This document shows, one piece after another, positions 1 through 64,000 of a stretch of 64,000 nucleotides of DNA. The notes under the pieces were generated by a model that made no database searches, was not told where the DNA came from, and worked only from the letters and a program-made list of their open reading frames with translations. Position numbers and translations under genes: made by a program. How positions within the stretch are numbered: position 1 is the stretch's first letter; each line of letters begins with the position of its first letter. The stretch spans positions 1-64,000 of the forward strand of contig JAPLRZ010000055.1 in assembly GCA_026398895.1 (NCBI GenBank), written 5' to 3'. Source of the DNA: Methylococcales bacterium (GTDB lineage Bacteria > Pseudomonadota > Gammaproteobacteria > Methylococcales > Methylomonadaceae).

Positions 1-1
1 C

Positions 2-715
2 GTCACATACTATACAAGTGCGAATAATTACACTTGGACTGATATTAATGGATTTATCGGTCTCTCTGGCTTCGAAAATGTTCGTGGCACAGATCAAGGT
101 GACTTAATCATTGGTGACAGTAATGCCAATATATTGGATGGTGGCGTGGGTAATGATAATATCACTGGTGGCGGTGGTACAGACACTATCATCGGTGGTC
201 TTGGCTCAGATGCTATCAATCTCACTGAAACAACGCCTGTAACCGATACCGTGCGTATTGCCGCAGGGGACAGTTTAGCAACCGTGGCTGGCTATGATCT
301 GGTAACTGCCTTTAAGTCGTTCGATGGTATTCTTAGCACCACAGGTGTTGATCAACTTGATTTAGCCAGTATAGCTATTGCCACTGATGCCGCTGCGGTA
401 GATGGTGCAAACTCAGTCTCAGGTAATATTAAGAGTCATAGTATTACCAGCGGTCTTATTAGCTTTGGAGGTACAGATGTCTATACTGCCGCGCCCCCTC
501 TCACTATCACAGCGGCTAATTTAGCGGACGTATTCGGTTATTTACAAGCCAATATCACAGGAACGGATACCGTTGCTTTTGTTTCGGGTGGCAATACCTT
601 TGTGTTCCAAGATGGCGGTACAGCAGCTGATACCTTAGTAGAATTAGTTGGTGTTGCCGATACAACAGGTGTTAGCACATCAGAGTTCAATGCTCACTCA
701 ATATGGATTGGGTAA
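2..715 (+). CDS. RTX-type calcium-binding protein, C-terminal part (partial)
   Basis: The open frame runs in from the left edge, so the start lies outside the window. Near the middle it has glycine/aspartate nonapeptide repeats of the hemolysin type (DGGVGNDNI, TGGGGTDTI, IGGLGSDAI). These bind Ca2+ and fold as a parallel beta-roll after export by type I secretion. The roughly 150 residues after the repeats are Ala/Thr/Val-rich without recognised motifs and probably hold the C-terminal secretion signal. An upstream segment (GDLIIGDSNANILDGG) is also repeat-like. The substrate or adhesive role cannot be told from this fragment. A strong terminator follows the stop. Confidence 0.8.
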   Translation, partial: VTYYTSANNYTWTDINGFIGLSGFENVRGTDQGDLIIGDSNANILDGGVGNDNITGGGGTDTIIGGLGSDAINLTETTPVTDTVRIAAGDSLATVAGYDLVTAFKSFDGILSTTGVDQLDLASIAIATDAAAVDGANSVSGNIKSHSITSGLISFGGTDVYTAAPPLTITAANLADVFGYLQANITGTDTVAFVSGGNTFVFQDGGTAADTLVELVGVADTTGVSTSEFNAHSIWIG

Positions 716-743
716 TGTTTTATTGTTTGTAACATCGCTCATT

Positions 744-768
744 AACAAGCCCCTTTATGGGGCTTGTT
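744..768 (+). terminator. Rho-independent terminator after RTX gene
   Basis: A perfect 10-bp stem (AACAAGCCCC / GGGGCTTGTT) with a 5-nt loop runs straight into a T run to position 772. It lies 28 bp after the RTX stop and before the convergent yggS stop, so it may also serve the minus strand. Confidence 0.8.
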
Positions 769-792
769 TTTTATTGGCAATACCGCAAACGT

Positions 793-1470
793 CTATGGTC
801 GTTTACCAAACAATGCCGTACCAATTCTGACGATGGTTGCACCTTGGGCAATGGCAGCGTTTAAATCATCGCTCATACCAAAAGAGAAAGTATCGAGTTC
901 TGGTTTATTAAGGCATTTAACCGCTTGATAAAGGGTTTTGTAAGGCTGGCATTGTTGTTCAAAACTATCGCTAGGAGCAGGAATCGCCATGACACCGCGT
1001 AGTTTTATATTAGGCAGCACCGCCACTTGTTCGCATAATTCAGCAAGATTATCCAAATAAATGCCAGATTTACTAGCTTCATTACTGATATTGACTTGTA
1101 AGCATATATTTAATGGGGCTAGGTGTTGAGGACGTTGTTCACTAAGCCGTCTGGCAATTTTTAGGCTGTCAACGCTGTGTACCCAGTCAAAATGACTGGC
1201 AATCGCTTTGGTTTTGTTGGATTGAATAGGACCTATAAAATGCCACGTTATGTCAAACGCGCCTAAAGCTTGTTGTTTGCTCAGTGCTTCTTGTAGGTAA
1301 TTTTCTCCAAAATGCCGTTGCCCAGCTTGATAGGCACTAGCAAGCATTAAAGCAGGTTTTGTTTTGCTGACAGCCAGTAATAACACCGAATTGGGCGGGC
1401 GTTGATAGCTGATTTCAGCTTGCCTAATTTGTCTGTGTAGTTGTTTTAATGAATGAATAAGAGTTGTCAT
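793..1470 (-). CDS. yggS: YggS family pyridoxal-phosphate homeostasis protein
   Basis: A PLP-binding protein of the YggS/PROSC (PLPBP) family, which buffers and delivers pyridoxal 5'-phosphate in the cytoplasm and has no known catalytic turnover. Visible motifs are LLAVSKTKP, whose Lys36 is the expected PLP Schiff-base lysine, HFGENYLQEA, WHFIGPIQSNK, and a C-terminal SFGMSDDLNAAIAQGATIVRIGTALFG phosphate-binding region. Length 225 aa is normal for the family. The start was placed at MTTLIH; a frame extension of 10 codons upstream lacks family similarity. It is divergent from pilT, an arrangement well known in pseudomonads and other gammaproteobacteria. Confidence 0.93.
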   Translation of the reverse strand: MTTLIHSLKQLHRQIRQAEISYQRPPNSVLLLAVSKTKPALMLASAYQAGQRHFGENYLQEALSKQQALGAFDITWHFIGPIQSNKTKAIASHFDWVHSVDSLKIARRLSEQRPQHLAPLNICLQVNISNEASKSGIYLDNLAELCEQVAVLPNIKLRGVMAIPAPSDSFEQQCQPYKTLYQAVKCLNKPELDTFSFGMSDDLNAAIAQGATIVRIGTALFGKRP

Positions 1471-1579
1471 AGTTATCGCTAAAATTTTTGTGCATGGCAC
1501 ATAATATCAGTGCTTCAAAAAAGCCATGAGTTAGGTTATGGTATCAGTTACTTTTTGCGTTTACGTTGTGAGGGATATT

Positions 1580-2617
1580 ATGGATATTACCGAGTTATTA
1601 GCCTTTTCTGTTAAAAATAAAGCATCAGATTTACATTTGTCGGCAGGATTGCCACCAATGATTCGCGTTGATGGTGATATTCGGCGCATTAATATTCCGT
1701 CATTAGATCATAAAGGTGTTCATGGGTTAATTTATGACATTATGAATGATAAGCAGCGACGAGATTACGAAGAATTTTTAGAAACTGACTTTTCATTTGA
1801 ATTACCCAATGTTGCTCGCTTTCGGGTTAACGCATTTAATCAAGAGCGCGGGGCAGCGGCAGTATTTAGAACCATTCCTTCGGTGGTGTTAAGTTTGGAG
1901 GATTTAAAAGCACCGAAATTTTTTGAAGAACTGTGTAAAAAACCGCGCGGCATGGTATTAGTGACTGGTCCTACAGGTTCGGGTAAATCCACCACCTTGG
2001 CGGCGATGGTTAATCATATTAATTACAATGATTATGCCCATATTCTTACCGTTGAAGACCCTATCGAATTTGTCCATGAAAGCCAAAAATCCTTAATCAA
2101 TCAGCGCGAAGTTCATCGTGATACCCACGGTTTTAGTGAAGCCTTACGTTCAGCATTGCGGGAAGATCCCGATGTTATTCTGGTGGGTGAAATGCGTGAT
2201 TTAGAAACCATTCGACTTGCCATGACAGCGGCAGAAACGGGGCATTTGGTGTTTGGTACATTGCACACCACCTCCGCAGCTAAAACCATTGACCGTATTA
2301 TTGACGTATTTCCAGCAGCAGAAAAAGAAATGATACGCTCGATGTTATCGGAATCATTGCAGGCGGTTATTTCGCAATCACTGCTTAAAAAAGTTGGCGG
2401 TGGTCGTATTGCCGCACATGAAATTATGGTGGGTACACCTGCGATTAGAAACTTAATTCGTGAGGCGAAAGTCGCACAAATGTATTCAGCTATTCAAACA
2501 GGACGTAAAGATGGTATGCAAACTCTGGATCAAAATCTGAAAGAATTAGTTGAAAAAGGCTTGGTTACACCCGCAATGGCAATGACCAAAGCGGTCAATA
2601 AAGAAATGTTTCGTTAA
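1580..2617 (+). CDS. pilT: Type IV pilus retraction ATPase PilT
   Basis: Hexameric cytoplasmic ATPase that depolymerises type IV pili for twitching motility and DNA uptake. The protein is 345 aa, the usual PilT length. It has the N-terminal ASDLHLSAG segment, a Walker A motif GPTGSGKST near residue 130, an Asp box around EDPIEF, a Walker B region (ALREDPDVILVGEMRD), a His box (TGHLVFGTLHT) and the C-terminal AIRNLIREAK motif typical of PilT. The start ATG at 1580 has GAGGG about 7 bp upstream, so the 14-codon upstream extension is rejected. pilU follows after 7 bp, indicating one transcript. Confidence 0.97.
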   Translation: MDITELLAFSVKNKASDLHLSAGLPPMIRVDGDIRRINIPSLDHKGVHGLIYDIMNDKQRRDYEEFLETDFSFELPNVARFRVNAFNQERGAAAVFRTIPSVVLSLEDLKAPKFFEELCKKPRGMVLVTGPTGSGKSTTLAAMVNHINYNDYAHILTVEDPIEFVHESQKSLINQREVHRDTHGFSEALRSALREDPDVILVGEMRDLETIRLAMTAAETGHLVFGTLHTTSAAKTIDRIIDVFPAAEKEMIRSMLSESLQAVISQSLLKKVGGGRIAAHEIMVGTPAIRNLIREAKVAQMYSAIQTGRKDGMQTLDQNLKELVEKGLVTPAMAMTKAVNKEMFR

Positions 2618-2624
2618 GGAGACT

Positions 2625-3821
2625 ATGATGGACTTTGAAAAGTTAGATGTGCCAGAAATTAGTGCTTTTGAAAAATTATTAGCATTGATGTGTCAAAAAA
2701 AAGCGTCTGATTTATTTATCACCGCAGGGCGACCACCTTGTATGAAAATTGATGGAGTGATAACAGACATTTCTAAAACAGAGTTGACCGAAGCACAGTC
2801 ATTAAAAATCATCTTGAGTATTATGAGTCCCGCTCAACAAATGGAATTTGAAAACACTAAAGAATGTCAGTTTGCGATTACTTATCCAGAGTTGGGACGG
2901 TTTCGAGTCAGTGCATTTACCCAGCGTGATGCTGCTGCGATGGTGCTACGCCGCATTGAACATGAGATACCTAATGCTGAAGATTTGAATCTACCCATGA
3001 TTCTAAAAAACATCATCATGGAAAAACGCGGGCTAGTTATTTTTGTGGGGGCAACAGGCACAGGTAAATCAACAACCCTAGCTGCTTTAATTAAGCATCG
3101 TAATCAAAACAGCCGTGGTCATATTATTACCATCGAAGATCCCATCGAGTTTCAGCACCCGCATTTAGGCTGTATTATCAGCCAGCGTGAAGTTGGTTTA
3201 GATACCGAATCTTATGAAGTAGCGTTAAAAAACACACTGCGTCAAGCACCCGATGTAATTTTAATTGGGGAAATAAGAACCCGTGAAACCATGCAAAATG
3301 CCATTACGTTTGCGGAAACTGGGCATTTATGTTTATCCACACTACACGCCAATAATGCTAACCAAGCGATAGATCGAATTCTGCATTTTTTTCCCGATGA
3401 AATGCACGATCAGGTGTTAATGGATCTGTCGCTAAATCTAAAAGGTATCGTGGCGCAACAATTGATTAAACGCTCAGATGGAAAAGGGCGTTATCCTGCG
3501 GTAGAAATTTTCCTTAATACACCACTGGCTAAGGACTATATTCGCAAAGGTGAAGTGCATAAACTCAAAGAATTAATGAAGAATTCTAAAGAAGAAGGTA
3601 TGCAAACCTTTGATATGGCTCTTTATGATTTATATAAAGCACACAAAATTAGCTATGACGATGCAATTAATTCTGCCGACTCTAAAAATGATCTTCGTTT
3701 AGTTATTAAGCTAGGTGATGAAAATGCAGTTTATGGCGGTGATATTATTCTGACTCCCGATGAAGATGAAAATGATGGTGCTACCTTACAGATACGGCGA
3801 CCTACCTCATTAAAACTGTAG
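2625..3821 (+). CDS. pilU: PilT/PilU family retraction ATPase PilU
   Basis: Second retraction ATPase, a PilT paralogue that assists pilus retraction in a PilT-dependent way. At 398 aa it is longer than PilT because of an acidic C-terminal tail, as in known PilU proteins. Motifs seen are KKASDLFITAGRPP at the N-terminus, Walker A GATGTGKST near residue 142, EDPIEF, a Walker B region (LRQAPDVILIGEIRTRE) and a His box (TGHLCLSTLHANN). An AAGGAGA Shine-Dalgarno precedes the ATG. It forms an operon with pilT. Confidence 0.95.
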   Translation: MMDFEKLDVPEISAFEKLLALMCQKKASDLFITAGRPPCMKIDGVITDISKTELTEAQSLKIILSIMSPAQQMEFENTKECQFAITYPELGRFRVSAFTQRDAAAMVLRRIEHEIPNAEDLNLPMILKNIIMEKRGLVIFVGATGTGKSTTLAALIKHRNQNSRGHIITIEDPIEFQHPHLGCIISQREVGLDTESYEVALKNTLRQAPDVILIGEIRTRETMQNAITFAETGHLCLSTLHANNANQAIDRILHFFPDEMHDQVLMDLSLNLKGIVAQQLIKRSDGKGRYPAVEIFLNTPLAKDYIRKGEVHKLKELMKNSKEEGMQTFDMALYDLYKAHKISYDDAINSADSKNDLRLVIKLGDENAVYGGDIILTPDEDENDGATLQIRRPTSLKL

Positions 3822-4246
3822 TGTTATTCCCTTAGCGCAGCTTTGCTTGAAAAAATGTTAAAAACTTTCCTGATTAGCAAGATTGTTCAGCTAGCACCGT
3901 CATACTGGCATGGATGCCAGTATCCAGTGACAGGGAGAGCGTAGCAAGGGTTCTGTTCAAGCCTTGGCTTCTGGATTGTGGCTAATCCTCGCTACGCTCT
4001 CCCTGCCGCAATGACGGTATTTGGGTTACTGGCTGAAGCAGCTTACTAATCAGGAAAACTTATGGGAAACTATTATCCCTGCTGCTCATCATCATTACTT
4101 TCATTTAGTCCAAAGCTTAGGTTTTTTCTTATTAATACAGTTTCAAGTGCGACTAGAAAAAGAAAGTGGGCGATTGTTCATGGTCTTATATGGATATTTC
4201 TTTACAAGTCAAATATATCAACAATGCGCGAATGCGCGTAGACCTG
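3822..4246. repeat. Intergenic region with REP-like inverted repeats
   Basis: There is no convincing gene here. The stretch holds a 9-bp-arm palindrome ATACTGGCA/TGCCAGTAT (3903-3924) and a perfect 15-bp inverted repeat, CAGGGAGAGCGTAGC at 3931-3945 against its complement at 3991-4005, separated by 45 bp. This resembles dispersed REP-like palindromic DNA and may also terminate the pilTU transcript. The promoter of the efflux operon should lie in 4020-4246 but no clear -35/-10 pair stands out. Confidence 0.5.
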
Positions 4247-5596
4247 ATGCGCGGTAAATTTTTTCTGCTGTTATTGATTGTGTCAGGCTGTAGTGCTGTA
4301 CCCAACGTGGAGCAAAAACCTAGCTTTGTCGTCCCTCTTGTTTGGCAAGCTGATAAAAAAACGTTCAGTGATAAAATCACTGAACAATGGTTAACACAAT
4401 TTGCTGATAGCAAATTAAGCAGTTTGGTCAATGACGCACTTACGCATAATTACGACTTAAAAGTCGCCTCCGTCAGAATCAATGCCGTGCGTGAACAAGC
4501 GGTTATCGAAGGAGCGCAACGCTTACCTCAGTTGAGTGCGTTGCCTAATTATCAAAATCAACATGACTCACAAAACGGGACTACAAAAGGCTTTGACGCA
4601 CTCTTTAATTTGAGTTGGGAGCTGGATGTGTGGGGACGCATACGCGATAGCCAGCAAGCGGCGGGACAGGAAACCAGTGCAGTTGCCGATGATTATCAGG
4701 CAGCACGCTTATCCTTAGCCGCTCGCACTGCACAAAGTTATTTTGAATTAATCGAAGCCAATCTACAGGTGCAAGTTGCTGAACAATCAATTAAAGACCG
4801 CCGCGTGATTGCGGACCTAGTACGCGGACGTTTTGAGCGCGGCTTAACAGGCGGTTTGGATTTACGTTTAGTGCTTACCGATTTAGCCAATGCCGAAGCG
4901 TCTGTAGCAAGCTCGCGTAATCAAGTACAAATTATCACCCGCCGTTTAGAAGTGTTGCTGGGGCGTTATCCCAGTGGGCAGTTACAGGAAAACGCCAAGC
5001 TACCCACGCCGCCTAACGCACTTGCCGCTAGTTTACCCTCTGAGTTATTAACCCGCCGTCCAGATATTATTGCCGCGTTTAATCGCATACTGGCGGCGGA
5101 TTCACGCTTAAGTTCAGCACAAAAAGCCTTGTTGCCGCGACTCACGTTGACTGCAAGCGGCGGTACAAGTAGCGCAGCATTGACTGAATTAATTGATCCT
5201 CGCGCAGTCGCTTGGAATGTAGCGATGGGGTTATTGCAACCGATTTTTACAGGCGGCAGATTGCAAGCCATTATTCGATTGAATGAAGCACAAAAAGAAG
5301 AAACGATTAATCACTATCAAAGTACCGCGCTGAATGCGTTTCGTGAGGTAGAACAAGCTTTAGCCGCTGAACAGTGGTTACGCGCACAGGAAAAAGCCTT
5401 GCAAGAAGCCGTTGAACAAACCGAAGCCAGTCGCCAACTTGCTGTGTATTCTTATGGTCAGGGCTTAATTCAAATTTTGACTTTGCTTGACAGTTATCGC
5501 AGTACCTTCACCGCGCAAAGTGAACACTTAGCCGTACATCGACAATTACTCAATAATCGCATCAACCTGTATTTAGCACTAGGCGGTGGCGTGTAA
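4247..5596 (+). CDS. RND efflux outer membrane factor lipoprotein (NodT/OprM type)
   Basis: Trimeric TolC-like outer membrane channel that forms the exit duct of a tripartite efflux pump. The N-terminus is a lipoprotein signal (MRGKFFLLLLIVSGC) with the lipidated Cys at residue 15. The body has the two OEP domains of the family, with markers such as LSWELDVWGRIR, LLTRRPDI and the C-terminal LYLALGGGV. The start at 4247 gives a compact lipoprotein signal; an alternative ATG is at 4232 and a longer extension begins at 4166. The stop abuts the adaptor start at 5597. The substrate is unknown. Confidence 0.85.
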   Translation: MRGKFFLLLLIVSGCSAVPNVEQKPSFVVPLVWQADKKTFSDKITEQWLTQFADSKLSSLVNDALTHNYDLKVASVRINAVREQAVIEGAQRLPQLSALPNYQNQHDSQNGTTKGFDALFNLSWELDVWGRIRDSQQAAGQETSAVADDYQAARLSLAARTAQSYFELIEANLQVQVAEQSIKDRRVIADLVRGRFERGLTGGLDLRLVLTDLANAEASVASSRNQVQIITRRLEVLLGRYPSGQLQENAKLPTPPNALAASLPSELLTRRPDIIAAFNRILAADSRLSSAQKALLPRLTLTASGGTSSAALTELIDPRAVAWNVAMGLLQPIFTGGRLQAIIRLNEAQKEETINHYQSTALNAFREVEQALAAEQWLRAQEKALQEAVEQTEASRQLAVYSYGQGLIQILTLLDSYRSTFTAQSEHLAVHRQLLNNRINLYLALGGGV

Positions 5597-6730
5597 ATGC
5601 GGCAACTAAAAATTATTTTACCCATTATTTTATTAGCATTGGGCGGTGCAGGAGCTTACGCACTGATTGCCACCAAACCCGTACTAGAACCCGAAAAACC
5701 AATTGACACCATTCCCGTGGTCAGTGTCATCACCGTTCAACCTGAAACCTTGCAATTGAATGTCGCTTCGCAAGGGGTGATAAAACCACGTCATGAGCTG
5801 GAGTTAAGTACGGAAGTGTCAGGTAAAGTGCTGTATCTGCATCCAAATTTTGTCACGGGTGGTTTTTTTAATCACGATGAAGTCTTAGTACGCATAGACC
5901 CACGCGATTACGATGCCGCGATTGTCCAAGCACAAGCGCAAATCGCCGAAGCTAAACGTCTGTTAGCGACCGAACAAGCCCAAGCGGAACAAGCTAAAAC
6001 CGAATGGCAAGCCTTAGGCAAAGGGCAACCCTCCGTATTAGCCATGCGTGAACCGCAACTTGCCGAAGCACACGCCAAACTGAAAGCTGCTGAAAGTACA
6101 TTAATACAGGCAAATAATCGTCGTAGTCGTTGTGAAATACACGCGCTGTTTGCGGGGCGTTTTACCAGTAAAACCGTTTCTTTAGGACAAATTATTCAGA
6201 CGGGCGAAAAACTGGCACGACTATATGCCACCGATATTGCCGAAGTGCGTTTGCCTGTCGCATTGGAACAATTAGCATATCTCGACATTACCTTGAATGA
6301 AAAAACCAAACAAAACCCTGTAAAAGTCACGCTAACTGCACAATTGGCAGGTGTTAACCAAACGTGGCAAGCACACATTGTACGCACCGAAGGCATGGTT
6401 GATGAAAACACGGGCGTGTTATATCTGGTCGCCGAAGTGCAACAAAAAGACCAAGCTCCATTATTAAACGGGCTATTTGTCCAAGCTGACATTCAAGGTA
6501 AAACCTTAGATAATATTTTTGCCCTGCCACAGCAAGCGATTAACGCCGCTCACACCGTGTTGATAGTCGATAAAGACCAGCACTTACATAGCCGCCAACT
6601 TGAGGTGTTACGCAGCGAAGACAGTCGCGTGTTAATTCAGCAAGGTTTGCAGGCAGGTGAACGTATTATCACCGCAGGTATTGATTTGCCGATCGAAGGC
6701 ATGACGGTTCAAGTGGAACAAACCAAGTGA
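5597..6730 (+). CDS. RND efflux periplasmic adaptor (membrane fusion protein)
   Basis: Periplasmic adaptor linking the RND permease to the outer membrane channel. An N-terminal membrane anchor (residues 5-25, IILPIILLALGGAGAYALIA) is followed by a split lipoyl-like domain (ELSTEVSGKVLYLHPNF, then HALFAGRFTSKTVSLGQII) around an Ala/Gln-rich alpha-hairpin at about residues 110-165. Beta-barrel and membrane-proximal domains follow. The 377 aa length is normal. The ATG follows the previous TAA directly, and the stop overlaps the permease GTG by 4 bp, so the three genes are translationally linked. Confidence 0.9.
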   Translation: MRQLKIILPIILLALGGAGAYALIATKPVLEPEKPIDTIPVVSVITVQPETLQLNVASQGVIKPRHELELSTEVSGKVLYLHPNFVTGGFFNHDEVLVRIDPRDYDAAIVQAQAQIAEAKRLLATEQAQAEQAKTEWQALGKGQPSVLAMREPQLAEAHAKLKAAESTLIQANNRRSRCEIHALFAGRFTSKTVSLGQIIQTGEKLARLYATDIAEVRLPVALEQLAYLDITLNEKTKQNPVKVTLTAQLAGVNQTWQAHIVRTEGMVDENTGVLYLVAEVQQKDQAPLLNGLFVQADIQGKTLDNIFALPQQAINAAHTVLIVDKDQHLHSRQLEVLRSEDSRVLIQQGLQAGERIITAGIDLPIEGMTVQVEQTK

Positions 6731-9700
6731 CAAACACAGCACAACCGACAGGCTTACTGGCATGGTTTGCAAGCAATTCCGTTGCTGCCAATTTATTGAT
6801 GATGCTGATTTTTATCGGAGGCATCATTGGATTTAATATTGTCGATAAAGAAGTTTTTCCGCGTTTTAGTCTACAAAAAATTACTATCACTGCGGCGTAT
6901 CCGAATGCAAGTCCCGAAGACATTGAAACGTCACTGTGTTCCAAAATAGAAAATGCGATTTATGAACGTGACGGCGTTACACGTTTAAAAACAGAAATTA
7001 CCGAAGGGCTATGCCTAATCAACGTTTCGATATTGCCGAATGTCGATCAAGAGCAAATGATTAACGCCTTACGCGCAGGCATTCAAAGTATTCCACGTTT
7101 ACCCAAAGGCATAGAAAACATCAGTGTACAAGCAGCCACGCGTGATGATGACTCAGGCGTTATCTGGGTCGCATTACATGGCGAAACCGCCGCGCTCGCT
7201 TTGCAACGCTATGGTGAACCAGTCAAAGCGGATATTGAACGTATCGATGGCGTGCGCTTGGTACGCAATTACAATGAAATTCCTTATGAAATCACCATTG
7301 AAGTCTCAGCGGCAAAACTACGCCAATATCACACGTCGTTACATGATGTCACCGATGCTATTCATCACACCTCGTTAAATCAATCCGCTGGCTTGATTAA
7401 AACCCCAGCGGGAGAATTATCATTGCGTGTGCAAGCCAAAGTGAGTGATGTTGAAAGCTTGAGTAACATCGTGTTGCGTACTGATGCGAACGGTGCGAAA
7501 TTACGTTTAAGTCAAGTGGCGGTAATTCGAGATGGTTTAGAAGAACGCCTCTCAGAATGGCATCACAACGGTGAAACTGCTCAAGGCTGGGAAATTCATA
7601 CAAAACACAGCTCGGTTGATGTGGCGAGGAATGTTAAACGCTACGTTGCCGATATGCAGACCAAACTGCCGCAGGGACTCACGATGACTACATGGTGGGA
7701 TACCTCTCAAGCTTACGATGAACGAGTGCAAACGCTCATTGAAGACGGACTGAGCGGTTTTGTGCTGGTGTGTTTGGTGCTGACGCTTTTTTTACGCTTG
7801 CGGGTTGCGGTGTGGGCAGGTGTAGGGATTTTTACCTCCATATTCGGCGCGTTATGGTTGATGCCCGTGTTTGATGTGTCACTAAATATGTTGTCACTGT
7901 TTGGTTTTTTACTGGCAATGGGTATTCTGGTTGATGATGCCATTATCATTGGTGAAAGCGTCTACTCATTGCAGGAACAGGGAACAGACTCCAATCTGAA
8001 TGCCGCGATTAAAGGCGTACAGGCGGTAGCATTGCCTGTGATTTTATCAGTGCTAGTGTCATTAGTCGCTTTTTTACCCAGCTTGTTTTTACCCAGTTGG
8101 GCGGGTCGAATGATGCGGCCAATTTGCTTGGTGATGATTTTAACCTTGGTATTTTCGCTGATTGAAGCCTTGTTAATTTTGCCCTCCCATTTAGCGGCTG
8201 AGAGCAGGAGTCCAAAACGGGTTTTGGGCTTCATCGGTACTATTCGCGTCTGGCTTAACCAAGGGCTAGATCGTTTTGTGAATGGCTATTACCGTCCTTT
8301 TTTACAACTTGCATTGCGCTGGCGTTATCTGACTATTGCCTGTTTCATGGTGTTGTTACTGCTATGTACCGCGTGGGTAGAAAGCGGACGCAGTCGGCTA
8401 TCGTTGCAAGCCGATGTGACTAAAGACAGTTTTTGGGTGTCGCTAAAAACCCCTGAAGACCTACCTTATAGTGAAACTCGCAAACGTGCCAAGCAAGTTG
8501 AACAAGCGTTTTTTGAATTGCGTGATGAACTTAATGCCTCAACACCTAACAGCCCTAGCGTGGTGGTCGGTTTAGAAACCATGATTTTTGAACACAGCGC
8601 GGGCTTTTGGACAGAATTTTCCCCAGAAGGACGACAACGTCTCGTCGTTGAAGATTTCATTAACGACTGGCGCAAACGGGTCGGTGATTTGGGGCGTACA
8701 AAAATTGATTTTTTGTACAAAGAAGGTGATGTCGATTATGACCTTGAATTTGACTTAGGCGCGACTGATCCCGCCTTATTAGCAAAAGCGGCCGAACAAT
8801 TCAAAGCCAACCTAGCCAGTTATAACGGTGTTTTTGATGTCATCGATTCTGCCGAAACGGGCAAGCCAGAAATTCGCCTCAGCTTAAAACCTAATGCTGA
8901 ACACTTGGGTTTACGGCTTGAACAACTGTCTGAACAAGTCAATCACGCCTACTATGGTGATGAAGTTGAACGCCTGCAACGCGGACGTAATGAAGTCAAA
9001 ATTAGGGTACGCATTCCGCGTGTAGAGCGGGAATCCTTAGATAATCTACGCAACTTACCAATACGCTTACCCGATGGACAGCTTGTCCCTTTAGGCATAG
9101 TTGCTGAGGTATCACTGACTAACGGACTAAGTAAAATTATTCGCCAAGACCGCCGCCGTGTCCTTAAAATTCAGGCACGGGTTGACCGTAAAAAAGTCGA
9201 TGTCAACGCTTTGTATGACAAGTTAGAAAACAATGAATTGAAAACTCTGCAACAACGCTACGCTGGCTTAAGTATCGACATCGGGCAGTCGCATCAAGAC
9301 CAAAAAGCCATGTCCACCGCCCTGCAACAAAACACCCTGATTTCATTATTGGTGATTTATGTGTTGATTGCTGTGCCGTTTCGCTCGTACTTAAAACCGT
9401 TGATTTTTCTACTTGCCGCGCCTGTGGCATGGTGTGGCGCGGTGATTGCCCACGCGCTGGTCGGCTTGCCCTTATCAATGGAATCTTTAGTCGGTATGGT
9501 GGCTGCCAGTGGTGTGGTGGTCAATGACAGCTTGGTGTTGCTGGATTATTTACGCGAACACCAAGACGATGACGCGCCCATTGCTGAGCTAATCTGTGCC
9601 GCCTGTACTTCCAGATTTCGGGCGATTTTTCTCGCCTTCCTCACTAACTTTGCGGGTTTTTTACCCACCTTATTAGAAACCAGCCCACAAGCACAATTTT

Positions 9701-9798
9701 TAATCCCGATGACGTTATCGTTATCCGCAGGCTTATTATTAGGCATGACCGCTAGCTTGATTTTAACGCCTGTCTGTTATGCAGTGTTAGGTAAATGA
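6727..9798 (+). CDS. RND efflux pump inner-membrane permease
   Basis: Proton-driven inner-membrane pump of the HAE-type RND superfamily (AcrB/MexB architecture), 1023 aa. There are two halves, each with one N-terminal helix, a large periplasmic domain and a helix bundle. The paired aspartates of the TM4 proton relay are visible in GILVDDAIIIGE, and the matching second-half segment is MVAASGVVVNDSLVLLDYL. The GTG start at 6727 overlaps the adaptor stop (GTGA). Operon order is outer membrane factor, adaptor, permease. The cargo is not predictable from sequence; drugs, solvents or endogenous lipids are all possible. Confidence 0.93.
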   Translation: MTNTAQPTGLLAWFASNSVAANLLMMLIFIGGIIGFNIVDKEVFPRFSLQKITITAAYPNASPEDIETSLCSKIENAIYERDGVTRLKTEITEGLCLINVSILPNVDQEQMINALRAGIQSIPRLPKGIENISVQAATRDDDSGVIWVALHGETAALALQRYGEPVKADIERIDGVRLVRNYNEIPYEITIEVSAAKLRQYHTSLHDVTDAIHHTSLNQSAGLIKTPAGELSLRVQAKVSDVESLSNIVLRTDANGAKLRLSQVAVIRDGLEERLSEWHHNGETAQGWEIHTKHSSVDVARNVKRYVADMQTKLPQGLTMTTWWDTSQAYDERVQTLIEDGLSGFVLVCLVLTLFLRLRVAVWAGVGIFTSIFGALWLMPVFDVSLNMLSLFGFLLAMGILVDDAIIIGESVYSLQEQGTDSNLNAAIKGVQAVALPVILSVLVSLVAFLPSLFLPSWAGRMMRPICLVMILTLVFSLIEALLILPSHLAAESRSPKRVLGFIGTIRVWLNQGLDRFVNGYYRPFLQLALRWRYLTIACFMVLLLLCTAWVESGRSRLSLQADVTKDSFWVSLKTPEDLPYSETRKRAKQVEQAFFELRDELNASTPNSPSVVVGLETMIFEHSAGFWTEFSPEGRQRLVVEDFINDWRKRVGDLGRTKIDFLYKEGDVDYDLEFDLGATDPALLAKAAEQFKANLASYNGVFDVIDSAETGKPEIRLSLKPNAEHLGLRLEQLSEQVNHAYYGDEVERLQRGRNEVKIRVRIPRVERESLDNLRNLPIRLPDGQLVPLGIVAEVSLTNGLSKIIRQDRRRVLKIQARVDRKKVDVNALYDKLENNELKTLQQRYAGLSIDIGQSHQDQKAMSTALQQNTLISLLVIYVLIAVPFRSYLKPLIFLLAAPVAWCGAVIAHALVGLPLSMESLVGMVAASGVVVNDSLVLLDYLREHQDDDAPIAELICAACTSRFRAIFLAFLTNFAGFLPTLLETSPQAQFLIPMTLSLSAGLLLGMTASLILTPVCYAVLGK

Positions 9799-10300
9799 TG
9801 CCATGTTGAACTGCATGATTTTGTGTAAAATATCTATAACACCTAGTTAAATAGGTTAAACCTGTTATAGCGATATTAATGACTGGCAGTCATGCCCAAA
9901 AGTAAAAATAACAGATTTAATACACTTACCCTTCATGCCTACGCTGGTGTCCAGTGCGGATGGCTTGGGTTTCTTGGGAATAATCGTTCCAGTGGGTATC
10001 AGTCATGGCTTATCGAAGTGGGAATAGGATTAGAAATGTGATTCTAGCATTTTTCTAATATTCCAATGCGTTTGCCTACTCAGATAATTCGTGTCTACAC
10101 AGCCAATGTATAGTGATGAGAGCAAACAAATATACGTTAAATGACCTAATAAATAGGTGATATAACCTATTTTTATAAGCACTGCGAGTCATTTATTAAG
10201 CCACTATGCGTGTAATCGCTATCAAAATAGCAAACTGTCAAAATTGGCAACAATCTTGCTTTAATTGTTCACTCAGTTACTTTATTATCCACATTATCTT
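9799..10300. other. Intergenic region before FecI-like sigma gene
   Basis: About 500 bp without a gene. It is AT-rich and holds short related motifs: CCTAGTTAAATAGG near 9841 and ACCTAATAAATAGGTGATAT near 10143, both imperfect palindromes. The promoter of the iron regulon should lie here. I could not recognise a convincing Fur box or a -35/-10 pair. Confidence 0.35.
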
Positions 10301-10816
10301 GTGTCTAGCATACAACTTAACAGTAATCAAATAGCCTTGTTATTTCAAAACCATAATGATGCCATTGTGGCTTTTTTATTTAATCGGGTAGCTTGTCCTG
10401 AAACGGCGCAAGATTTAAGTCAAGAAGCTTATTTACGCCTGATTAATAAAAGTGAAATAACCCACGATGAAAATATCATCGGCTATCTGTTTCGTATTGC
10501 CGATCGTTTAGCGATTGATTATTTACGCCAAAAACGCTTGCCACGATATAACACCGTCGAGTTGAGCGACGATTTACCCTGCCCACAACTGCAACCTGAC
10601 GTACTTACCGAATTACATCAGCAATGCCAATTAGTATTAGACGCTATTAATACCTTACCGCGTAAATATCAGCAGGTGTTTTTATTGCGTAAAATTGATG
10701 ATCTCAGTTACAGTGAAATTGCCCAGCGTTTAAATATTTCTGAAAAAACCGTGCAGCGTTATTTAGTGAATGCCATGCTACATTGTCATCACGTCATGGA
10801 AAATCCCCCACGCTAA
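10301..10816 (+). CDS. FecI-like ECF RNA polymerase sigma factor
   Basis: Extracytoplasmic-function sigma factor of the iron-responsive FecI group. It has region 2 (CPETAQDLSQEAYLRLINKS, then YLFRIADRLAIDYLRQKR) and region 4 (LPRKYQQVFLLRKIDDLSYSEIAQRLNISEKTVQRYL) with a helix-turn-helix. It should direct transcription of the adjacent receptor gene when released by the FecR-like protein. The start is uncertain: no ATG lies at the expected place. GTG at 10301 was chosen, and a TTG at 10265 would add 12 residues. The stop overlaps the next ATG by one base (TAATG). Confidence 0.88.
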   Translation: MSSIQLNSNQIALLFQNHNDAIVAFLFNRVACPETAQDLSQEAYLRLINKSEITHDENIIGYLFRIADRLAIDYLRQKRLPRYNTVELSDDLPCPQLQPDVLTELHQQCQLVLDAINTLPRKYQQVFLLRKIDDLSYSEIAQRLNISEKTVQRYLVNAMLHCHHVMENPPR

Positions 10817-11766
10817 TGAACTACAGTGAACGACAATTAAAACAAGCGGTAACGTGGTTTGTAAGACTGCAATCCGACCAATTCTCTGAACAAGATCGGC
10901 AGCTTTTTGATGCGTGGTTAGTAAAAAACTCTGCTCATTCGGCGGCTTACGCCAAAGCACGGCAACTGTGGAATAATTTTGATGAACTCAAAACACTGAA
11001 TGACATTCCCGCACTCAATGACGCTCGCAAAGTAAAACCCACAAAAACACCGTTAGCTACCCTCGCTTTATTACTACTGATGACAGCACTGATCAGTGGT
11101 GCTTACCAAGAATACAGTACAGAAACCCTGAGCTATACCACCGCACAAGGTGAACATCGACACATCATACTTGCGGACGATTCACAGATTGACCTCAATA
11201 CCAACACCCAACTGCACGTCAAAATTTCTCTGTTGCAACGTCAAGTACATTTAATAAAAGGTGAAGCCTTATTTACCGTCCATCATGAATCATTGAGAGC
11301 TTTTACTGTGCAGGCTAATGAGTTGCAAATTCGTGATATAGGCACACGGTTTGATGTTCATCTTGCGCCTGAACGTGTGGTAGTTGCCGTTTTAGAAGGT
11401 GAAGTTGAATTGAATGACGGGGAAATCGTAAATCATGAGCCACTAACGGCGGGTAATCAGCGCGTTTACACAAAAAACACAGGACTAAATCTGCCAGAAG
11501 CCATTAATAATGAAACCATCACTGCGTGGTTGAATGGGCATTTAGTGTTCAAACGCACTCCATTAAGCCAAGTTACCGCTGAACTAGAGCGTTATCACTC
11601 GGTAAAATTTGTATTTGCTAATCCTGAACTTGCCCATGAAACGCTAAGCGGTAATTTCGACGCAAATAAGCTCGAACCTTTTCTACACGCCATTGAAACC
11701 CTATTGCCTATTCATGCAAAACGCCAAGGCAAAACCATTTTGTTACAACAAACACGAAAAAAATAA
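10816..11766 (+). CDS. FecR-like anti-sigma/signal transducer
   Basis: Inner-membrane regulator that relays receptor occupancy to the FecI-like sigma factor. The N-terminal DUF4880 segment (QAVTWFVRLQSDQFSEQDRQLFDAWL) is cytoplasmic. A single membrane helix lies at about residues 75-95 (LATLALLLLMTALISGAY). The periplasmic FecR domain follows (DDSQIDLNTNTQLHV, GEALFTVHH, FTVQANELQIRDIGTRFDV), then the C-terminal SLOG/secretin-like domain that contacts the receptor. The start is coupled to the sigma gene by TAATG. Length 316 aa is typical. Confidence 0.9.
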   Translation: MNYSERQLKQAVTWFVRLQSDQFSEQDRQLFDAWLVKNSAHSAAYAKARQLWNNFDELKTLNDIPALNDARKVKPTKTPLATLALLLLMTALISGAYQEYSTETLSYTTAQGEHRHIILADDSQIDLNTNTQLHVKISLLQRQVHLIKGEALFTVHHESLRAFTVQANELQIRDIGTRFDVHLAPERVVVAVLEGEVELNDGEIVNHEPLTAGNQRVYTKNTGLNLPEAINNETITAWLNGHLVFKRTPLSQVTAELERYHSVKFVFANPELAHETLSGNFDANKLEPFLHAIETLLPIHAKRQGKTILLQQTRKK

Positions 11767-11773
11767 TGCCGTT

Positions 11774-11809
11774 CTGGCGTGCAAGCTCTGCTTGCAAAGC
11801 CTGACTTCC
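11774..11809. repeat. GGAGT-hairpin family, half copy
   Basis: CTGGCGTGCAAGCTCTGCTT and following bases form a short stem GCAAGC/GCTTGC with a TCT loop. The sequence matches the left half of the twin-hairpin repeat at 43663-43706. It sits between the FecR-like gene and the TonB receptor gene and could act as an attenuator or processing site. Confidence 0.5.
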
Positions 11810-11923
11810 TTATAGCATTACCAAAAAAATAACTTTTTTTGTCCAGTTGGTGTGTGCAGTTTCGTTATTAACTAAGTAGCCATTCAAAAGTTACGCGCTA
11901 TTTACTTAATTACAGGACATTTT

Positions 11924-14362
11924 ATGATTAACCCACCGTTTAGATTGAGAAACTTGTCATTATTGGCATTATTACTTAGCAATGCTATTGACGCTCAAGC
12001 AGGGCAGCCAGCGTATAACTTTAATTTACCCGCACAACCCGCCGCCAGCACCTTAGATCAAATCGCTAAGTCATCAAAAACGCAATTAATTTATGCCGAT
12101 AAAAGCGTACAAGGAGTCACCGCCGCGCCAGTGCAAGGACATTACACCGCCCACGAAGCGTTAAAGGTCGCACTAAACGATACCGATTTAGCCTACGAAA
12201 AAGTGGATAACAGTGTCATTGCAGTAAAAAAAGCAGATGCCAAGACAACTGCCGCTAGTGCTACAACTTTGCCAACGATGACAGTGACTGACCAAGCAGT
12301 GCGTGATGTTAATGCACCTGATAATCCCGATTACAGCCGCACTAACGCGACTACTGCGACTAAAACCGATACCCCGCTGATGGAAACACCTTATGCGGTG
12401 ACGGTCGTGCCGCAACAGGTATTAAAAGACAAGCAGGTGATTCGTGTTGAAGATGCGGTAACTAGCGTTGCAGGTGTACAGTCTAGCTGGACAAATGGTG
12501 GACAAAGTGACGTGTTTATCATGCGTGGTTTTCAAAATCTATTCTTGTATCGAGACGGTTTTCTTCTGCCTTCGGCATTAGGTGGCGGCGGCGCAAAGCG
12601 TGAAGTCGCTAATTTGGATCGTATTGAAGTGTTAAAAGGCGCGGGTTCTATTTTATTTGGACGTAGCGAACCAGGTGGCGTTATCAATATGGTGACTAAA
12701 AGACCGCAAGCTGAATCGTATAACTCCATACAGCAACAATTTGGTTCTTATGGATTTTTCCGTACCACAGTAGATTCAACAGGTAAAATTACCAAAGACA
12801 ATACCTTGCTTTATCGCGTTAATGCGTCATACCAAAATTCGGGTTCTTACCGTGATTTTGTTTCCAATGATGATTTTTTCATCGCACCGAGTTTGACTTG
12901 GAATATTTCGGATAGAACGCAAGTGAACGTGGATGTTGAATACCAGCATTTTAATGACAGAAGTGATTCAGGTATTCCCCCGATGGGGAATCGTCCCGCT
13001 CCTGTGCCTATTAACCGTCAAATCGGCGACCCATTAAACAACAAAAACGTTGGTAACAGAACATACATAGGGGCTAACTGGTCACACGCATTCAATGATC
13101 AATGGAAGCTGACTCATCGTTTTGGTGTGGAGTTTTTGGACAAAAAGAACGATTTCACTTTCTTCTTCGGGCAACCCGATTCAGATGGTAATCTGGTTAA
13201 CATAAATGCTGACTTTTCCAATGGAAATCGTGGTTTCAACAACGGCATCACCCGTCAACAAAACTATTACACTAGCCTTAATTTAGCGGGTAAGTTTAAT
13301 ACCTCGGTGCTGGAGCATTCTACCTTATGGGGTTTTGATTATTTTGTTATTGATAACCAAGGTGCGAGTGCTTGTTGTGCGGCGTTTCCTATGGAAGCCA
13401 ATTTTAATATTTTCAATCCAACTTATCAAACGAGCAGAGACCCTGCTGCATCGGCTTACACAGCTAACCCTAAATTCAACCAAGAGTGGTATGGTCTGTA
13501 TTTTCAAGACCAAATCAAGTTTCCGTTCAATGTCTACGGTAACGTCGGCATCCGTTATGACAATGCCACCAGTACCCAGTATGCAACTAACGGTGATTAC
13601 ACCAAAACGGTTGATACCCATTTCAGCCCGCGTGGTGGCTTGCTATGGAAACCAGTGAACTGGTTATCGGTGTTCAGTAACTACAGTACAAATTTTGGCC
13701 CTTCCAACAATCAATTTAATGCGCCAAATCAACAAGTATTACCACCCACCTTAGCAAATCAGTGGGAAGTGGGCGCGAAAACTGAATTCTTCAATGGGCG
13801 TTTAACCTCATCGTTTGCGTATTTTGATTTAACCAAAACCAACGTGGCGGTTTCTGATCCGACAAATCCTACTATTCAAATTGCTTCTGGCAAACAAGAA
13901 AGTCGCGGCTATGAATTTGAAGTAGCAGGTGAGATGTTACCTGGTTGGCGTACGGTTGCTGCTTATACCAATCTTACTTATGTCAAAATTAAAGTTGGCT
14001 TTAATGGCGGCGTTGATGATGATAGCGGACATCGACTGTTTAACACGCCACGCAATTATGGCAGTTTATGGAATACTTACGAATTCCAAAATGCTACATT
14101 ACGCGGCTTAAAAGTGGGTGGTGGTGTGATTGCTTCTAGCCAAAGCCAAGGCACAAACGCTAACGACTTCCAATTACCTGGTTATGTGACGATGAACCTG
14201 ATGAGTAGTTACGGATTAAAAGTTGCGGGGAAAAATATCACGTTTCAACTTAATGCCAACAACCTGCTAGATAAACATTACTACTCAGGTACAAATACAG
14301 GCAGCATGATCGGCGTTGCAGCACCCAGAAACTTTATGGGATCGATAAAACTAGAGTTTTAA
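11924..14362 (+). CDS. TonB-dependent ferric-siderophore receptor with STN signalling domain
   Basis: Outer membrane gated porin for a ferric siderophore. A signal peptide (residues 1-27) is followed by an N-terminal STN domain (about 40-95) that signals to FecR, a plug domain (about 135-240, including ETPYAVTVVPQQVL, VEDAVTSVAGVQ, RIEVLKGAGSILFGRSEPGG and GVINMVTKRPQ) and a 22-strand barrel ending in Phe (GSIKLEF), as outer membrane insertion requires. Length 812 aa fits FpvA/FecA-type transducers. The upstream fecI-fecR-like pair indicates autoinduction by its own substrate. The specific siderophore is unknown. Confidence 0.92.
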   Translation: MINPPFRLRNLSLLALLLSNAIDAQAGQPAYNFNLPAQPAASTLDQIAKSSKTQLIYADKSVQGVTAAPVQGHYTAHEALKVALNDTDLAYEKVDNSVIAVKKADAKTTAASATTLPTMTVTDQAVRDVNAPDNPDYSRTNATTATKTDTPLMETPYAVTVVPQQVLKDKQVIRVEDAVTSVAGVQSSWTNGGQSDVFIMRGFQNLFLYRDGFLLPSALGGGGAKREVANLDRIEVLKGAGSILFGRSEPGGVINMVTKRPQAESYNSIQQQFGSYGFFRTTVDSTGKITKDNTLLYRVNASYQNSGSYRDFVSNDDFFIAPSLTWNISDRTQVNVDVEYQHFNDRSDSGIPPMGNRPAPVPINRQIGDPLNNKNVGNRTYIGANWSHAFNDQWKLTHRFGVEFLDKKNDFTFFFGQPDSDGNLVNINADFSNGNRGFNNGITRQQNYYTSLNLAGKFNTSVLEHSTLWGFDYFVIDNQGASACCAAFPMEANFNIFNPTYQTSRDPAASAYTANPKFNQEWYGLYFQDQIKFPFNVYGNVGIRYDNATSTQYATNGDYTKTVDTHFSPRGGLLWKPVNWLSVFSNYSTNFGPSNNQFNAPNQQVLPPTLANQWEVGAKTEFFNGRLTSSFAYFDLTKTNVAVSDPTNPTIQIASGKQESRGYEFEVAGEMLPGWRTVAAYTNLTYVKIKVGFNGGVDDDSGHRLFNTPRNYGSLWNTYEFQNATLRGLKVGGGVIASSQSQGTNANDFQLPGYVTMNLMSSYGLKVAGKNITFQLNANNLLDKHYYSGTNTGSMIGVAAPRNFMGSIKLEF

Positions 14363-14371
14363 GTCGCGTAA

Positions 14372-14401
14372 GTTGGGTTGCCGTCTTTTTGGCAACCCAA
14401 C
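14372..14401. terminator. Hairpin after TonB receptor gene
   Basis: Perfect 11-bp inverted repeat GTTGGGTTGCC / GGCAACCCAAC with an 8-nt loop, 9 bp past the receptor stop, followed by ATTTTCT. It probably terminates or stabilises the receptor mRNA. The T run is short. Confidence 0.55.
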
Positions 14402-14475
14402 ATTTTCTAGTATTCGTTGGGTTGCGAAAGAGCCGCTACCCACAACCTAGACTGGTGATGGGTTAAATCTGTTAA

Positions 14476-14532
14476 GGAGTCCAAAACACGTTTTGGACGT
14501 TTTTAGCAAGTCCAAGTCGTGCCTTGGACTCC
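14476..14532. repeat. GGAGT...ACTCC twin-hairpin repeat
   Basis: Two adjacent hairpins bounded by GGAGT (14476) and ACTCC (14528): stem GTCCAAAA/TTTTGGAC with a CACG loop, then GTCCAAG/CTTGGAC with a 6-nt loop. The first is followed by GTTTTTAG and could terminate. It has the same architecture as 43663-43706 and 53629-53685 with different stem sequences. Confidence 0.65.
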
Positions 14533-14611
14533 GAACTATCGGTTGCGGAATCTGATTTTAATAAAACACAGGTTTAATCCACTACCCCTAGACTCTATAT
14601 TTTCAGCCACC

Positions 14612-15778
14612 ATGCTCAACTTAACCCTAAAAAATCGTCGCAAACTCTGGCTCAAAGTACACCTGTATCTTGGGTTATTTGCAGGTGCGGTGTTTGTCAT
14701 CATTGGTTTAACGGGTAGCCTATTGGCATTTGAATACCCGTTAGATGAAGCCTTAAATGCCGACTTAATGACAGTATCGGTGTATGACAATAAAACCATC
14801 ATGCCATTAGATGACATTGTTGCCGCTGGTTTAAAAGCCGCGCCTGCTAACGGCACGGTGTTAAATATAGATTTTCCGCGCCACGAACAACTGGCTTACG
14901 CACTGTGGTTTGAACAACCGTCTGGCAACCCAAACTTTCCAACACGTCATCAAATTTTTATCAACCCGTACACGGCACAAGTCACAGGACAGCGTTTGCT
15001 GATTGATTTTGACCATATCTGGCGTGATCCGTTTAAAGATTTTATTTTGCGCCTGCATTACACAATGTGCTTAGGCGAAAACGGTATGACTATCGTGGGT
15101 TTTATCGGTATAGGCTTATTATTTTCGCTACTGACTGGGCTGATTGTTTGGTATCCCTTGGGTGGGCAATTTAAAAAAGCCCTGACCATCAAACGTAACG
15201 CTAGTTTTACCCGATTCAATTTTGACTTGCACAAAACCATGGGTTTTTACGGCGGCTTTGTTCTGCTGTACTTAGTGCTATCGGGCGTATATTTGATTTT
15301 TCCTGATTACGGACGAGGCTTAGTGAGTGTGTTTTCGCCTGTCACTCCGTGGACAAATTATCACAGCGTTAGCCCAATAGCCGATAAAATCCCCATCAAT
15401 ATGACGAAAGTTGTCGCTATTACTGATGCCTATTTTCCAGACGGTAGTTATCAATACATCGTATTTCCACAAAATGCCCAAGATGTTTATGTGGTTGGCA
15501 AACGAGCAAATGATGAAGTTAACCAGCATCACCCTTATCGGCAACTGTGGATAGACCAATACAGCGGAAAAATTGTTCACGAACAAAATGCAGATACTCG
15601 CAGCGCAGGCGATATTTTTGAGGAATGGTTATATCCATTACATACAGGTGAAGCATTTGGTTTTATCGGACAACTGATTATTTTAATTACGGGGCTATTG
15701 CCGCTATTGCTTTATATCACTGGCGTAATCCGCTGGTTACAAAAACGTAAAACTGCACAGAATAGTAAAGTAGGCTAG
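14612..15778 (+). CDS. PepSY-associated transmembrane protein
   Basis: PepSY_TM family inner-membrane protein with about four helices: LWLKVHLYLGLFAGAVFVIIGLTGS near residues 13-40, a pair at about 160-240, and a C-terminal helix before RWLQKRK. Conserved histidines in the first helix (KVHLYLG), in FILRLHYTM, in NFDLHKTMGFYGG and in LYPLHTGEAFG suggest heme binding and reductase-like activity. Members of this family often sit beside siderophore receptors and are thought to help reduce ferric siderophore in the periplasm or inner membrane. The start at MLNLTLKNRRKLW matches the family; the upstream extension does not. Confidence 0.82.
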   Translation: MLNLTLKNRRKLWLKVHLYLGLFAGAVFVIIGLTGSLLAFEYPLDEALNADLMTVSVYDNKTIMPLDDIVAAGLKAAPANGTVLNIDFPRHEQLAYALWFEQPSGNPNFPTRHQIFINPYTAQVTGQRLLIDFDHIWRDPFKDFILRLHYTMCLGENGMTIVGFIGIGLLFSLLTGLIVWYPLGGQFKKALTIKRNASFTRFNFDLHKTMGFYGGFVLLYLVLSGVYLIFPDYGRGLVSVFSPVTPWTNYHSVSPIADKIPINMTKVVAITDAYFPDGSYQYIVFPQNAQDVYVVGKRANDEVNQHHPYRQLWIDQYSGKIVHEQNADTRSAGDIFEEWLYPLHTGEAFGFIGQLIILITGLLPLLLYITGVIRWLQKRKTAQNSKVG

Positions 15779-15792
15779 CATTAAGTAACACT

Positions 15793-15816
15793 GTGTACAA
15801 ACTTAAGTTTGTACAC
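15793..15816. terminator. Perfect palindrome between convergent genes
   Basis: A 24-bp perfect palindrome GTGTACAAACTT/AAGTTTGTACAC lies between the PepSY gene stop (15778) and the cis/trans isomerase stop (15826). As RNA it would form a hairpin on either strand, so it may be a bidirectional terminator. It lacks a long T run. Confidence 0.5.
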
Positions 15817-15825
15817 CGAAAAACG

Positions 15826-18210
15826 TTACAAATTTTCGTAGCGATTCATATCAAATAATCCACCTGTTTCTGGTTGTTGGCTCAGGTGTTTTTGATTGAA
15901 AAAATCGTAATATTGCCAAATTTCTGGGTTATTGCGGCGAATACCGTAGTGACTGTAAAAACTGTCTATCTCGGTTTCGGTTTGGCTGTGTTTGAGCTGG
16001 TCGATAAAATCAGTGAATTGGAGTGCAGAAACTGCCAAGAAAATATTTGGATAACTGCCTATAAAATCAGGAATGACAGTTAAAGTATCTTTTTCAGGTT
16101 CTCTGCGTAAATCTTCGGCAAAAATAAACGAGACGTTGCGTAAATTTTTATTGCGAATGAGTGTGTACACAGGGTCTTGTTCGGGCTTGGCGGTTTTTAC
16201 GCGTAAAAAAGACACTTCGGGTAATGCAGTCAGATCTTTGCCTATTAATTTGGTTAGTTGGCGGGCGAACTGGTCAATTTGTTGCTGTTGGCTTGCATTA
16301 TCGGCAAGCGTACAATTTTGTTGACACCGATTAGTAGTGTCTACTTTACCACCTGCCAGTCCTAGTTTTTGTTGTACTTCGGCAAAAAACTCGCTTTTGT
16401 AATCAGTGCTTTTATAAGTAATTGCAGGTTCTTTGTCTGTACCAAAACTGGGCGTTTCAAAATAACCAAATAATTTAAGGTCAATGCCTTGATACCAGTC
16501 GTCGTGTAGCGGTTTTTGTGCTGTTAAGGGAATAAATTTAAGAAATAAATTTTCTGCTTCCATGCGTAAAAAGTCCATGTATAGGCGAGTGGTGACTTGA
16601 TGCCCCGCGCTGCCATAAACGTTGTAACCTGCTACCAGCAAATAATGAATGCGTTCAAAGATTGGGTAATCGACTACCCACGCGGTTAGCGGCGTTTGTC
16701 CTAAAAGACCTGTGACTACTGTGGCATTGTCATAATGGCGGAATACGGTGAGTAAAGCGTTTTCATTATGACCGTCACCATCCCAGATTAAATCCAGATT
16801 AGGAGCTTGCTGTTGCCACAATACTTGGCTAACAAAAGTATCTTTGTTTTGTAAATAGTGACGTTGCAGCTCTTGAAATTGCCGCCATTCTTTAAAACCA
16901 ATGCCTTCACCTTCGGATGCTGGCAGTCGTAAATACTCACTATTTTCGGCTAAAAATTGGCTGCTTTGCTTATTGTATTGGGTTTGTGGTTTGAGAAAAG
17001 CCACCCAGAATTGATCTCGAATGACGTTTAATGCGGCTTGCCCCATGCACACTGGCCCTTTGATAAAGCCAGAAAAAAAGAATTGGGAATCATCAAGCAG
17101 GAATTGATAACGTGACACTTCAGGCAGTTCGCGAAAGGTCTTAAATGGATTGGCGGCACTGACTTGGTCGTAACTGGGTAACTGGGTGACAGTGTAATCA
17201 GGCATTAAAAACAGGGTGCGTAAGCGTACCATTTTTTCATTACTAAGCTGATAAACAAAATGGTCTTTATCAACAATAGTTGAAGTAAGCGGGCGTAGTC
17301 GATAATAAAACTGGCTAGTTTTTGGATCATCAAATGGTCTAACACTGTTAATTTCTGCGAGTGCTTGCCCAGATGGGGTTTTAGAACGCACCAGTTTGTA
17401 AAATTCGTTAGCGGGATGTCCTTTAAAATGTAGATCGCCTAAATACAAATGCTCATAAAAATAGCGGCTACTGAGTTGTTCTTTGAGTGAACGACCATTA
17501 AAAAACGCTTCCCACCGACTGATTTCAGCAATAGCTGCGGGTGATAATGAAAATTTATGGTCAACCGTCGCTCCATCTTGTAGCCAGTTTAATAAGGTAT
17601 TTTCCTGTTGTTCTGTCAGTGGTGACATTCCATAAGGCATACCCCACAGTGGGTGTTTTTGTTGATGCTCAGCAAATTCGTCCAGCGTGGGACATTGTAA
17701 TTTACGCTCTAGGGTCAGTTCGATGTCTTTAGGAAGCTTGCCCGTCGTTGGTAACGGATGCTCACGTTTTAAGCGCAACAATTTAGCGATTAAGGATTTA
17801 TTGAGATTGTCTTGTGGGCTGTTATTGTCTTCATTAATGACGGAAAAAAAATCTTTTTTTCGCCAGCCTGCGGTGCTGGTTTCATCAATGAACAAACGTG
17901 TGGGTTCAACGGCTTCCAATCGTTCATGATCGTAAACAGTGTGTTTAGTCGCGCCTCGCGCTAAGCCTTCAGCAGCAGTGAGTTTTAGTTGGCAAGGGGA
18001 GTCGTAACAGGCATGGCAAGCGACACAACGCGCATCCAGTATCGGTTTGACATCCTTGCTGTAAGACACGGGTGCGTGTTGTGTGTTAATCGGTATCGGC
18101 TGGCTGTCTTTATGTGCGAACGAAAGCACATCACTATAAACGACAGCAAAACAGCTGAAAATAATGGTAATGATAAAACTGTTAAGTTTTAAAGCCGCAT
18201 TTTTTATCAT
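15826..18210 (-). CDS. cti: Fatty acid cis/trans isomerase
   Basis: Periplasmic heme enzyme that converts cis-unsaturated membrane fatty acids to trans forms, rigidifying the membrane under solvent, heat or osmotic stress. It has an N-terminal signal peptide and a cytochrome c heme site CVACH about 60 residues in, within CVACHACYDSPCQL as is usual for Cti. The 794 aa length fits, and the body carries typical Cti segments (PVCMGQAALNVIRDQFWV, WVVDYPIFERIHYLLVAGYNVYG). It is transcribed convergently to the iron-uptake genes. Cti is mostly known in Pseudomonas, Vibrio and methanotrophs. Confidence 0.93.
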   Translation of the reverse strand: MIKNAALKLNSFIITIIFSCFAVVYSDVLSFAHKDSQPIPINTQHAPVSYSKDVKPILDARCVACHACYDSPCQLKLTAAEGLARGATKHTVYDHERLEAVEPTRLFIDETSTAGWRKKDFFSVINEDNNSPQDNLNKSLIAKLLRLKREHPLPTTGKLPKDIELTLERKLQCPTLDEFAEHQQKHPLWGMPYGMSPLTEQQENTLLNWLQDGATVDHKFSLSPAAIAEISRWEAFFNGRSLKEQLSSRYFYEHLYLGDLHFKGHPANEFYKLVRSKTPSGQALAEINSVRPFDDPKTSQFYYRLRPLTSTIVDKDHFVYQLSNEKMVRLRTLFLMPDYTVTQLPSYDQVSAANPFKTFRELPEVSRYQFLLDDSQFFFSGFIKGPVCMGQAALNVIRDQFWVAFLKPQTQYNKQSSQFLAENSEYLRLPASEGEGIGFKEWRQFQELQRHYLQNKDTFVSQVLWQQQAPNLDLIWDGDGHNENALLTVFRHYDNATVVTGLLGQTPLTAWVVDYPIFERIHYLLVAGYNVYGSAGHQVTTRLYMDFLRMEAENLFLKFIPLTAQKPLHDDWYQGIDLKLFGYFETPSFGTDKEPAITYKSTDYKSEFFAEVQQKLGLAGGKVDTTNRCQQNCTLADNASQQQQIDQFARQLTKLIGKDLTALPEVSFLRVKTAKPEQDPVYTLIRNKNLRNVSFIFAEDLRREPEKDTLTVIPDFIGSYPNIFLAVSALQFTDFIDQLKHSQTETEIDSFYSHYGIRRNNPEIWQYYDFFNQKHLSQQPETGGLFDMNRYENL

Positions 18211-18244
18211 AGTTCAAACATTAATTTGCCAAAAATTGACCTCA

Positions 18245-18844
18245 CTATAGCGAACGCGCTAAACGGTGCAGTGCTTCACTACCATGACTAAAGATAGGCC
18301 ACCCGTCACCCGTCAACACGGCAGTGATGTTTGGTAATTCAGCAAGACGTTTTACCGATTTTACCGCTAAGTGTTTATCGGTAAGTTTGGCATCAGGCAG
18401 TAAACATAATTCACCCGCAACATGGCAACGAATTAAATCGCCTGTGATAAGGGTGTGATGGTCTAATAATAATGCCAGTTCGCCCGCAGTTTTTGAACCG
18501 TGCAGTTGATAGGCAATCAGCCCTGCAAACACCTCTTCTTTATCATGAATCCAATGATCACAAAATATAGGAAAACGCTCTTCTTCATCCGCTGGGGCAT
18601 AAACTAACGCGCCTGTGCTACTGACAATTTGTTCAGTGGCACGACAATGATCACTATTGGTGACGATAATATGATTAACGCCACCTAAGCGTTGTAAATG
18701 GTCGTGGTCATGTTCAGACATGGGCAATGGATCAATCAATACATTGCCTTCATCACGCACCCACAATACGCTGTGAAAATCTAGGTTGCGTTGTTTGTCA
18801 AATTCTGACCAGCCAAATAAATCTTTTCGGTGTAATTGTTTCAT
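18245..18844 (-). CDS. Metallo-beta-lactamase-fold protein with incomplete metal sites
   Basis: The 199-aa protein has the size and layout of small MBL-fold hydrolases: NVLIDPLPMSEHDHDHL for the early strand, VNHIIVTNSDHCRAT where HxHxDH should be, then TLITGDLIRCH and LTGDGWPIFSHG. The HxH half of the first metal motif is replaced by N-S and only the DH survives, so both zinc sites look incomplete and hydrolase activity is doubtful. The start at MKQLHRKD has AGGAGA upstream, so an upstream extension overlapping the DUF1289 gene is rejected. It lies just downstream of that gene on the same strand. Confidence 0.7.
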   Translation of the reverse strand: MKQLHRKDLFGWSEFDKQRNLDFHSVLWVRDEGNVLIDPLPMSEHDHDHLQRLGGVNHIIVTNSDHCRATEQIVSSTGALVYAPADEEERFPIFCDHWIHDKEEVFAGLIAYQLHGSKTAGELALLLDHHTLITGDLIRCHVAGELCLLPDAKLTDKHLAVKSVKRLAELPNITAVLTGDGWPIFSHGSEALHRLARSL

Positions 18845-18875
18845 CGCATATCTCCTGTGCTGAGCATTATAGTCA

Positions 18876-19079
18876 TTATTTTTGCTGATAGCGGTGTTGC
18901 CGAGTCTTTGCATTTGCTAGAAAAAGCTGGCGAGTCTGTTCATCAACGTCAGTCCAATGAGTGATTTCATCAAGCGTACGAAAACAACCCAAGCAAATGT
19001 CATTATCGTCCAGACAGCAATTTCTTACGCAAGGCGAGGATAGTTGATTATTTGGATGTGTTAATTTATCAGTTATCAT
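18876..19079 (-). CDS. DUF1289 cysteine-rich small protein
   Basis: A 67-aa protein with the DUF1289 pattern CVRNCCLDDNDICLGCFRTLDEITHW: four conserved cysteines followed by a C-x-G-C-x-R-T-x-x-E-I signature. This suggests a small metal- or Fe-S-binding fold. Function is not established for the family. It precedes the MBL-like gene by 31 bp on the same strand, so the two are probably cotranscribed. Confidence 0.85.
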   Translation of the reverse strand: MITDKLTHPNNQLSSPCVRNCCLDDNDICLGCFRTLDEITHWTDVDEQTRQLFLANAKTRQHRYQQK

Positions 19080-19508
19080 GCACCACCACCACCCCGTGTG
19101 GATAATTTAATTTTCATAAAAAACCTTAGTTCTGATTATATTTGATTTGTTTGCTCGGTAATTTGATAAACAGGTTCCAATAAAATACAAAATCTCCTAA
19201 TACATCATACTAGGCTTTACGAGTTTCGTTGCATGGTGTAATACTAAATTTTTGTGACATTACGATTCAATAATTATGAGTTAAGCAAATTGTTGAATAA
19301 TCATTAAGCAAATTCACACCAAAAACTGTGCTAAGTTTACTTGCTATTTTCATCGGTCTGGGCGGGAGTAGGTTATAATGCCAAATTAACGCAATAGTTT
19401 GGATTAGGGGCATTTGTAGCTATTTCTTACCACGCAATTTTTTTAATATATTATGTACTCAATCTACTTTTTTAAATTCAATAGGCAAAGACTCCAAGGA
19501 AAATAAAA
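19080..19508. promoter_or_regulatory. Divergent intergenic region with possible -10 element
   Basis: About 430 bp with no gene, between the leftward DUF1289 gene and the rightward 19509 gene. A consensus TATAAT is seen at 19374-19379, but no good -35 lies 16-18 bp upstream, so it is only a candidate promoter for the 19509 gene. Confidence 0.3.
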
Positions 19509-20330
19509 ATGAGTGTGCTGGATGAGTTAAGAAAAAAAGCCGATGAAAAAAAAGCGGCTGAACAGCAAGAAGCCTCAGCTAATGAACGGCTAGAGGAGAT
19601 TTATCAGGCAAAAATTCTGCCCAAAATGCAGTTTATTTTTGATAGTTTTCAAGAAACTATTGAATATCTCAATTTTCTGAAAGAACCTGTTGAGGTAAAA
19701 AACTATTGCTCGAAATATCCGCAATTTGGCAGTCTTTTCCAATCAAATTATAGAATTAATACCGATGGACGTATTGGTCTTGCCGATTACAATCGCTTGA
19801 TGCAAATTAACGTCGGTTTTTTTTGTGAGGCTAAAGGTGAGTTTAGTTATCGAGTAGAATCTGAGCCTTTAATTGATAAAGAAATTCAGTTTTTGCAGGC
19901 CAAAAAACTATCCTTTGATTGGAAACACCACTCGCCTATTGGTAGCCCAGCTTTCACGATTTTTACAGTTCAAAAAAAAGTTCCTGTTGCCTTTCGCATT
20001 GAAGTTGATTATAAGCAATCAATGTTGAAAGTATTTATCAAAAACCATGAAAATCTTCAGTCGTTTAGCAAGAGCTATACACCCGAAGAGCTTGATAATG
20101 ATTTTTTAGATGCCTTACTGTGTTATTTTCTGCGTAAAGATAAACGCTTCGTCAAAGTTGATGATGATCTGTCCATTGAACGTAGAAATGCTATTAAGGC
20201 AGCGGTACAAAGCAAAGCCGCCAGCTATCAAAAAAAATATGAGCAAGCTCCTCCAGAAGAGCCAGAACCAGAAATCACTAAAAAAAATCCTATCAAATCG
20301 CTGTTTTCAAAATTTCAGAGAAAAAGCTAA
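19509..20330 (+). CDS. Hypothetical cytoplasmic protein, coiled-coil N-terminus
   Basis: I do not recognise the family. The 273-aa product has no signal peptide or membrane helix. Residues 1-45 are highly charged and predicted helical (LDELRKKADEKKAAEQQEAS). The middle is a mixed alpha/beta domain rich in aromatic residues, and the C-terminal 35 residues are Pro/Glu/Lys-rich ending in KSLFSKFQRKS. A CCAAGGAAA Shine-Dalgarno supports the start. It is monocistronic, with a convergent heptosyltransferase-like gene ending 3 bp after it. Confidence 0.75.
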   Translation: MSVLDELRKKADEKKAAEQQEASANERLEEIYQAKILPKMQFIFDSFQETIEYLNFLKEPVEVKNYCSKYPQFGSLFQSNYRINTDGRIGLADYNRLMQINVGFFCEAKGEFSYRVESEPLIDKEIQFLQAKKLSFDWKHHSPIGSPAFTIFTVQKKVPVAFRIEVDYKQSMLKVFIKNHENLQSFSKSYTPEELDNDFLDALLCYFLRKDKRFVKVDDDLSIERRNAIKAAVQSKAASYQKKYEQAPPEEPEPEITKKNPIKSLFSKFQRKS

Positions 20331-20332
20331 CG

Positions 20333-21397
20333 CTATTTATTGAGTATCAATCGAATCGTTGCTTTTACTCGCTCAGGGCTTAGCGTATCCAAACAGACAC
20401 TGCGACTACCTTGATGCTTATCGCAGCCTTCCAAATGACAAGGTACACAGGATTTTTCACCTTGAAGCAAATGAATGTTATTGACTGTCTGACTGCCAAT
20501 TTTTGAAAATGGGTTGGTATTTTGCTCAAAGCAGTATGGCCAAGGAGCCCATTTAACAGGATTAGTCGGCCCATATAGAGCAATAACAGGCACATTAGTT
20601 GCGGCTGACAAATGTGTAATACCCGTATCAACGCCTATGTATAATGCAGCGTTAGTCAATAAATGTGTCAATTGCGCTAAAGACACTCGCCCAGCAAGAT
20701 TAAGTGTATCCTCAGGCAATTGCTTGGCAATATTGGCAACATAGTCTATTTCTGCTTGTGCCGTTCCCCCTGTCAGTACCAACTTTAAACCAAGCTCATG
20801 CAAATAAAGCCCTATTTCTATCCAGCCTGCAATCGTCCATTGTTTATAAGTCCATTGTGGATGGGTGTGTAAAACTGCGTAAGCACTATTGCCGACTAAT
20901 TGATTTAATGCCTGCGTGTCATCGGTTTGTGGTGGCACTAATTCAAAACACGGAGGCACATTAATCAACGCCAGTATGTTTAAATGTTGTAACACCGTAT
21001 GGGTATTCTCATCATATTCTAGCCAGCGGTACAGAAAAAACCGTTTCCACCAACCCGTATTAGGTTTCGTTGGCACAATACCTATTCGCTGTGAAGCGGC
21101 AAACAAACTGTATAAAAAAGGACGATCACCTGCTTGCGTAGTAATGGCTAAATCATAACGCCGTCTTAATTGTCGTAATAATGCCCAGTTATCGGCGAAT
21201 CTGGCTTTACTTGGCACACAAATCAGCTGATTAATATCGGGATTACCTTCCAACATTGCAACCGTATTGGCATAGAGCAATATATCTAACTGAGCATCGG
21301 GATACGCTTGACGTAGTGAGCGTATTAATGGCGTAGTCAATAACACATCACCCAAATAACGCAAAGCAATGACTAAAATTTTGCGTGGTTTGCTCAT
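20333..21397 (-). CDS. Glycosyltransferase family 9 (ADP-heptose:LPS heptosyltransferase-like)
   Basis: Inner-membrane-associated transferase adding heptose or a related sugar to the LPS core. The N-terminal RKILVIALRYLGDVLLTTPLIRSLRQAYP is the GT9 acceptor-side signature (GDVLLTTP). The C-terminal half has the donor-site pattern TGGTAQAEIDYV and YIGVDTGITHLSAATNVPVIALYGPTNP. At 354 aa it fits RfaQ/WaaQ-type enzymes. A C-terminal Cys/His-rich tail (CVPCHLEGCDKH) is common in this group. It is the last gene of a leftward run after the DUF2231 gene, with a 9-bp gap. Confidence 0.85.
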   Translation of the reverse strand: MSKPRKILVIALRYLGDVLLTTPLIRSLRQAYPDAQLDILLYANTVAMLEGNPDINQLICVPSKARFADNWALLRQLRRRYDLAITTQAGDRPFLYSLFAASQRIGIVPTKPNTGWWKRFFLYRWLEYDENTHTVLQHLNILALINVPPCFELVPPQTDDTQALNQLVGNSAYAVLHTHPQWTYKQWTIAGWIEIGLYLHELGLKLVLTGGTAQAEIDYVANIAKQLPEDTLNLAGRVSLAQLTHLLTNAALYIGVDTGITHLSAATNVPVIALYGPTNPVKWAPWPYCFEQNTNPFSKIGSQTVNNIHLLQGEKSCVPCHLEGCDKHQGSRSVCLDTLSPERVKATIRLILNK

Positions 21398-21406
21398 ACG
21401 ATGAAA

Positions 21407-22030
21407 TTAATGCTCGTGTTCATGATGATTACTTTCGCTTGCGGATTGCGGTTGAACAAGCTGAACCGCTGTGCCGTATTTATAAACCATCAATCCACCC
21501 AAATCTGCACCCAGTGCCAGTAGCACACACATTAAACCAGACAGAATAAGAAAAAACGTATTCGCCCCACCTGTTAACAAAGCACCTTTTTTTAATCGCC
21601 ACAAAGACAAACTTACCGCTAAGATTAATACAGATATGCCAAAACTTTCATGCCGTTCCATAATGGCATGAACGACATCATTATGCGGCACCGAATAAGC
21701 CGCCGCAAAGCCAGCGATAACGGTAAAAACTGCACCAATCGCGCCAAAATATAATAGATAACTAGCAACCTCACGCCACTGCGGTTTTTTTACCAAACAA
21801 GCTACGACATCGAACAGAAAAAAAATGACTAAAAATGCAATCGGAAAATGCACTAATAATGGATGAATATTATTCATTCCCGCTAACCCTGGCATCAAGG
21901 CATTAAAAAAGCCATCCCCACCCGACGCGGTTAAACCTTCAAAAAAAGCCAGCATCCCTGTCAACATCTCAAGCAAACCGCCACTTTGATCGGCATTGCC
22001 ATGAACTTGCCACGCTAAAAAATTATTCAT
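21407..22030 (-). CDS. DUF2231 integral membrane protein
   Basis: A 207-aa membrane protein with the DUF2231 hallmark [23 protein letters not shown] near residue 50, followed by three further helices ([61 protein letters not shown]) and a His-rich C-terminus (SNHHEHEH). Conserved histidines within helices suggest heme or metal binding, but no function is established. The N-terminal 45 residues are a Gly/Met-rich extension. It sits between truA and the GT9 gene on the same strand. Confidence 0.8.
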
Positions 22031-22055
22031 ATCATCACCCTATTGGTAAAAGAAA

Positions 22056-22865
22056 CTAATCAAACCGCCGCGCATTATCTGGCAATTTATCAAACACGCA
22101 ATGTTTCGCAAGTCCATAATGTTTGGGGTAATACACTGCACCTAAATACAAACCATCGGGCGGCGCAGTCACACCACCCAATTTACGACTTTTAACATGA
22201 AGTAATTCCTTTGTCCACTCAACAGGCTGTTTTCCCGCACCGATAGCTATTAACACGCCTGCAATATTACGCACCATGTGATGTAAAAACGCATTGGCAG
22301 AAATATCAATAATCACCTTATCGTCATCTCGATAAACCTCAATAAAATACATCAACCGACACGGACTTTTAGACTGGCAGCCTTGAGCGCGAAACGAGGA
22401 AAAATCATGCTGACCAATCAACACCTGTGCCGCTGAGTGCATTTTTTCTACATCTAATGGTGCTGCGTGCCACGTTACTTGATTGCGCAATAACGCTGAC
22501 TTAATCGGACGATTCAAAATAACATAACGATAAAAACGGGCAATTGCACTGTAACGGGCGTGAAAATCACCAATAGACGCTTGCACCCAAGTAATACGCA
22601 CATCATTAGGCAAAAAACTATTACCTCCCATCAACCACTCACGAAGCTCTCGCGTGGTGGTGGTATCAAAATGCACCACTTGTTCCAGCGCGTGTACGCC
22701 TGTATCTGTGCGTCCTGCGCATTGTACGGTGACAGGATGATTAGCAATTTTGCTTAACGCCTGTTCTAACACCTGCTGAACATTGCGGTGCTGAACTTGC
22801 CATTGCCAGCCACAAAAACCACTGCCATCATATTCCACACCCAACACCATACGGGTTTTACTCAT
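22056..22865 (-). CDS. truA: tRNA pseudouridine(38-40) synthase TruA
   Basis: Isomerises uridines 38-40 of the tRNA anticodon stem. The 269-aa protein carries the catalytic motif CAGRTDTGVHALEQVVHF, with the nucleophile Asp at residue 54, and an N-terminal VEYDGSGFCGWQWQ. The C-terminal part has NAFLHHMVRNIAGVLIAIGAGKQ. Its ATG overlaps the end of the L,D-transpeptidase gene by 8 bp, implying coupled translation. Confidence 0.96.
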   Translation of the reverse strand: MSKTRMVLGVEYDGSGFCGWQWQVQHRNVQQVLEQALSKIANHPVTVQCAGRTDTGVHALEQVVHFDTTTTRELREWLMGGNSFLPNDVRITWVQASIGDFHARYSAIARFYRYVILNRPIKSALLRNQVTWHAAPLDVEKMHSAAQVLIGQHDFSSFRAQGCQSKSPCRLMYFIEVYRDDDKVIIDISANAFLHHMVRNIAGVLIAIGAGKQPVEWTKELLHVKSRKLGGVTAPPDGLYLGAVYYPKHYGLAKHCVFDKLPDNARRFD

Positions 22866-23346
22866 GACTAAAAACTCTCATACCAACTGACACTCGATTA
22901 AATAAATCCACCATATCGGTATTATACAAGCGAATACAGCCATGTGATTGCGGCGTACCATCCATTAATTCATCAGGGCAACCGTGTAGATAGATATATC
23001 GCCACGTTGTATCGACATTGCCGTAACGATTTTTACGCGCTTCTAAACCGCCTAACCAAAGAATGCGGGTTAAAATCCAATCCCGTTCTGGATATTGGGC
23101 GGCAAGTTCAGGGCTATAAATCTCTCCTGTGGCGCGTCTGGCTTTAAACACACTGTACAACGGCAGCCCCGCGCCGATTTTTGCGCGAATGCTGTGCCAA
23201 CCTCTGGGTGTACAACCACTGCCCATTAGTTCACCCGCGCCATTTTTAGCCGTGGAAATTGGGTAGGTTTTTAGTGTTTGCCCGTTTTCGATGAGCGAGA
23301 GTTGTTGGCTGGTGATGCAAATATCGAGATAGGAATTAGACAGCAT
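22858..23346 (-). CDS. L,D-transpeptidase (YkuD domain)
   Basis: Cysteine peptidoglycan transpeptidase. The YkuD active site is seen as LHGCPDELMDGTPQSHGCIR with the catalytic His and Cys, and the protein begins with the typical strand pattern LDICITSQQLSLIENGQTLKTYPIS. No signal peptide is visible, which is also true of some ErfK/YbiS-like small proteins. The start was placed at MLSNSYLD (162 aa); the frame extends 16 codons further with another possible start at 23394. It is the first gene of a leftward operon with truA. Confidence 0.87.
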   Translation of the reverse strand: MLSNSYLDICITSQQLSLIENGQTLKTYPISTAKNGAGELMGSGCTPRGWHSIRAKIGAGLPLYSVFKARRATGEIYSPELAAQYPERDWILTRILWLGGLEARKNRYGNVDTTWRYIYLHGCPDELMDGTPQSHGCIRLYNTDMVDLFNRVSVGMRVFSHE

Positions 23347-23365
23347 GGAATTTATTGGGTGGTAA

Positions 23366-23392
23366 GTTGGATTAGCGATAAGCCAATCCAAC
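23366..23392. repeat. GTTGGGTTAGCG-type palindromic repeat
   Basis: Short stem GTTGGATT/AATCCAAC around GCGATAAG. Similar palindromes occur at 25015-25039, 29911-29936 (imperfect) and 47363-47389. These look like one dispersed family. Confidence 0.5.
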
Positions 23393-23460
23393 AATTGCGG
23401 GGGTCAATAAACAATCTTCATGATAATAACGATTGTTGGGTTACTAAAAAACGCTTACCT

Positions 23461-24435
23461 CTATTTACCAATAAACTGCCCAAAGGCTCGACTACCGCGA
23501 GCAGTGATAATTGTTTCTTTGACTTGCAAAGTTTTAGCATCTAACAAAGAGACATTTTTATCAAACCAGTTGGCGACATAAATATGACGATCATCCAAGT
23601 GCGTGCCGATACCTTCGGGTTTTTCACCCACTTCAATCAAGCCGATAGTGCTTAAGCTTTCGGTATCAATGACGGAGACTGTACCATCATCCATATTAGT
23701 AACGAATAAACGACTGTCATTTAAAGCCAAGGTAGCTGCGTAAGGCAACGCGCCAACTTTAATAGTGGCAATAGCTTTCATCTGTGGTGTTTCTAATACA
23801 GTGACATCATCGCTTTCGACATTAACCGCATACACTTTTTCGCCGCGTGAATCTATCGCTAGACCAAATGGATGCTGACCGACAGGCGTGGTTTTCTTGA
23901 CAGTCAGGGTGTGCGTGTCTATCTGTGATACTGAGTTATCGAGGCGATTAGCGACATACAGCCAGTGATTATCTTGGCTCACAACTAGCCCTGAGGGTGA
24001 TTGACCTACCGTGATGGTTTTAATAATTTCTAAGCTGTCCGCGTCCAGCACTGATACCGTATTGATAAACCAATCGGCAACATAAATACGTTTACCATCG
24101 GGAGCAACGGTGATCCCTAACGCCCCCTCGCTGGTTTTAACAGTGGTTATTAGTTGCTGTTTTCTGGCATCTATGACTGCAAAACCGTGGGCTTCTGGTG
24201 TACTGATATAGACTTTATCACCATTAGGCGAGACGGCAACACCTGCGGGTTTACCACTCACAGCAATGGTATTGACCACTTTATTGTCAGCGAGATCAAT
24301 AACAGACACGCTGTCTGCCAATTGATTGCTGATATAAGCAAACGGTGCGGCAGCCAGTGGTGTCGATAATAAAGCAGCAAGAGCAATTGCTGCCGCACGG
24401 GTGTTCAATGCCAACATAGATTTATTGCTCAGCAA
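23461..24435 (-). CDS. Secreted YVTN-type beta-propeller protein
   Basis: Periplasmic beta-propeller of 324 aa with a signal peptide ending near ALLSTPLAAA. About seven repeats of roughly 42 residues follow the pattern G-x-x-P-x-G-(V/I)-x-(V/L)-(S/A)-x-(D/N)-x-x-x-(V/I)-Y-V-(A/S)-N, for example GQSPSGLVVSQDNHWLYVAN and GEKPEGIGTHLDDRHIYVAN. Such propellers accompany PQQ-dependent alcohol oxidation systems, and it overlaps the start of a MxaD-like gene by 14 bp. A binding or scaffold role in periplasmic methanol oxidation is inferred. An internal start at MLALN is also possible. Confidence 0.82.
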   Translation of the reverse strand: MLSNKSMLALNTRAAAIALAALLSTPLAAAPFAYISNQLADSVSVIDLADNKVVNTIAVSGKPAGVAVSPNGDKVYISTPEAHGFAVIDARKQQLITTVKTSEGALGITVAPDGKRIYVADWFINTVSVLDADSLEIIKTITVGQSPSGLVVSQDNHWLYVANRLDNSVSQIDTHTLTVKKTTPVGQHPFGLAIDSRGEKVYAVNVESDDVTVLETPQMKAIATIKVGALPYAATLALNDSRLFVTNMDDGTVSVIDTESLSTIGLIEVGEKPEGIGTHLDDRHIYVANWFDKNVSLLDAKTLQVKETIITARGSRAFGQFIGK

Positions 24436-24988
24436 TTTTTTTCAGATCAATTAAACCAGTCATCACAAATGATTTAACCGCTGCATTCGCAGTGGCTTCG
24501 TTCATTTCTTCAGGTGGATTGTTGTTGGTGTAAGCGCGGTAATAACCTGCTTTCCATGTCACTTCGCTGTTATCGCCTTTAGGGGCAACAGTGATAGTGG
24601 CAGAAAAATTAGCAACAGGAATAGCGGGGACTTTTTCATCTACGCCCGCATAATTGATGGTTTTTACGATACTCATATCGGTAATTTTGTATGAGTAAGA
24701 CATATTGGCTTCGTCATATTTTTTCAGTTCTTCGTTGACAGTGTTGCCGTCTTTTAAAGTCAATATGCGTTTGCCGCCTTTCAGATTACCGCCTTCGGCG
24801 GGTGAAGTAAAAACCTCAGAATGCCATGCGGCAATATCACCAAAATCTTTAATCAAACCCCAGACTTTCTCTGCGGGTGCATTAATGATGATGGTTTCAT
24901 CAGTGTCTTGACGCACAGGACCATGTGCGTTTGCTAAACCAGTGAAGCACAATAACGCAGCGGCTAAGGGTAAAATTATTTTTTTCAT
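24422..24988 (-). CDS. MxaD-like periplasmic SRPBCC protein (copy 2)
   Basis: A 188-aa exported protein with a signal peptide (MKKIILPLAAALLCFTGLANA) and an SRPBCC fold: TIIINAPAEKVWGLIKDFGDIAAWH, then a conserved RAYTNNNPPEEMNEATANAAV segment. It closely resembles MxaD, a periplasmic protein that helps methanol dehydrogenase interact with its cytochrome c acceptor. It is paralogous to the next upstream gene. The 14-bp overlap with the beta-propeller start suggests co-translation. The assignment to methanol oxidation is from family resemblance and context. Confidence 0.78.
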   Translation of the reverse strand: MKKIILPLAAALLCFTGLANAHGPVRQDTDETIIINAPAEKVWGLIKDFGDIAAWHSEVFTSPAEGGNLKGGKRILTLKDGNTVNEELKKYDEANMSYSYKITDMSIVKTINYAGVDEKVPAIPVANFSATITVAPKGDNSEVTWKAGYYRAYTNNNPPEEMNEATANAAVKSFVMTGLIDLKKIAEQ

Positions 24989-25014
24989 AATGGATGTCTC
25001 TTGAATATTGTGGG

Positions 25015-25039
25015 CTGGGTTAGCGACAGCGTAACCCAG
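25015..25039. repeat. GTTGGGTTAGCG-type palindromic repeat
   Basis: Stem CTGGGTTA/TAACCCAG around a GCGACAGCG core, between the two MxaD-like genes. It may separate the expression of the two paralogues. Confidence 0.5.
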
Positions 25040-25069
25040 AATTTACGGGCGATGTGTTGGGTTACGAAG

Positions 25070-25639
25070 TTATTTTTCAGCTAAGGCTTTCAGATTGTTC
25101 AATCCTGAGGTAAAAATACCTTTAATAGCAGCATTAGCAGCGGCTTCGTTCATTTCATCAGGTGGGTTGTTGTTGGTATAAGCGCGATAATAACCTGCTT
25201 TCCAATGTACGTTAGTCGTCGCGCCTTGTGCTTCTACAGTAATAGTTGCTGAGTAGTTATCGACAGGCACAACAGGCACTTTTTCTTCTACGCCTGCATG
25301 AGTAATGGTTTTTGCAGTACTCATTTCAGTGATTTTATAAGCATACGACATTTTAGCATCATCGTATTTTTTCAATTCTTCGGTAATCGTGCCGCCGTCT
25401 TTTAGCGTTAATACACGAGTCGCGCCTTTTTCATTGCCGCCTTTAACTTCAGTGCTTTTAATGGCAGGCAACCACGACATATCACCGTAATTTTTAATAA
25501 TGCCCCAGACTTTTTCCGCAGGAGCGTTAATAGTGATGGTTTCATCGGTATCTTGGCGAACTGGACCATGCGCATTAGCCACAGCAGTAAAAAGAAACAA
25601 TAATGCTGATAGACCAAAATAATTTTTTTTCATATTCAT
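25070..25639 (-). CDS. MxaD-like periplasmic SRPBCC protein (copy 1)
   Basis: A 189-aa exported SRPBCC protein, clearly a tandem duplicate of the downstream gene. Shared segments include HGPVRQDTDETI, INAPAEKVWG, LTLKDGGTITEELKKYDDAKMSY and KAGYYRAYTNNNPP. The signal peptide ends near ANA. It keeps a conserved Trp (DMSWLPAIKS) at the start of the ligand pocket where copy 2 has IAAWHSEVF. The divergence between copies suggests distinct partners. The ATG has an AGGAATGA context. Confidence 0.78.
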   Translation of the reverse strand: MNMKKNYFGLSALLFLFTAVANAHGPVRQDTDETITINAPAEKVWGIIKNYGDMSWLPAIKSTEVKGGNEKGATRVLTLKDGGTITEELKKYDDAKMSYAYKITEMSTAKTITHAGVEEKVPVVPVDNYSATITVEAQGATTNVHWKAGYYRAYTNNNPPDEMNEAAANAAIKGIFTSGLNNLKALAEK

Positions 25640-25682
25640 TCCTCAAAGAATGTAAGTAGATAGTTCTAACATTTCGTTGTAG

Positions 25683-25708
25683 CTAAACAGCTAAAGCTGT
25701 TTTACTCC
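25683..25708. repeat. GGAGT-hairpin family, half copy (minus orientation)
   Basis: Palindrome AACAGCTAAAGCTGTT followed by TTACTCC. The stretch TAAACAGCTAAAGCTGTTTT plus ACTCC is identical to the right half of the element ending at 29820. It lies just after the stop of the SnoaL-like gene and may form a terminator-like hairpin. Confidence 0.6.
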
Positions 25709-26116
25709 TTAACCGCCAACCTGAGCAATCCAATCTTGCAGGTTGTAATAATTGGTAATACGCGCCACTTTACCGTCACGAATATCAAAAAATGCACCTG
25801 CGGGTAGTTTATATTTCTGTCCTTGGGCTTCGGGTAAACCCTCATCAGTTCTTAAATATTCGCCCAATACTATAAACTCAGCCGCCGCACGATTACCGTC
25901 AGCAGTTGCCATAATCGCCATATCAACCAATTGTTCTTTATAGTTATGGTTCATACACGCCATAAACTGAGTGAAGGATTCTTTGCCTGTTTCGCGTCTA
26001 CCTTGGTTAATATCATGAATTACATCATCGGTGAGCAAACTTAAAAAAGTATCCATATCGCCGCCGTTGAACGCCGCATAATAGTCTTCTATCAGCTTAA
26101 TGCTGTCTTGGTTCAT
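25709..26116 (-). CDS. SnoaL-like/ketosteroid isomerase-related protein
   Basis: NTF2-fold protein of 135 aa in the steroid delta-isomerase-related group: IKLIEDYYAAFNGGDMDTFLSLLTDDVIHDINQG at the N-terminus and GAFFDIRDGKVARITNYYNLQDWI at the C-terminus. It is cytoplasmic, with no signal peptide. The pocket has acidic residues but the substrate cannot be predicted. It is on the same strand as the MxaD-like genes but separated by a hairpin repeat. A TTAAGGAGT Shine-Dalgarno supports the start. Confidence 0.8.
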   Translation of the reverse strand: MNQDSIKLIEDYYAAFNGGDMDTFLSLLTDDVIHDINQGRRETGKESFTQFMACMNHNYKEQLVDMAIMATADGNRAAAEFIVLGEYLRTDEGLPEAQGQKYKLPAGAFFDIRDGKVARITNYYNLQDWIAQVGG

Positions 26117-26200
26117 AGTGAACTCCTTAAGGTGGTGAGTAAAAAGCGGCTATTTTATAGTTAAATGGTGATTTTTCCTTGGTTATTTTTATAAAATCGG

Positions 26201-27322
26201 CTAACTAAAATTATTCGGAAACCATCCACGCTCTACGCAATCTCGAAAACACCACGCTGGAGTAGTTTCGGTTTTGTAATTCCAAAAAAACCAGCCCAGA
26301 TATTTTTCAAAGGTCAACAGTTGCGCCGCCGCGTAACCACGATAAGCAACATTAAGCTGAAAATTGTCCATATTCTCCAGCGCGTGATTGAAAGGACCTT
26401 CTGCCCACAGTGAAACAACGCGTAAATCCAGCCCTAAACTCCATTCACCACAATAGGTTTGATGTCCTAATTCATGAATAATGTCATCGGCTTCATTTTT
26501 CCAATCAATGGCGGCGCGTTGGATGTGGTGATAAATATCCATATCGATTTCTTCGCGAGCAAAACATTGGTAGCGATGAATATCAAATACCACATTACGG
26601 AATTCTTCACCTTTCAAAAAACCCAGATACTCACGGTGCGAGCGAAAGCCGTCATGAAATACCACCGCAACCTCTTCGGGTTTGCAGTATTTGCGAATAC
26701 GGTGATAGGCATCGGTATGATATTTTTTCAGTAAATCGGTATCAACATCCCAGCGCGGTTCGTTAAGTGTTTCGATGCCATGTAATGCGGGACGGTTTTG
26801 ATAGCGTTGCGCTAAGCGTTCCAACACGCTGAGTGAATGCTCAAGGTAGTCAGGGTCAGTGTGCCATTCACAAATATCTTTGATACCGCCATTATCAAAA
26901 CCATTTTGACAGCCAGGTGCAGCGTGTAAATCGAGTAGAACGTGTAACCCGAATTCTTCTGCCCAATCAAACACCTTATCCACAATTTCCAAGCCACCGA
27001 CCACAAACGGATAACGGTTATCACCATAGCTGTGGTGATACGGATAATCTTTACCGAATAACCAATGACCGACAGGCAAGCGCACCGCATTAATACCCGT
27101 TTTGGCAAGCCACGCAAAATCATCGCGGGTGATATAACTGTTCCAGTGTTGTTTTAATACGCTATCAGCGCGGTCGCCTAATTCAACGCAGTAGGTGGTT
27201 TCATCAGTGGCAGCCAGCCCCTCAAACACACTGGGCGTTATCCATTTTTCCAATACTAACCAACCACCTAAATTAACACCGCGTAGTTTTTTGCCAAATT
27301 TATTATCAAATGCGTGAGTCAT
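26201..27322 (-). CDS. GH5 family exo-beta-1,3-glucanase-like hydrolase
   Basis: A 373-aa glycoside hydrolase family 5 enzyme. The N-terminal LRGVNLGGWLVLEKWITPSVFEG matches the eukaryotic-type EXG1 exo-1,3-beta-glucanase group. The acid/base Glu is in GIETLNEPRWD and the nucleophile Glu in TYCGEWSLGLD. HWLFGKDYPYH and DLHAAPGCQNGFDNGG are also family-typical. No signal peptide is visible, so it may act on cytoplasmic or imported glucans, or be exported unusually. It lies 20 bp downstream of the degenerate ABC gene, suggesting cotranscription. Confidence 0.85.
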   Translation of the reverse strand: MTHAFDNKFGKKLRGVNLGGWLVLEKWITPSVFEGLAATDETTYCVELGDRADSVLKQHWNSYITRDDFAWLAKTGINAVRLPVGHWLFGKDYPYHHSYGDNRYPFVVGGLEIVDKVFDWAEEFGLHVLLDLHAAPGCQNGFDNGGIKDICEWHTDPDYLEHSLSVLERLAQRYQNRPALHGIETLNEPRWDVDTDLLKKYHTDAYHRIRKYCKPEEVAVVFHDGFRSHREYLGFLKGEEFRNVVFDIHRYQCFAREEIDMDIYHHIQRAAIDWKNEADDIIHELGHQTYCGEWSLGLDLRVVSLWAEGPFNHALENMDNFQLNVAYRGYAAAQLLTFEKYLGWFFWNYKTETTPAWCFRDCVERGWFPNNFS

Positions 27323-27342
27323 GTTTGATCCTCAAAGGTAGA

Positions 27343-29046
27343 TTAAGCCAAGGGCAGATTATGTGAATGAAAGCGTGATGCAGTCGGCAGATTGGTAACA
27401 GTCATCAGAGTAGCATCGGGTAATTCTCGACAAAGTAAGCGCAACATATCTTCCTCACCCGCACTATCGAGTGAATCAAACGCCTCCTGTAAAAATATCC
27501 ATTTAGGTTGATACAACAGTACACGCACTAAGCCTAAACGCTGTTGTGTTTCGCGTGACAAGGCTTTATCCCAAGTATCAATGCAATCAAGTTGTGGAAT
27601 TAATTCGTCTAAGCCTACCAATTTAAGTTTTGACTCCAATAGGTTGTCAGCAAATGCGTCATCAACGGTAGGATAACAAATAGCCGAACGCAGGGTATCT
27701 TTGGGCAAATAAGGGCGCGGCGGCATAAAAAATAACAGCTCGCTATCAGGTAAACCGATACGTCCATAGCCCCAAGGCCACAAACCCGTGATGGCTTTAA
27801 ATAATTTAGACCCCGTAAAGAAATTGCCCGTAATAAGCACATGTTCTCCCGCTCTGATTTCAGTATTGATACAGGATATTATTTCTTCACCGTTCAGTTT
27901 GTTGATACAGAGCTTTTCAAAAGCTAACACCGAACAATCTGTTTTTTCTAAAATAATACGGCGCGGATCAGGGCTAATGATTTCTTCTTCCAAATAATCC
28001 AATGATTCTAGCAAACCTAAAATACGCTCTACCGATGCACGCCATTCAAATACTCTGGTCATATTGTCAACAGGCCACGATAACGCGGAAGCCATTTGTT
28101 GAAAAGATTGCGCAGATTGCATCAATCCACCCAGTGAAATACTGCCCCAAATATAACGTGGCGAGGAAATAAGAATAGGAAAAGCCATCGACAATACAGA
28201 ATAACCCGAAGAAAACATTAAAATATGTTCCCATGCTTTGGTTTGTTGTTGCCATGCGTTATGTATTTCATCAAACAAAACACGAAAACGTTGGCGTTCA
28301 TTGCCTTCACCATGAACCATCGCAATGGATAAAGAATGTTCTTGCGCTGTCACTAAGGAAAAGCGGAAATTAGCTTCTGCTGTTTGTTTGGCATCGGTTG
28401 CTTTGGTCAACGGTCGACCTATTAACCAACCTAACAAAGAGGCGGCACTGGCATAAATCAATGCCAACCAGACTAAATGCCCATAAATAGGCATTTCCAC
28501 AATCCCTAAATCCAACACCACCACGCCCGACAGTGACCACAATATTTGACTAAAACTAATCAACAACAATAGATTGTAAAATAGGGAATGGCATAACTCG
28601 ATAGCAGATTCTGTCGCAATACGAATATCTTCTGCAATACGCCCATCTGGATTATCGTGTTCGCCTTTTTCGGTGTGCGTCACCAAATAATGCCGTCCCT
28701 TATACATCCAACGACTGAGTAAATGCTCCGTTAACCATTCACGCCAACCTATTTGTAAGTCCCGTTTTATTTTTACATGAGTCGCGTTTAAAATAATATT
28801 AGCGGCGAAAATCAAAAAAATAATCCCGATTTGGGTAACTAATTTAGACATCGACCGCTGTTCCAACGCATCAAACAAAGCGGCACTCCATTTGTTGATG
28901 ACAACGGCAATAGCAATTTGCGCCACAGTAAGGATGACCAATATTAAGGTCGAGCGGCGTATGCTTGCCTCATTTTCAGAATACCAAAAACCACCTGCTA
29001 ACCGCACAAATCGGATAAAAAAGTTGTTTTCGTTCATAAGCGTCAC
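27343..29046 (-). CDS. SbmA/YddA-like ABC half-transporter with degenerate ATPase domain
   Basis: A membrane domain of the ABC_membrane_2 type (residues 1-330, six helices, with EDIRIATESAIELCHSLFYN in the conserved loop) is fused to a C-terminal nucleotide-binding domain. All ATPase motifs depart from consensus: Walker A is GNFFTGSKLF (no Lys in register), the Q-loop region is FMPPRPYLP, the signature is LSRETQQRL, Walker B is IFLQEAFDSLD (Asp to Gln), and the switch His is absent (TVTNLPTASRFH). The frame is intact over 567 aa. It may work as a non-hydrolysing transporter or binding partner. Upstream of the GH5 gene on the same strand. Confidence 0.85.
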   Translation of the reverse strand: MTLMNENNFFIRFVRLAGGFWYSENEASIRRSTLILVILTVAQIAIAVVINKWSAALFDALEQRSMSKLVTQIGIIFLIFAANIILNATHVKIKRDLQIGWREWLTEHLLSRWMYKGRHYLVTHTEKGEHDNPDGRIAEDIRIATESAIELCHSLFYNLLLLISFSQILWSLSGVVVLDLGIVEMPIYGHLVWLALIYASAASLLGWLIGRPLTKATDAKQTAEANFRFSLVTAQEHSLSIAMVHGEGNERQRFRVLFDEIHNAWQQQTKAWEHILMFSSGYSVLSMAFPILISSPRYIWGSISLGGLMQSAQSFQQMASALSWPVDNMTRVFEWRASVERILGLLESLDYLEEEIISPDPRRIILEKTDCSVLAFEKLCINKLNGEEIISCINTEIRAGEHVLITGNFFTGSKLFKAITGLWPWGYGRIGLPDSELLFFMPPRPYLPKDTLRSAICYPTVDDAFADNLLESKLKLVGLDELIPQLDCIDTWDKALSRETQQRLGLVRVLLYQPKWIFLQEAFDSLDSAGEEDMLRLLCRELPDATLMTVTNLPTASRFHSHNLPLA

Positions 29047-29257
29047 TCCTTGCTGAAAATAAAATAAACGGGACAGAAAACCTGCGATTTTATACAGTCT
29101 TGAACGATTAGTACAAAGTATTTATTTATCTTAAGAGTAAGCGGGTACACGCATAAAATGTCATGGTAACTTATCGTTATAAAACAGCGTTTCTTTCCAA
29201 TTGGTGTTGCTGCTCTGGTAGCTATTGAATTTGGCTATGTAAGTTTGTGTGTATTTA

Positions 29258-29282
29258 GGAGTGCGAGCTTTGCTTGCAAGTC
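29258..29282. repeat. GGAGT-hairpin family, half copy
   Basis: GGAGT followed by stem GCGAGC/GCTTGC with a TTT loop and AAGTC. It matches the left half of the 43663-43706 element, with one G-U-compatible change in the stem. Confidence 0.55.
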
Positions 29283-29374
29283 AGGTAATACATTTACTTG
29301 TTGCTAACAACTTAAAAGCGGCGGAGTACAAACCTAGTACACCGTCAATTTAGTTATGACGGGTAAAGTTGCTA

Positions 29375-29404
29375 GACCTGCGAGGTCTTAAAGACCTCTC
29401 AGGT
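29375..29404. repeat. ACCTGCGAGGTCTT hairpin repeat
   Basis: GACCTGCGAGGTCT and AGACCTCTCAGGTC form a near-perfect 14-bp stem with one mismatch and a short loop, followed by TTTAT. The same hairpin appears at 59977-60009. Confidence 0.55.
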
Positions 29405-29623
29405 CTTTATTGCACACGTCACAATAAAATGGACTGACTACTAGGTTTGTATTCCAGTCACTCAATGTTTAGCACTACCCAAAATGACTTGTAAATCAGC
29501 TTAACGAAAAACGCCTTATGCCACGGCGTGGGCAAACGATAGAGCCGTTTGTCCACCCTACTACTGGGCTGGTTTTTAACAAGTGAGTTGAGTGGTGAGC
29601 ATATTTCTTTTAACATTCACGAT

Positions 29624-29820
29624 GGAGTCGAATAGCTTTAGAGACTGTGAAAGTATTATGAAAATTAGGCGCAAAACAGTTTTTGTATTTTATAAGTCAT
29701 TGTTTTTATGCAATGTGGGAGAGGCTTTAGCCTCGACTGCGAGGCTAAAGCCTCTCCCACATGAATACTTTCACAGTCTCTTTAGCTATTGGCGGTAAAC
29801 AGCTAAAGCTGTTTTACTCC
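29624..29820. repeat. GGAGT...ACTCC twin-hairpin repeat, interrupted
   Basis: GGAGT at 29624 and ACTCC at 29816 bound an element split by the MITE at 29641-29780. Removing the insertion and one TTTA copy restores AATAGCTTTAGCTATT as hairpin 1, followed by AACAGCTAAAGCTGTT as hairpin 2. This is the same twin-hairpin architecture as the copies at 14476, 43663 and 53629. Confidence 0.65.
29641..29780. mobile_element. 140-bp MITE-like element with 17-bp TIRs
   Basis: The perfect terminal inverted repeats are GAGACTGTGAAAGTATT (29641-29657) and its complement (29764-29780). They are flanked by direct TTTA copies at 29637-29640 and 29781-29784, consistent with a 4-bp target duplication. The inside carries a perfect 21-bp-arm hairpin (29715-29735 with 29740-29760, 4-nt loop) and no coding sequence. 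The insertion splits a palindrome whose halves rejoin exactly. Confidence 0.7.
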
Positions 29821-30016
29821 TGCGTTTTTTGTTAAATAACTTTGTACCTAAAGGCGATGGGGGATTTCGATTGAGTTCAAAGCTTGTGCCTCAATCCGAG
29901 TGGCTGTGTAGTTGGGTTGGCGATAAGCCAGCCGAACAAACTCAGTCATAAAACGATGATTATATATTACTGTAGTTCGGGTTGTTGGGTTGCCAAAAAG
30001 CAGAAATTCCCCAGCG

Positions 30017-30111
30017 CGGGGCGGGTTATTCAACCTGCCCCACTGTTTGAATTTTATTACGGTGTTCAAGGTCACGGTCAAAACGTTGCGACGGGGTGAA
30101 TACCCCGTCGC
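30017..30111. repeat. GGGCGGGTTATTCAACC repeat, copy A
   Basis: GGGGCGGGTTATTCAACCTG at one end and GACGGGGTGAATACCCCGTC at the other. The reverse complement matches 56662-56755 (CGGGGGTATTCACCCCG ... GACGGGTTGAATAACCCGCC). It is a dispersed repeat with compensatory hairpins at both ends. Confidence 0.6.
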
Positions 30112-30130
30112 GCTTTGGCTACTAGCTACG

Positions 30131-32539
30131 CTATTTAGCCACAGTTGTTCCTACCCCTTTGCCAAGGCTAGAGGTTTGGCACGTTACTGATCCGTTATTG
30201 ATTCCTACTGGTGCCGCACCTACAGGAGCAATCTGGAACTTACCCGTGGTATCAATCGGCGCACTGCCTATCAAGGTGGTGGAGGTAGAAGTAGCACCTG
30301 TACCCATCCAGCAAGTTGCAGTCAAAGTAGTCAGGTTTGGTCCGAACCAATTGGTGCCGCCAACGACCACCCACTTGCCAGTCCCGATGCCGTAGGTAAC
30401 TTTGCCTACGCTGACGGATTCTGTACCTGTGAAGTTAGTCAATGTCACTGTTGCCGTGTTGGACACTATACCTGCGGCACTCTTGACCGTGTAGCTGAAG
30501 CTGTCGGCACCGCCCGAGGTTGCCTTGTAGGTAACGGAACCATTCGCATTTTTGACTAACGTACCTTTGGTTGGACCAGTATTAGGAACAATGGTTACAC
30601 TGGTAGGGTTGAGTGCGTCAGCCGCATTGGTAGAGGCTGGCAGATCATTGCTCAGTATAGGCAGGACGTGACCTGGTGCTGCGTCAGCGGTTGATGCCGC
30701 AAACTGGTTTGCAACAGCCGTGGGTGCAGCAGCTTTAAATGCCAGCGTCAAGTTAGCCGTGGCTACGTTTGAAAACGCTACGGTGCCTGCTGTTTGTTTA
30801 ACATATTTAAAGCTGTCCGAACAAGGAAGCGTAGCACCCGCAGTCGCTAGGCAGGGAAGAGTACCCGCAGTCGCGGTGAAACTCCATACTCCAGCAGCGA
30901 GCGTGATGGCTCCATTTGTGGGTTGCTGAATAATCACGGCATCCAGCGGCAGGGTGGTGATGCCATCAGCAAGCAATAACTGGGTCGAACCGCTAGAACT
31001 CACGGTAAAACCTGGAACCAAGAAGTCTGTTGCGACGGGTGGATTAAGCAGATTTTGCGCAGCACCCACGATGCTAACCAAATGATCGGCATGACTACCC
31101 AAATCAGAAGATGCCACCGACACGCTTTCTGGTGGTTCAATAGTGGTGGGCAATGTGTAGGTGTAGCAAACATCACCTACCCCCGTACCAACACCCGCTG
31201 GACAAGCAGCTTTCGTCATTATGTCAGACACAGCTGGCGTTACACCAGCCGCAGTGGGAACACCAGGGATGCCTTCTGCAATCAGAGTGACAGGATCAAC
31301 TTGATCAGTTGAATGCGCCACAATGGTTATTACACGAGTCGGGGTATCAAAAGTTGCCTGACTGATTTCGACTCCATCCGTCAACGCTGCATTGGTACTG
31401 GTGACGGGATTACTGCTTAGGTTGGTGACCGTGACATTAGCTGGAACCTTGGGTGAATTATATTCAATATGACCATGATATAAACCTGGAAACGAACCAC
31501 TTGGAAGCATTTGCAAACTTGGCATATCCACACCAGTCAGGATTAACTTCTGATTTGGCGATGACGTTGCCCATACATCGATGGAGTTAAGACCATTGGT
31601 GGCACGAGTCTCGTAAGCACCGTTAATTGCCAGCGGTTGTGCAATCGGCGCACTCCAAACCTGACCCAGAACATTGGCATCGGAAACTGTAATGGAATCA
31701 ATACCTGGACCGCCTATGTTTGACCCTGTTGGACCATCGATCTTAAGGAAGTTGGTGCCAAACGGGCTACCAGTAAACGTGTGTGCATAGCTAGGATCGC
31801 CAAGGAAGGTTATGGGCGGTAAAGCAGGGTTTGGGTCAGGTACGGTCAGCGATTCGCCTGGATTTAACACATCCCACTGAATAAACGGACCAATTGCACC
31901 GCCCAGAGCTAAATCAAAATTATTGGTGACAGCCAGCGGTACATCAGCAGTAAAGAAAACCGCCGCATTGGCACCGAACAGATTTTGATTATTGGTTGCC
32001 TGCACATTATTGAACACTTGTTTGCCGAACGGATGCGTCACCGTATAGGTACCGTTCATCGCTGTTGTATTGAAATTGAGAGCGATGCGCACGCGGGCAA
32101 ACACGGTCTCAGTGCCATGAATCGGCACACCCAAAGGCAGATACGAAGCCTCCAGCCCCGCTACATAGCGAAATCCAAACCCACCTGGAGTAAAGCGGGC
32201 TTTAAAATGAACCATGTTATAAAACATCTCGGGACCGATATTGCCCGCAAAACCCGCCGCATCTGGGAGTGGAGCAAAACACATAGGTGCCAAACCAGCC
32301 GCCGCATTGGGTGACTTAACTTGCGATTTACACAAGCCAACGGCAAGATTATTGCCGTCGCGATACCATTGTGGCCAGATTAAGGTCGGATCAGAAGGAC
32401 CATGATCTTGTAATATAGCTGAGGCAACGCCGCTAGTTAACATTGAGCCAACTAACGCAAGGCGAATAAATTGGCGTAGTTTGTTTTTGTTAGAAAGGGG
32501 AAAGCTTGCTGTTTCCCGTAATGTATGTTTTGTTTTCAT
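30131..32539 (-). CDS. Large secreted protein with Ig-like/cadherin-like domains
   Basis: An 802-aa exported protein with an extended signal peptide ending near SGVASA (residues 20-40 hydrophobic). The N-terminal 300 residues (LIWPQWYRDGNNLAVGLCKSQ onward) form a unique domain with aromatic and Cys residues. The C-terminal half is Thr/Ser/Val-rich with Ig-like folds, including SNDLPASTNAADALNPTSV and GTLVKNANGSVTYKATSGG, the 'gap-T-Y' pattern of cadherin-like repeats. It is probably a surface or matrix protein. I cannot name the family of the N-terminal domain. It is monocistronic. Confidence 0.78.
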   Translation of the reverse strand: MKTKHTLRETASFPLSNKNKLRQFIRLALVGSMLTSGVASAILQDHGPSDPTLIWPQWYRDGNNLAVGLCKSQVKSPNAAAGLAPMCFAPLPDAAGFAGNIGPEMFYNMVHFKARFTPGGFGFRYVAGLEASYLPLGVPIHGTETVFARVRIALNFNTTAMNGTYTVTHPFGKQVFNNVQATNNQNLFGANAAVFFTADVPLAVTNNFDLALGGAIGPFIQWDVLNPGESLTVPDPNPALPPITFLGDPSYAHTFTGSPFGTNFLKIDGPTGSNIGGPGIDSITVSDANVLGQVWSAPIAQPLAINGAYETRATNGLNSIDVWATSSPNQKLILTGVDMPSLQMLPSGSFPGLYHGHIEYNSPKVPANVTVTNLSSNPVTSTNAALTDGVEISQATFDTPTRVITIVAHSTDQVDPVTLIAEGIPGVPTAAGVTPAVSDIMTKAACPAGVGTGVGDVCYTYTLPTTIEPPESVSVASSDLGSHADHLVSIVGAAQNLLNPPVATDFLVPGFTVSSSGSTQLLLADGITTLPLDAVIIQQPTNGAITLAAGVWSFTATAGTLPCLATAGATLPCSDSFKYVKQTAGTVAFSNVATANLTLAFKAAAPTAVANQFAASTADAAPGHVLPILSNDLPASTNAADALNPTSVTIVPNTGPTKGTLVKNANGSVTYKATSGGADSFSYTVKSAAGIVSNTATVTLTNFTGTESVSVGKVTYGIGTGKWVVVGGTNWFGPNLTTLTATCWMGTGATSTSTTLIGSAPIDTTGKFQIAPVGAAPVGINNGSVTCQTSSLGKGVGTTVAK

Positions 32540-33395
32540 CGAAGTGACCTCATTATTTTTGTCAAAGATTAATAATATCTGACGGTTTATTTAGGTTAAA
32601 ACTTAAGTAATACTAATAATCTCGGCACACAGGTGACGATGAAAAATTATTATTATGTTGGTCGTTGATCTCGTCAGTCATTCTATAAAAACTCTCTTGC
32701 TGACGGTTGTAGTTATGGTTTTGTTTGTATTCAAAGCAGTGATGGACGTTACTACCGTCTACCTCAATAAAGCTAGATCCTTTACTAGGTCTGTCTTTGT
32801 TGAGGATCACGGTTTTCTCGTATAGGAAAGGACGTGGTTGAGGCTAGTTTTTGACGTGCTACCGTCTACTAATTAACAATAAAACCTTGAAAGCCTTTGT
32901 GTGACCTTAACGATGTCACTCTCGGCAATCCGATCTTCCAAACAACTTGGATTCGTAACTTTCCATCCCTAAATTTACAATTAGGTACAGATTTAACTTA
33001 TCTGAATTTATACACAGCTAAGTTTTAAAATATTCCGATATTGCCAGCTCCCCACTTAATTCTTAATGAGAATGAGTCTGGAACTGGGTTATAGTTTATC
33101 AACATCACCGTATAGCAACAATGGCAAGATCATTCATTTTGGGATTTTTTTAAAACCAGAAAAAATTTATAACACATTGAAATACAAGATTAATTAAAAT
33201 AAATTACTTTAATTAATGGATTTCTATATTTAAATATACAAAATACTGACGTTTTTGAAGGAAGTTTTGTGAGATATTTACCTTGCCAAAATATTTTAAA
33301 TATGAAGGCAGTTGGTCTTTAAGCAGGATTTAAAATGTTGTGTGCGGATTGTGAATAAAGGGGGAGTGCTAAATACTGGAGTGCAGGCTCTGCCT
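32540..33395. other. Gene-free region upstream of the secreted protein
   Basis: AT-rich DNA with no convincing gene. Two related direct copies, GACGTTACTACCGTCTAC near 32745 and GACGTGCTACCGTCTAC near 32852, are spaced about 107 bp and could be regulator sites for the leftward 30131-32539 gene. A weak leftward 65-codon frame (32613-32810, GTG start) covers one copy. A GGAGT hairpin lies at 33378. Confidence 0.4.
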
Positions 33396-33402
33396 CACTG
33401 CC
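33378..33402. repeat. GGAGT-hairpin family, half copy
   Basis: GGAGTGCAGGCTCTGCCTCA: GGAGT with stem GCAGGC/GCCTca and a TCT loop, abutting the left arm of the large inverted repeat at 33396. Confidence 0.5.
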
Positions 33403-33528
33403 ATTAAGTTAAGGATTTTTCCGTTCGCCCTGAGCTTGTCGAAGGGTGAATGGAAAAATTCCAGCCCCGAAGTTAAGCCGTTCATGCTTCGACAAGCTCA
33501 GCACGAACGGCTTAACTTAATGGCAGTG
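33396..33528. repeat. Long composite inverted repeat (TTCGACAAGCTCAGCACGAACGG family)
   Basis: The outer arms CACTGCCATTAAGTTAAG (33396-33413) and CTTAACTTAATGGCAGTG (33511-33528) are perfectly complementary. Inside are CCGTTCGCCCTGAGCTTGTC and its near-complement CTTCGACAAGCTCAGCACGAACGG. A second copy of the core is at 45281-45391. This motif is a widespread bacterial dispersed repeat; here it sits at the ispD stop and may stabilise or terminate that mRNA. Confidence 0.7.
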
Positions 33529-33534
33529 AAGTGG

Positions 33535-34227
33535 CTATTGCTGCGCCATAAAAAACTGCGCTAATGCTAAATCTTCGGGTCTGGTAATTTTGATGTTATC
33601 AGGGCGACCTTCGACAATTTTGGGTTGTAAGCCTTGCAGTTCTAAGGCACTGGCTTCATCGGTTATGACAGGATTTCCTACCGCGTGTTCTAAAGCAGTT
33701 TTTAACGTTCCATAACGAAACATTTGCGGAGTTAATGCCCGCCATATAACACTGCGGTCTACTGTGCCAAGAATGTTTTTGCCTTGAACATTTTTTAAGG
33801 TATCGGCACAGGGTAACGCTAAAATACCGCCGACTTCATCATTAATTAAAGAATCAATCAAATGGTGAATATCGGCACGGGTGATACACGGTCTTGCCGC
33901 ATCATGCACTAATACCCAATCATCATCTGTAGCTTGAGTGCGAATAGCGTGTAAACCAGATAACACCGAATCAGCGCGTTCTTTGCCCCCAGCGGCGGTG
34001 ATTATTTTTTCGTGATTGGCGATGCTAAGTTCTGACCAATACGGGTCTTCTTCAGAAATTGCCACTGCCACCGCCGCGAAAACCTCAGCTTGTAATAAGC
34101 GCGATAAGGTATGTTCAATAACGGTTTTACCCGCTAAGTGTAAGTATTGTTTGGGACGGTCGGCATTCATGCGTTTACCAACGCCTGCCGCTGGTACAAC
34201 TGCCCAGATTTTTTGAGAAGCTGCCAT
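33535..34227 (-). CDS. ispD: 2-C-methyl-D-erythritol 4-phosphate cytidylyltransferase
   Basis: Third enzyme of the non-mevalonate isoprenoid pathway; it joins CTP and MEP to give CDP-ME. The N-terminal nucleotide-binding loop AVVPAAGVGKRMNADRPKQY is diagnostic, and VLVHDAARPCI and LKITRPEDLALA-like C-terminal segments are present. At 230 aa it has the usual size. Its ATG overlaps the stop of the upstream K+ channel gene by one base. ispF is not adjacent in this window. Confidence 0.95.
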   Translation of the reverse strand: MAASQKIWAVVPAAGVGKRMNADRPKQYLHLAGKTVIEHTLSRLLQAEVFAAVAVAISEEDPYWSELSIANHEKIITAAGGKERADSVLSGLHAIRTQATDDDWVLVHDAARPCITRADIHHLIDSLINDEVGGILALPCADTLKNVQGKNILGTVDRSVIWRALTPQMFRYGTLKTALEHAVGNPVITDEASALELQGLQPKIVEGRPDNIKITRPEDLALAQFFMAQQ

Positions 34228-34703
34228 TATTTTTTATCGTTAAGTTGTTGTTCTAAGCTATCTAATCGCTGATGTAGTCTGACTAATTCGCTAAGAATTT
34301 TGCTTTCATTCGCTTCAATATGATTGGTTTCTTGTTCAATCTGGCGCACGTTGTTTTCCCAGCTATCCATATTTTTACCAATGAGTGAAGCGGACAATAT
34401 GGCGGTACATAAAGAAAATACCGTGAGTCCAAATAGAATAAGTGCCGCTGATAATAAGCGTCCCAATAATGACGTAGGCACAACATCACCAAAACCAACA
34501 TGAGTCATCGTTACCCAAGCCGACCATATACCATCGGTTACTGAATGAATATTAGGGTCGATAACATAAAGTATGAACCCCGCGCCAAACGACACTGCAA
34601 AAGCTAATATCAGTAAGTAAAATAGGCTACGTTTGCCACTTAAATCATTCAGCAGTTTTTGAAACAAGCTGAAAGCCGCTGATAATAGTTGGATGATATT
34701 CAT
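34227..34703 (-). CDS. Two-helix potassium channel-like protein
   Basis: A 158-aa inner-membrane protein with helix LFYLLILAFAVSFGAGFILYV, a pore loop WSAWVTMTHVGFGDVVP, whose GFGD selectivity filter matches the Ion_trans_2 family, and a second helix LLSAALILFGLTVFSLCTAILSA. The C-terminal 45 residues form a coiled coil (NNVRQIEQETNHIEANESKI) and lack an RCK/TrkA domain, suggesting tetramerisation by coiled coil. It is translationally coupled to ispD by a TAATG-type overlap. Confidence 0.85.
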   Translation of the reverse strand: MNIIQLLSAAFSLFQKLLNDLSGKRSLFYLLILAFAVSFGAGFILYVIDPNIHSVTDGIWSAWVTMTHVGFGDVVPTSLLGRLLSAALILFGLTVFSLCTAILSASLIGKNMDSWENNVRQIEQETNHIEANESKILSELVRLHQRLDSLEQQLNDKK

Positions 34704-34782
34704 GAAATTCTCCTAAGAATGATTATATGGTGGCAATTATACCGAATTACGCCGAGTCTTTTGTCGCTAATGGGTATGAAAA

Positions 34783-35355
34783 TTATCTGTCTATGGGTTC
34801 TTGATAGCTGTATTTTTCTGACAATTGCAATAACACAAATACCGCACCTGTGCCGCCATCTTTTGGTGATGCCGAACAGAATGCTTGTACGTCTTTGTGC
34901 TGTCTTAGCCACAAATTAATATTATTTTTTAAAATGGGGTGCTGATCGGGTGAACGATGCCCTTTACCATGCACGATATGCACACAGCGGCAGCCGTCTT
35001 CTACGCAACGGTGTAGAAAATTGAGTAACTGGCGTTTGGCTTCATCACTACTTAAACCATGCAGATCAATGTCAGCATCTAAGCCAAAAAATCCAGTGCG
35101 AAGTTTTTTTAATACTTTATGTTGTAAGCCCGACTTTAAAAAACTGAGACTGTCTTCAATGCCCACTTTTTCAATGGGCAACGCAGTCACGCTGTCGATT
35201 AAATGACCATTAACATTGATAACGCTAGGTTTTGGATAGGGTTTGGGTTTGTCAGTAGCCGTGAACAAAACCTTATCGGTCTTTACGCTATGTACTTTGC
35301 CAACTGTTTGGTGAAACAAATCACTATCTTCTGGAGTAAGAATTTTTTTTGCCAC
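34783..35355 (-). CDS. Smr domain protein (SmrA/YdaL type)
   Basis: Small MutS-related (Smr) endonuclease-like protein of 190 aa. The Smr domain lies in the C-terminal half: [34 protein letters not shown] with the conserved HGKG, and [14 protein letters not shown]. The N-terminal 80 residues are basic and unstructured. Smr proteins of this kind bind nucleic acids and some cleave mRNA on stalled ribosomes. It is divergent from surE with start codons about 75 bp apart. Confidence 0.9.
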
Positions 35356-35429
35356 GAAAGCTGATTTTGTCGTCTATTGTTGCTAAGATGCTCTATTTTA
35401 TAGCCTCACGGCGACAGGGCATAATAATC

Positions 35430-36182
35430 ATGCGTATTCTGTTAAGTAATGATGACGGCTACCTAGCTGAAGGGCTGTGTGCATTAGCCAATGCGTTGCG
35501 TGATCATGCCGAATTATCGGTAGTCGCACCCGATAGAAACCGTAGTGCAGCAAGCAATTCGTTGACCCTAGAAATGCCGTTACGCGCCCATACGATGGAC
35601 AACGGCTTTATTAAAGTGGATGGAACACCCACCGATTGCGTGCATTTAGCCATTACAGGTTTGCTCGATCAAGAACCTGATATGGTGATTGCAGGAATCA
35701 ATCACGGTGCTAATCTGGGTGATGATGTGCTGTATTCTGGCACGGTCGCTGCTGCCACCGAAGGGCGATTTTTAGGACTACCCGCAATGGCTATTTCCTT
35801 AGCAGGTAGCAATCCTACCCATTTTGACACCGCAGGGATAGTCGCACTGACGCTATTAAAACAATTAATTAAACAGCCGTTACCACGCGATACTATTCTT
35901 AATGTCAACGTCCCCGATGTGCCCTTGTACGCCTTAAGAGGTTATCAGGCGACACGCTTGGGGCAACGCCATAAATCCGAACCTGTAATTAAAAGTATCG
36001 ATCCGCGTGGTCGCAGCATTTATTGGGTAGGTCCACCAGGTGCAGAACAAGATGCAGGTGAAGGCACAGATTTTTATGCGATTAATGCTGGATTTGTTTC
36101 AGTCACTCCCCTACAAATTGATTTAACGTGGTATGAACGCATCAATGCGTTAACCGCATGGCTACCTAAGGAGCATGAATAA
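35430..36182 (+). CDS. surE: 5'-nucleotidase SurE
   Basis: Metal-dependent survival phosphatase acting on nucleoside monophosphates. Motifs: [42 protein letters not shown] and [19 protein letters not shown], covering the Asp-Asp-Ser-Asn metal set. The start at 35430 gives the canonical [10 protein letters not shown] and a 250-aa protein; the upstream extension has no family match. It overlaps the possible first ATG of pcm by 8 bp; surE-pcm coupling is common in gammaproteobacteria. Confidence 0.96.
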
Positions 36183-36183
36183 A

Positions 36184-36852
36184 ATGGTTCAAAGCCTACA
36201 AGGCATTGGTATGACTTCGTTACGGACGCGAGAGCGTATGATTAAACGCTTGTCCGAACAAGGAATTAAAAATACAAAAATTCTGGAAACACTGCGTAGC
36301 ACACCACGGCATATTTTTGTCGATGAGGCTCTAGCTAGTCGTGCTTATGAAGATGTTGCCTTACCCATCGGCTACAACCAAACCATTTCTCAGCCTTATA
36401 TTGTTGCCAAAATGACTGAGTTGCTGATTAAATCCCCGCAGCATCATTTAAAAAAAGTGTTGGAAATTGGTACGGGTAGTGGTTATCAAACCGCTGTATT
36501 GGCACAACTTGTCGATCATGTGTATAGCATTGAACGTATTTTGCCGTTACAGCGTAAAGCAAAAAGCTATTTATGGGATTTGAAACTAAAAAACATCAGC
36601 TTTATGTACGGTGATGGTGGTGTAGGTTGGGCAGATTACGCGCAATTCGACGGAATTTTAGTGTCTGCCGCGCCTTCACAAATCCCCAATACCCTGTTGC
36701 AACAATTGGCAATCGGTGGTGTGTTGGTTATTCCTGTTGGCATGGCGGGTAAACAAGTATTACAGCGCGTCACCCGTATTAGTGATGATAGTTACGACAT
36801 CGAACAATTTGATTCCGTGGTTTTTGTGCCTTTTTTATCAGGAAAAGAATAG
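36184..36852 (+). CDS. pcm: Protein-L-isoaspartate O-methyltransferase
   Basis: SAM-dependent repair enzyme that methylates isoaspartyl residues in damaged proteins. Motif I is VLEIGTGSGYQTAVLAQL, preceded by the Pcm signature LPIGYNQTISQPYIVAKMTELL. Total length is 222 aa. Two ATGs are possible: 36175 lies only 1 bp from the AAGGAG Shine-Dalgarno, while 36184 is 10 bp from it, so 36184 is chosen. nlpD-rpoS, which often follow pcm, are replaced here by a TPR/OGT-like gene. Confidence 0.93.
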   Translation: MVQSLQGIGMTSLRTRERMIKRLSEQGIKNTKILETLRSTPRHIFVDEALASRAYEDVALPIGYNQTISQPYIVAKMTELLIKSPQHHLKKVLEIGTGSGYQTAVLAQLVDHVYSIERILPLQRKAKSYLWDLKLKNISFMYGDGGVGWADYAQFDGILVSAAPSQIPNTLLQQLAIGGVLVIPVGMAGKQVLQRVTRISDDSYDIEQFDSVVFVPFLSGKE

Positions 36853-36860
36853 TCACTTTT

Positions 36861-39185
36861 ATGTTAGAACTTACCGACGATGACATTAATCAGATACTGA
36901 TTTTATTTAGCCAAGGTCACTACTCAGAAACAGAAGCCCGCGCTCGTGAACTCACTGTCCTGTTTCCAGCGCATGGCTTTGGCTGGAAAGTCTTAGGTGT
37001 GGTACTCAAGCAACAAGGGCAAATCGCCGACTCATTAAAGCCCATGCAAAAAGCCGCTGAATTACTTCCCGATGATGCTGAAGCGCACAGCAATTTAGCT
37101 GTTACCCTAATGAATCAAGGTTTGTTAACCGATGCCGTGCTGAGTTATCGTCGTGCGTTGGAACTCTATTCAGACTATGTCGATGTTCATCATAACTTGG
37201 GTTTAACCTTGATGACGCTAGGGCAAGTGACAGAAGCAGGCGTGTGTTTTCAGCGAGTGTTGGCACTCAATCCAGAGCATTCTGATGCCCGTTATAATTT
37301 AGGGGTTGTTTTTCAACAGCAAGGACAACTAGCAGACGCTGAAAACTGCTATCGCCGTGTTTTAGAAACACGACCTGAATTGAGTGATGCGCATAGCAAT
37401 TTAGCGTGGATATTGCATAACCAAGGACATTTGAATGCAGCCGAAGCTAGTTATCGACACGCATTAACACTCAACCCACAAGATGCAAAAGCTCATAGCC
37501 ATTTAGGGCTTATGCTACAAATGCAAGGGCGATTATTAGAAGCCCAACAATGCTATCAACAAGCACTCATTATCTATCCACAGTTTGCCGAACTGCATAA
37601 TAATTTAGGTATTGTGTTTCATGAATTGGGTTCTGCATACGAAGCCGAAGCCTGTTATCAACGCGCCTTGGACATCACGCCCACTTATTCGGAAGCATAT
37701 AATAACTTAGGACTAAGTTTGCAAAAACGAGGGCTGTTAGCAGACGCTGAAACCGCCTATCGCAACGCCTTGACACATAATCCTAATAATCCAGAATCAC
37801 ACAATAACATAGGCATTGTTTTTCAAGCGCGTGGGCAATTTATGGAAGCGGAAGCAAGCTATCAACGCGCACTCGCCATAAAACCCAATGATGCCCAAGT
37901 CCATAATAATCTAGGTGAATTCTACAAAGACTTAGGGCGATTTCTGAAAGCAGAAGCCAGCTTTCGCCGCGTGTTAGCCATTAATCCAGATCATATCGAC
38001 GCACACAGTAACTTACTGTTTGCCATGAATTACAATCCAGTTCATAGTCCCGCTGACTACTTAGTAGAAGCACGGTTATACGCGTTAAGCGTAAAAAATA
38101 ACATCAACGCGCCGTTTACAAGGTGGCATTGTGAAGAAAAACCTGAACGCTTGCGTGTCGGTATGGTGTTTGCTGATTTATCTAGTTCGGTGATTGGCTT
38201 GTTGTCAGAACTTGATAGCAGCTGTATTGAACTGATTGCCTATCCTACTCATACTAAAGCGAATGAATTCAGTGCTTACTTTAGCGCGATCAAGCCATTA
38301 AACACTTTAGACGATGAAGCCGCAGCACGTTTAATACACACTGATGGTGTTCACATTTTACTTGATTTGTCTGGTCACAGTGCTTACAACCGCTTGCCCG
38401 TATTCGCGTGGAAACCCGCACCGATACAAGTCAGTTGCTTAGGCTTACTTGCCAGCACTGGGCTTAGCGAAATGGATTATATCCTCGGCGATCCTTACGC
38501 AACACCGTTAGCCAATAGCGACTATTTTTCAGAAACCATCTGGCAACTGCCCGAATCCTATTGCTGTTTTAGTGTGCCAGAGATTGATTTGAATGTTAAT
38601 GAATCTCCAGCGTTAAACAGCTACGCCGTTACTTTTGGGTGTTTTAATCCGCTTAGCCTTATGACCAATGCAGTGGTAATTTTATGGGCGCGACTTCTCA
38701 ACGCCGTGCCATACTCACGGTTATTATTAAAAACTGAGCTATTAAACAACCCAGTAGTACGGCAAACAACCTGCCAACGCTTTGCCGAACAAGGCATTTT
38801 ACCTGAGCGATTAATATTGGAAGGCGTGTCATCACACGCTGAATTACTTGCCGCTTATCACCGTGTAGACATTGCCCTAGATACCTTTCCTTACAACGGC
38901 ACACACGCCAGCGTAGATGCTTTATGGATGGCCGTGCCTGTGATTACCCGCGCAGGCAGCCGTTGCGGTGAGAGTATTTTATCCAATGCCGAATTAGACG
39001 ACTGGATTGCGACCGATGATGACGATTATCTAGCAAAAGCCGTTTATTTTTCTTGGGATATTGCCAAGTTAGCAGAATTAAGAACCCAGCTTCGTGAAAA
39101 AGTATTAGCGTCGCCATTATTTGATACGGTGAATTTTGCCAGAAATTTTGAAGCCGCACTGTGGAGTATGTACCAACAGTTCTAA
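36861..39185 (+). CDS. TPR protein with O-GlcNAc-transferase-like C-terminal domain (GT41)
   Basis: A 774-aa cytoplasmic protein with about eleven consecutive 34-residue TPRs (residues about 10-390; for example AHSNLAVTLMNQGLLTDAVL, LHNNLGIVFHELGSAYEAEA) followed by a SPINDLY/OGT-like catalytic region. Recognisable GT41 motifs are ILLDLSGHSAYNRLPVFAWK, PAPIQVSCLG, SRLLLKTELLNN and ALDTFPYNGTHASVDALW. The UDP-binding lysine expected in the FN-x-x-x-K segment is Leu (TFGCFNPLSLMT) and the later HTT motif reads THAS, so catalytic competence is doubtful. Targets are unknown. It follows pcm by 8 bp. Confidence 0.85.
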   Translation: MLELTDDDINQILILFSQGHYSETEARARELTVLFPAHGFGWKVLGVVLKQQGQIADSLKPMQKAAELLPDDAEAHSNLAVTLMNQGLLTDAVLSYRRALELYSDYVDVHHNLGLTLMTLGQVTEAGVCFQRVLALNPEHSDARYNLGVVFQQQGQLADAENCYRRVLETRPELSDAHSNLAWILHNQGHLNAAEASYRHALTLNPQDAKAHSHLGLMLQMQGRLLEAQQCYQQALIIYPQFAELHNNLGIVFHELGSAYEAEACYQRALDITPTYSEAYNNLGLSLQKRGLLADAETAYRNALTHNPNNPESHNNIGIVFQARGQFMEAEASYQRALAIKPNDAQVHNNLGEFYKDLGRFLKAEASFRRVLAINPDHIDAHSNLLFAMNYNPVHSPADYLVEARLYALSVKNNINAPFTRWHCEEKPERLRVGMVFADLSSSVIGLLSELDSSCIELIAYPTHTKANEFSAYFSAIKPLNTLDDEAAARLIHTDGVHILLDLSGHSAYNRLPVFAWKPAPIQVSCLGLLASTGLSEMDYILGDPYATPLANSDYFSETIWQLPESYCCFSVPEIDLNVNESPALNSYAVTFGCFNPLSLMTNAVVILWARLLNAVPYSRLLLKTELLNNPVVRQTTCQRFAEQGILPERLILEGVSSHAELLAAYHRVDIALDTFPYNGTHASVDALWMAVPVITRAGSRCGESILSNAELDDWIATDDDDYLAKAVYFSWDIAKLAELRTQLREKVLASPLFDTVNFARNFEAALWSMYQQF

Positions 39186-39227
39186 AAACGACACCGCTAC
39201 GCTGCATTTGTTAGTTGAATCCAAGCA

Positions 39228-40640
39228 CTAAAAAGTCTGCCAGCCACCGCCTAGTACTTTGTAGAGTAATACTAAATCCGCTGATGTTTTTGCTTTACTG
39301 CTGACTAATAAGCTTTGCGCTTGATACAGTGATTGTTGACTGTTCAGCACATTAATAAAATTACTCAAGCCTTTTTCATAACGTTCAGTAGCTAACTGTA
39401 CGGCTTGTTGGTTAGCCGTCACTGCTTGCTGTAAGGCTCGTTGTTTTTGTTGTTCTTTGTCATAAGCGACTAATGCGTCTTCGACTTCTTTAAATGCAGT
39501 CAATACGGTTTTTTGATAGCCCAACAAACTTTGTTGGTACTGTGCTTCTTTACTTTTAATATTGGCATTTAGTCTGCCCCAATTAAACAATGGCATGGTT
39601 AAAGTAGCCCCTAAAGACCACGATTTACCAATGGGAGTAAAATCAGTGATACGGGTATTTTGCACGCCTAAAAATTCCGCTAAATTAAATTTGGGGTACA
39701 ATTCAGAGGTGGCAATACCAATCTGAGCATTGGCAATGGCAAGCTGGCGTTCTGCATAACGAATATCAGGGCGGCGTTGTAATAATGCAGACGGTAAATC
39801 AGGTAGTACGGTGGTTTTCACAATAGGAATAGTGGCGATAGGTTCTAATCGCGCCATCAGTGCATCGGGCTGTTTAGCCAATAACAAACTCAGCGCGTGT
39901 ATAGCTTGTTTAACAGCGGTTTCATAGCTGGGAAATTGGGCATTTATCGTGGCAAGTTCGGCTTCAGCTTGGGCGATTTCTGACATATCAGCTAAGCCCG
40001 CTTGTTGGCGTACTTTTAATAAATCCAGCGTGTCCTGTTGGCTGTGTAGGTTGACTTCGGTAATAGCTATCAGTTGTTGATTGCCACGCAACTCTATGTA
40101 ATTACGCGCCACTTCGCCTAATAGGGTGACTAATACATCACGCCGATTTTCGATTTCACTATCAATAGTAGCATCGGCGGCTTCTACCGCCCGTTGTACG
40201 CCACCAAAAAAATCGATTTCCCATTGGGCATCAACACCGAGTTGCAATAAATTGATAATTTGATTACTCAAACCAAAACTGCCTGCTTGTGAGGTTGATG
40301 AGGTGGAGGCAGAAGAATTTAATCGACGATTAACATTATTTTTGCCAGAAAAACTGGGTAAACCAGCGGCAATGGTTGCGCTGCGTTGTGTTCTGGCATC
40401 TTTAACGCGCTCTAGGGTTTGTTTTAAATCCAGATTGGCATTAATTGCATCGATAATGAGTTGATTGAGAATGGGGTCATTAAAGTTTTGCCACCATTTT
40501 TCCAAGGCTTTGACTTGCGGTGTTGTGGCAATTGGCACACTCCATTGTTTAGGTGTGAATACATCAGGACGCTGATAATCGAGGCCAACTACACACGCTG
40601 TCAATGATAGAGCAACAGCTACTAACGCATAACGCCTCAT
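39228..40640 (-). CDS. RND/ABC-type efflux outer membrane lipoprotein (NodT family)
   Basis: TolC-like outer membrane factor of 470 aa with a lipoprotein signal (MRRYALVAVALSLTAC; lipidated Cys at residue 16). Two OEP domains include WEIDFFGGVQRAVEAADA, LLQRRPDIRYAERQLA and the C-terminal LYKVLGGGW. It is paralogous to the channel at 4247 but not close. It overlaps the adaptor stop by 4 bp. The stop faces the TPR/OGT gene across 42 bp. Confidence 0.88.
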   Translation of the reverse strand: MRRYALVAVALSLTACVVGLDYQRPDVFTPKQWSVPIATTPQVKALEKWWQNFNDPILNQLIIDAINANLDLKQTLERVKDARTQRSATIAAGLPSFSGKNNVNRRLNSSASTSSTSQAGSFGLSNQIINLLQLGVDAQWEIDFFGGVQRAVEAADATIDSEIENRRDVLVTLLGEVARNYIELRGNQQLIAITEVNLHSQQDTLDLLKVRQQAGLADMSEIAQAEAELATINAQFPSYETAVKQAIHALSLLLAKQPDALMARLEPIATIPIVKTTVLPDLPSALLQRRPDIRYAERQLAIANAQIGIATSELYPKFNLAEFLGVQNTRITDFTPIGKSWSLGATLTMPLFNWGRLNANIKSKEAQYQQSLLGYQKTVLTAFKEVEDALVAYDKEQQKQRALQQAVTANQQAVQLATERYEKGLSNFINVLNSQQSLYQAQSLLVSSKAKTSADLVLLYKVLGGGWQTF

Positions 40641-41584
40641 GAGCCTTTACCCGTAGCCGCTTGGATTTCGATAAACACATCCATTTGCTGCCCGATATAA
40701 ATCGGCAGTTGTTTACGGTCAAAGCGGTACAGAGCTTGTAACACACGGGTATCAACGCGTTCGGTGCTATCGCCAGTTAGTGATTTTTTGGGTATCACAA
40801 ACGGTTCTAAATAAGCTAACGCCAGTTCGACTTTAAAATCACGGTTGCCACGCAAATACGCCACCGCTTTACTTGTTTTATCAAATCGCCACGCGTCATT
40901 TTCATCAATATCGACTCGAACATGGAGTTGCTCAAGATTGCCGATTATCATCAGCGGCGTGCTTAATGCACCTGCTTGAGCAAATTCACCCGCTCTAATA
41001 TTAACTTGTAATACTTCACCCTCAATTGGCGAGCGCACTATTAAACGTTCTAGGGTTGTGCGACTATTGGCTATGCTCGCTTGTGCTTGTTGTACGGCGG
41101 CTTTGGCACTGTCTAATTTTGTTTGCGCAATCGATACTGCGTTATGGCGTTTAAGTAATTCTTCTTTGCTAATGGCGCGTTTATCAGTAACGGATTCGGC
41201 TAAATTTTCCAATGACACGCTATCGCCTAGCGAGGCTTTGACTTCATTAACCGTGGCAATGGCTTTGGCTAAATCGGCTTCTTTCATCGCTAAATCGGCG
41301 CGGGTATCACGTTCATCTAAATAAAACAGCGGTGTACTTGTTTTAATCTGATCACCCACTTTAACGGCAACACGCGTCACAATTCGTGGCAACGGGGTAC
41401 CGATAGCGATATTTTGGCTTTGTGCTTCAATAATCCCCGCGCCAGCGATAAATTCTTTAAACGGAGAAGATGAAGGTTCGGCGACAGCTTGCGCAATCGG
41501 CATAGGTTGATTACTACTGACGACGGTATAACCTGCGAAAAATAAGCCAGTAATGGCAAGCAAGGGGAGTAAATATTTCATCAT
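40637..41584 (-). CDS. Periplasmic adaptor (HlyD/MFP family)
   Basis: Membrane fusion protein with an N-terminal anchor (MMKYLLPLLAITGLFFAGYTVV), a split biotinyl-lipoyl motif (GTPLPRIVTRVAVKVGDQIK and RSPIEGEVLQVNIRAGEFAQ) and a long helical hairpin between (residues about 95-190). Start 41584 (ATGATGAAA) was chosen over a TTG at 41593. It is directly followed by the outer membrane factor, but no RND or ABC permease is nearby, so the inner-membrane partner must be encoded elsewhere or has been lost. Confidence 0.85.
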   Translation of the reverse strand: MMKYLLPLLAITGLFFAGYTVVSSNQPMPIAQAVAEPSSSPFKEFIAGAGIIEAQSQNIAIGTPLPRIVTRVAVKVGDQIKTSTPLFYLDERDTRADLAMKEADLAKAIATVNEVKASLGDSVSLENLAESVTDKRAISKEELLKRHNAVSIAQTKLDSAKAAVQQAQASIANSRTTLERLIVRSPIEGEVLQVNIRAGEFAQAGALSTPLMIIGNLEQLHVRVDIDENDAWRFDKTSKAVAYLRGNRDFKVELALAYLEPFVIPKKSLTGDSTERVDTRVLQALYRFDRKQLPIYIGQQMDVFIEIQAATGKGS

Positions 41585-41595
41585 GGTTGGCAACC

Positions 41596-41751
41596 TTAAC
41601 AGTAATAAGGCGGATTGTCAGTGGACGGATCGCCACATCCCTCATTTTTATCGATAATTTCTTGCAGTAATATAGCCAGTAATTCACGAGGATAGTGTAT
41701 CTGTTCCGTGCCTCGTGAATACCGCTGTAATACGCCTGTTTCTATGCTCAT
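41596..41751 (-). CDS. Short ORF upstream of adaptor (51 aa), methyltransferase-like N-terminal fragment
   Basis: Reading the minus strand gives a 51-codon frame with ATG at 41751 and TAA at 41596, only 11 bp before the adaptor ATG. The product runs MSIETGVLQRYSRGTEQ, then LLAILLQEIIDKNEGCGDPS and ends PPYYC. The YSRG ... LLxILxQEIIxK-x-x-GCGDPS pattern resembles, from memory, the N-terminal segment before the SAM motif of ArsM-like methyltransferases, but the SAM-binding part is missing. It may be a truncated gene, or a genuine small protein or peptide cargo. Only AGAG lies upstream as a weak ribosome site. Confidence 0.45.
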   Translation of the reverse strand: MSIETGVLQRYSRGTEQIHYPRELLAILLQEIIDKNEGCGDPSTDNPPYYC

Positions 41752-42067
41752 ATAGTAAAATCTCTGTTGAACTTAATAAATGGACTGCATCGACCGTGTT
41801 TTTAGTCATCAATTCGGTGCATTTGGGACTGGCGTTGACCTAGCAATGTGTGGAAATCAGTATTTTTTAAATAGAGCGAAGAATCTAGCATTCGTTAGTA
41901 GCCTTCGACAAAAAAGTCATACTGTTAATTTTACATGAATAGTGACGTTAGCTGCTTGACTATTAATCGACAAAAATGCAACTTAGCACACATTAAGCCC
42001 AGTATTTATGCGATACTAGCCGCCTTAATTTTATCTAAATTTTGTTAATACTATTAAGGAGTAACAC
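41752..42067. other. Divergent intergenic region before purE
   Basis: About 316 bp, AT-rich, between the leftward small ORF/adaptor operon and rightward purE. No repeat family, terminator or convincing PurR-like operator was recognised. purE has a clear TAAGGAGTAA ribosome-binding site ending 5 bp before its ATG. Confidence 0.4.
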
Positions 42068-42565
42068 ATGACAGCACTGGTTGGCATCATCATGGGATCG
42101 ACCTCTGACTGGGAAACAATGCAATTTGCCGCTGAAACCCTAGAGCAGCTTGGCATTCCTTACGAGTGTGAAGTCGTTTCTGCACACCGCACCCCCGATA
42201 AATTGTTTGCTTATGCCGAAGTCGCAGAAATAAAAGGGCTAGAAGTGATTATTGCAGGTGCAGGTGGCGCGGCGCATTTACCTGGTATGACTGCCGCAAA
42301 AACTGCGATTCCCGTGTTAGGTGTTCCGATACAATCTAAAGCCTTAAATGGCATGGATTCCTTATTATCTATCGTACAGATGCCCGCAGGTATTCCCGTC
42401 GGTACGTTAGCGATAGGTAAAGCTGGGGCTATCAATGCGGCATTACTAGCAGCGGCGATTATCAGTAATAAACATATACAGTATCGGGAGGTATTAAATA
42501 CCTTTAGAAGTGAACAAACCGAATCTGTGTTAGAAAACTCAGATCCACGCAAGGAACAGTCATGA
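42068..42565 (+). CDS. purE: N5-carboxyaminoimidazole ribonucleotide mutase PurE
   Basis: Class I PurE, 165 aa, which moves the carboxyl group of N5-CAIR to give CAIR in purine synthesis. Signature motifs: [21 protein letters not shown] with the catalytic His, and [16 protein letters not shown] strong AAGGAG Shine-Dalgarno precedes the ATG. The stop overlaps purK's ATG by 4 bp. Confidence 0.97.
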
Positions 42566-43656
42566 AAGTGGGGATACTAGGTGCAGGACAACTTGCGCGT
42601 ATGATTGCCTTAGCAGGTTATCCTTTAGGACTGGAGTTTATTTTTCTTGATCCATCCGCCGATGCCTGCGCTCATCAATTAGGTGAGCATTTGCTGGGCG
42701 AGTATGACGACCCAGAATTATTGGCACAATTGGCTGAACGTGCCGATGTGGTCACTTATGAATTTGAAAATGTTCCAGCACCTGTAGCCGAATTTCTTGC
42801 CTCGCATACCCAAGTTCATCCTGCACCCAAAGCCCTAGCCGTTGCACAAGATCGTTTAGTTGAAAAAACTTTTTTCAATGACATTGGCATTCCTACGCCA
42901 CAGTATGCGGCTGTGAATAGTTTTGAAGAGTTACAACAAGTCATGACAAACATGGCTTATCCTGCAATTTTAAAAAGCCGCACCCAAGGCTATGACGGCA
43001 AAGGACAATCTCTATTAAAGTCAGCCGATGATTTAGTTGCCGCGTGGGATTTATTACAAGGCGTTCCCGCGATAGTAGAAGCCTTCGTGCCGTTTGATAG
43101 AGAGGTCTCTATTATCGCGGTGCGTAGTGTTTCAGGTGAGATTGCTTTTTACCCGCTGGCTGAAAATAGCCATCGTGGTGGAATTTTACGGGTATCAGAA
43201 AGCCGTGCGAGTGATGTAATGCAATCAGCGGCTGAAGCTTATGTCACCCGTTTACTGGTAGCCTTGGATTATGTTGGTGTGTTAGCCCTAGAATTATTTG
43301 AAGTCAACGGTGAATTAATCGCCAACGAATTCGCCCCGCGTGTTCATAATTCAGGACATTGGACAATTGAAGGCGCGGAAACCAGCCAATTTGAAAATCA
43401 CCTACGCGCTATTGTTGGCTTGCCCTTAGGTTTAACTGACTTAGTCGGACAATCGGCGATGGTTAATTTTATTGGTGGATTACCTGATAGTGAAAAATTA
43501 TTAGCACTGTCACACACACATCTGCATCTTTATGACAAAGAACCGCGCAAAGGTCGAAAAGTCGCTCATGCTACAGTTCGCGCTGCTAGTGCCGAACAAC
43601 TAGCCGCGCTGGTGCAACCGTTAATCGTACTGGCTGATGAAATAGACGATTCTTAA
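42562..43656 (+). CDS. purK: 5-(carboxyamino)imidazole ribonucleotide synthase PurK
   Basis: ATP-grasp ligase that makes N5-CAIR from AIR, bicarbonate and ATP, supplying PurE. The 364-aa protein starts [20 protein letters not shown] (PurK dinucleotide loop), and has [14 protein letters not shown] and the metal-binding [26 protein letters not shown]. The ATGA overlap with purE indicates coupled translation. Confidence 0.97.
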
Positions 43657-43662
43657 TCTTCT

Positions 43663-43706
43663 GGAGCGCAAGCTTTGCTTGCAAGTGCAGGCAAAGCCTG
43701 CACTCC
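43663..43706. repeat. GGAG...ACTCC twin-hairpin repeat
   Basis: GGAGC then stem GCAAGC-TTT-GCTTGC, AAGT, then stem GCAGGC-AAA-GCCTGC, then ACTCC. The two hairpins are tandem with different stem bases. The element lies between purK and cysS and is the cleanest example of the family seen here. Confidence 0.7.
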
Positions 43707-43788
43707 AACTTATCGAAGATTTAGCTTGAAACACCATCCCACGCTTTATAACAACACCGCTTTGTTTGCCTAAACGACTAAAAATAGA

Positions 43789-45156
43789 ATGTTAAAAATA
43801 TATAACACCCTCACTCGAAAAAAAGAACAATTCCAGCCGCGTGTTGCGGGTAAAGTCGGAATGTATGTTTGCGGCATGACCGTTTACGATTACTGCCACA
43901 TCGGACACGCACGGGTTATGGTAGTGTTTGATACCGTGGCGCGTTATTTTCGTCACTCAGGTTATGACTTAACCTACGTTCGCAATATCACCGACATCGA
44001 CGACAAAATCATTAACCGCGCTATCGAAAACGGCGAAGACTACACAGCCCTAACTGAGCGTTTTATCACCGCGATGCACGAAGATGAACAAGCACTATCC
44101 GTGTTGCCCGTAGATAGTGAACCCCGCGCCACGCAATCCATTCCTGACATTATCGCCATGATTGAAACCTTGATTACCAACGGTTTGGCTTACGTTGGTA
44201 GTAATGGTGATGTGTTTTACGCCGTGACTAAGTTTAAAAACTACGGGCAGTTATCAGGCAAAAATCTGGATGACTTGCAAGCGGGTGAACGAGTCGATGT
44301 AGACCACGCAAAAAATAACCCGCTGGATTTTGTCTTATGGAAAATGGCAAAAGCCAATGAACCCACGTGGCAATCACCTTGGGGCAATGGACGACCAGGT
44401 TGGCATATTGAATGCTCGGCAATGTCTACTTGTTGCTTGGGTAATTCCTTTGACATACACGGCGGCGGCATGGATTTACAGTTTCCGCACCATGAAAATG
44501 AAATCGCCCAATCCGAAGGTGCGACAGGTGAAAAATTCGTTAATCTATGGATGCACAACGGTTTTGTGCGTGTTGATAACGAAAAAATGTCCAAATCCTT
44601 GGGCAATTTTTTCACCGTCCGCGAAGTGTTAAAACAATACCGCCCTGAAATCATCCGCTTTTTTATCCTCTCCAGTCATTACCGTAGCCCGCTCAATTAT
44701 TCTGATGAATCATTGAATGAGGCTTATAGCGCGTTGACTCGTTTATATACTGCATTACGCGGTGTGGATAGCGTTGATTCAGCCGTTGATACGGATTACA
44801 AAGCCCGTTTTGAACAGGCAATGGATGATGATTTTAATACCCCTGTTGCCTTAGCCGTGTTATTTGATTTAGCGCGGGATTTAAACAAAGCCAAAACCCA
44901 CGAACCTGAAAAAGTAGCTGGTTTAGCCGCCAATTTAAAACAATTAGCAAGCTTGCTGGGTTTATTACAAGATGCCCCCGACGCATTTTTAAAAGGCGAT
45001 GCAGACGACGACATCGAACAACAAACCCAAGCCCGCATCGACGCAAAAAAAGCCAAAGACTGGGCAACTGCCGATAAAATCCGCAATGACTTAAAAGCCA
45101 ACGGCATTATTTTGGAAGACGCGCCCGATGGTACAACTAGCTGGCGGCGTGAATAA
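43789..45156 (+). CDS. cysS: Cysteinyl-tRNA synthetase
   Basis: Class I aminoacyl-tRNA synthetase of 455 aa charging tRNA-Cys. The HIGH motif appears in CHIGHARV and KMSKS in [11 protein letters not shown]. Zinc ligands are expected among the Cys of [21 protein letters not shown] and the His of FPHHENE. The C-terminal anticodon-binding part ends with [20 protein letters not shown]. Start chosen at [15 protein letters not shown]. Confidence 0.97.
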
Positions 45157-45167
45157 GAAAACCTCAT

Positions 45168-45281
45168 AGTTCCCACCGCTCCAGCGTGGGAACTCATCCT
45201 GCAACGCTCCAGCGTTGCGTGACCATGAAGACGCTGGAGCGTCAACTGAGGCATTCCAATGCAGAGTATTGGAACGATTAA
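45168..45281. repeat. CTCCAGCG palindromic repeat, long copy
   Basis: The unit has AGTTCCCACCGCTCCAGCG, a 28-nt insert, TTGCGTGACC, the palindrome GACGCTGGAGCGTC and CATTCCAATGCAGAGTATTG hairpin segments. A shorter copy at 45663-45748 lacks the 28 nt lying between two CGCTCCAGCG repeats. Both copies flank the orphan hicB. Confidence 0.65.
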
Positions 45282-45391
45282 AAGGATTTTTCCGTTCGCC
45301 CTGAGCTTGTCGAAGGGTCAATGGAAAAATCCGAAGCCCAAGTTAAGCCGTTCATGCTTCGACAAACTCAGCACGAACGGCTTAACTTGGG
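45281..45391. repeat. TTCGACAAGCTCAGCACGAACGG family repeat, copy 2
   Basis: Core nearly identical to 33411-33515: CCGTTCGCCCTGAGCTTGTC followed by its near complement, ending CACGAACGGCTTAACTTG. This copy directly abuts the CTCCAGCG repeat and precedes a third fragment GACGCAGAGCGTTTGAACGA. Confidence 0.7.
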
Positions 45392-45437
45392 GTATTGACG
45401 CAGAGCGTTTGAACGATAAAAACTCAAGGAATAACTT

Positions 45438-45650
45438 ATGCGTTACGCAATCATTGTTGAAAAAGCAGAAAATAATTACTCAGCCTATGTTCCAGATTTA
45501 CTGGGTTGTGTTGCCACAGGTGCGACCATTGAAGAAGCCGAGCGTGAAATTCGTACCACCATCGAATTTCATCTTGAAGGTATAATTGAAGACGGTTTAC
45601 CTATCCCACAACCAACCAGTATTGTTGAATATATTGAAGCGGCGGCTTAG
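45438..45650 (+). CDS. hicB: HicB-like antitoxin, orphan
   Basis: A 70-aa HicB-fold protein: MRYAIIVEKAENNYSAYVPDLLGCVATGATIEEAEREIRTTI is the partial RNase H-like fold of HicB antitoxins, with the YVPDLLGC segment typical. Normally the ~60-aa toxin HicA lies directly upstream; here the upstream DNA is all repeats and no HicA frame was found. The short C-terminal part lacks the usual DNA-binding domain. It is probably a decayed or solitary antitoxin. AAGGAATAACTT precedes the ATG. Confidence 0.85.
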   Translation: MRYAIIVEKAENNYSAYVPDLLGCVATGATIEEAEREIRTTIEFHLEGIIEDGLPIPQPTSIVEYIEAAA

Positions 45651-45662
45651 ATTGTACAATAT

Positions 45663-45748
45663 AGTTCCCACCGCTCCAGCGTTGCGTGACTATAAAGACG
45701 CTGGAGCGTCAACTAAGGCATTCCAACGCAGAGCGTTGGAGCGATAAA
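45663..45748. repeat. CTCCAGCG palindromic repeat, short copy
   Basis: Same unit as 45168-45281 with the internal 28-nt segment missing, including GACGCTGGAGCGTC and CATTCCAACGCAGAGCGTTG. It lies between hicB and the membrane-protein gene at 45788. Confidence 0.65.
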
Positions 45749-45787
45749 ACGATGCAAACGCACCAAAACCAATTAAGGAAAACAGTA

Positions 45788-46525
45788 ATGAGTGAAGAAA
45801 ATAATAAGAAGGCATGGTGGGAGATTCTAGTTTTATTGACACCACTAATAAGTGGAGTTTTTGTGACAAGTGTTGGACTTTATCTCACATACAGCAGTAA
45901 CCAGCAACAATCAGATTTCGAGAAACGGAAGTCAGTTGTTGCACACAACGATACATTATTAGTTACGGTATTAGATAAATTGGCTCCATTATTAACTTCT
46001 GATGACTTTAATAAACGACGGTTTGGTTACCGTGCTATGTACGCACTTGGGGAAGTAGATGTTGCCAACAAGCTAATCTCTGCAACTGATGACCCTGCTG
46101 GTCTTGATCCAATGCGAGAAAAAGCGAAGCAATTAGAAGGCACTCTCAACGCCAAAGAGGCTGAGAAAATGCAAACGACTGCATCATCTCTTACTGTACT
46201 GATATATATGCAACTAGCCGATATAAGCCAAAAACAGAGTGCGGAAGAAACTAGAAAAAATCTTTTGGGGATTTTGAACAATGACAAGAAATCCAAATAT
46301 ATTATTCCTAATATAGGTTCTGTAGTTGGCGCTGCACCAACAAAAACGGAAGTACGTTATTTTAATGTCTCAGATGAACCCATTGCCAAAGACATTACTA
46401 ATAAACTTATAGAGAAAGGCGTGAAAGATGCAACTTCATCTCAGAATTTCCAGTATGAAGTTAATAAAGGTAATTTAGAAATTTGGTTTTCTAAGAATGC
46501 TTTTAACAATATCCTTGTAAAATAG
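45788..46525 (+). CDS. Hypothetical membrane-anchored protein
   Basis: Unrecognised 245-aa protein with one N-terminal membrane helix (residues about 10-33, WWEILVLLTPLISGVFVTSV) and a soluble, Lys/Glu/Thr-rich domain of about 210 residues. The soluble part has an alpha-helical stretch (KQLEGTLNAKEAEKMQTTAS) and a final alpha/beta region with KTEVRYFNVSDEPI resembling a SPOR-like or ferredoxin-like fold. The start at MSEENNKKAW has AAGGAAAA upstream; a 34-codon extension starts inside the repeat and is rejected. Its setting suggests an accessory gene. Confidence 0.7.
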   Translation: MSEENNKKAWWEILVLLTPLISGVFVTSVGLYLTYSSNQQQSDFEKRKSVVAHNDTLLVTVLDKLAPLLTSDDFNKRRFGYRAMYALGEVDVANKLISATDDPAGLDPMREKAKQLEGTLNAKEAEKMQTTASSLTVLIYMQLADISQKQSAEETRKNLLGILNNDKKSKYIIPNIGSVVGAAPTKTEVRYFNVSDEPIAKDITNKLIEKGVKDATSSQNFQYEVNKGNLEIWFSKNAFNNILVK

Positions 46526-46530
46526 CACGG

Positions 46531-46609
46531 TAGGATGGGTAGAACGTAGTGAAACCCATCACAAAGGCAATAAAATTTGATGGGTTTCGTTATCACTCTA
46601 CCCATCCTA
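46531..46609. repeat. TAGGATGGGTAGA inverted repeat
   Basis: A 31-32-bp inverted repeat with a few mismatches (46531-46561 against 46578-46609: TAGGATGGGTAGAACG ... CGTTATCACTCTACCCATCC) and a 16-nt AT-rich centre. It resembles a repeat common in many gammaproteobacterial genomes and may terminate the 45788 gene. Confidence 0.7.
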
Positions 46610-46732
46610 TAGTAATATTCTGGTGATAATTCATATTATGTTCGGCTTGTGCGTGACGGACAGTAATTTTTTGCTTTCACTTAAATTAAATCCTGTTTAA
46701 AAATTAAATAACCAAACATTGAGGAAAATACT

Positions 46733-46936
46733 ATGCTCGCAATAGAATTTGAAACCCAAGCGCATAACGGTATTGTGCAAATCCCCGAACACTATCCTGC
46801 TTGGAAAAATAAAACCGTAAAAGTTATTTTATTGGATTCAGAAACGAAAAAAACACTAAACCCCATCCAATTTAATGCGATAAAACTTAAAACAAAATAC
46901 TACCGTTTTAATCGAGATGAGGCGAATGAACGCTAA
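46733..46936 (+). CDS. VapB-like antitoxin
   Basis: A 67-aa protein with an N-terminal beta-rich AbrB-like or VapB-like start (MLAIEFETQAHNGIVQIPEHYPAW) and a basic C-terminus (KLKTKYYRFNRDEANER) that could wrap around the toxin. It overlaps the downstream PIN toxin start, as in vapBC pairs. The role is inferred from the neighbour. A TTGAGGAAAATACT ribosome site precedes the ATG. Confidence 0.65.
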   Translation: MLAIEFETQAHNGIVQIPEHYPAWKNKTVKVILLDSETKKTLNPIQFNAIKLKTKYYRFNRDEANER

Positions 46937-47342
46937 AATCTTTTTTGATACTAATTTGTTGGTTTATCTCTATTCAGAAGATGAGCTTGAAAAACAAGCC
47001 CAAATACTAACGCCGATTAAAGATACTGAAAATCGTTGGATTAGCACACAAGTTTTAAATGAACTCAGCAATACGCTCCGCAGAAAATTCAAATTGGAAT
47101 ATGCTGATATAGCTAATGTGATTGCTGAAATTCGCGATAATTTTGAAATTATCACAGTTCAAATTGAAACAATAGAACGGGCATTAAAAATCGCTGAAAA
47201 ATATCGTTATTCTTATTACGATAGCGTCATTATTGCGGCGGCTTTAGAATCATCATGCACATTATTGTATTCCGAAGATATGCAGCATAATCAAATTATT
47301 GAAGGACAATTACAAATTATTAATCCATTTAAACAGGATTAG
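46926..47342 (+). CDS. vapC: PIN-domain toxin (VapC-like)
   Basis: RNase toxin of the PIN family. The acidic residues are in place: FFDTN at the N-terminus (Asp8), VLNELSNTL (Glu), YSYYDSVIIAAAL (Asp) and LLYSEDMQHNQ (Asp). Length 138 aa. The start at MNAKIFFDTN was chosen; an ATG three codons earlier (46917) is possible. It overlaps the antitoxin stop by 11 bp. It targets tRNA or rRNA in known systems; the target here is unknown. Confidence 0.88.
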   Translation: MNAKIFFDTNLLVYLYSEDELEKQAQILTPIKDTENRWISTQVLNELSNTLRRKFKLEYADIANVIAEIRDNFEIITVQIETIERALKIAEKYRYSYYDSVIIAAALESSCTLLYSEDMQHNQIIEGQLQIINPFKQD

Positions 47343-47362
47343 CGGCTTTTCACAGTGAGTAT

Positions 47363-47389
47363 GTCGGGCTAACGATAGCGTAACCCGAC
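47363..47389. repeat. GTTGGGTTAGCG-type palindromic repeat
   Basis: Stem GTCGGGCTA / GTAACCCGAC around ACGATAGC. The same family as 23366-23392 and 25015-25039; located after vapC. Confidence 0.5.
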
Positions 47390-47476
47390 CTTGTATCTAC
47401 AAAATTACAGCTTGCTGTTAAAATACTCCCAAATAACCCAACACTGAACACATTAAAACCACAACCCCATTCAACC

Positions 47477-48106
47477 ATGAGCGAAATAAAAGACCAACCT
47501 ATTCAACAATTTCTCGATGAACTTGCCAGTAAATCTGCCACACCTGGTGGCGGTTCTGCGGCGGCAACTATGGGCGCACAAGGCGCGGCTCTTATCAGCA
47601 TGGTTTGCAATTTAACCATCGGCAAGCCAAAATTTGCCGAGGTTGAAGCCGATATGCAAACCTTGTTAAGCGATGCCGAAACCTTGCGCCAACAGCTTAC
47701 CGATATGATTAAAGCCGATGTCGATGTGTTTAATCGGGTGATGGCAAGCTACGGCTTACCGAAAGAAACCGATGTGGAAAAAGCCGCCCGCAGTGCCGCG
47801 ATTCAGGACGTATTAAAAGAGGCAACCGATGTGCCGCTAGACTGTGCCAAAGCCTGTGCCAAAGTTATCGCCTTAAGCCAAATCGCCGCCGAAAAAGGTA
47901 ATCCAAACGTCATCAGTGATGCAGGTGCGGGTTTGATGGCAGCTTACGGTGGTTTAAAAATAGCCGCGCTGAATGTGTATATCAACGCAGGAAGCCTAAA
48001 AGACCGCGACTTTGCCGAAGCAAAATTGGCTGAATTAGCCACCATTATGCAAGATGCAGAAACCAACACAGAAATAATCTATCAGGCGATTAAAGCCAAG
48101 CTGTAA
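47477..48106 (+). CDS. fchA: Methenyltetrahydrofolate cyclohydrolase (FchA/FTCD_C)
   Basis: A 209-aa cyclodeaminase-family enzyme that interconverts methenyl- and formyl-tetrahydrofolate. It has the signature FLDELASKSATPGGGSAAATMGAQGAAL at the N-terminus and ALNVYINAGSLKDRDFA near the C-terminus. In methylotrophs FchA works with MtdA/B to feed C1 units to the serine cycle, so it supports the methylotroph inference. Alternatively it is a histidine-pathway formimino-THF cyclodeaminase, but no hut genes are nearby. Confidence 0.88.
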   Translation: MSEIKDQPIQQFLDELASKSATPGGGSAAATMGAQGAALISMVCNLTIGKPKFAEVEADMQTLLSDAETLRQQLTDMIKADVDVFNRVMASYGLPKETDVEKAARSAAIQDVLKEATDVPLDCAKACAKVIALSQIAAEKGNPNVISDAGAGLMAAYGGLKIAALNVYINAGSLKDRDFAEAKLAELATIMQDAETNTEIIYQAIKAKL

Positions 48107-48164
48107 TATTAGCTGTTAGCTATATATTACACACCGATTAATGCTCAATATCAAAGAGGTCGCT

Positions 48165-50243
48165 ATGAATACCGATGTGAATGTAGAACCCATCAACCTA
48201 CAAAAACCTGAGTTTTATATTAACCGTGATTTAAGCCTATTGGAATTTAATAAACGGGTATTAGCACAGGCAAAAAATGAGAATGTTCCTTTATTGGAAC
48301 GATTGAATTATTTGTGTATTTCTTGCTCCAATCTTGATGAATTTTTTGAAGTCAGAGTTGCCAGTATTATTGAAATGGCAACGATTGCTCCTAAAACCGT
48401 TGGCTTAGATGGTTTAAACCCTATTGAGCAATTAGAAAAAATATCTATTCATGCCCAGCAATTGGTTACTGAACAGTATCAAGTTATTAATGAGGTATTA
48501 ATTCCAAAACTGGAACAAGAGAATATTCGTTTTATTCGCCGTAGCGATTGGACAGAAGCACAGCATAAATGGCTATCACGATATTTTAATGAAGAGTTAT
48601 TACCGATATTAACGCCTGTAGGTTTAGATTCTGCGCATCCTTTTCCGCGTATATTAAATAAAAGTTTAAATTTTATTATTTCTCTGACGGGTAAAGACGC
48701 ATTTGGTAGAAATAGTGGTCGGGCTATTTTGCAAGCACCCAGAGGTTTGCCGCGTGTTATTCAATTACCGTCTGATAATGGTTATGATTTTGTATTTTCA
48801 TCGTCTATTATTCACGCCTTTGTTAGTGAGTTATTCACGGGTATGACGGTGAAAGGTTGTTATCAATTTCGCGTGACTCGTAACAGTGATTTTTATGTCG
48901 ATGATGATGCCATTGATGATTTATTACTGGCGGTGCAAGGTGAATTGGCTATGCGTAATTATGGTGATGAAGTGCGCTTAGAAATTGATGCCGCTTGTCC
49001 CGATGAAACGGTTAATTTTTTATTAGATCGTTTTGAAATGAACCGCGAACGGTTATTTTTAATTAATGGCCCTGTTAATTTAAATCGTATTCAAGAAGTT
49101 ATTGATCTGGTTGACCGCCCAGATTTAAAATTTATTCCATTTAAACCCAGTATTCCAACACAATTAACCCGCACTAAAGATATGTTTGCGGCAATTAAAC
49201 GCCATGATGTTTTATTGCATCATCCGTTTGAAGCCTTTTCACCTGTGGTTGAATTTATTCGCCAAGCGGCGGTCGCGCCCGATGTATTAGCGATTAAACA
49301 AACTTTATACCGTACAGGTGCAGATTCCCCCATCGTTGCTGCGTTAATTAAAGCCGCTAGAGCGGGCAAAGAAGTCACTGTTGTCATTGAATTAAGAGCG
49401 CGATTTGATGAAAAAGCCAATATAGATTTAGCCTCAAAATTACAAGAAGCCGCTGTCCATGTGGTCTATGGCGTGGTCGGTTATAAAACTCACGCCAAAA
49501 TGTGTTTGGTGTTAAAACGCGAGAATAACGAATTACGCAATTATGTGCATTTAGGCACAGGCAACTACCATCGCAAAACCGCACAGATTTACACCGATTA
49601 CGGCTTATTTTCCTGTGATAAAGATTTGGGTGAAGACGTGCGCCGCGTGTTTGCCCAACTTACCAGCTTGGGAAAAGTGACTAAATTACACAAACTACTG
49701 CAATCGCCGTTCACGCTACACAAAGGTTTGCTGGAAAAAATTGAACGCGAAATTAATCATGCCAAAGCAGGAAAACCTGCCAAAATCATCATTAAAGTCA
49801 ACTCTATTGTCGAAGAACAAGCCATTCAAGCCTTATACCGCGCCTCACAAGCAGGCGTTGAAATTAAATTAATCGTTAGAGGTGTGTGTTGTTTACGACC
49901 TGGCATTATAGGCGTGTCTGAAAATATTGAAGTACGCTCTATTATTGGACGTTTTTTGGAACACGCACGGGTTTATTGTTTTGCTAATAACGGCAATCAA
50001 GAAGTCTATGCCTCCAGCGCGGATTTAATGAATCGTAATATGTTTCGCCGTGTTGAAGTGTGTTTTCCCATTGAAAGCAAACGCCTGTCTAACCGTATTC
50101 TGCACGACCTTGATTTGTACTTAAAAGACAATTCGCAAGCGTGGCAATTACTTTCCGATGGTAGCTATCAGCTCTTTACTCAAGCAGAAAACGAGCCAGT
50201 CATGCAGGCACAAACTCAAATTTTGCAGGAGCTACTTATTTAA
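48165..50243 (+). CDS. ppk1: Polyphosphate kinase 1
   Basis: Membrane-associated kinase that makes polyphosphate from ATP. The N-terminal YINRDLSLLEFNKRVLAQA and the LFINGPVNL-like segment are typical. The autophosphorylated His is in GYKTHAKM (residue 443) and the second conserved His in FLEHARVYCF (residue 600). The start at MNTDVNVEP has an AGAGGTC Shine-Dalgarno; an ATG eight codons upstream (48141) is disfavoured. The next gene def begins 2 bp after its stop. Confidence 0.96.
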   Translation: MNTDVNVEPINLQKPEFYINRDLSLLEFNKRVLAQAKNENVPLLERLNYLCISCSNLDEFFEVRVASIIEMATIAPKTVGLDGLNPIEQLEKISIHAQQLVTEQYQVINEVLIPKLEQENIRFIRRSDWTEAQHKWLSRYFNEELLPILTPVGLDSAHPFPRILNKSLNFIISLTGKDAFGRNSGRAILQAPRGLPRVIQLPSDNGYDFVFSSSIIHAFVSELFTGMTVKGCYQFRVTRNSDFYVDDDAIDDLLLAVQGELAMRNYGDEVRLEIDAACPDETVNFLLDRFEMNRERLFLINGPVNLNRIQEVIDLVDRPDLKFIPFKPSIPTQLTRTKDMFAAIKRHDVLLHHPFEAFSPVVEFIRQAAVAPDVLAIKQTLYRTGADSPIVAALIKAARAGKEVTVVIELRARFDEKANIDLASKLQEAAVHVVYGVVGYKTHAKMCLVLKRENNELRNYVHLGTGNYHRKTAQIYTDYGLFSCDKDLGEDVRRVFAQLTSLGKVTKLHKLLQSPFTLHKGLLEKIEREINHAKAGKPAKIIIKVNSIVEEQAIQALYRASQAGVEIKLIVRGVCCLRPGIIGVSENIEVRSIIGRFLEHARVYCFANNGNQEVYASSADLMNRNMFRRVEVCFPIESKRLSNRILHDLDLYLKDNSQAWQLLSDGSYQLFTQAENEPVMQAQTQILQELLI

Positions 50244-50245
50244 TT

Positions 50246-50767
50246 ATGACTGAAATACGCGAAATAGCCCAACTAGGTGCGAGCGTGTTAAGACAATACG
50301 CTCAACTGGTCACCGATGTACATAACGATGAAACACGCGAAATTATCGCCGCCATGCACACCACGCTTGCCAGCACTCAAGGTGTTGGTATTGCCGCGCC
50401 GCAAATCAGCGTATCCAAACGAATTATTATTGTCGCTTCACGTCCGACAGCGCGTTACCCCGATGCACCACTAATGCAGCCCACCGTCATGATTAACCCC
50501 AGCTTTCAAGCCCAAAACGAGCATAAAGAAAAAGGCTGGGAAGGTTGTTTGAGTGTGCCTAGCATTCGTGCTTTAGTCCCACGCTATACTGCGATAAAAA
50601 TTGACTACGTCGATGAACAAGGCAATCAACAGACGCTAGAATTACACGACTTTGTGGCGCGAGTATTTCAACATGAGTTCGATCACCTACAAGGCAAAGT
50701 ATTTTTAGACAGCGTGGAAAGCAATCAAGATATTTTTGCCGAGAGTGAATATTTTAAATTGCTGTAA
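50246..50767 (+). CDS. def: Peptide deformylase
   Basis: Fe2+ metalloenzyme that removes formyl from N-terminal Met of nascent proteins. All three motifs are visible: GVGIAAPQ, EGCLSVP (metal Cys) and QHEFDHLQG (metal His pair and catalytic Glu). Length 173 aa is usual. It is translationally coupled to ppk1. It lies apart from fmt, unlike the common def-fmt pairing, so it may be a second copy. Confidence 0.95.
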   Translation: MTEIREIAQLGASVLRQYAQLVTDVHNDETREIIAAMHTTLASTQGVGIAAPQISVSKRIIIVASRPTARYPDAPLMQPTVMINPSFQAQNEHKEKGWEGCLSVPSIRALVPRYTAIKIDYVDEQGNQQTLELHDFVARVFQHEFDHLQGKVFLDSVESNQDIFAESEYFKLL

Positions 50768-50779
50768 CTACCTCCGCCC

Positions 50780-50816
50780 AACGACTGCCAGTCCTTTTTA
50801 AGGACTGGCAGTCGTT
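50780..50816. terminator. Bidirectional hairpin between def and pqiC
   Basis: A perfect 16-bp inverted repeat (AACGACTGCCAGTCCT and its complement) with a 5-nt loop TTTTA lies between convergent genes. There is no T run on either side. It probably ends both transcripts, or protects their 3' ends. Confidence 0.65.
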
Positions 50817-50832
50817 AAACCCCAAATCTCAG

Positions 50833-51435
50833 CTATTTTTGCGGTAACTGATGAAGCTGCACGGATAATTGATGGCTGAACTCACCCAGTAGTTTTTCTT
50901 GTGCTGATACCGCACTTTGGTAGCTGGCATCATTCAAAACCTGTTTAAGGTTAGTTCGTCCATTACTCACAATCGTATGTTTTTTCTCTTCCATGATTGC
51001 CCAATTCGCTTCCAAATTTGCTGATTTACCAAGTTGGCTATCGAAACGGCTAATATCAATAATAATGCGATAATCCATCTCACCATAAGCACCCCACGGA
51101 TAGCCTCTCACAATAATATTTGCTTGTTGTGCTTCCAGATTTTTGCTCAACACATCAATAACTGTGTTTTTTAACGGAGCTGCCCATTGATGAAATTCAG
51201 CCAGTTCTATGCCATTATTCTCAGTTCGCGTCACAATTTGCTGGCGATCAAGTACAGCGGGTAGCGTCAACGGTCCCAAGCCTATCATCTGTTTTTTTTC
51301 GATGCTAGTCGTTGCTATAACAGGCGGGCTATGTGACTCCAATAAATAAAAATTAGTGGGCGGTGTTGCCGCGCAAGCCGTGAGTAATAAGCTAGTGCAG
51401 AGAATGATTAATGACTGTGGGTATCTAGTTAACAT
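50833..51435 (-). CDS. pqiC: ABC-type transport auxiliary lipoprotein, PqiC-like
   Basis: Outer membrane lipoprotein of the PqiC/DUF330 family, which partners MCE proteins in phospholipid transport. A lipobox (SLIILCTSLLLTACAA) places the lipidated Cys at residue 22. The start at MLTRYPQS was chosen because it starts the signal; the frame extends 22 codons upstream. PNFYLLES, IGLGPLTLPAVLDRQQIVTR and AAPLKNTVIDVLSKNL are family-typical. pqiA and pqiB are not adjacent, so it is orphaned here. Confidence 0.85.
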   Translation of the reverse strand: MLTRYPQSLIILCTSLLLTACAATPPTNFYLLESHSPPVIATTSIEKKQMIGLGPLTLPAVLDRQQIVTRTENNGIELAEFHQWAAPLKNTVIDVLSKNLEAQQANIIVRGYPWGAYGEMDYRIIIDISRFDSQLGKSANLEANWAIMEEKKHTIVSNGRTNLKQVLNDASYQSAVSAQEKLLGEFSHQLSVQLHQLPQK

Positions 51436-51483
51436 AGGATTATTTCTCGTTTTATTTATGACATAAAAAATCATGATTTTTGA

Positions 51484-51690
51484 TTCCAGCAAATCGACCA
51501 TCCTCTACTATTTAAAATCCGCCGCCACTTTACCTCCTCTTTAACGATGGGAAAGGCGTTGAGAACATGAGCGAATTCGTCTTCCATTAAACAGTGACAG
51601 TGGGCAATGATAGCATCTAAGTCAGCGAGAATTTGTGATGGTAGAGCGTGGGCGACGCTTTTTTGCCTGAGAGTGGCGGCAAAACGTGGT
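51484..51690 (-). pseudogene. Remnant of DNA methylase/type II RM C-terminal tail
   Basis: A minus-strand frame without a usable start, running into TGA near 51468, encodes LPSQILADLDAIIAH, then DEFAHVLNAFPIVKEEVK. This matches, from memory, the conserved tail A-x-LDA-x-(V/I)AHLYGLT-x-x-EFAHIL-x-TFP-x-V of Eco57I-like N6-adenine DNA methylases. The usual HLYGLT reads HCHCLM. Only about 55 codons survive, so this is a decayed fragment. It lies between pqiC and the DUF523 gene. Confidence 0.45.
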
Positions 51691-51839
51691 TAGCAGCAAG
51701 CTGTGTGACATTATTAATGTTACGCAGTCAGAAGCTCGTAGATACAAGGTTGAATTGCCGCTTTTTAGCAACCGAACCTACACATAATACGGAGATTTTG
51801 TTTATTGCCAGCCCAACCTACAAATCTATCTCTACAGGA
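51691..51839. other. Gene-free stretch next to methylase remnant
   Basis: No credible gene. A 65-codon rightward frame over 51648-51845 has no recognised features and is not called. The stretch ends at the DUF523 gene stop. Confidence 0.4.
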
Positions 51840-52775
51840 TTATAGTTGATTAATCAATTGTAATTCCTGAGGATACGGGGACATATAATAAGAGTCTTCA
51901 ATATAGGCATCGGGGCTTTGGCGGAAATGATGTTTTAATAAGGTAAGCGGGACGATTAAGGGAATTTCACCGTGGCGGTAGCGTTCAATGAGTTCACATA
52001 ATTCGGCTTTGTTATCCGCGCTGAGTTCTTTTTTTAAATAGCCTTGAATATGTTGCAAAACATTAACATGACTTTTACGCTTGACCACGACTTTTAACAA
52101 GGTCATTAATTGCAGAATATACTGCGCGGCAATTTCGGTAACATTCGCTTTGGTTGCGCTGGCTAATAATTGACCGAGTGGCTGATAATCGCCATGACTC
52201 ATGATGATTAATTTATGCCGCGCATGAAAATGGGTCAATGATTGTGAACTCAAACCTTCGGCTATTAGCTGTTTCCAGCGATACAGCACATAAACCCGCT
52301 GAATGAAATTCTCCCGCAAACCTGCATCGCCTAAACGCCCTTCTTCTTCAACAGGCAGTAGCGGATAATTACGCATCATAACCTCTGCATAAATGCCCAT
52401 GCCTTCACGGCGCGGCACTTCACCCGCATAGACTTTAACGCGCTCCATACCACAACTAGGCGAGTCTTTTTTTAGAATATAGCCGCATAGCTCACTGTGA
52501 TTGATTTGCTCGGCATAGTCACGCAAGCGGTCGGTGACATCATTGCTAGGGCCTTTAATAACCACGCAACGTACCGCGTTGTCTTTCTTGATGAGGTGCA
52601 TAGTCGGGCGTGGTGTTCCTAGACCAATCGCCATTTCAGGACAAAATGGATGAAAATCAAAATAATGCGACAGTGTGCCGACAATATAAGCATCACGCTT
52701 ATGTCCGCCATCAAAACGAACGTTATCACCCAGTAAACAACTACTGATACCGACAGGGACTTTTGTGTTAATCAT
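51840..52775 (-). CDS. DUF523 and DUF1722 domain protein (YbgA-like)
   Basis: A 311-aa two-domain protein. The N-terminal DUF523 (VPVGISSCLLGDNVRFDGGHKR, HPFCPEMAIGLGTPRPT, KKDSPSCGMERVKVY) resembles the Fe-S 2-thiouracil desulfidase TudS, with three conserved Cys. The C-terminal DUF1722 (YBGA) helical domain begins near YRWKQLIAEGLSSQSLTHFHARHKLI. Such fusions are widespread, with a proposed role in thio-nucleobase repair. The start at MINTKVPVG follows family length; an upstream frame extension of 54 codons is rejected. Confidence 0.85.
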   Translation of the reverse strand: MINTKVPVGISSCLLGDNVRFDGGHKRDAYIVGTLSHYFDFHPFCPEMAIGLGTPRPTMHLIKKDNAVRCVVIKGPSNDVTDRLRDYAEQINHSELCGYILKKDSPSCGMERVKVYAGEVPRREGMGIYAEVMMRNYPLLPVEEEGRLGDAGLRENFIQRVYVLYRWKQLIAEGLSSQSLTHFHARHKLIIMSHGDYQPLGQLLASATKANVTEIAAQYILQLMTLLKVVVKRKSHVNVLQHIQGYLKKELSADNKAELCELIERYRHGEIPLIVPLTLLKHHFRQSPDAYIEDSYYMSPYPQELQLINQL

Positions 52776-53056
52776 GTTTTTGTACCATCCAATAAGTAAC
52801 CCCCCAATGCCGAAGCATTGATGTAGTTTAGGGGCTATATGTTTATAATAATTTTTCTGGCAACCGCAATTAATGCTGTTGCTACCACCCGTTAGCAAGA
52901 TAAATATATTGCTCTGTTCAACAATGAAATCTAGCATAGCAATAAATAGCTAATCTCTACATTCTATGTAGATTAAACAAAATTCATCGTGTATATACAA
53001 GCCTTTTTTTTCATGGTAAGTTTAGCCTCCATTAAATATTTTTTAGGTATTTATCT

Positions 53057-53461
53057 ATGAAATCAAGAAAATTAATTCGCGCTATTTTACTGATGTCTAT
53101 TACTACATTGACAAGCTTAGTAGTCGCTCCAGTGGTGATGGCTAATGATCATGAAACCCAATGTTTTGATGATATTCAAGGAAAGTTACCTTGGAGTGAT
53201 AACGAAATGAACTGGGATGTAGAAAATGTAAAACAACTGTGTAAAGGCACGACTAAGCCTACTGAACCACGCAAATGTTTTTCTACCATTAGAACTGGTC
53301 GTGTCAATTGGGGAAAAGGAACTGATTGGGAATGGAAAAACATTATTAACCTATGCTCAGGAACAAATGACGCTGACAAAACAATAGACTGCTTTAACAA
53401 AGGGATCGCAGCAGGAAGTGATTGGAGAGATGTAATTTTATTGTGTCAACGCTCTAAATAA
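53057..53461 (+). CDS. Secreted protein with three tandem Cys/Trp repeats
   Basis: A 134-aa exported protein with a signal peptide (ends near VVMA). The mature part is three tandem repeats of about 34 residues with pattern C-F-x-x-I-(x)10-W-(x)6-W-x-x-(V/I)-x-x-L-C-x-G-T: QCFDDIQG...VKQLCKGT, KCFSTIRTG...IINLCSGT, DCFNKGIAAGSDWRDVILLC. Each repeat has two Cys, so three intra-repeat disulfides or an extracellular ligand-binding rod are possible. The repeat is reminiscent of uncharacterised proteins in related genomes but I cannot name a family. Confidence 0.75.
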   Translation: MKSRKLIRAILLMSITTLTSLVVAPVVMANDHETQCFDDIQGKLPWSDNEMNWDVENVKQLCKGTTKPTEPRKCFSTIRTGRVNWGKGTDWEWKNIINLCSGTNDADKTIDCFNKGIAAGSDWRDVILLCQRSK

Positions 53462-53571
53462 GGAAATAGATACCATCAGCCACAAGCGAATAATTATTCT
53501 GTTTGTGGCTGATAGTTAAAGTTGGAATTTAATATCAACGCCCTTTCTCTGTTAATTAGCAAACCAAATAA

Positions 53572-53782
53572 TAACCTTTGGTGCTAGTTTAAATTAAGCA
53601 GCTAAAATAGTAAGCGATTGTTTTTAATGGAGTCCAATAGCTTTAGCTAGTGCTGATTTGTAAAAAGCTGACGCTTTTTGACTCCTATTCCCTTCTAATA
53701 GCGGTAAACAAAAAAATGTTTTAATCACAACACATTGATTTATTTTGTTTATTTTTATGGAGCTAACTAGCACCAAAGGTTA
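53572..53782. mobile_element. 211-bp MITE-like element with 18-bp TIRs, TA-flanked
   Basis: Perfect terminal inverted repeats TAACCTTTGGTGCTAGTT (53572-53589) and complement (53765-53782). The outer TA at each end would be the duplicated target of a Tc1/mariner- or IS630-type transposase, leaving TIR ACCTTTGGTGCTAGTT. No coding sequence inside. The interior carries a GGAGT twin-hairpin repeat. Confidence 0.6.
53629..53685. repeat. GGAGT...ACTCC twin-hairpin repeat inside MITE
   Basis: GGAGT (53629) and ACTCC (53681) bound TAGCT-TT-AGCTA (hairpin 1) and AAAAAGC-TGAC-GCTTTTT (hairpin 2). The overall design matches 29624-29820 and 43663-43706. Confidence 0.65.
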
Positions 53783-54003
53783 ATAGTACGGTTCAGACAC
53801 GGTATAATAAATGGATATTCGTTCTTCATCAATAACTCTTCATAATTAACTGTACTGACTAGGTTATTAATATTCGGAAGTACAGTAAGCATTGGTACTG
53901 TTTGTCATCGGCAATTTATTAGGCAATAAACGAAACTGAAGATTGCACAGTGTTATACTTTTATCCTTACACAAACCCTCTTAATCTTGACTTAAAATCT
54001 ATT

Positions 54004-54264
54004 ATGAAACTACTTAAATTATTCCTAGTATTGGTCTTACTCACAGCCTGTACGCAAGACCAACAAAATAAATTATCCAGAAAAGTCGTTGAATTTTTAG
54101 ATGGTGATTATTTAGTCACTTACGCCAACGGATCTACAGTAAAAACGTGGACAATTAAAAATGGCAAAGTAACCACCGCTGACAAAGGCTATTATTATTT
54201 CTGGGATGAGAAAAAACACTATGTACAAACGCCGATAGAAAACACCTTTATTGAAGAAATGTAA
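54004..54264 (+). CDS. Small lipoprotein
   Basis: An 86-aa protein with a lipoprotein signal (MKLLKLFLVLVLLTAC) and a mature domain rich in Lys, Tyr and Thr, ending YYYFWDEKKHYVQTP. I do not recognise a family. The start at 54004 gives the lipobox; an 18-codon upstream extension is unlikely. The XoxJ-like gene follows by 21 bp with an AAGGAAATATCT ribosome site, suggesting cotranscription. Confidence 0.75.
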   Translation: MKLLKLFLVLVLLTACTQDQQNKLSRKVVEFLDGDYLVTYANGSTVKTWTIKNGKVTTADKGYYYFWDEKKHYVQTPIENTFIEEM

Positions 54265-54285
54265 GCCATCCTTAAGGAAATATCT

Positions 54286-55119
54286 ATGAAAATTACGCCG
54301 CTCGTTGCGGGTTTATATTTAGTAATGACTGTTTTTAGCGCACACGCTAAAGAAAAATTTAAAGTCTGCGCTGATCCGTTAAATCCGCCCTATTCAACGC
54401 AAAAACAAGACGGCTTTGAAAATAAAATTGCCGAATTGTTTGCCAAAAAATTGGGTCAAACTGTTGAATATACTTGGTTTGCACAACGTATTGGCTTTAT
54501 TCGCAATACACTAACTGCTCCTGTCAATGAAATGGAAGTTGATAGCAAAAATTTTAAATGTGATGTGGTGATTGGTGTGCCAGATGGCTATGATTTAACG
54601 CTTAATACGAAACCGTATTACCAATCGACTTACGTTTTGCTGATTGCCAAAGGGCGTGGTTATGATGACATTAAAGACGCGGCACAACTAGCGGCATTGC
54701 CATTAGCTGAACAAGATAAATTAAAAATCGCCATGTTTGATAAAGGCCCTGGAACAACGTGGTTGCAAAAAAATGGGCTACTGGATCAAGGTATTTCTTA
54801 TCAGTCCATGTCTGGGGACAATGAAAATAATGTCGCCATGCAAATTGACAAAGATTTAAAAGCCCAAAAAATTGATATGGTGATTTTATGGGGACCTATG
54901 GCAGCGTATGTTGCCGCGCAAAGCCCTGAAAATAGCTACAGCCTAATTCCCATGCAATCTACACCCGCTATAAAATTCGATTTTGCAATGGCAATGGGAG
55001 TGCGTAAACCAGATAAAGAGCGTAAAGAAATACTGGATAAGTTGATTACTGATAATGCCGCTGAAATTCAAGCAATTATGGAAAGTTATCACGTTCCTTT
55101 AGTGCCAATTACTAACTGA
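54286..55119 (+). CDS. MxaJ/XoxJ-like periplasmic binding protein
   Basis: A 277-aa periplasmic protein with a signal peptide ending at AHA. It belongs to the quinoprotein-dehydrogenase-associated solute-binding group: KVCADPLNPPYSTQKQDGFENKIAELFAKKLGQ, RIGFIRNTL and VIGVPDGYDLTLNTKPYYQSTYVLL are the MxaJ/XoxJ pattern. MxaJ/XoxJ normally sits beside mxaF or xoxF and helps assemble or activate the methanol dehydrogenase. Here no dehydrogenase gene is adjacent, only a lipoprotein gene upstream and chrA downstream. Confidence 0.85.
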   Translation: MKITPLVAGLYLVMTVFSAHAKEKFKVCADPLNPPYSTQKQDGFENKIAELFAKKLGQTVEYTWFAQRIGFIRNTLTAPVNEMEVDSKNFKCDVVIGVPDGYDLTLNTKPYYQSTYVLLIAKGRGYDDIKDAAQLAALPLAEQDKLKIAMFDKGPGTTWLQKNGLLDQGISYQSMSGDNENNVAMQIDKDLKAQKIDMVILWGPMAAYVAAQSPENSYSLIPMQSTPAIKFDFAMAMGVRKPDKERKEILDKLITDNAAEIQAIMESYHVPLVPITN

Positions 55120-55228
55120 TGTTACCCACTACTTCAACAGGCTTATACTGAGTTGCAAAATTTAAGGACTGCGTAACATCAGTTAATAATAAAGTTACGT
55201 CCCCATTTATGGGCGCAGGAGCAGAGTA

Positions 55229-56581
55229 ATGATGACAAATGATAATAACCAAGAGCCTCCTTCCGTCACTGCGATACAGGCATTTTTATTTTGGCTAAAA
55301 CTAGGCTTTATTAGCTTTGGCGGGCCTGCGGGGCAAATTGCCATTATGCACCAAGAGCTAGTCGAGCGGCGGCGGTGGATTTCTGAGCGGCGATTTTTGC
55401 ACGCGCTTAATTACTGTATGTTATTGCCAGGTCCTGAAGCGCAACAATTAGCGACCTATTTGGGTTGGTTAATGCACCGTACGACAGGCGGCATTATCGC
55501 TGGATTGCTTTTTATTCTGCCCTCGCTGTTGCTGTTGATTGTGTTAGGTTGGGTATATATGCGTTTTGGACAACTGCCAGCAGTGGCAGCAGTGCTTTAT
55601 GGCATTAAACCTGCGGTGACTGCTATCGTGTTATTTGCCGCGTATCGTATTGGTTCTAGGGCGTTGAAAAACTGGCTGTTGTGGACATTAGCCGCCTTGG
55701 CTTTTGGTGCGATTTTTGTACTACACGCGCCTTTTCCGTTGATTGTTTTGGTTGCCGCGCTGATCGGTGCAGTCGGTGGAAAATTTTTACCGCAATATTT
55801 CACCGTTGGTGGTGGACATGGCGCGGAAAAACACAGCTTCGGTAAAGCTCTGATTGATGATGACACGCCGATTCCAGATCATGCGCGTTTTCGTTGGTGG
55901 CGATTGTTGACCATTGTCGTGGTCGGCTTGTTGTTGTGGGGCGGTGTGATAGGGTTTTTGTGCGCTCAATACGGCTGGAATGGTGTGTTCACGCAAATGG
56001 GCTGGTTTTTTACTAAGGCGGCATTACTGACGTTTGGCGGGGCTTATGCAGTTTTGCCTTATGTTTATCAGGGTGCAGTCGAACATTTCCATTGGCTGAG
56101 TGCCGCACAAATGATGGATGGTCTGGCGTTAGGTGAAACCACACCTGGCCCGTTAATTATGATAGTCACCTTTGTCGGCTTTTTAGGTGGCTGGAATGCG
56201 TTGCCTCTAGCAGCTGATACGCCATTAATGTCGGGTATTATTGCGGCAGTAGTGGTGACTTACTTTACCTTTCTGCCCAGTTTTTTATTTATTTTAGCGG
56301 GCGCACCGTTAATTGAATCAACCCACGGTAATTTAAAATTTACTGCACCATTATCAGCGATTACGGCGGCTGTGGTCGGGGTGATTGTTAATCTAGCGGT
56401 GTTTTTTGCGGTGCATATTCTGTTTCCGCACGGTTTTTCAGGGTCTTTTGATGCGATTGCCGCGCTGATTACCGTTTCTGCGTTATTGGCATTGTTTCGT
56501 TATAAAGTGGGCATTATTACTGTTATCGCTGTTTGTGGTGCAGTAGGATTTTTGTGCTTGTTTTTACCGTTAAATGTGTAG
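55229..56581 (+). CDS. chrA: Chromate transporter ChrA
   Basis: A long-chain CHR-family inner-membrane transporter, 450 aa, with two homologous halves of about six helices: FLFWLKLGFISFGGPAGQIA and the second-half counterpart GWFFTKAALLTFGGAYAVLPY, each with the FGG motif. LLPGPEAQQLATYLGWL and GLALGETTPGPLIMI are the paired PGP segments. It exports chromate by anion exchange; sulfate is a possible natural substrate. AGGAGCAG upstream of the ATG supports the start. Confidence 0.93.
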   Translation: MMTNDNNQEPPSVTAIQAFLFWLKLGFISFGGPAGQIAIMHQELVERRRWISERRFLHALNYCMLLPGPEAQQLATYLGWLMHRTTGGIIAGLLFILPSLLLLIVLGWVYMRFGQLPAVAAVLYGIKPAVTAIVLFAAYRIGSRALKNWLLWTLAALAFGAIFVLHAPFPLIVLVAALIGAVGGKFLPQYFTVGGGHGAEKHSFGKALIDDDTPIPDHARFRWWRLLTIVVVGLLLWGGVIGFLCAQYGWNGVFTQMGWFFTKAALLTFGGAYAVLPYVYQGAVEHFHWLSAAQMMDGLALGETTPGPLIMIVTFVGFLGGWNALPLAADTPLMSGIIAAVVVTYFTFLPSFLFILAGAPLIESTHGNLKFTAPLSAITAAVVGVIVNLAVFFAVHILFPHGFSGSFDAIAALITVSALLALFRYKVGIITVIAVCGAVGFLCLFLPLNV

Positions 56582-56585
56582 TCAT

Positions 56586-56625
56586 GTAGCGTGGGCAAAG
56601 CTATTCTAGCGTTTGCCCACGCTAC
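56586..56625 (+). terminator. Hairpin after chrA
   Basis: Perfect 14-bp inverted repeat GTAGCGTGGGCAAA / TTTGCCCACGCTAC with a 12-nt loop, 4 bp after the chrA stop. There is no T run; the stem is related to an imperfect GTGGGCAAACG hairpin at 29528-29556, so it may be a dispersed repeat used as a terminator. Confidence 0.55.
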
Positions 56626-56933
56626 GAAACTGTGCAATTTATTTAACGCTGATATAGCCGAAGCGGGGGTATTCACCCCGTCTCAACGTTTTCGGCATTG
56701 CACTAGAATTTAAACGTTTGGGACGGGTTGAATAACCCGCCCCGCCTTTGCTTAATAACAGTACACTATGATTAGACCCATCAGGTCATTACTAATCGTG
56801 TTACAACTAGATAGCCTAAGCTTCCCTGCACTAAATCTGCACAGTTCAACTATAAAATTCATATTTTCAACATCGTATCTGCACAACTATCAAATAAAAT
56901 AAATCCATCCGCAACCACAAGGAGTTACCTGTC
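56626..56933. other. Intergenic region before large secreted protein
   Basis: Contains the GGGCGGGTT repeat copy B and then about 180 bp of AT-rich DNA. The 56934 gene has CAAGGAGTTACC as its ribosome site, ending 9 bp before ATG. No promoter was recognised with confidence. Confidence 0.4.
56662..56755. repeat. GGGCGGGTTATTCAACC repeat, copy B
   Basis: Inverse-oriented relative of 30017-30111: GCGGGGGTATTCACCCCGTC at one end and GACGGGTTGAATAACCCGCC at the other, each a short palindrome. The internal sequence diverges. Confidence 0.6.
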
Positions 56934-59186
56934 ATGAAACAACGGCAATCTACGGCTTTGATGACCACCGTATTGTGGCTAATCTCCACCCCTGTTCACG
57001 CCTGTACTGGGGGTGATTGTGACGCATGGTGTGAGGAACTACCGAGCGCGTATTTTATTCGACCATTGAATGATAGCCGTACCAACTTGGCACTGATTTT
57101 AGAAGACAGTCAGGTATTGCATTATAAAGTTGAAGACATCCCTTTTTCTTATCACGCCTTTGCCGATAACATCCTAGCAAATACGCAAGAAAATGACATT
57201 CCACCCGACTTCACTGAACTAGCATTAAGTTTGGGCGTAAGCCAAGCGACTGCAGTATCCCAAGCTGAGCCAGAAGGACGTTGTATATCCAATAATTATC
57301 AAGCAGTATTGCCGTTCTGGCGTTTACTGCACGAGGCTAAGGATATTTCCGCACCAGATAAGCAACTACTTGCACAAGAAAGACTGCGATTACTGAGTTT
57401 TTGTGAAAAAGCCGCCGATTCCTTGCCTGTGCTAGCCATCAGTTCAGAAGCTGCCAAACCCTACGCCGACTATCTACGCGTCGCCGCGTATTTTTATGCA
57501 GGCAAATTTGATGAGTTGACGAAAGACATTGAACCGATTCCAACACCAGAGCCAGAGTCTTGGTTTAAGCAAGTTATTCATAGTATTCAAGACTGGTGGA
57601 CTACGCTTTTCGGCAATCCCCCACCGCCAATAGTCAACGCGCCGCCTGTTGTCAGTTTCAAGGTATTATCCACCAGCTCACAAGCGTGGGTTAAAGAAAC
57701 CGCTATCTATATGCTAGGGCGCGTTTATCTCAACCAAGCACAAAAAAATTTCCAGCCCTATTATTCAGAGAAATTCAAACCCGACAGCCAGCTGTTAGCC
57801 AAAGCGAGAGATCAATTTAAAACTTATCTAGCTGCCTATCCGCAAGGTCTTTATGCACAATCAGCACGAGGGCTGTTTCGTAAAATTTATTGGTTGGATA
57901 ATAATTATGCCGATTTGACCCTAAGCTACAACGATCAATTGCTAGGCTTTCAGCAACAAGCACCCGCTACCTCAGAACTCTTGCGATTTGTAGATGAATT
58001 GGAAAGTAAGTACGCGCTCAATCATCTGGATGAAGAAGCGGCGTGGAACAGCCCGATGCTTGCTACGGTGGGCGCGTTTGTCGCAATGCGTCCAGACCCT
58101 GAACAGTCCAGCACCGCCAAGCCTGTTGAATCTTATCTAGCCGCCGCCCTGCAAGCCCATAAAGATGGGTATACTCAAGCGGGTTTAGCCGCACTGCATG
58201 ATTATTTGGCATTGGCTTACCGTTTTTATAGTGAGCGCGATTTTGCCACTGTTATTCAACTCACCGATCAGCCAATGACGGGAACGGCACTCTCCAACAC
58301 AGAATTTAGCACACAGGTGTTACGCGGCTTGTCTCTAGGCGCGTTAGGGCAATGGGATAAAACAGAAAAGCTGTGGCTAGAACTGTTTCCGCGTAGCCCA
58401 AAATCGGGACAGCAAGTTCAATTGCAATGGCTGTTGGCGATGACGTGGCGGCAGGAAGATCAGTTGGCTAAAATCTATGCAGCGAACTCACCGACTACAA
58501 ATCAAAAAATTCATGATTTTTTTATCACTTATGCCTCGCCAGTTCTATTGGAAAGTATACTGGTCAATCAGCAACTAAACCCCGCAACCCGAACGTTTGC
58601 CTACCGTACTTTATTAACGAACTTATTAACGCATCGTCAATATGCAGAATTCTTACGCATTGCAAAACGCTATCCAGATACTCAATTTGAAGGGTCGCAA
58701 TACTATGTTGGTAGTCAGTTTAAATACTACTCAGAAAACACCTGTCCAAACTTATTGGCATTAATGGGCGGCTTGTTAAAAACGCCAACATCACCAACAC
58801 TATTGAATTGTTACGGTGATTTGATAGTACAAATTGGTTCTCCTTCTTCTGCATATCCTAACTGGGAAGACACGGCTTTAAGAAGTTACACATTGGAATA
58901 TTATTATCCTGCTGGTCAAACGGGACTAAAAAAAGACGAGGATAGTTTTAAGGGTAAAAACTATTCCAGTATAGATTTATACAAAGAAGTGATAGACCAG
59001 AAAGGCAATAAAGGCGATGCCAAAGCCTACGCGCTACGCGCCGCCTTGACTTGTTTTGCCACCACTGGCTACAACCATTGTGGTATTGAAGATATACCTA
59101 TAGAGCAACGGGAAGCTTGGTTTCGCTTGCTTAAAACCACTTACAAAGACACGACGTGGGCAAAGCAGCAAAAATATTATTGGTAA
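56934..59186 (+). CDS. Large exported helical-repeat protein of unknown function
   Basis: A 750-aa protein with a signal peptide ending near VHAC, where a lipobox-like STPVHAC suggests either a lipoprotein or a Cys-rich start (CTGGDCDAWC). The mature part looks like long alpha-helical repeats (for example YLRVAAYFYAGKFDELTK, VLRGLSLGALGQWDKTEKLW) of the TPR-like kind, including a Trp/Pro-rich linker near residue 220 (WWTTLFGNPPPP). I do not recognise a family name. The DUF3142 gene follows 16 bp later, so the two are probably functionally linked. Confidence 0.75.
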   Translation: MKQRQSTALMTTVLWLISTPVHACTGGDCDAWCEELPSAYFIRPLNDSRTNLALILEDSQVLHYKVEDIPFSYHAFADNILANTQENDIPPDFTELALSLGVSQATAVSQAEPEGRCISNNYQAVLPFWRLLHEAKDISAPDKQLLAQERLRLLSFCEKAADSLPVLAISSEAAKPYADYLRVAAYFYAGKFDELTKDIEPIPTPEPESWFKQVIHSIQDWWTTLFGNPPPPIVNAPPVVSFKVLSTSSQAWVKETAIYMLGRVYLNQAQKNFQPYYSEKFKPDSQLLAKARDQFKTYLAAYPQGLYAQSARGLFRKIYWLDNNYADLTLSYNDQLLGFQQQAPATSELLRFVDELESKYALNHLDEEAAWNSPMLATVGAFVAMRPDPEQSSTAKPVESYLAAALQAHKDGYTQAGLAALHDYLALAYRFYSERDFATVIQLTDQPMTGTALSNTEFSTQVLRGLSLGALGQWDKTEKLWLELFPRSPKSGQQVQLQWLLAMTWRQEDQLAKIYAANSPTTNQKIHDFFITYASPVLLESILVNQQLNPATRTFAYRTLLTNLLTHRQYAEFLRIAKRYPDTQFEGSQYYVGSQFKYYSENTCPNLLALMGGLLKTPTSPTLLNCYGDLIVQIGSPSSAYPNWEDTALRSYTLEYYYPAGQTGLKKDEDSFKGKNYSSIDLYKEVIDQKGNKGDAKAYALRAALTCFATTGYNHCGIEDIPIEQREAWFRLLKTTYKDTTWAKQQKYYW

Positions 59187-59202
59187 ATCGGCGGAAAATA
59201 TT

Positions 59203-59949
59203 GTGAAAATTACGTTCATGCTATCGGAGTATAAACCTAGGCTTATGCGTCTACTATTGTTAGTTTGCGTCTGCTTTTTAGCCTCATTCGCCCCAAGCTA
59301 CTCGATGGTGCATATCAACCAATATACTGAATTCTGGGTATGGGGTGGAGTCGATGCCAGTCGCATACAGCCTTATGCAAAGCGTTTTTATATTTTGCAA
59401 GGCGCGATTACTGAGCCTAGTCTAGGTAGTGTCTTTACCAGACAAGGTATGCAGGCGGCTAATGAATTCGGCACTGTGATTTTAGTTTACCGTTTCAATA
59501 CCTTGACATGGAATCGCAAAATACACGACACCTTGCTCAACCATATTAATGCGTGGGAATATAGGGGTAATACCGTAGTGGGGATTCAACTTGATTTTGA
59601 TGCACGCACTAAAAACCTCCATCAATACGCAGATTTTTTGCGCCAAGTGCGCCAAGATTTGCCTGGCAATTATGGATTGAGCATTACTGGCTTATTAGAC
59701 TGGGCAAATCAGGGCAATCCCGCATCATTACAATCCTTGCACGGCGTAGTGGATGAAATTATTTTCCAAACCTACCAAGGCAAACACACTATCCCCAATT
59801 ACCCTGCTTATTTGAAATCCCTAAGCAAAATTCATTTTCCCTTCAAAATTGGTTTGGTGGAAAATGGCGAGTGGAACAGTCGATATGAAGAGGAGCTAAG
59901 TCAATCCAGCTATTATCGCGGAGCGGTGGTGTTTTTATTACCAAGATGA
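59203..59949 (+). CDS. DUF3142 family secreted protein
   Basis: A 248-aa protein with an N-terminal hydrophobic segment (LMRLLLLVCVCFLASFAP) and the DUF3142 body: VHINQYTEFWVWGGVDASRI, VVGIQLDFDARTKNL, YADFLRQVRQDLPGNYGLSI and VDEIIFQTYQGKHTI. The D-F-D and Q-T-Y-Q segments resemble a TIM-barrel glycosidase fold. GTG at 59203 is the chosen start; an ATG five codons later (59218) is possible. It is known to accompany large helical-repeat partners like the upstream gene. Confidence 0.78.
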   Translation: MKITFMLSEYKPRLMRLLLLVCVCFLASFAPSYSMVHINQYTEFWVWGGVDASRIQPYAKRFYILQGAITEPSLGSVFTRQGMQAANEFGTVILVYRFNTLTWNRKIHDTLLNHINAWEYRGNTVVGIQLDFDARTKNLHQYADFLRQVRQDLPGNYGLSITGLLDWANQGNPASLQSLHGVVDEIIFQTYQGKHTIPNYPAYLKSLSKIHFPFKIGLVENGEWNSRYEEELSQSSYYRGAVVFLLPR

Positions 59950-59976
59950 CTGTTTAATAGCAGCAAAAAGTGAAGG

Positions 59977-60009
59977 AAACCTGCGAGGTCTTTAAGACCT
60001 CGCAGGTTT
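59977..60009. terminator. ACCTGCGAGGTC hairpin between DUF3142 gene and trmL
   Basis: AAACCTGCGAGGTC and GACCTCGCAGGTTT form a perfect 14-bp stem with loop TTTAA, followed by ATTTAG. It lies between convergent genes and belongs to the repeat family also seen at 29375-29404. Confidence 0.65.
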
Positions 60010-60031
60010 ATTTAGTCAGTCGAACTTATTT

Positions 60032-60502
60032 CTATTTTATCAACGCTCCCACAAAGTCCAATTGCCGCCACGCTTCGTATAGAACAATTGAGACGGTATT
60101 GGATAAATTTAAACTGCGGCTTGTGGGGGTCATGGGTAAATATAAGCAGTGTTCTGCACCGAGTTCGGCTAGGATAGCGGCGGGCAGTCCTCTGGTTTCA
60201 GGGCCAAATAATAAAGCATCGTGTGCTTGGAATGTTACCTCACTGACCACGCACTGACCTTTGGTAGTCAGCGCGAATAGCCGTTGTGGTTTAACGGTAT
60301 CGAGAAAGGCGGTGAAAGAATCGTGTTCTTGCACCGCCACCCATTCATGATAATCCAAACCCGCGCGGCGCAATTTTTTGTCATCTAACTCAAAGCCTAG
60401 CGGTTTGATTAAATGTAAACGCACTCCTGTGTTGGCACACAATCGAATAATATTGCCCGTATTTGCTGGAATTTCTGGCTCATACAAAACAATATGAAAC
60501 AT
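60032..60502 (-). CDS. trmL: tRNA (cytidine(34)-2'-O)-methyltransferase TrmL
   Basis: SPOUT-class methyltransferase modifying position 34 of tRNA-Leu. Length 156 aa, with motif 1 [13 protein letters not shown], motif 2 [11 protein letters not shown] and motif 3 [26 protein letters not shown] forming the deep trefoil knot. Its stop is toward the DUF3142 gene and its ATG overlaps the glgP stop by one base. Confidence 0.95.
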
Positions 60503-63012
60503 TATGAGTAGTCGTTATTAATGCTGATGGGGTCGAGTTTCCAGATTTCATCGTTGTATTCGGTGATGGTTCTATCGGTAGAAAACTTGCCACTGCACGC
60601 AGTATTTAAAATACTCATGCGTGTCCAACGCTCTTTATCTCGATAGGCTATTTCCACTTGTTTTTGCGCATTCACAAAACTACGGAAATCGGCAATCGTT
60701 AGCCAAGGATCATTCGGACTTTTTATCGAGTCAATAATGCAGTCAAAAATATTGGGTTCAAATTGATTGAAATGTCCACATTCGAGCAAATTCATCACTC
60801 TTTGCAACTCTTCATCCTGACTAATGATGCCAACAGGATCATAATGATGACGTGAGGCTTCGACTTCTTCTTCCGTTAAGCCAAACAAAAAGAAATTATC
60901 ATCACCGACTTCTTCACGAATTTCGATGTTTGCGCCATCTAATGTACCGATGGTAATCGCGCCATTCATCATGAATTTCATGTTGCCTGTACCTGATGCT
61001 TCTTTGCCCGCAGTCGAAATTTGCTCAGATAAATCTGCACCTGGGCAGATTTTTTCCATCGCTGAGACGCGATAATTAGGCAGGAACACTAATTTTAATT
61101 TGTCACCAACATCGGGGTCATTGTTAATGACAGTGGCGACATTATTGATGAACTTGATAATGCGTTTTGCCATGAAATAACCAGGCGCGGCTTTACCACC
61201 AATTAACACACAACGATCCACCCAATTTGCGGTATCGCCACGTTTAATACGTTCATACAAGTGGATAACGTGCAGGACGTTGAGCAATTGGCGTTTATAC
61301 TCATGGATACGTTTAACTTGCACATCAAACAGCGCGTTGACATTTAAATCAATATCCAGCTCTTGTTTTTTAAAGTCGATTAATCTTTGCTTAGCATCTT
61401 GTTGAACCTGATACCAACGAGCGCGAAAGGCTTTATCATCCGCGTAAGGCGTTAATTTTTGTAACAAGGATAAGTCAGTTACCCAGCCATCACCGATGGT
61501 GTCGGTAATTAACTCAGCGAGTTCTGGATTACACATTGCCAACCAACGACGTGGAGTCACACCATTAGTCTTATTATTAAATTTTGCAGGCCATAACTGA
61601 TAAAAATCGTTAAATAAACCTTGTTGCAATAATTTTGAATGCAGTGCCGCCACACCGTTCACTGAATGACTGCCAACAATTGCCAAATAAGCCATACGGA
61701 CTTTTTGATCGCGACCTTCTTCAATCAGCGACATCCGCGCTAGACGGTCTTTATCACCTGGCCAATGCAAAGAGACTTCGGATATAAAATGGGCATTAAT
61801 ATCAAAAATAATTTCCATGATTCTGGGCAACAACTCTTTCATTAAGCCAACAGACCAACGTTCTAAGGCTTCGGGTAATAGCGTATGATTAGTGTAAGCC
61901 ATCGTGCCAGTCGTAATCGACCATGCTTTATCCCATGACAAACCATGAATATCCATCAACAAGCGCATCAATTCGGCAACAGCAATACTCGGATGGGTGT
62001 CATTTAATTGGAAAGCATTTTTCGCGGCAAAATCAGTAAAGTCATTATTATGCCGACCAACCCACGTTTGTAATATATCTTGTAAGCTGGCAGAGGCGAG
62101 TAAGTATTGTTGGCGTAAACGCAGGGCTTTGCCATTTTCATTGGCATCATTGGGATATAACACCATAGTGATATTTTCAGCGGTATTTTTTGCTGCCACC
62201 GATTCTGCATAATCACCTTCGTTAAATTCTTGTAAATCAAATTCATCCGTTGCAGCGGCTTTCCATAAACGCAAGGTATTCACTGTGCCATTTTGATAAC
62301 CAGGAATAGGTGTGTCGAAAGGTACTGCCAATACATCGTGGCTCTCTATCCAACAAACACGCTTATGACCGTTTTCATCGGTATGGGTTTCGGTACGACC
62401 ACCAAATTTAATTTTTTGAGTATATTCAAGGCGTTCAATTTCCCATACATTACCGTTACGCAACCAATGATCGGGTTTTTCGACTTGCTCACCGTTGGTA
62501 ATATCCTGCGAAAACATTCCGTATTCATAACGCAAGCCATAACCCGTCACAGGTAATTGCAACGTAGCGCAGCTATCGATAAAACACGCAGCTAATCGAC
62601 CTAAACCACCATTGCCTAGCCCAGCATCGGCTTCTGCTTCAACCAATTCTTCGAGGTTTAAACCTAAATCGTACAACGTTTTATCAACAACATCGTTAAT
62701 GCCCAAATTAATCATGGCATTACTGAGGGTGCGTCCCATCAAAAATTCCATTGATAAATAATAAGCTCTTTTACAATCCTGCTCTTTATACGCGTTATAG
62801 GTTTTTTTCCAGCGTTCTGTAAGCCGATCACTAATCGCTAAAGACAAGGCTTCATAAGCATAGTGTAGAGAAAGGCAATTTTCATCTCTACCGAGTCGGT
62901 GTCCATAGTAGCGTTTGAAATCGGCCTCCATGTGTTTTTCATCCATTCCTAAATTAGGAAGGGTCGTTATAGTAGACTTTGGGCTACTGGTTTTAAAACG
63001 TCTATGTGGCAT
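60502..63012 (-). CDS. glgP: Glycogen phosphorylase
   Basis: PLP-dependent 836-aa GT35 enzyme that releases glucose 1-phosphate from glycogen. Typical segments are [28 protein letters not shown], and the PLP-lysine motif [20 protein letters not shown] near residue 680, plus [25 protein letters not shown]-like IPGADLS region. The N-terminal 30 residues are variable. It is coupled to trmL by a one-base overlap and divergent from gltB. Fits storage-glycogen metabolism, common in methanotrophs. Confidence 0.96.
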
Positions 63013-63368
63013 GGTTTTTTATCCTTAGCTAGTTAATATTATTAAATCTATACCCTATTTTATCCTGTTTCAATAAATAGTTGGGTAATAATCCACTGTG
63101 TAGTGTACTTTTACGCACTTAACCGTAAGCATAGAATTAATTTCTAAGGTAGTAGATGAATGCAATTCGATCAAGTTAATATCATAAACGGGCAGTTAGT
63201 TAGTATGATTAAGAGGTAAAAGGTAAAAAATCGAGTGACGCACTGGGTTTTTATCTGTAAAATTTAGCGGTTTTGCCAACGCGTGAGCTTCTGAGCTTCG
63301 TAAAAATATACCACAATGGTCTGTAAGTAATATAATAGTAATCCTCCACACACACTTTAGAGGTGACA
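63013..63368. promoter_or_regulatory. Divergent glgP/gltB regulatory region
   Basis: About 356 bp without a gene. A TATAAT-like -10 lies at 63331-63336 (about 33 bp before gltB) but no good -35 at 17 bp. The ribosome site AGAGGTGA ends 3 bp before the gltB ATG. Confidence 0.35.
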
Positions 63369-64000
63369 ATGAATCAAAGTACGCTACCAACTAGACAGGG
63401 TTTATATGATCCGCGCAATGAACATGATGCTTGCGGCGTGGGATTTATTGTTCATATAAAGGGACAGAAAAGTCATGCAATTGTCCAACAAGGCTTACAG
63501 TTACTGACTAATTTAACGCACCGTGGTGCGGTCGGAGCAGATCCGAAAGCAGGGGACGGCGCGGGTATTTTAATTCAAATTCCCGATACCTTTTTACGCG
63601 CCGAATGTAGTCAATTAGCTATTAGCTTACCTGCAAAAGGCGAGTATGCGGTTGGTATGGTGTTTTTTCCGCAAGATGAGGGTAATCGTAGCCGTTGTGA
63701 GACGCTATTAACCGACATTATTGCGCAAGAAAAAGCTGTGCTACTCGGTTGGCGTGATGTACCTGTCAATAATGATGGGCTAGGTGACTCAGTAAAATTG
63801 CTTGAGCCTGTGGTACGGCAAATTTTTATTGCTTGCGGAGATGGTTGTATGGATCAAAATGCTTTCGAGAGTAAGCTGTTTGTGATTCGTAAACAAGTGG
63901 AAAATGCAGTTCGCGCTTTAAATTTAAAGCATGGACATTCTTTCTATATGCCCTCGTTATCCTCACGCACTATCGTATACAAAGGGATGTTGTTGGCGGA
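63369..64000 (+). CDS. gltB: Glutamate synthase large subunit, N-terminal part (partial)
   Basis: Start of the NADPH-dependent glutamate synthase alpha chain, running off the right edge (211 residues visible). The first 21 residues form a propeptide and the catalytic Cys22 in HDACGVGFI becomes the N-terminus after processing, as in class II glutamine amidotransferases. TNLTHRGAVGADPKAGDGAGI is the conserved glutaminase segment. Ammonia assimilation by GS-GOGAT is inferred. It was called by eye from the AGAGGTGACA ribosome site and the open frame from 63369. Confidence 0.95.
   Translation, partial: MNQSTLPTRQGLYDPRNEHDACGVGFIVHIKGQKSHAIVQQGLQLLTNLTHRGAVGADPKAGDGAGILIQIPDTFLRAECSQLAISLPAKGEYAVGMVFFPQDEGNRSRCETLLTDIIAQEKAVLLGWRDVPVNNDGLGDSVKLLEPVVRQIFIACGDGCMDQNAFESKLFVIRKQVENAVRALNLKHGHSFYMPSLSSRTIVYKGMLLA

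Follow-up and report, generated by a model that had tools for sequence, protein, structure and literature searches.

The 51-codon open reading frame (ORF) that stands directly before an adaptor gene in the window, that is, in the whole 64,000-nucleotide stretch of DNA analysed here, is very probably a scar left by two internal deletions in an arsM-like gene. As such it is an ordinary pseudogene scar. The frame starts with ATG at 41751 and runs on the minus strand to 41596, stop codon included, and its translation is MSIETGVLQRYSRGTEQIHYPRELLAILLQEIIDKNEGCGDPSTDNPPYYC. The spacer between its stop and the adaptor ATG ATG at 41584 has 11 bases, in agreement with the initial annotation, which had placed the frame at this distance from the adaptor on the same strand. 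The mechanical ORF list also gives a TTG at 41593 as a possible start of the adaptor. As one of two alternatives, the initial annotation had read the product as an N-terminal fragment of an ArsM-like methyltransferase that has lost its SAM domain. The ancestry and the missing domain are confirmed, but this is not a simple N-terminal truncation, since the start of the gene is retained along with its C-terminal tail and original stop. The features of the region are collected in Table 1.

Table 1. Features of the relic-adaptor-OMF region, in window coordinates
Feature	Position	Strand	Basis or correspondence
TolC-like outer-membrane factor (OMF), intact	39228..40640	-	Pfam OEP and TIGR01845 outer_NodT above cut-off
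HlyD-type periplasmic adaptor, intact	40637..41584	-	Pfam HlyD_D23 and HlyD_3 above cut-off
arsM-like relic ORF	41596..41751	-	Alignment with adaptor-linked arsM of G048, G123 and G088; same form in G070
Relic codons 1-18	41751-41698	-	arsM codons 1-18
Relic codons 19-43	41697-41623	-	arsM codons 27-51
Relic codons 44-51 and stop	41622-41596	-	Last eight arsM codons and stop
arsS remnant	41788..41891	-	blastn to arsS of G048, G123, G088, C34 and C56; three-frame translation
Gene read as purE	42068..42565	+	ORF list; divergent to relic

The length of the ORF is no evidence of a gene, because 47 frames of at least 45 codons overlap the 12-kb stretch 36000-48000 in the ORF list, and many of these lie within longer frames or antisense to them. 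It is more than a chance frame because of its homology to ArsM-like N-termini: residues 1-43 align to the N-terminus of ArsM-like proteins of about 371 residues. In the window genome itself (G000), such matches are found at C34 (E 3.1e-12) and C56 (E 2.7e-10). Among 201 genomes of the family, the own one counted, 60 contain a match at E <= 0.1, and all 51 residues are covered only in the window and in G070, a relative of the same genus (84% identity). At E <= 1, some match is present in seven of the eight genus genomes. The product has no match up to E 1 in Pfam or NCBIfam, and no hydrophobic N-terminal signal was seen in it on inspection by eye.

The intact state of the locus is preserved in three relatives. 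In G048, G123 and G088, the orthologous adaptor directly follows a complete arsM-like gene of 371 codons, which is preceded by arsS; the next gene upstream of arsS has 739 to 742 codons. The full-length methyltransferase that the initial annotation had proposed to look for at this locus in relatives is thus present in them. ArsS, the arsenosugar biosynthesis radical SAM protein of TIGR04167, is recognized with 465 bits in G048 and 456 bits on C34 (cut-off 300 bits). The G048 methyltransferase stays below the NCBIfam cut-offs of its best models (NF040538, 342 of 500 bits; PRK11873, 188 of 263; NF038099, 133 of 400) and is therefore called ArsM-like here. The 739-codon gene of G048 (L037:9825-12044) is a "fused MFS/spermidine synthase" above the NCBIfam cut-off and matches no Pfam family at E 0.001.

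Aligned with the adaptor-linked arsM genes, the relic falls into three blocks. At the first junction (41698/41697), 24 bp (8 codons) have been lost together with the LCC motif; at the second (41623/41622), 936 bp (312 codons) have been lost together with the SAM domain. Both deletions are multiples of three and in frame. A three-base microhomology, TCC, is present at the second junction in G048 and G123. The relic tail, STDNPPYYC, corresponds to SSDNPPCCC in G048 and G123 and to SNDNPPCCC in G088, while the other two arsM genes of the window genome end in ADGAPSCC (C34) and DCASTGCC (C56). The DNPP tail, common only to the relic and the adaptor-linked genes, links the relic to these and not to C34 or C56. 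The relic of G070 has identical junctions. This shows that the deletions are older than the split of the two lineages, and it excludes an assembly error.

Descent from an ArsM methyltransferase is thus established by homology over the retained part and by synteny, while the hallmarks of such an enzyme are missing. The relic lacks 320 of the 371 codons of the ArsM-like proteins encoded next to ArsS. The 312 codons of the larger deletion include the DLGSGSGK region, which we take to be SAM-binding. The LCC pair and everything between codon 51 and the tail are deleted, leaving the cysteine of GCGDPS and the last cysteine. According to passages of PMC8552651, most ArsM proteins have four conserved cysteines, and ArsS works with ArsM in arsenosugar biosynthesis; conserved ArsM cysteines are also treated in a passage of PMC5552862. 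Our limited literature search returned no publications on ArsS with ArsM in arsenosugar biosynthesis and none on arsM in methanotrophs or Methylococcales.

Upstream of the relic, in the expected place, lies a remnant of arsS, frameshifted and mostly gone. Its first part consists of the start codon (41891) and about 38 bases of the gene, and its second part of about 66 bases matching the THCHVNAGPKRTELMDKKTVD region. The two are separated by a frame-shifting deletion, and the old frame contains a TAG; the remainder of the gene is gone. Beyond the remnant is a divergent gene, presumably purE. Of the five genomes compared, only G000 and G070 have the relic-adaptor-OMF block beside purE, while in G022, G048 and G123 it is found elsewhere; moreover, G000 and G070 have different genes after the OMF. 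These differences place the block in a rearranging region. Between 41500 and 42100 there are 2 promoter-like sites (2.2 expected) and no terminator-like sites.

The alignments show the following course of decay in place. An ancestral array arsS-arsM-adaptor-OMF lost most of arsS, and its arsM lost 24 bp and 936 bp before the window and G070 lineages separated, so that the arsM start, 43 N-terminal codons, the last eight codons and the stop became fused into a 51-codon frame. The junctions may have been made by slippage or microhomology deletion. The loss was probably tolerated because two further arsM copies have arsS nearby. Having lost the SAM domain, the remaining peptide would be unable to methylate arsenic, and it would have no function of its own. 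Four observations count against the scar. First, that both arsM deletions are in frame has a chance of about 1 in 9. Second, the frame is open in both genomes, for which the odds are about even under neutrality. Third, dN/dS between the two relics has a point value of 0.475. Fourth, residues I3 and Q9 are as in the C34 and C56 copies, unlike those of G048, G123 and G088; this state was either present in the common ancestor or changed back.

The ORFs of G000 and G070 differ by 13 substitutions, 8 replacement and 5 silent (dN 0.072, dS 0.152, dN/dS 0.475). For the adaptor, the OMF and purE, dN is 0.011, 0.018 and 0.004, and dS is 0.14, 0.21 and 0.16, respectively. The replacement rate of the ORF is therefore 4 to 18 times that of its three neighbours, at a similar silent rate; the adaptor (dN/dS 0.079) and the OMF (0.083) are constrained. 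The share of replacement changes is higher in the ORF than in the pooled neighbours (Fisher p 0.003, with the 17.5 silent and 1.5 replacement changes of purE rounded to 18 and 1). In the stretch from purE to the ORF, 17 of 309 aligned bases differ and there are 7 gap positions. When 13 substitutions were simulated neutrally (20,000 runs at each of three transition shares), the frame stayed open in 47-54% of runs, and at most 8 residues were changed in 33-42% of the open runs. The open frame and the ratio of 0.475 are thus no evidence of function, although this ratio, from 13 substitutions in the 2 relic-bearing genomes among the 8 of the genus, may be compatible with weak constraint on the ORF.

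Comparison with intact proteins concerns 29 ArsM copies, from 29 of 30 chosen loci, one having been lost to a filter. The filter demanded CCPVDYD or CCPIDYD and thereby imposed the invariance of D27, Y28 and D29. Among the retained positions, 27 are invariant in the 29 copies, of which 6 are changed per relic; with the three imposed positions set aside, 24 are invariant and 4 are changed in each relic. The changes at these 24 positions are A15T, P37L, D44N and Y45E in G000, and A15T, D44N, Y45E and G46V in G070.

A different reading of the open frame is that the shortened gene has been kept as a translated leader to which translation of the adaptor is coupled. Ribosomes entering at the old arsM start would end at a stop beside the ribosome-binding site of the adaptor, and what selection maintains would be the open frame and not the sequence of the peptide. 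Such a leader would account for an open frame with freely changing residues. Both deletions are in frame and the original stop is kept, and the distance from the stop to the adaptor ATG is 11 bases in the window, 8 in G048 and G123, and 3 in G088. In G000, G070, G048 and G123 an AAGG lies across the stop or next to it, but G088 lacks this AAGG. Moreover, chance can account for two in-frame deletions and an open frame, and RNA folding at the junction is not unusual (z 0.26), which also disposes of a structured RNA at this place. In the translational coupling described in the abstracts of PMC12548453 and PMC6728339, the upstream stop is likewise close to the downstream gene start; in the window, the upstream frame is a relic and coupling is putative. 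On balance, a coupling leader seems unlikely.

It is highly improbable that the ORF encodes a functional small protein, be it a peptide exported by the adaptor and the OMF or a new gene made from the ends of arsM. The identical 51-codon form in two genomes and a dN/dS below 1 would be consistent with such a protein, but a change of so few residues is common in open neutral simulations and the replacement share exceeds that of the neighbours. Furthermore, the form occurs in only 2 of the 8 genus genomes, the product matches no Pfam or NCBIfam family, and the adaptor/OMF pair occurs without the ORF in G022 and outside the genus. The initial annotation had suggested a small cysteine-containing peptide exported by the following proteins, and had named a conserved ORF of about 50 residues as the mark of a real small gene. 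Neither the exported peptide nor a conserved small gene is supported: constraint is not detectable, and 8 replacement against 5 silent changes show no silent bias and fit the neutral simulation. Finally, a copy of the 5' end of the C34 or C56 arsM, set before the adaptor by promoter capture, for example, is barely credible even though residues 1-43 score well against C34 and I3 and Q9 agree with both copies, because the tail and stop fit the adaptor-linked arsM, the arsS remnant is in place, and over comparable codons the window ORF has 29, 33 and 35 base differences to the adaptor-linked copies versus 42 and 53 to C34 and C56.

The adaptor/OMF pair next to the scar had been described as a permease-less exporter operon. 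A second locus of the same genome (C32:76925-78769, L177) encodes a permease and then an ATPase, which would explain the apparent lack. No adaptor or OMF was seen by eye among the frames adjacent to that locus. The window adaptor is below the cut-offs of TIGR01730 and TIGR02971, and its relatives were surveyed in the best 80 of 315 adaptor loci from named records; in 16 of these 80 the sequence upstream of the adaptor is shorter than 2.3 kb. A permease was counted anywhere upstream on the same strand in the locus, and an ATPase within 1 kb. By this count, 60 of these 80 loci have both, 5 have an ATPase without a permease, and 14 have neither (5 of these with less than 2.3 kb upstream); in one (L126) the permease is more than 5 kb off and its ATPase is there too. 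The permease/ATPase pair of L078, whose permease is 86% identical to that on C32, matches Pfam FtsX, MacB_PCD and ABC_tran above cut-off. In 3 of the best 80 loci (L050, L051 and L052, the records of G070, G048 and G123), arsS/arsM adjoins the adaptor; G022 has adaptor and OMF (L053) without adjoining arsM.

A full-length permease match free of internal stops is present in all six adaptor-bearing genomes of the genus. The other two, G102 and G114, with a listed completeness of 88% and 74%, contain no adaptor match at E <= 1e-20, and their permease matches have internal stops (G114:C82 and G102:C33; L160, L161 and L163), so a joint loss of adaptor and permease is possible there. Outside the genus, relatives of the adaptor are mostly preceded by an FtsX/MacB-type permease with an ABC ATPase and followed by an OMF, as in exporters of the MacA-MacB-TolC/DevBCA type. 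In contrast, the window genome has permease and ATPase, and adaptor and OMF, at two loci. As far as gene content can tell, this points to the pair being half of a split ABC exporter, not a permease-less system, with the two halves presumably functioning jointly.

The two further arsM copies of the window genome, on C34 and C56, each have arsS upstream. The arsS on C34 is an open frame. That on C56 (G000:C56, L036:7979-8930) has a TGA at a position that is tryptophan (SVDW) in the two copies compared. A selenocysteine reading of this TGA was rejected, given the tryptophan in these copies and a search for tRNA-Sec that yielded nothing at the gathering score; the TGA would seem to be either a nonsense mutation or an error of sequencing. 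Short open frames also occur in further homology rows, from G054, G033, G138, G197 and G083. The arsM of G083 (C54, L026) is disrupted some 66 codons in (DVVLDL), which shows that arsM decay in the family extends beyond the window locus.

Taken further, the arrangement could mean that in this genus the adaptor/OMF half became linked to arsS-arsM for the export of organoarsenicals, that the biosynthetic half then decayed in the window lineage, and that translation of the relic continues there, its frame being maintained as a coupling leader driving the adaptor. Judged from gene order and sequence, this whole chain of events is quite unlikely. The ORF as a deletion scar settles the small-ORF call: an apparent uncalled gene is a deletion relic whose intact state still exists in sister genomes. 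The use of this result lies in annotation, and results of this kind are unsurprising. It also shows one of three arsS-arsM sets in one genome in decay. Of more interest is a by-product of the analysis, the linkage of arsS-arsM with half of an exporter in this genus.
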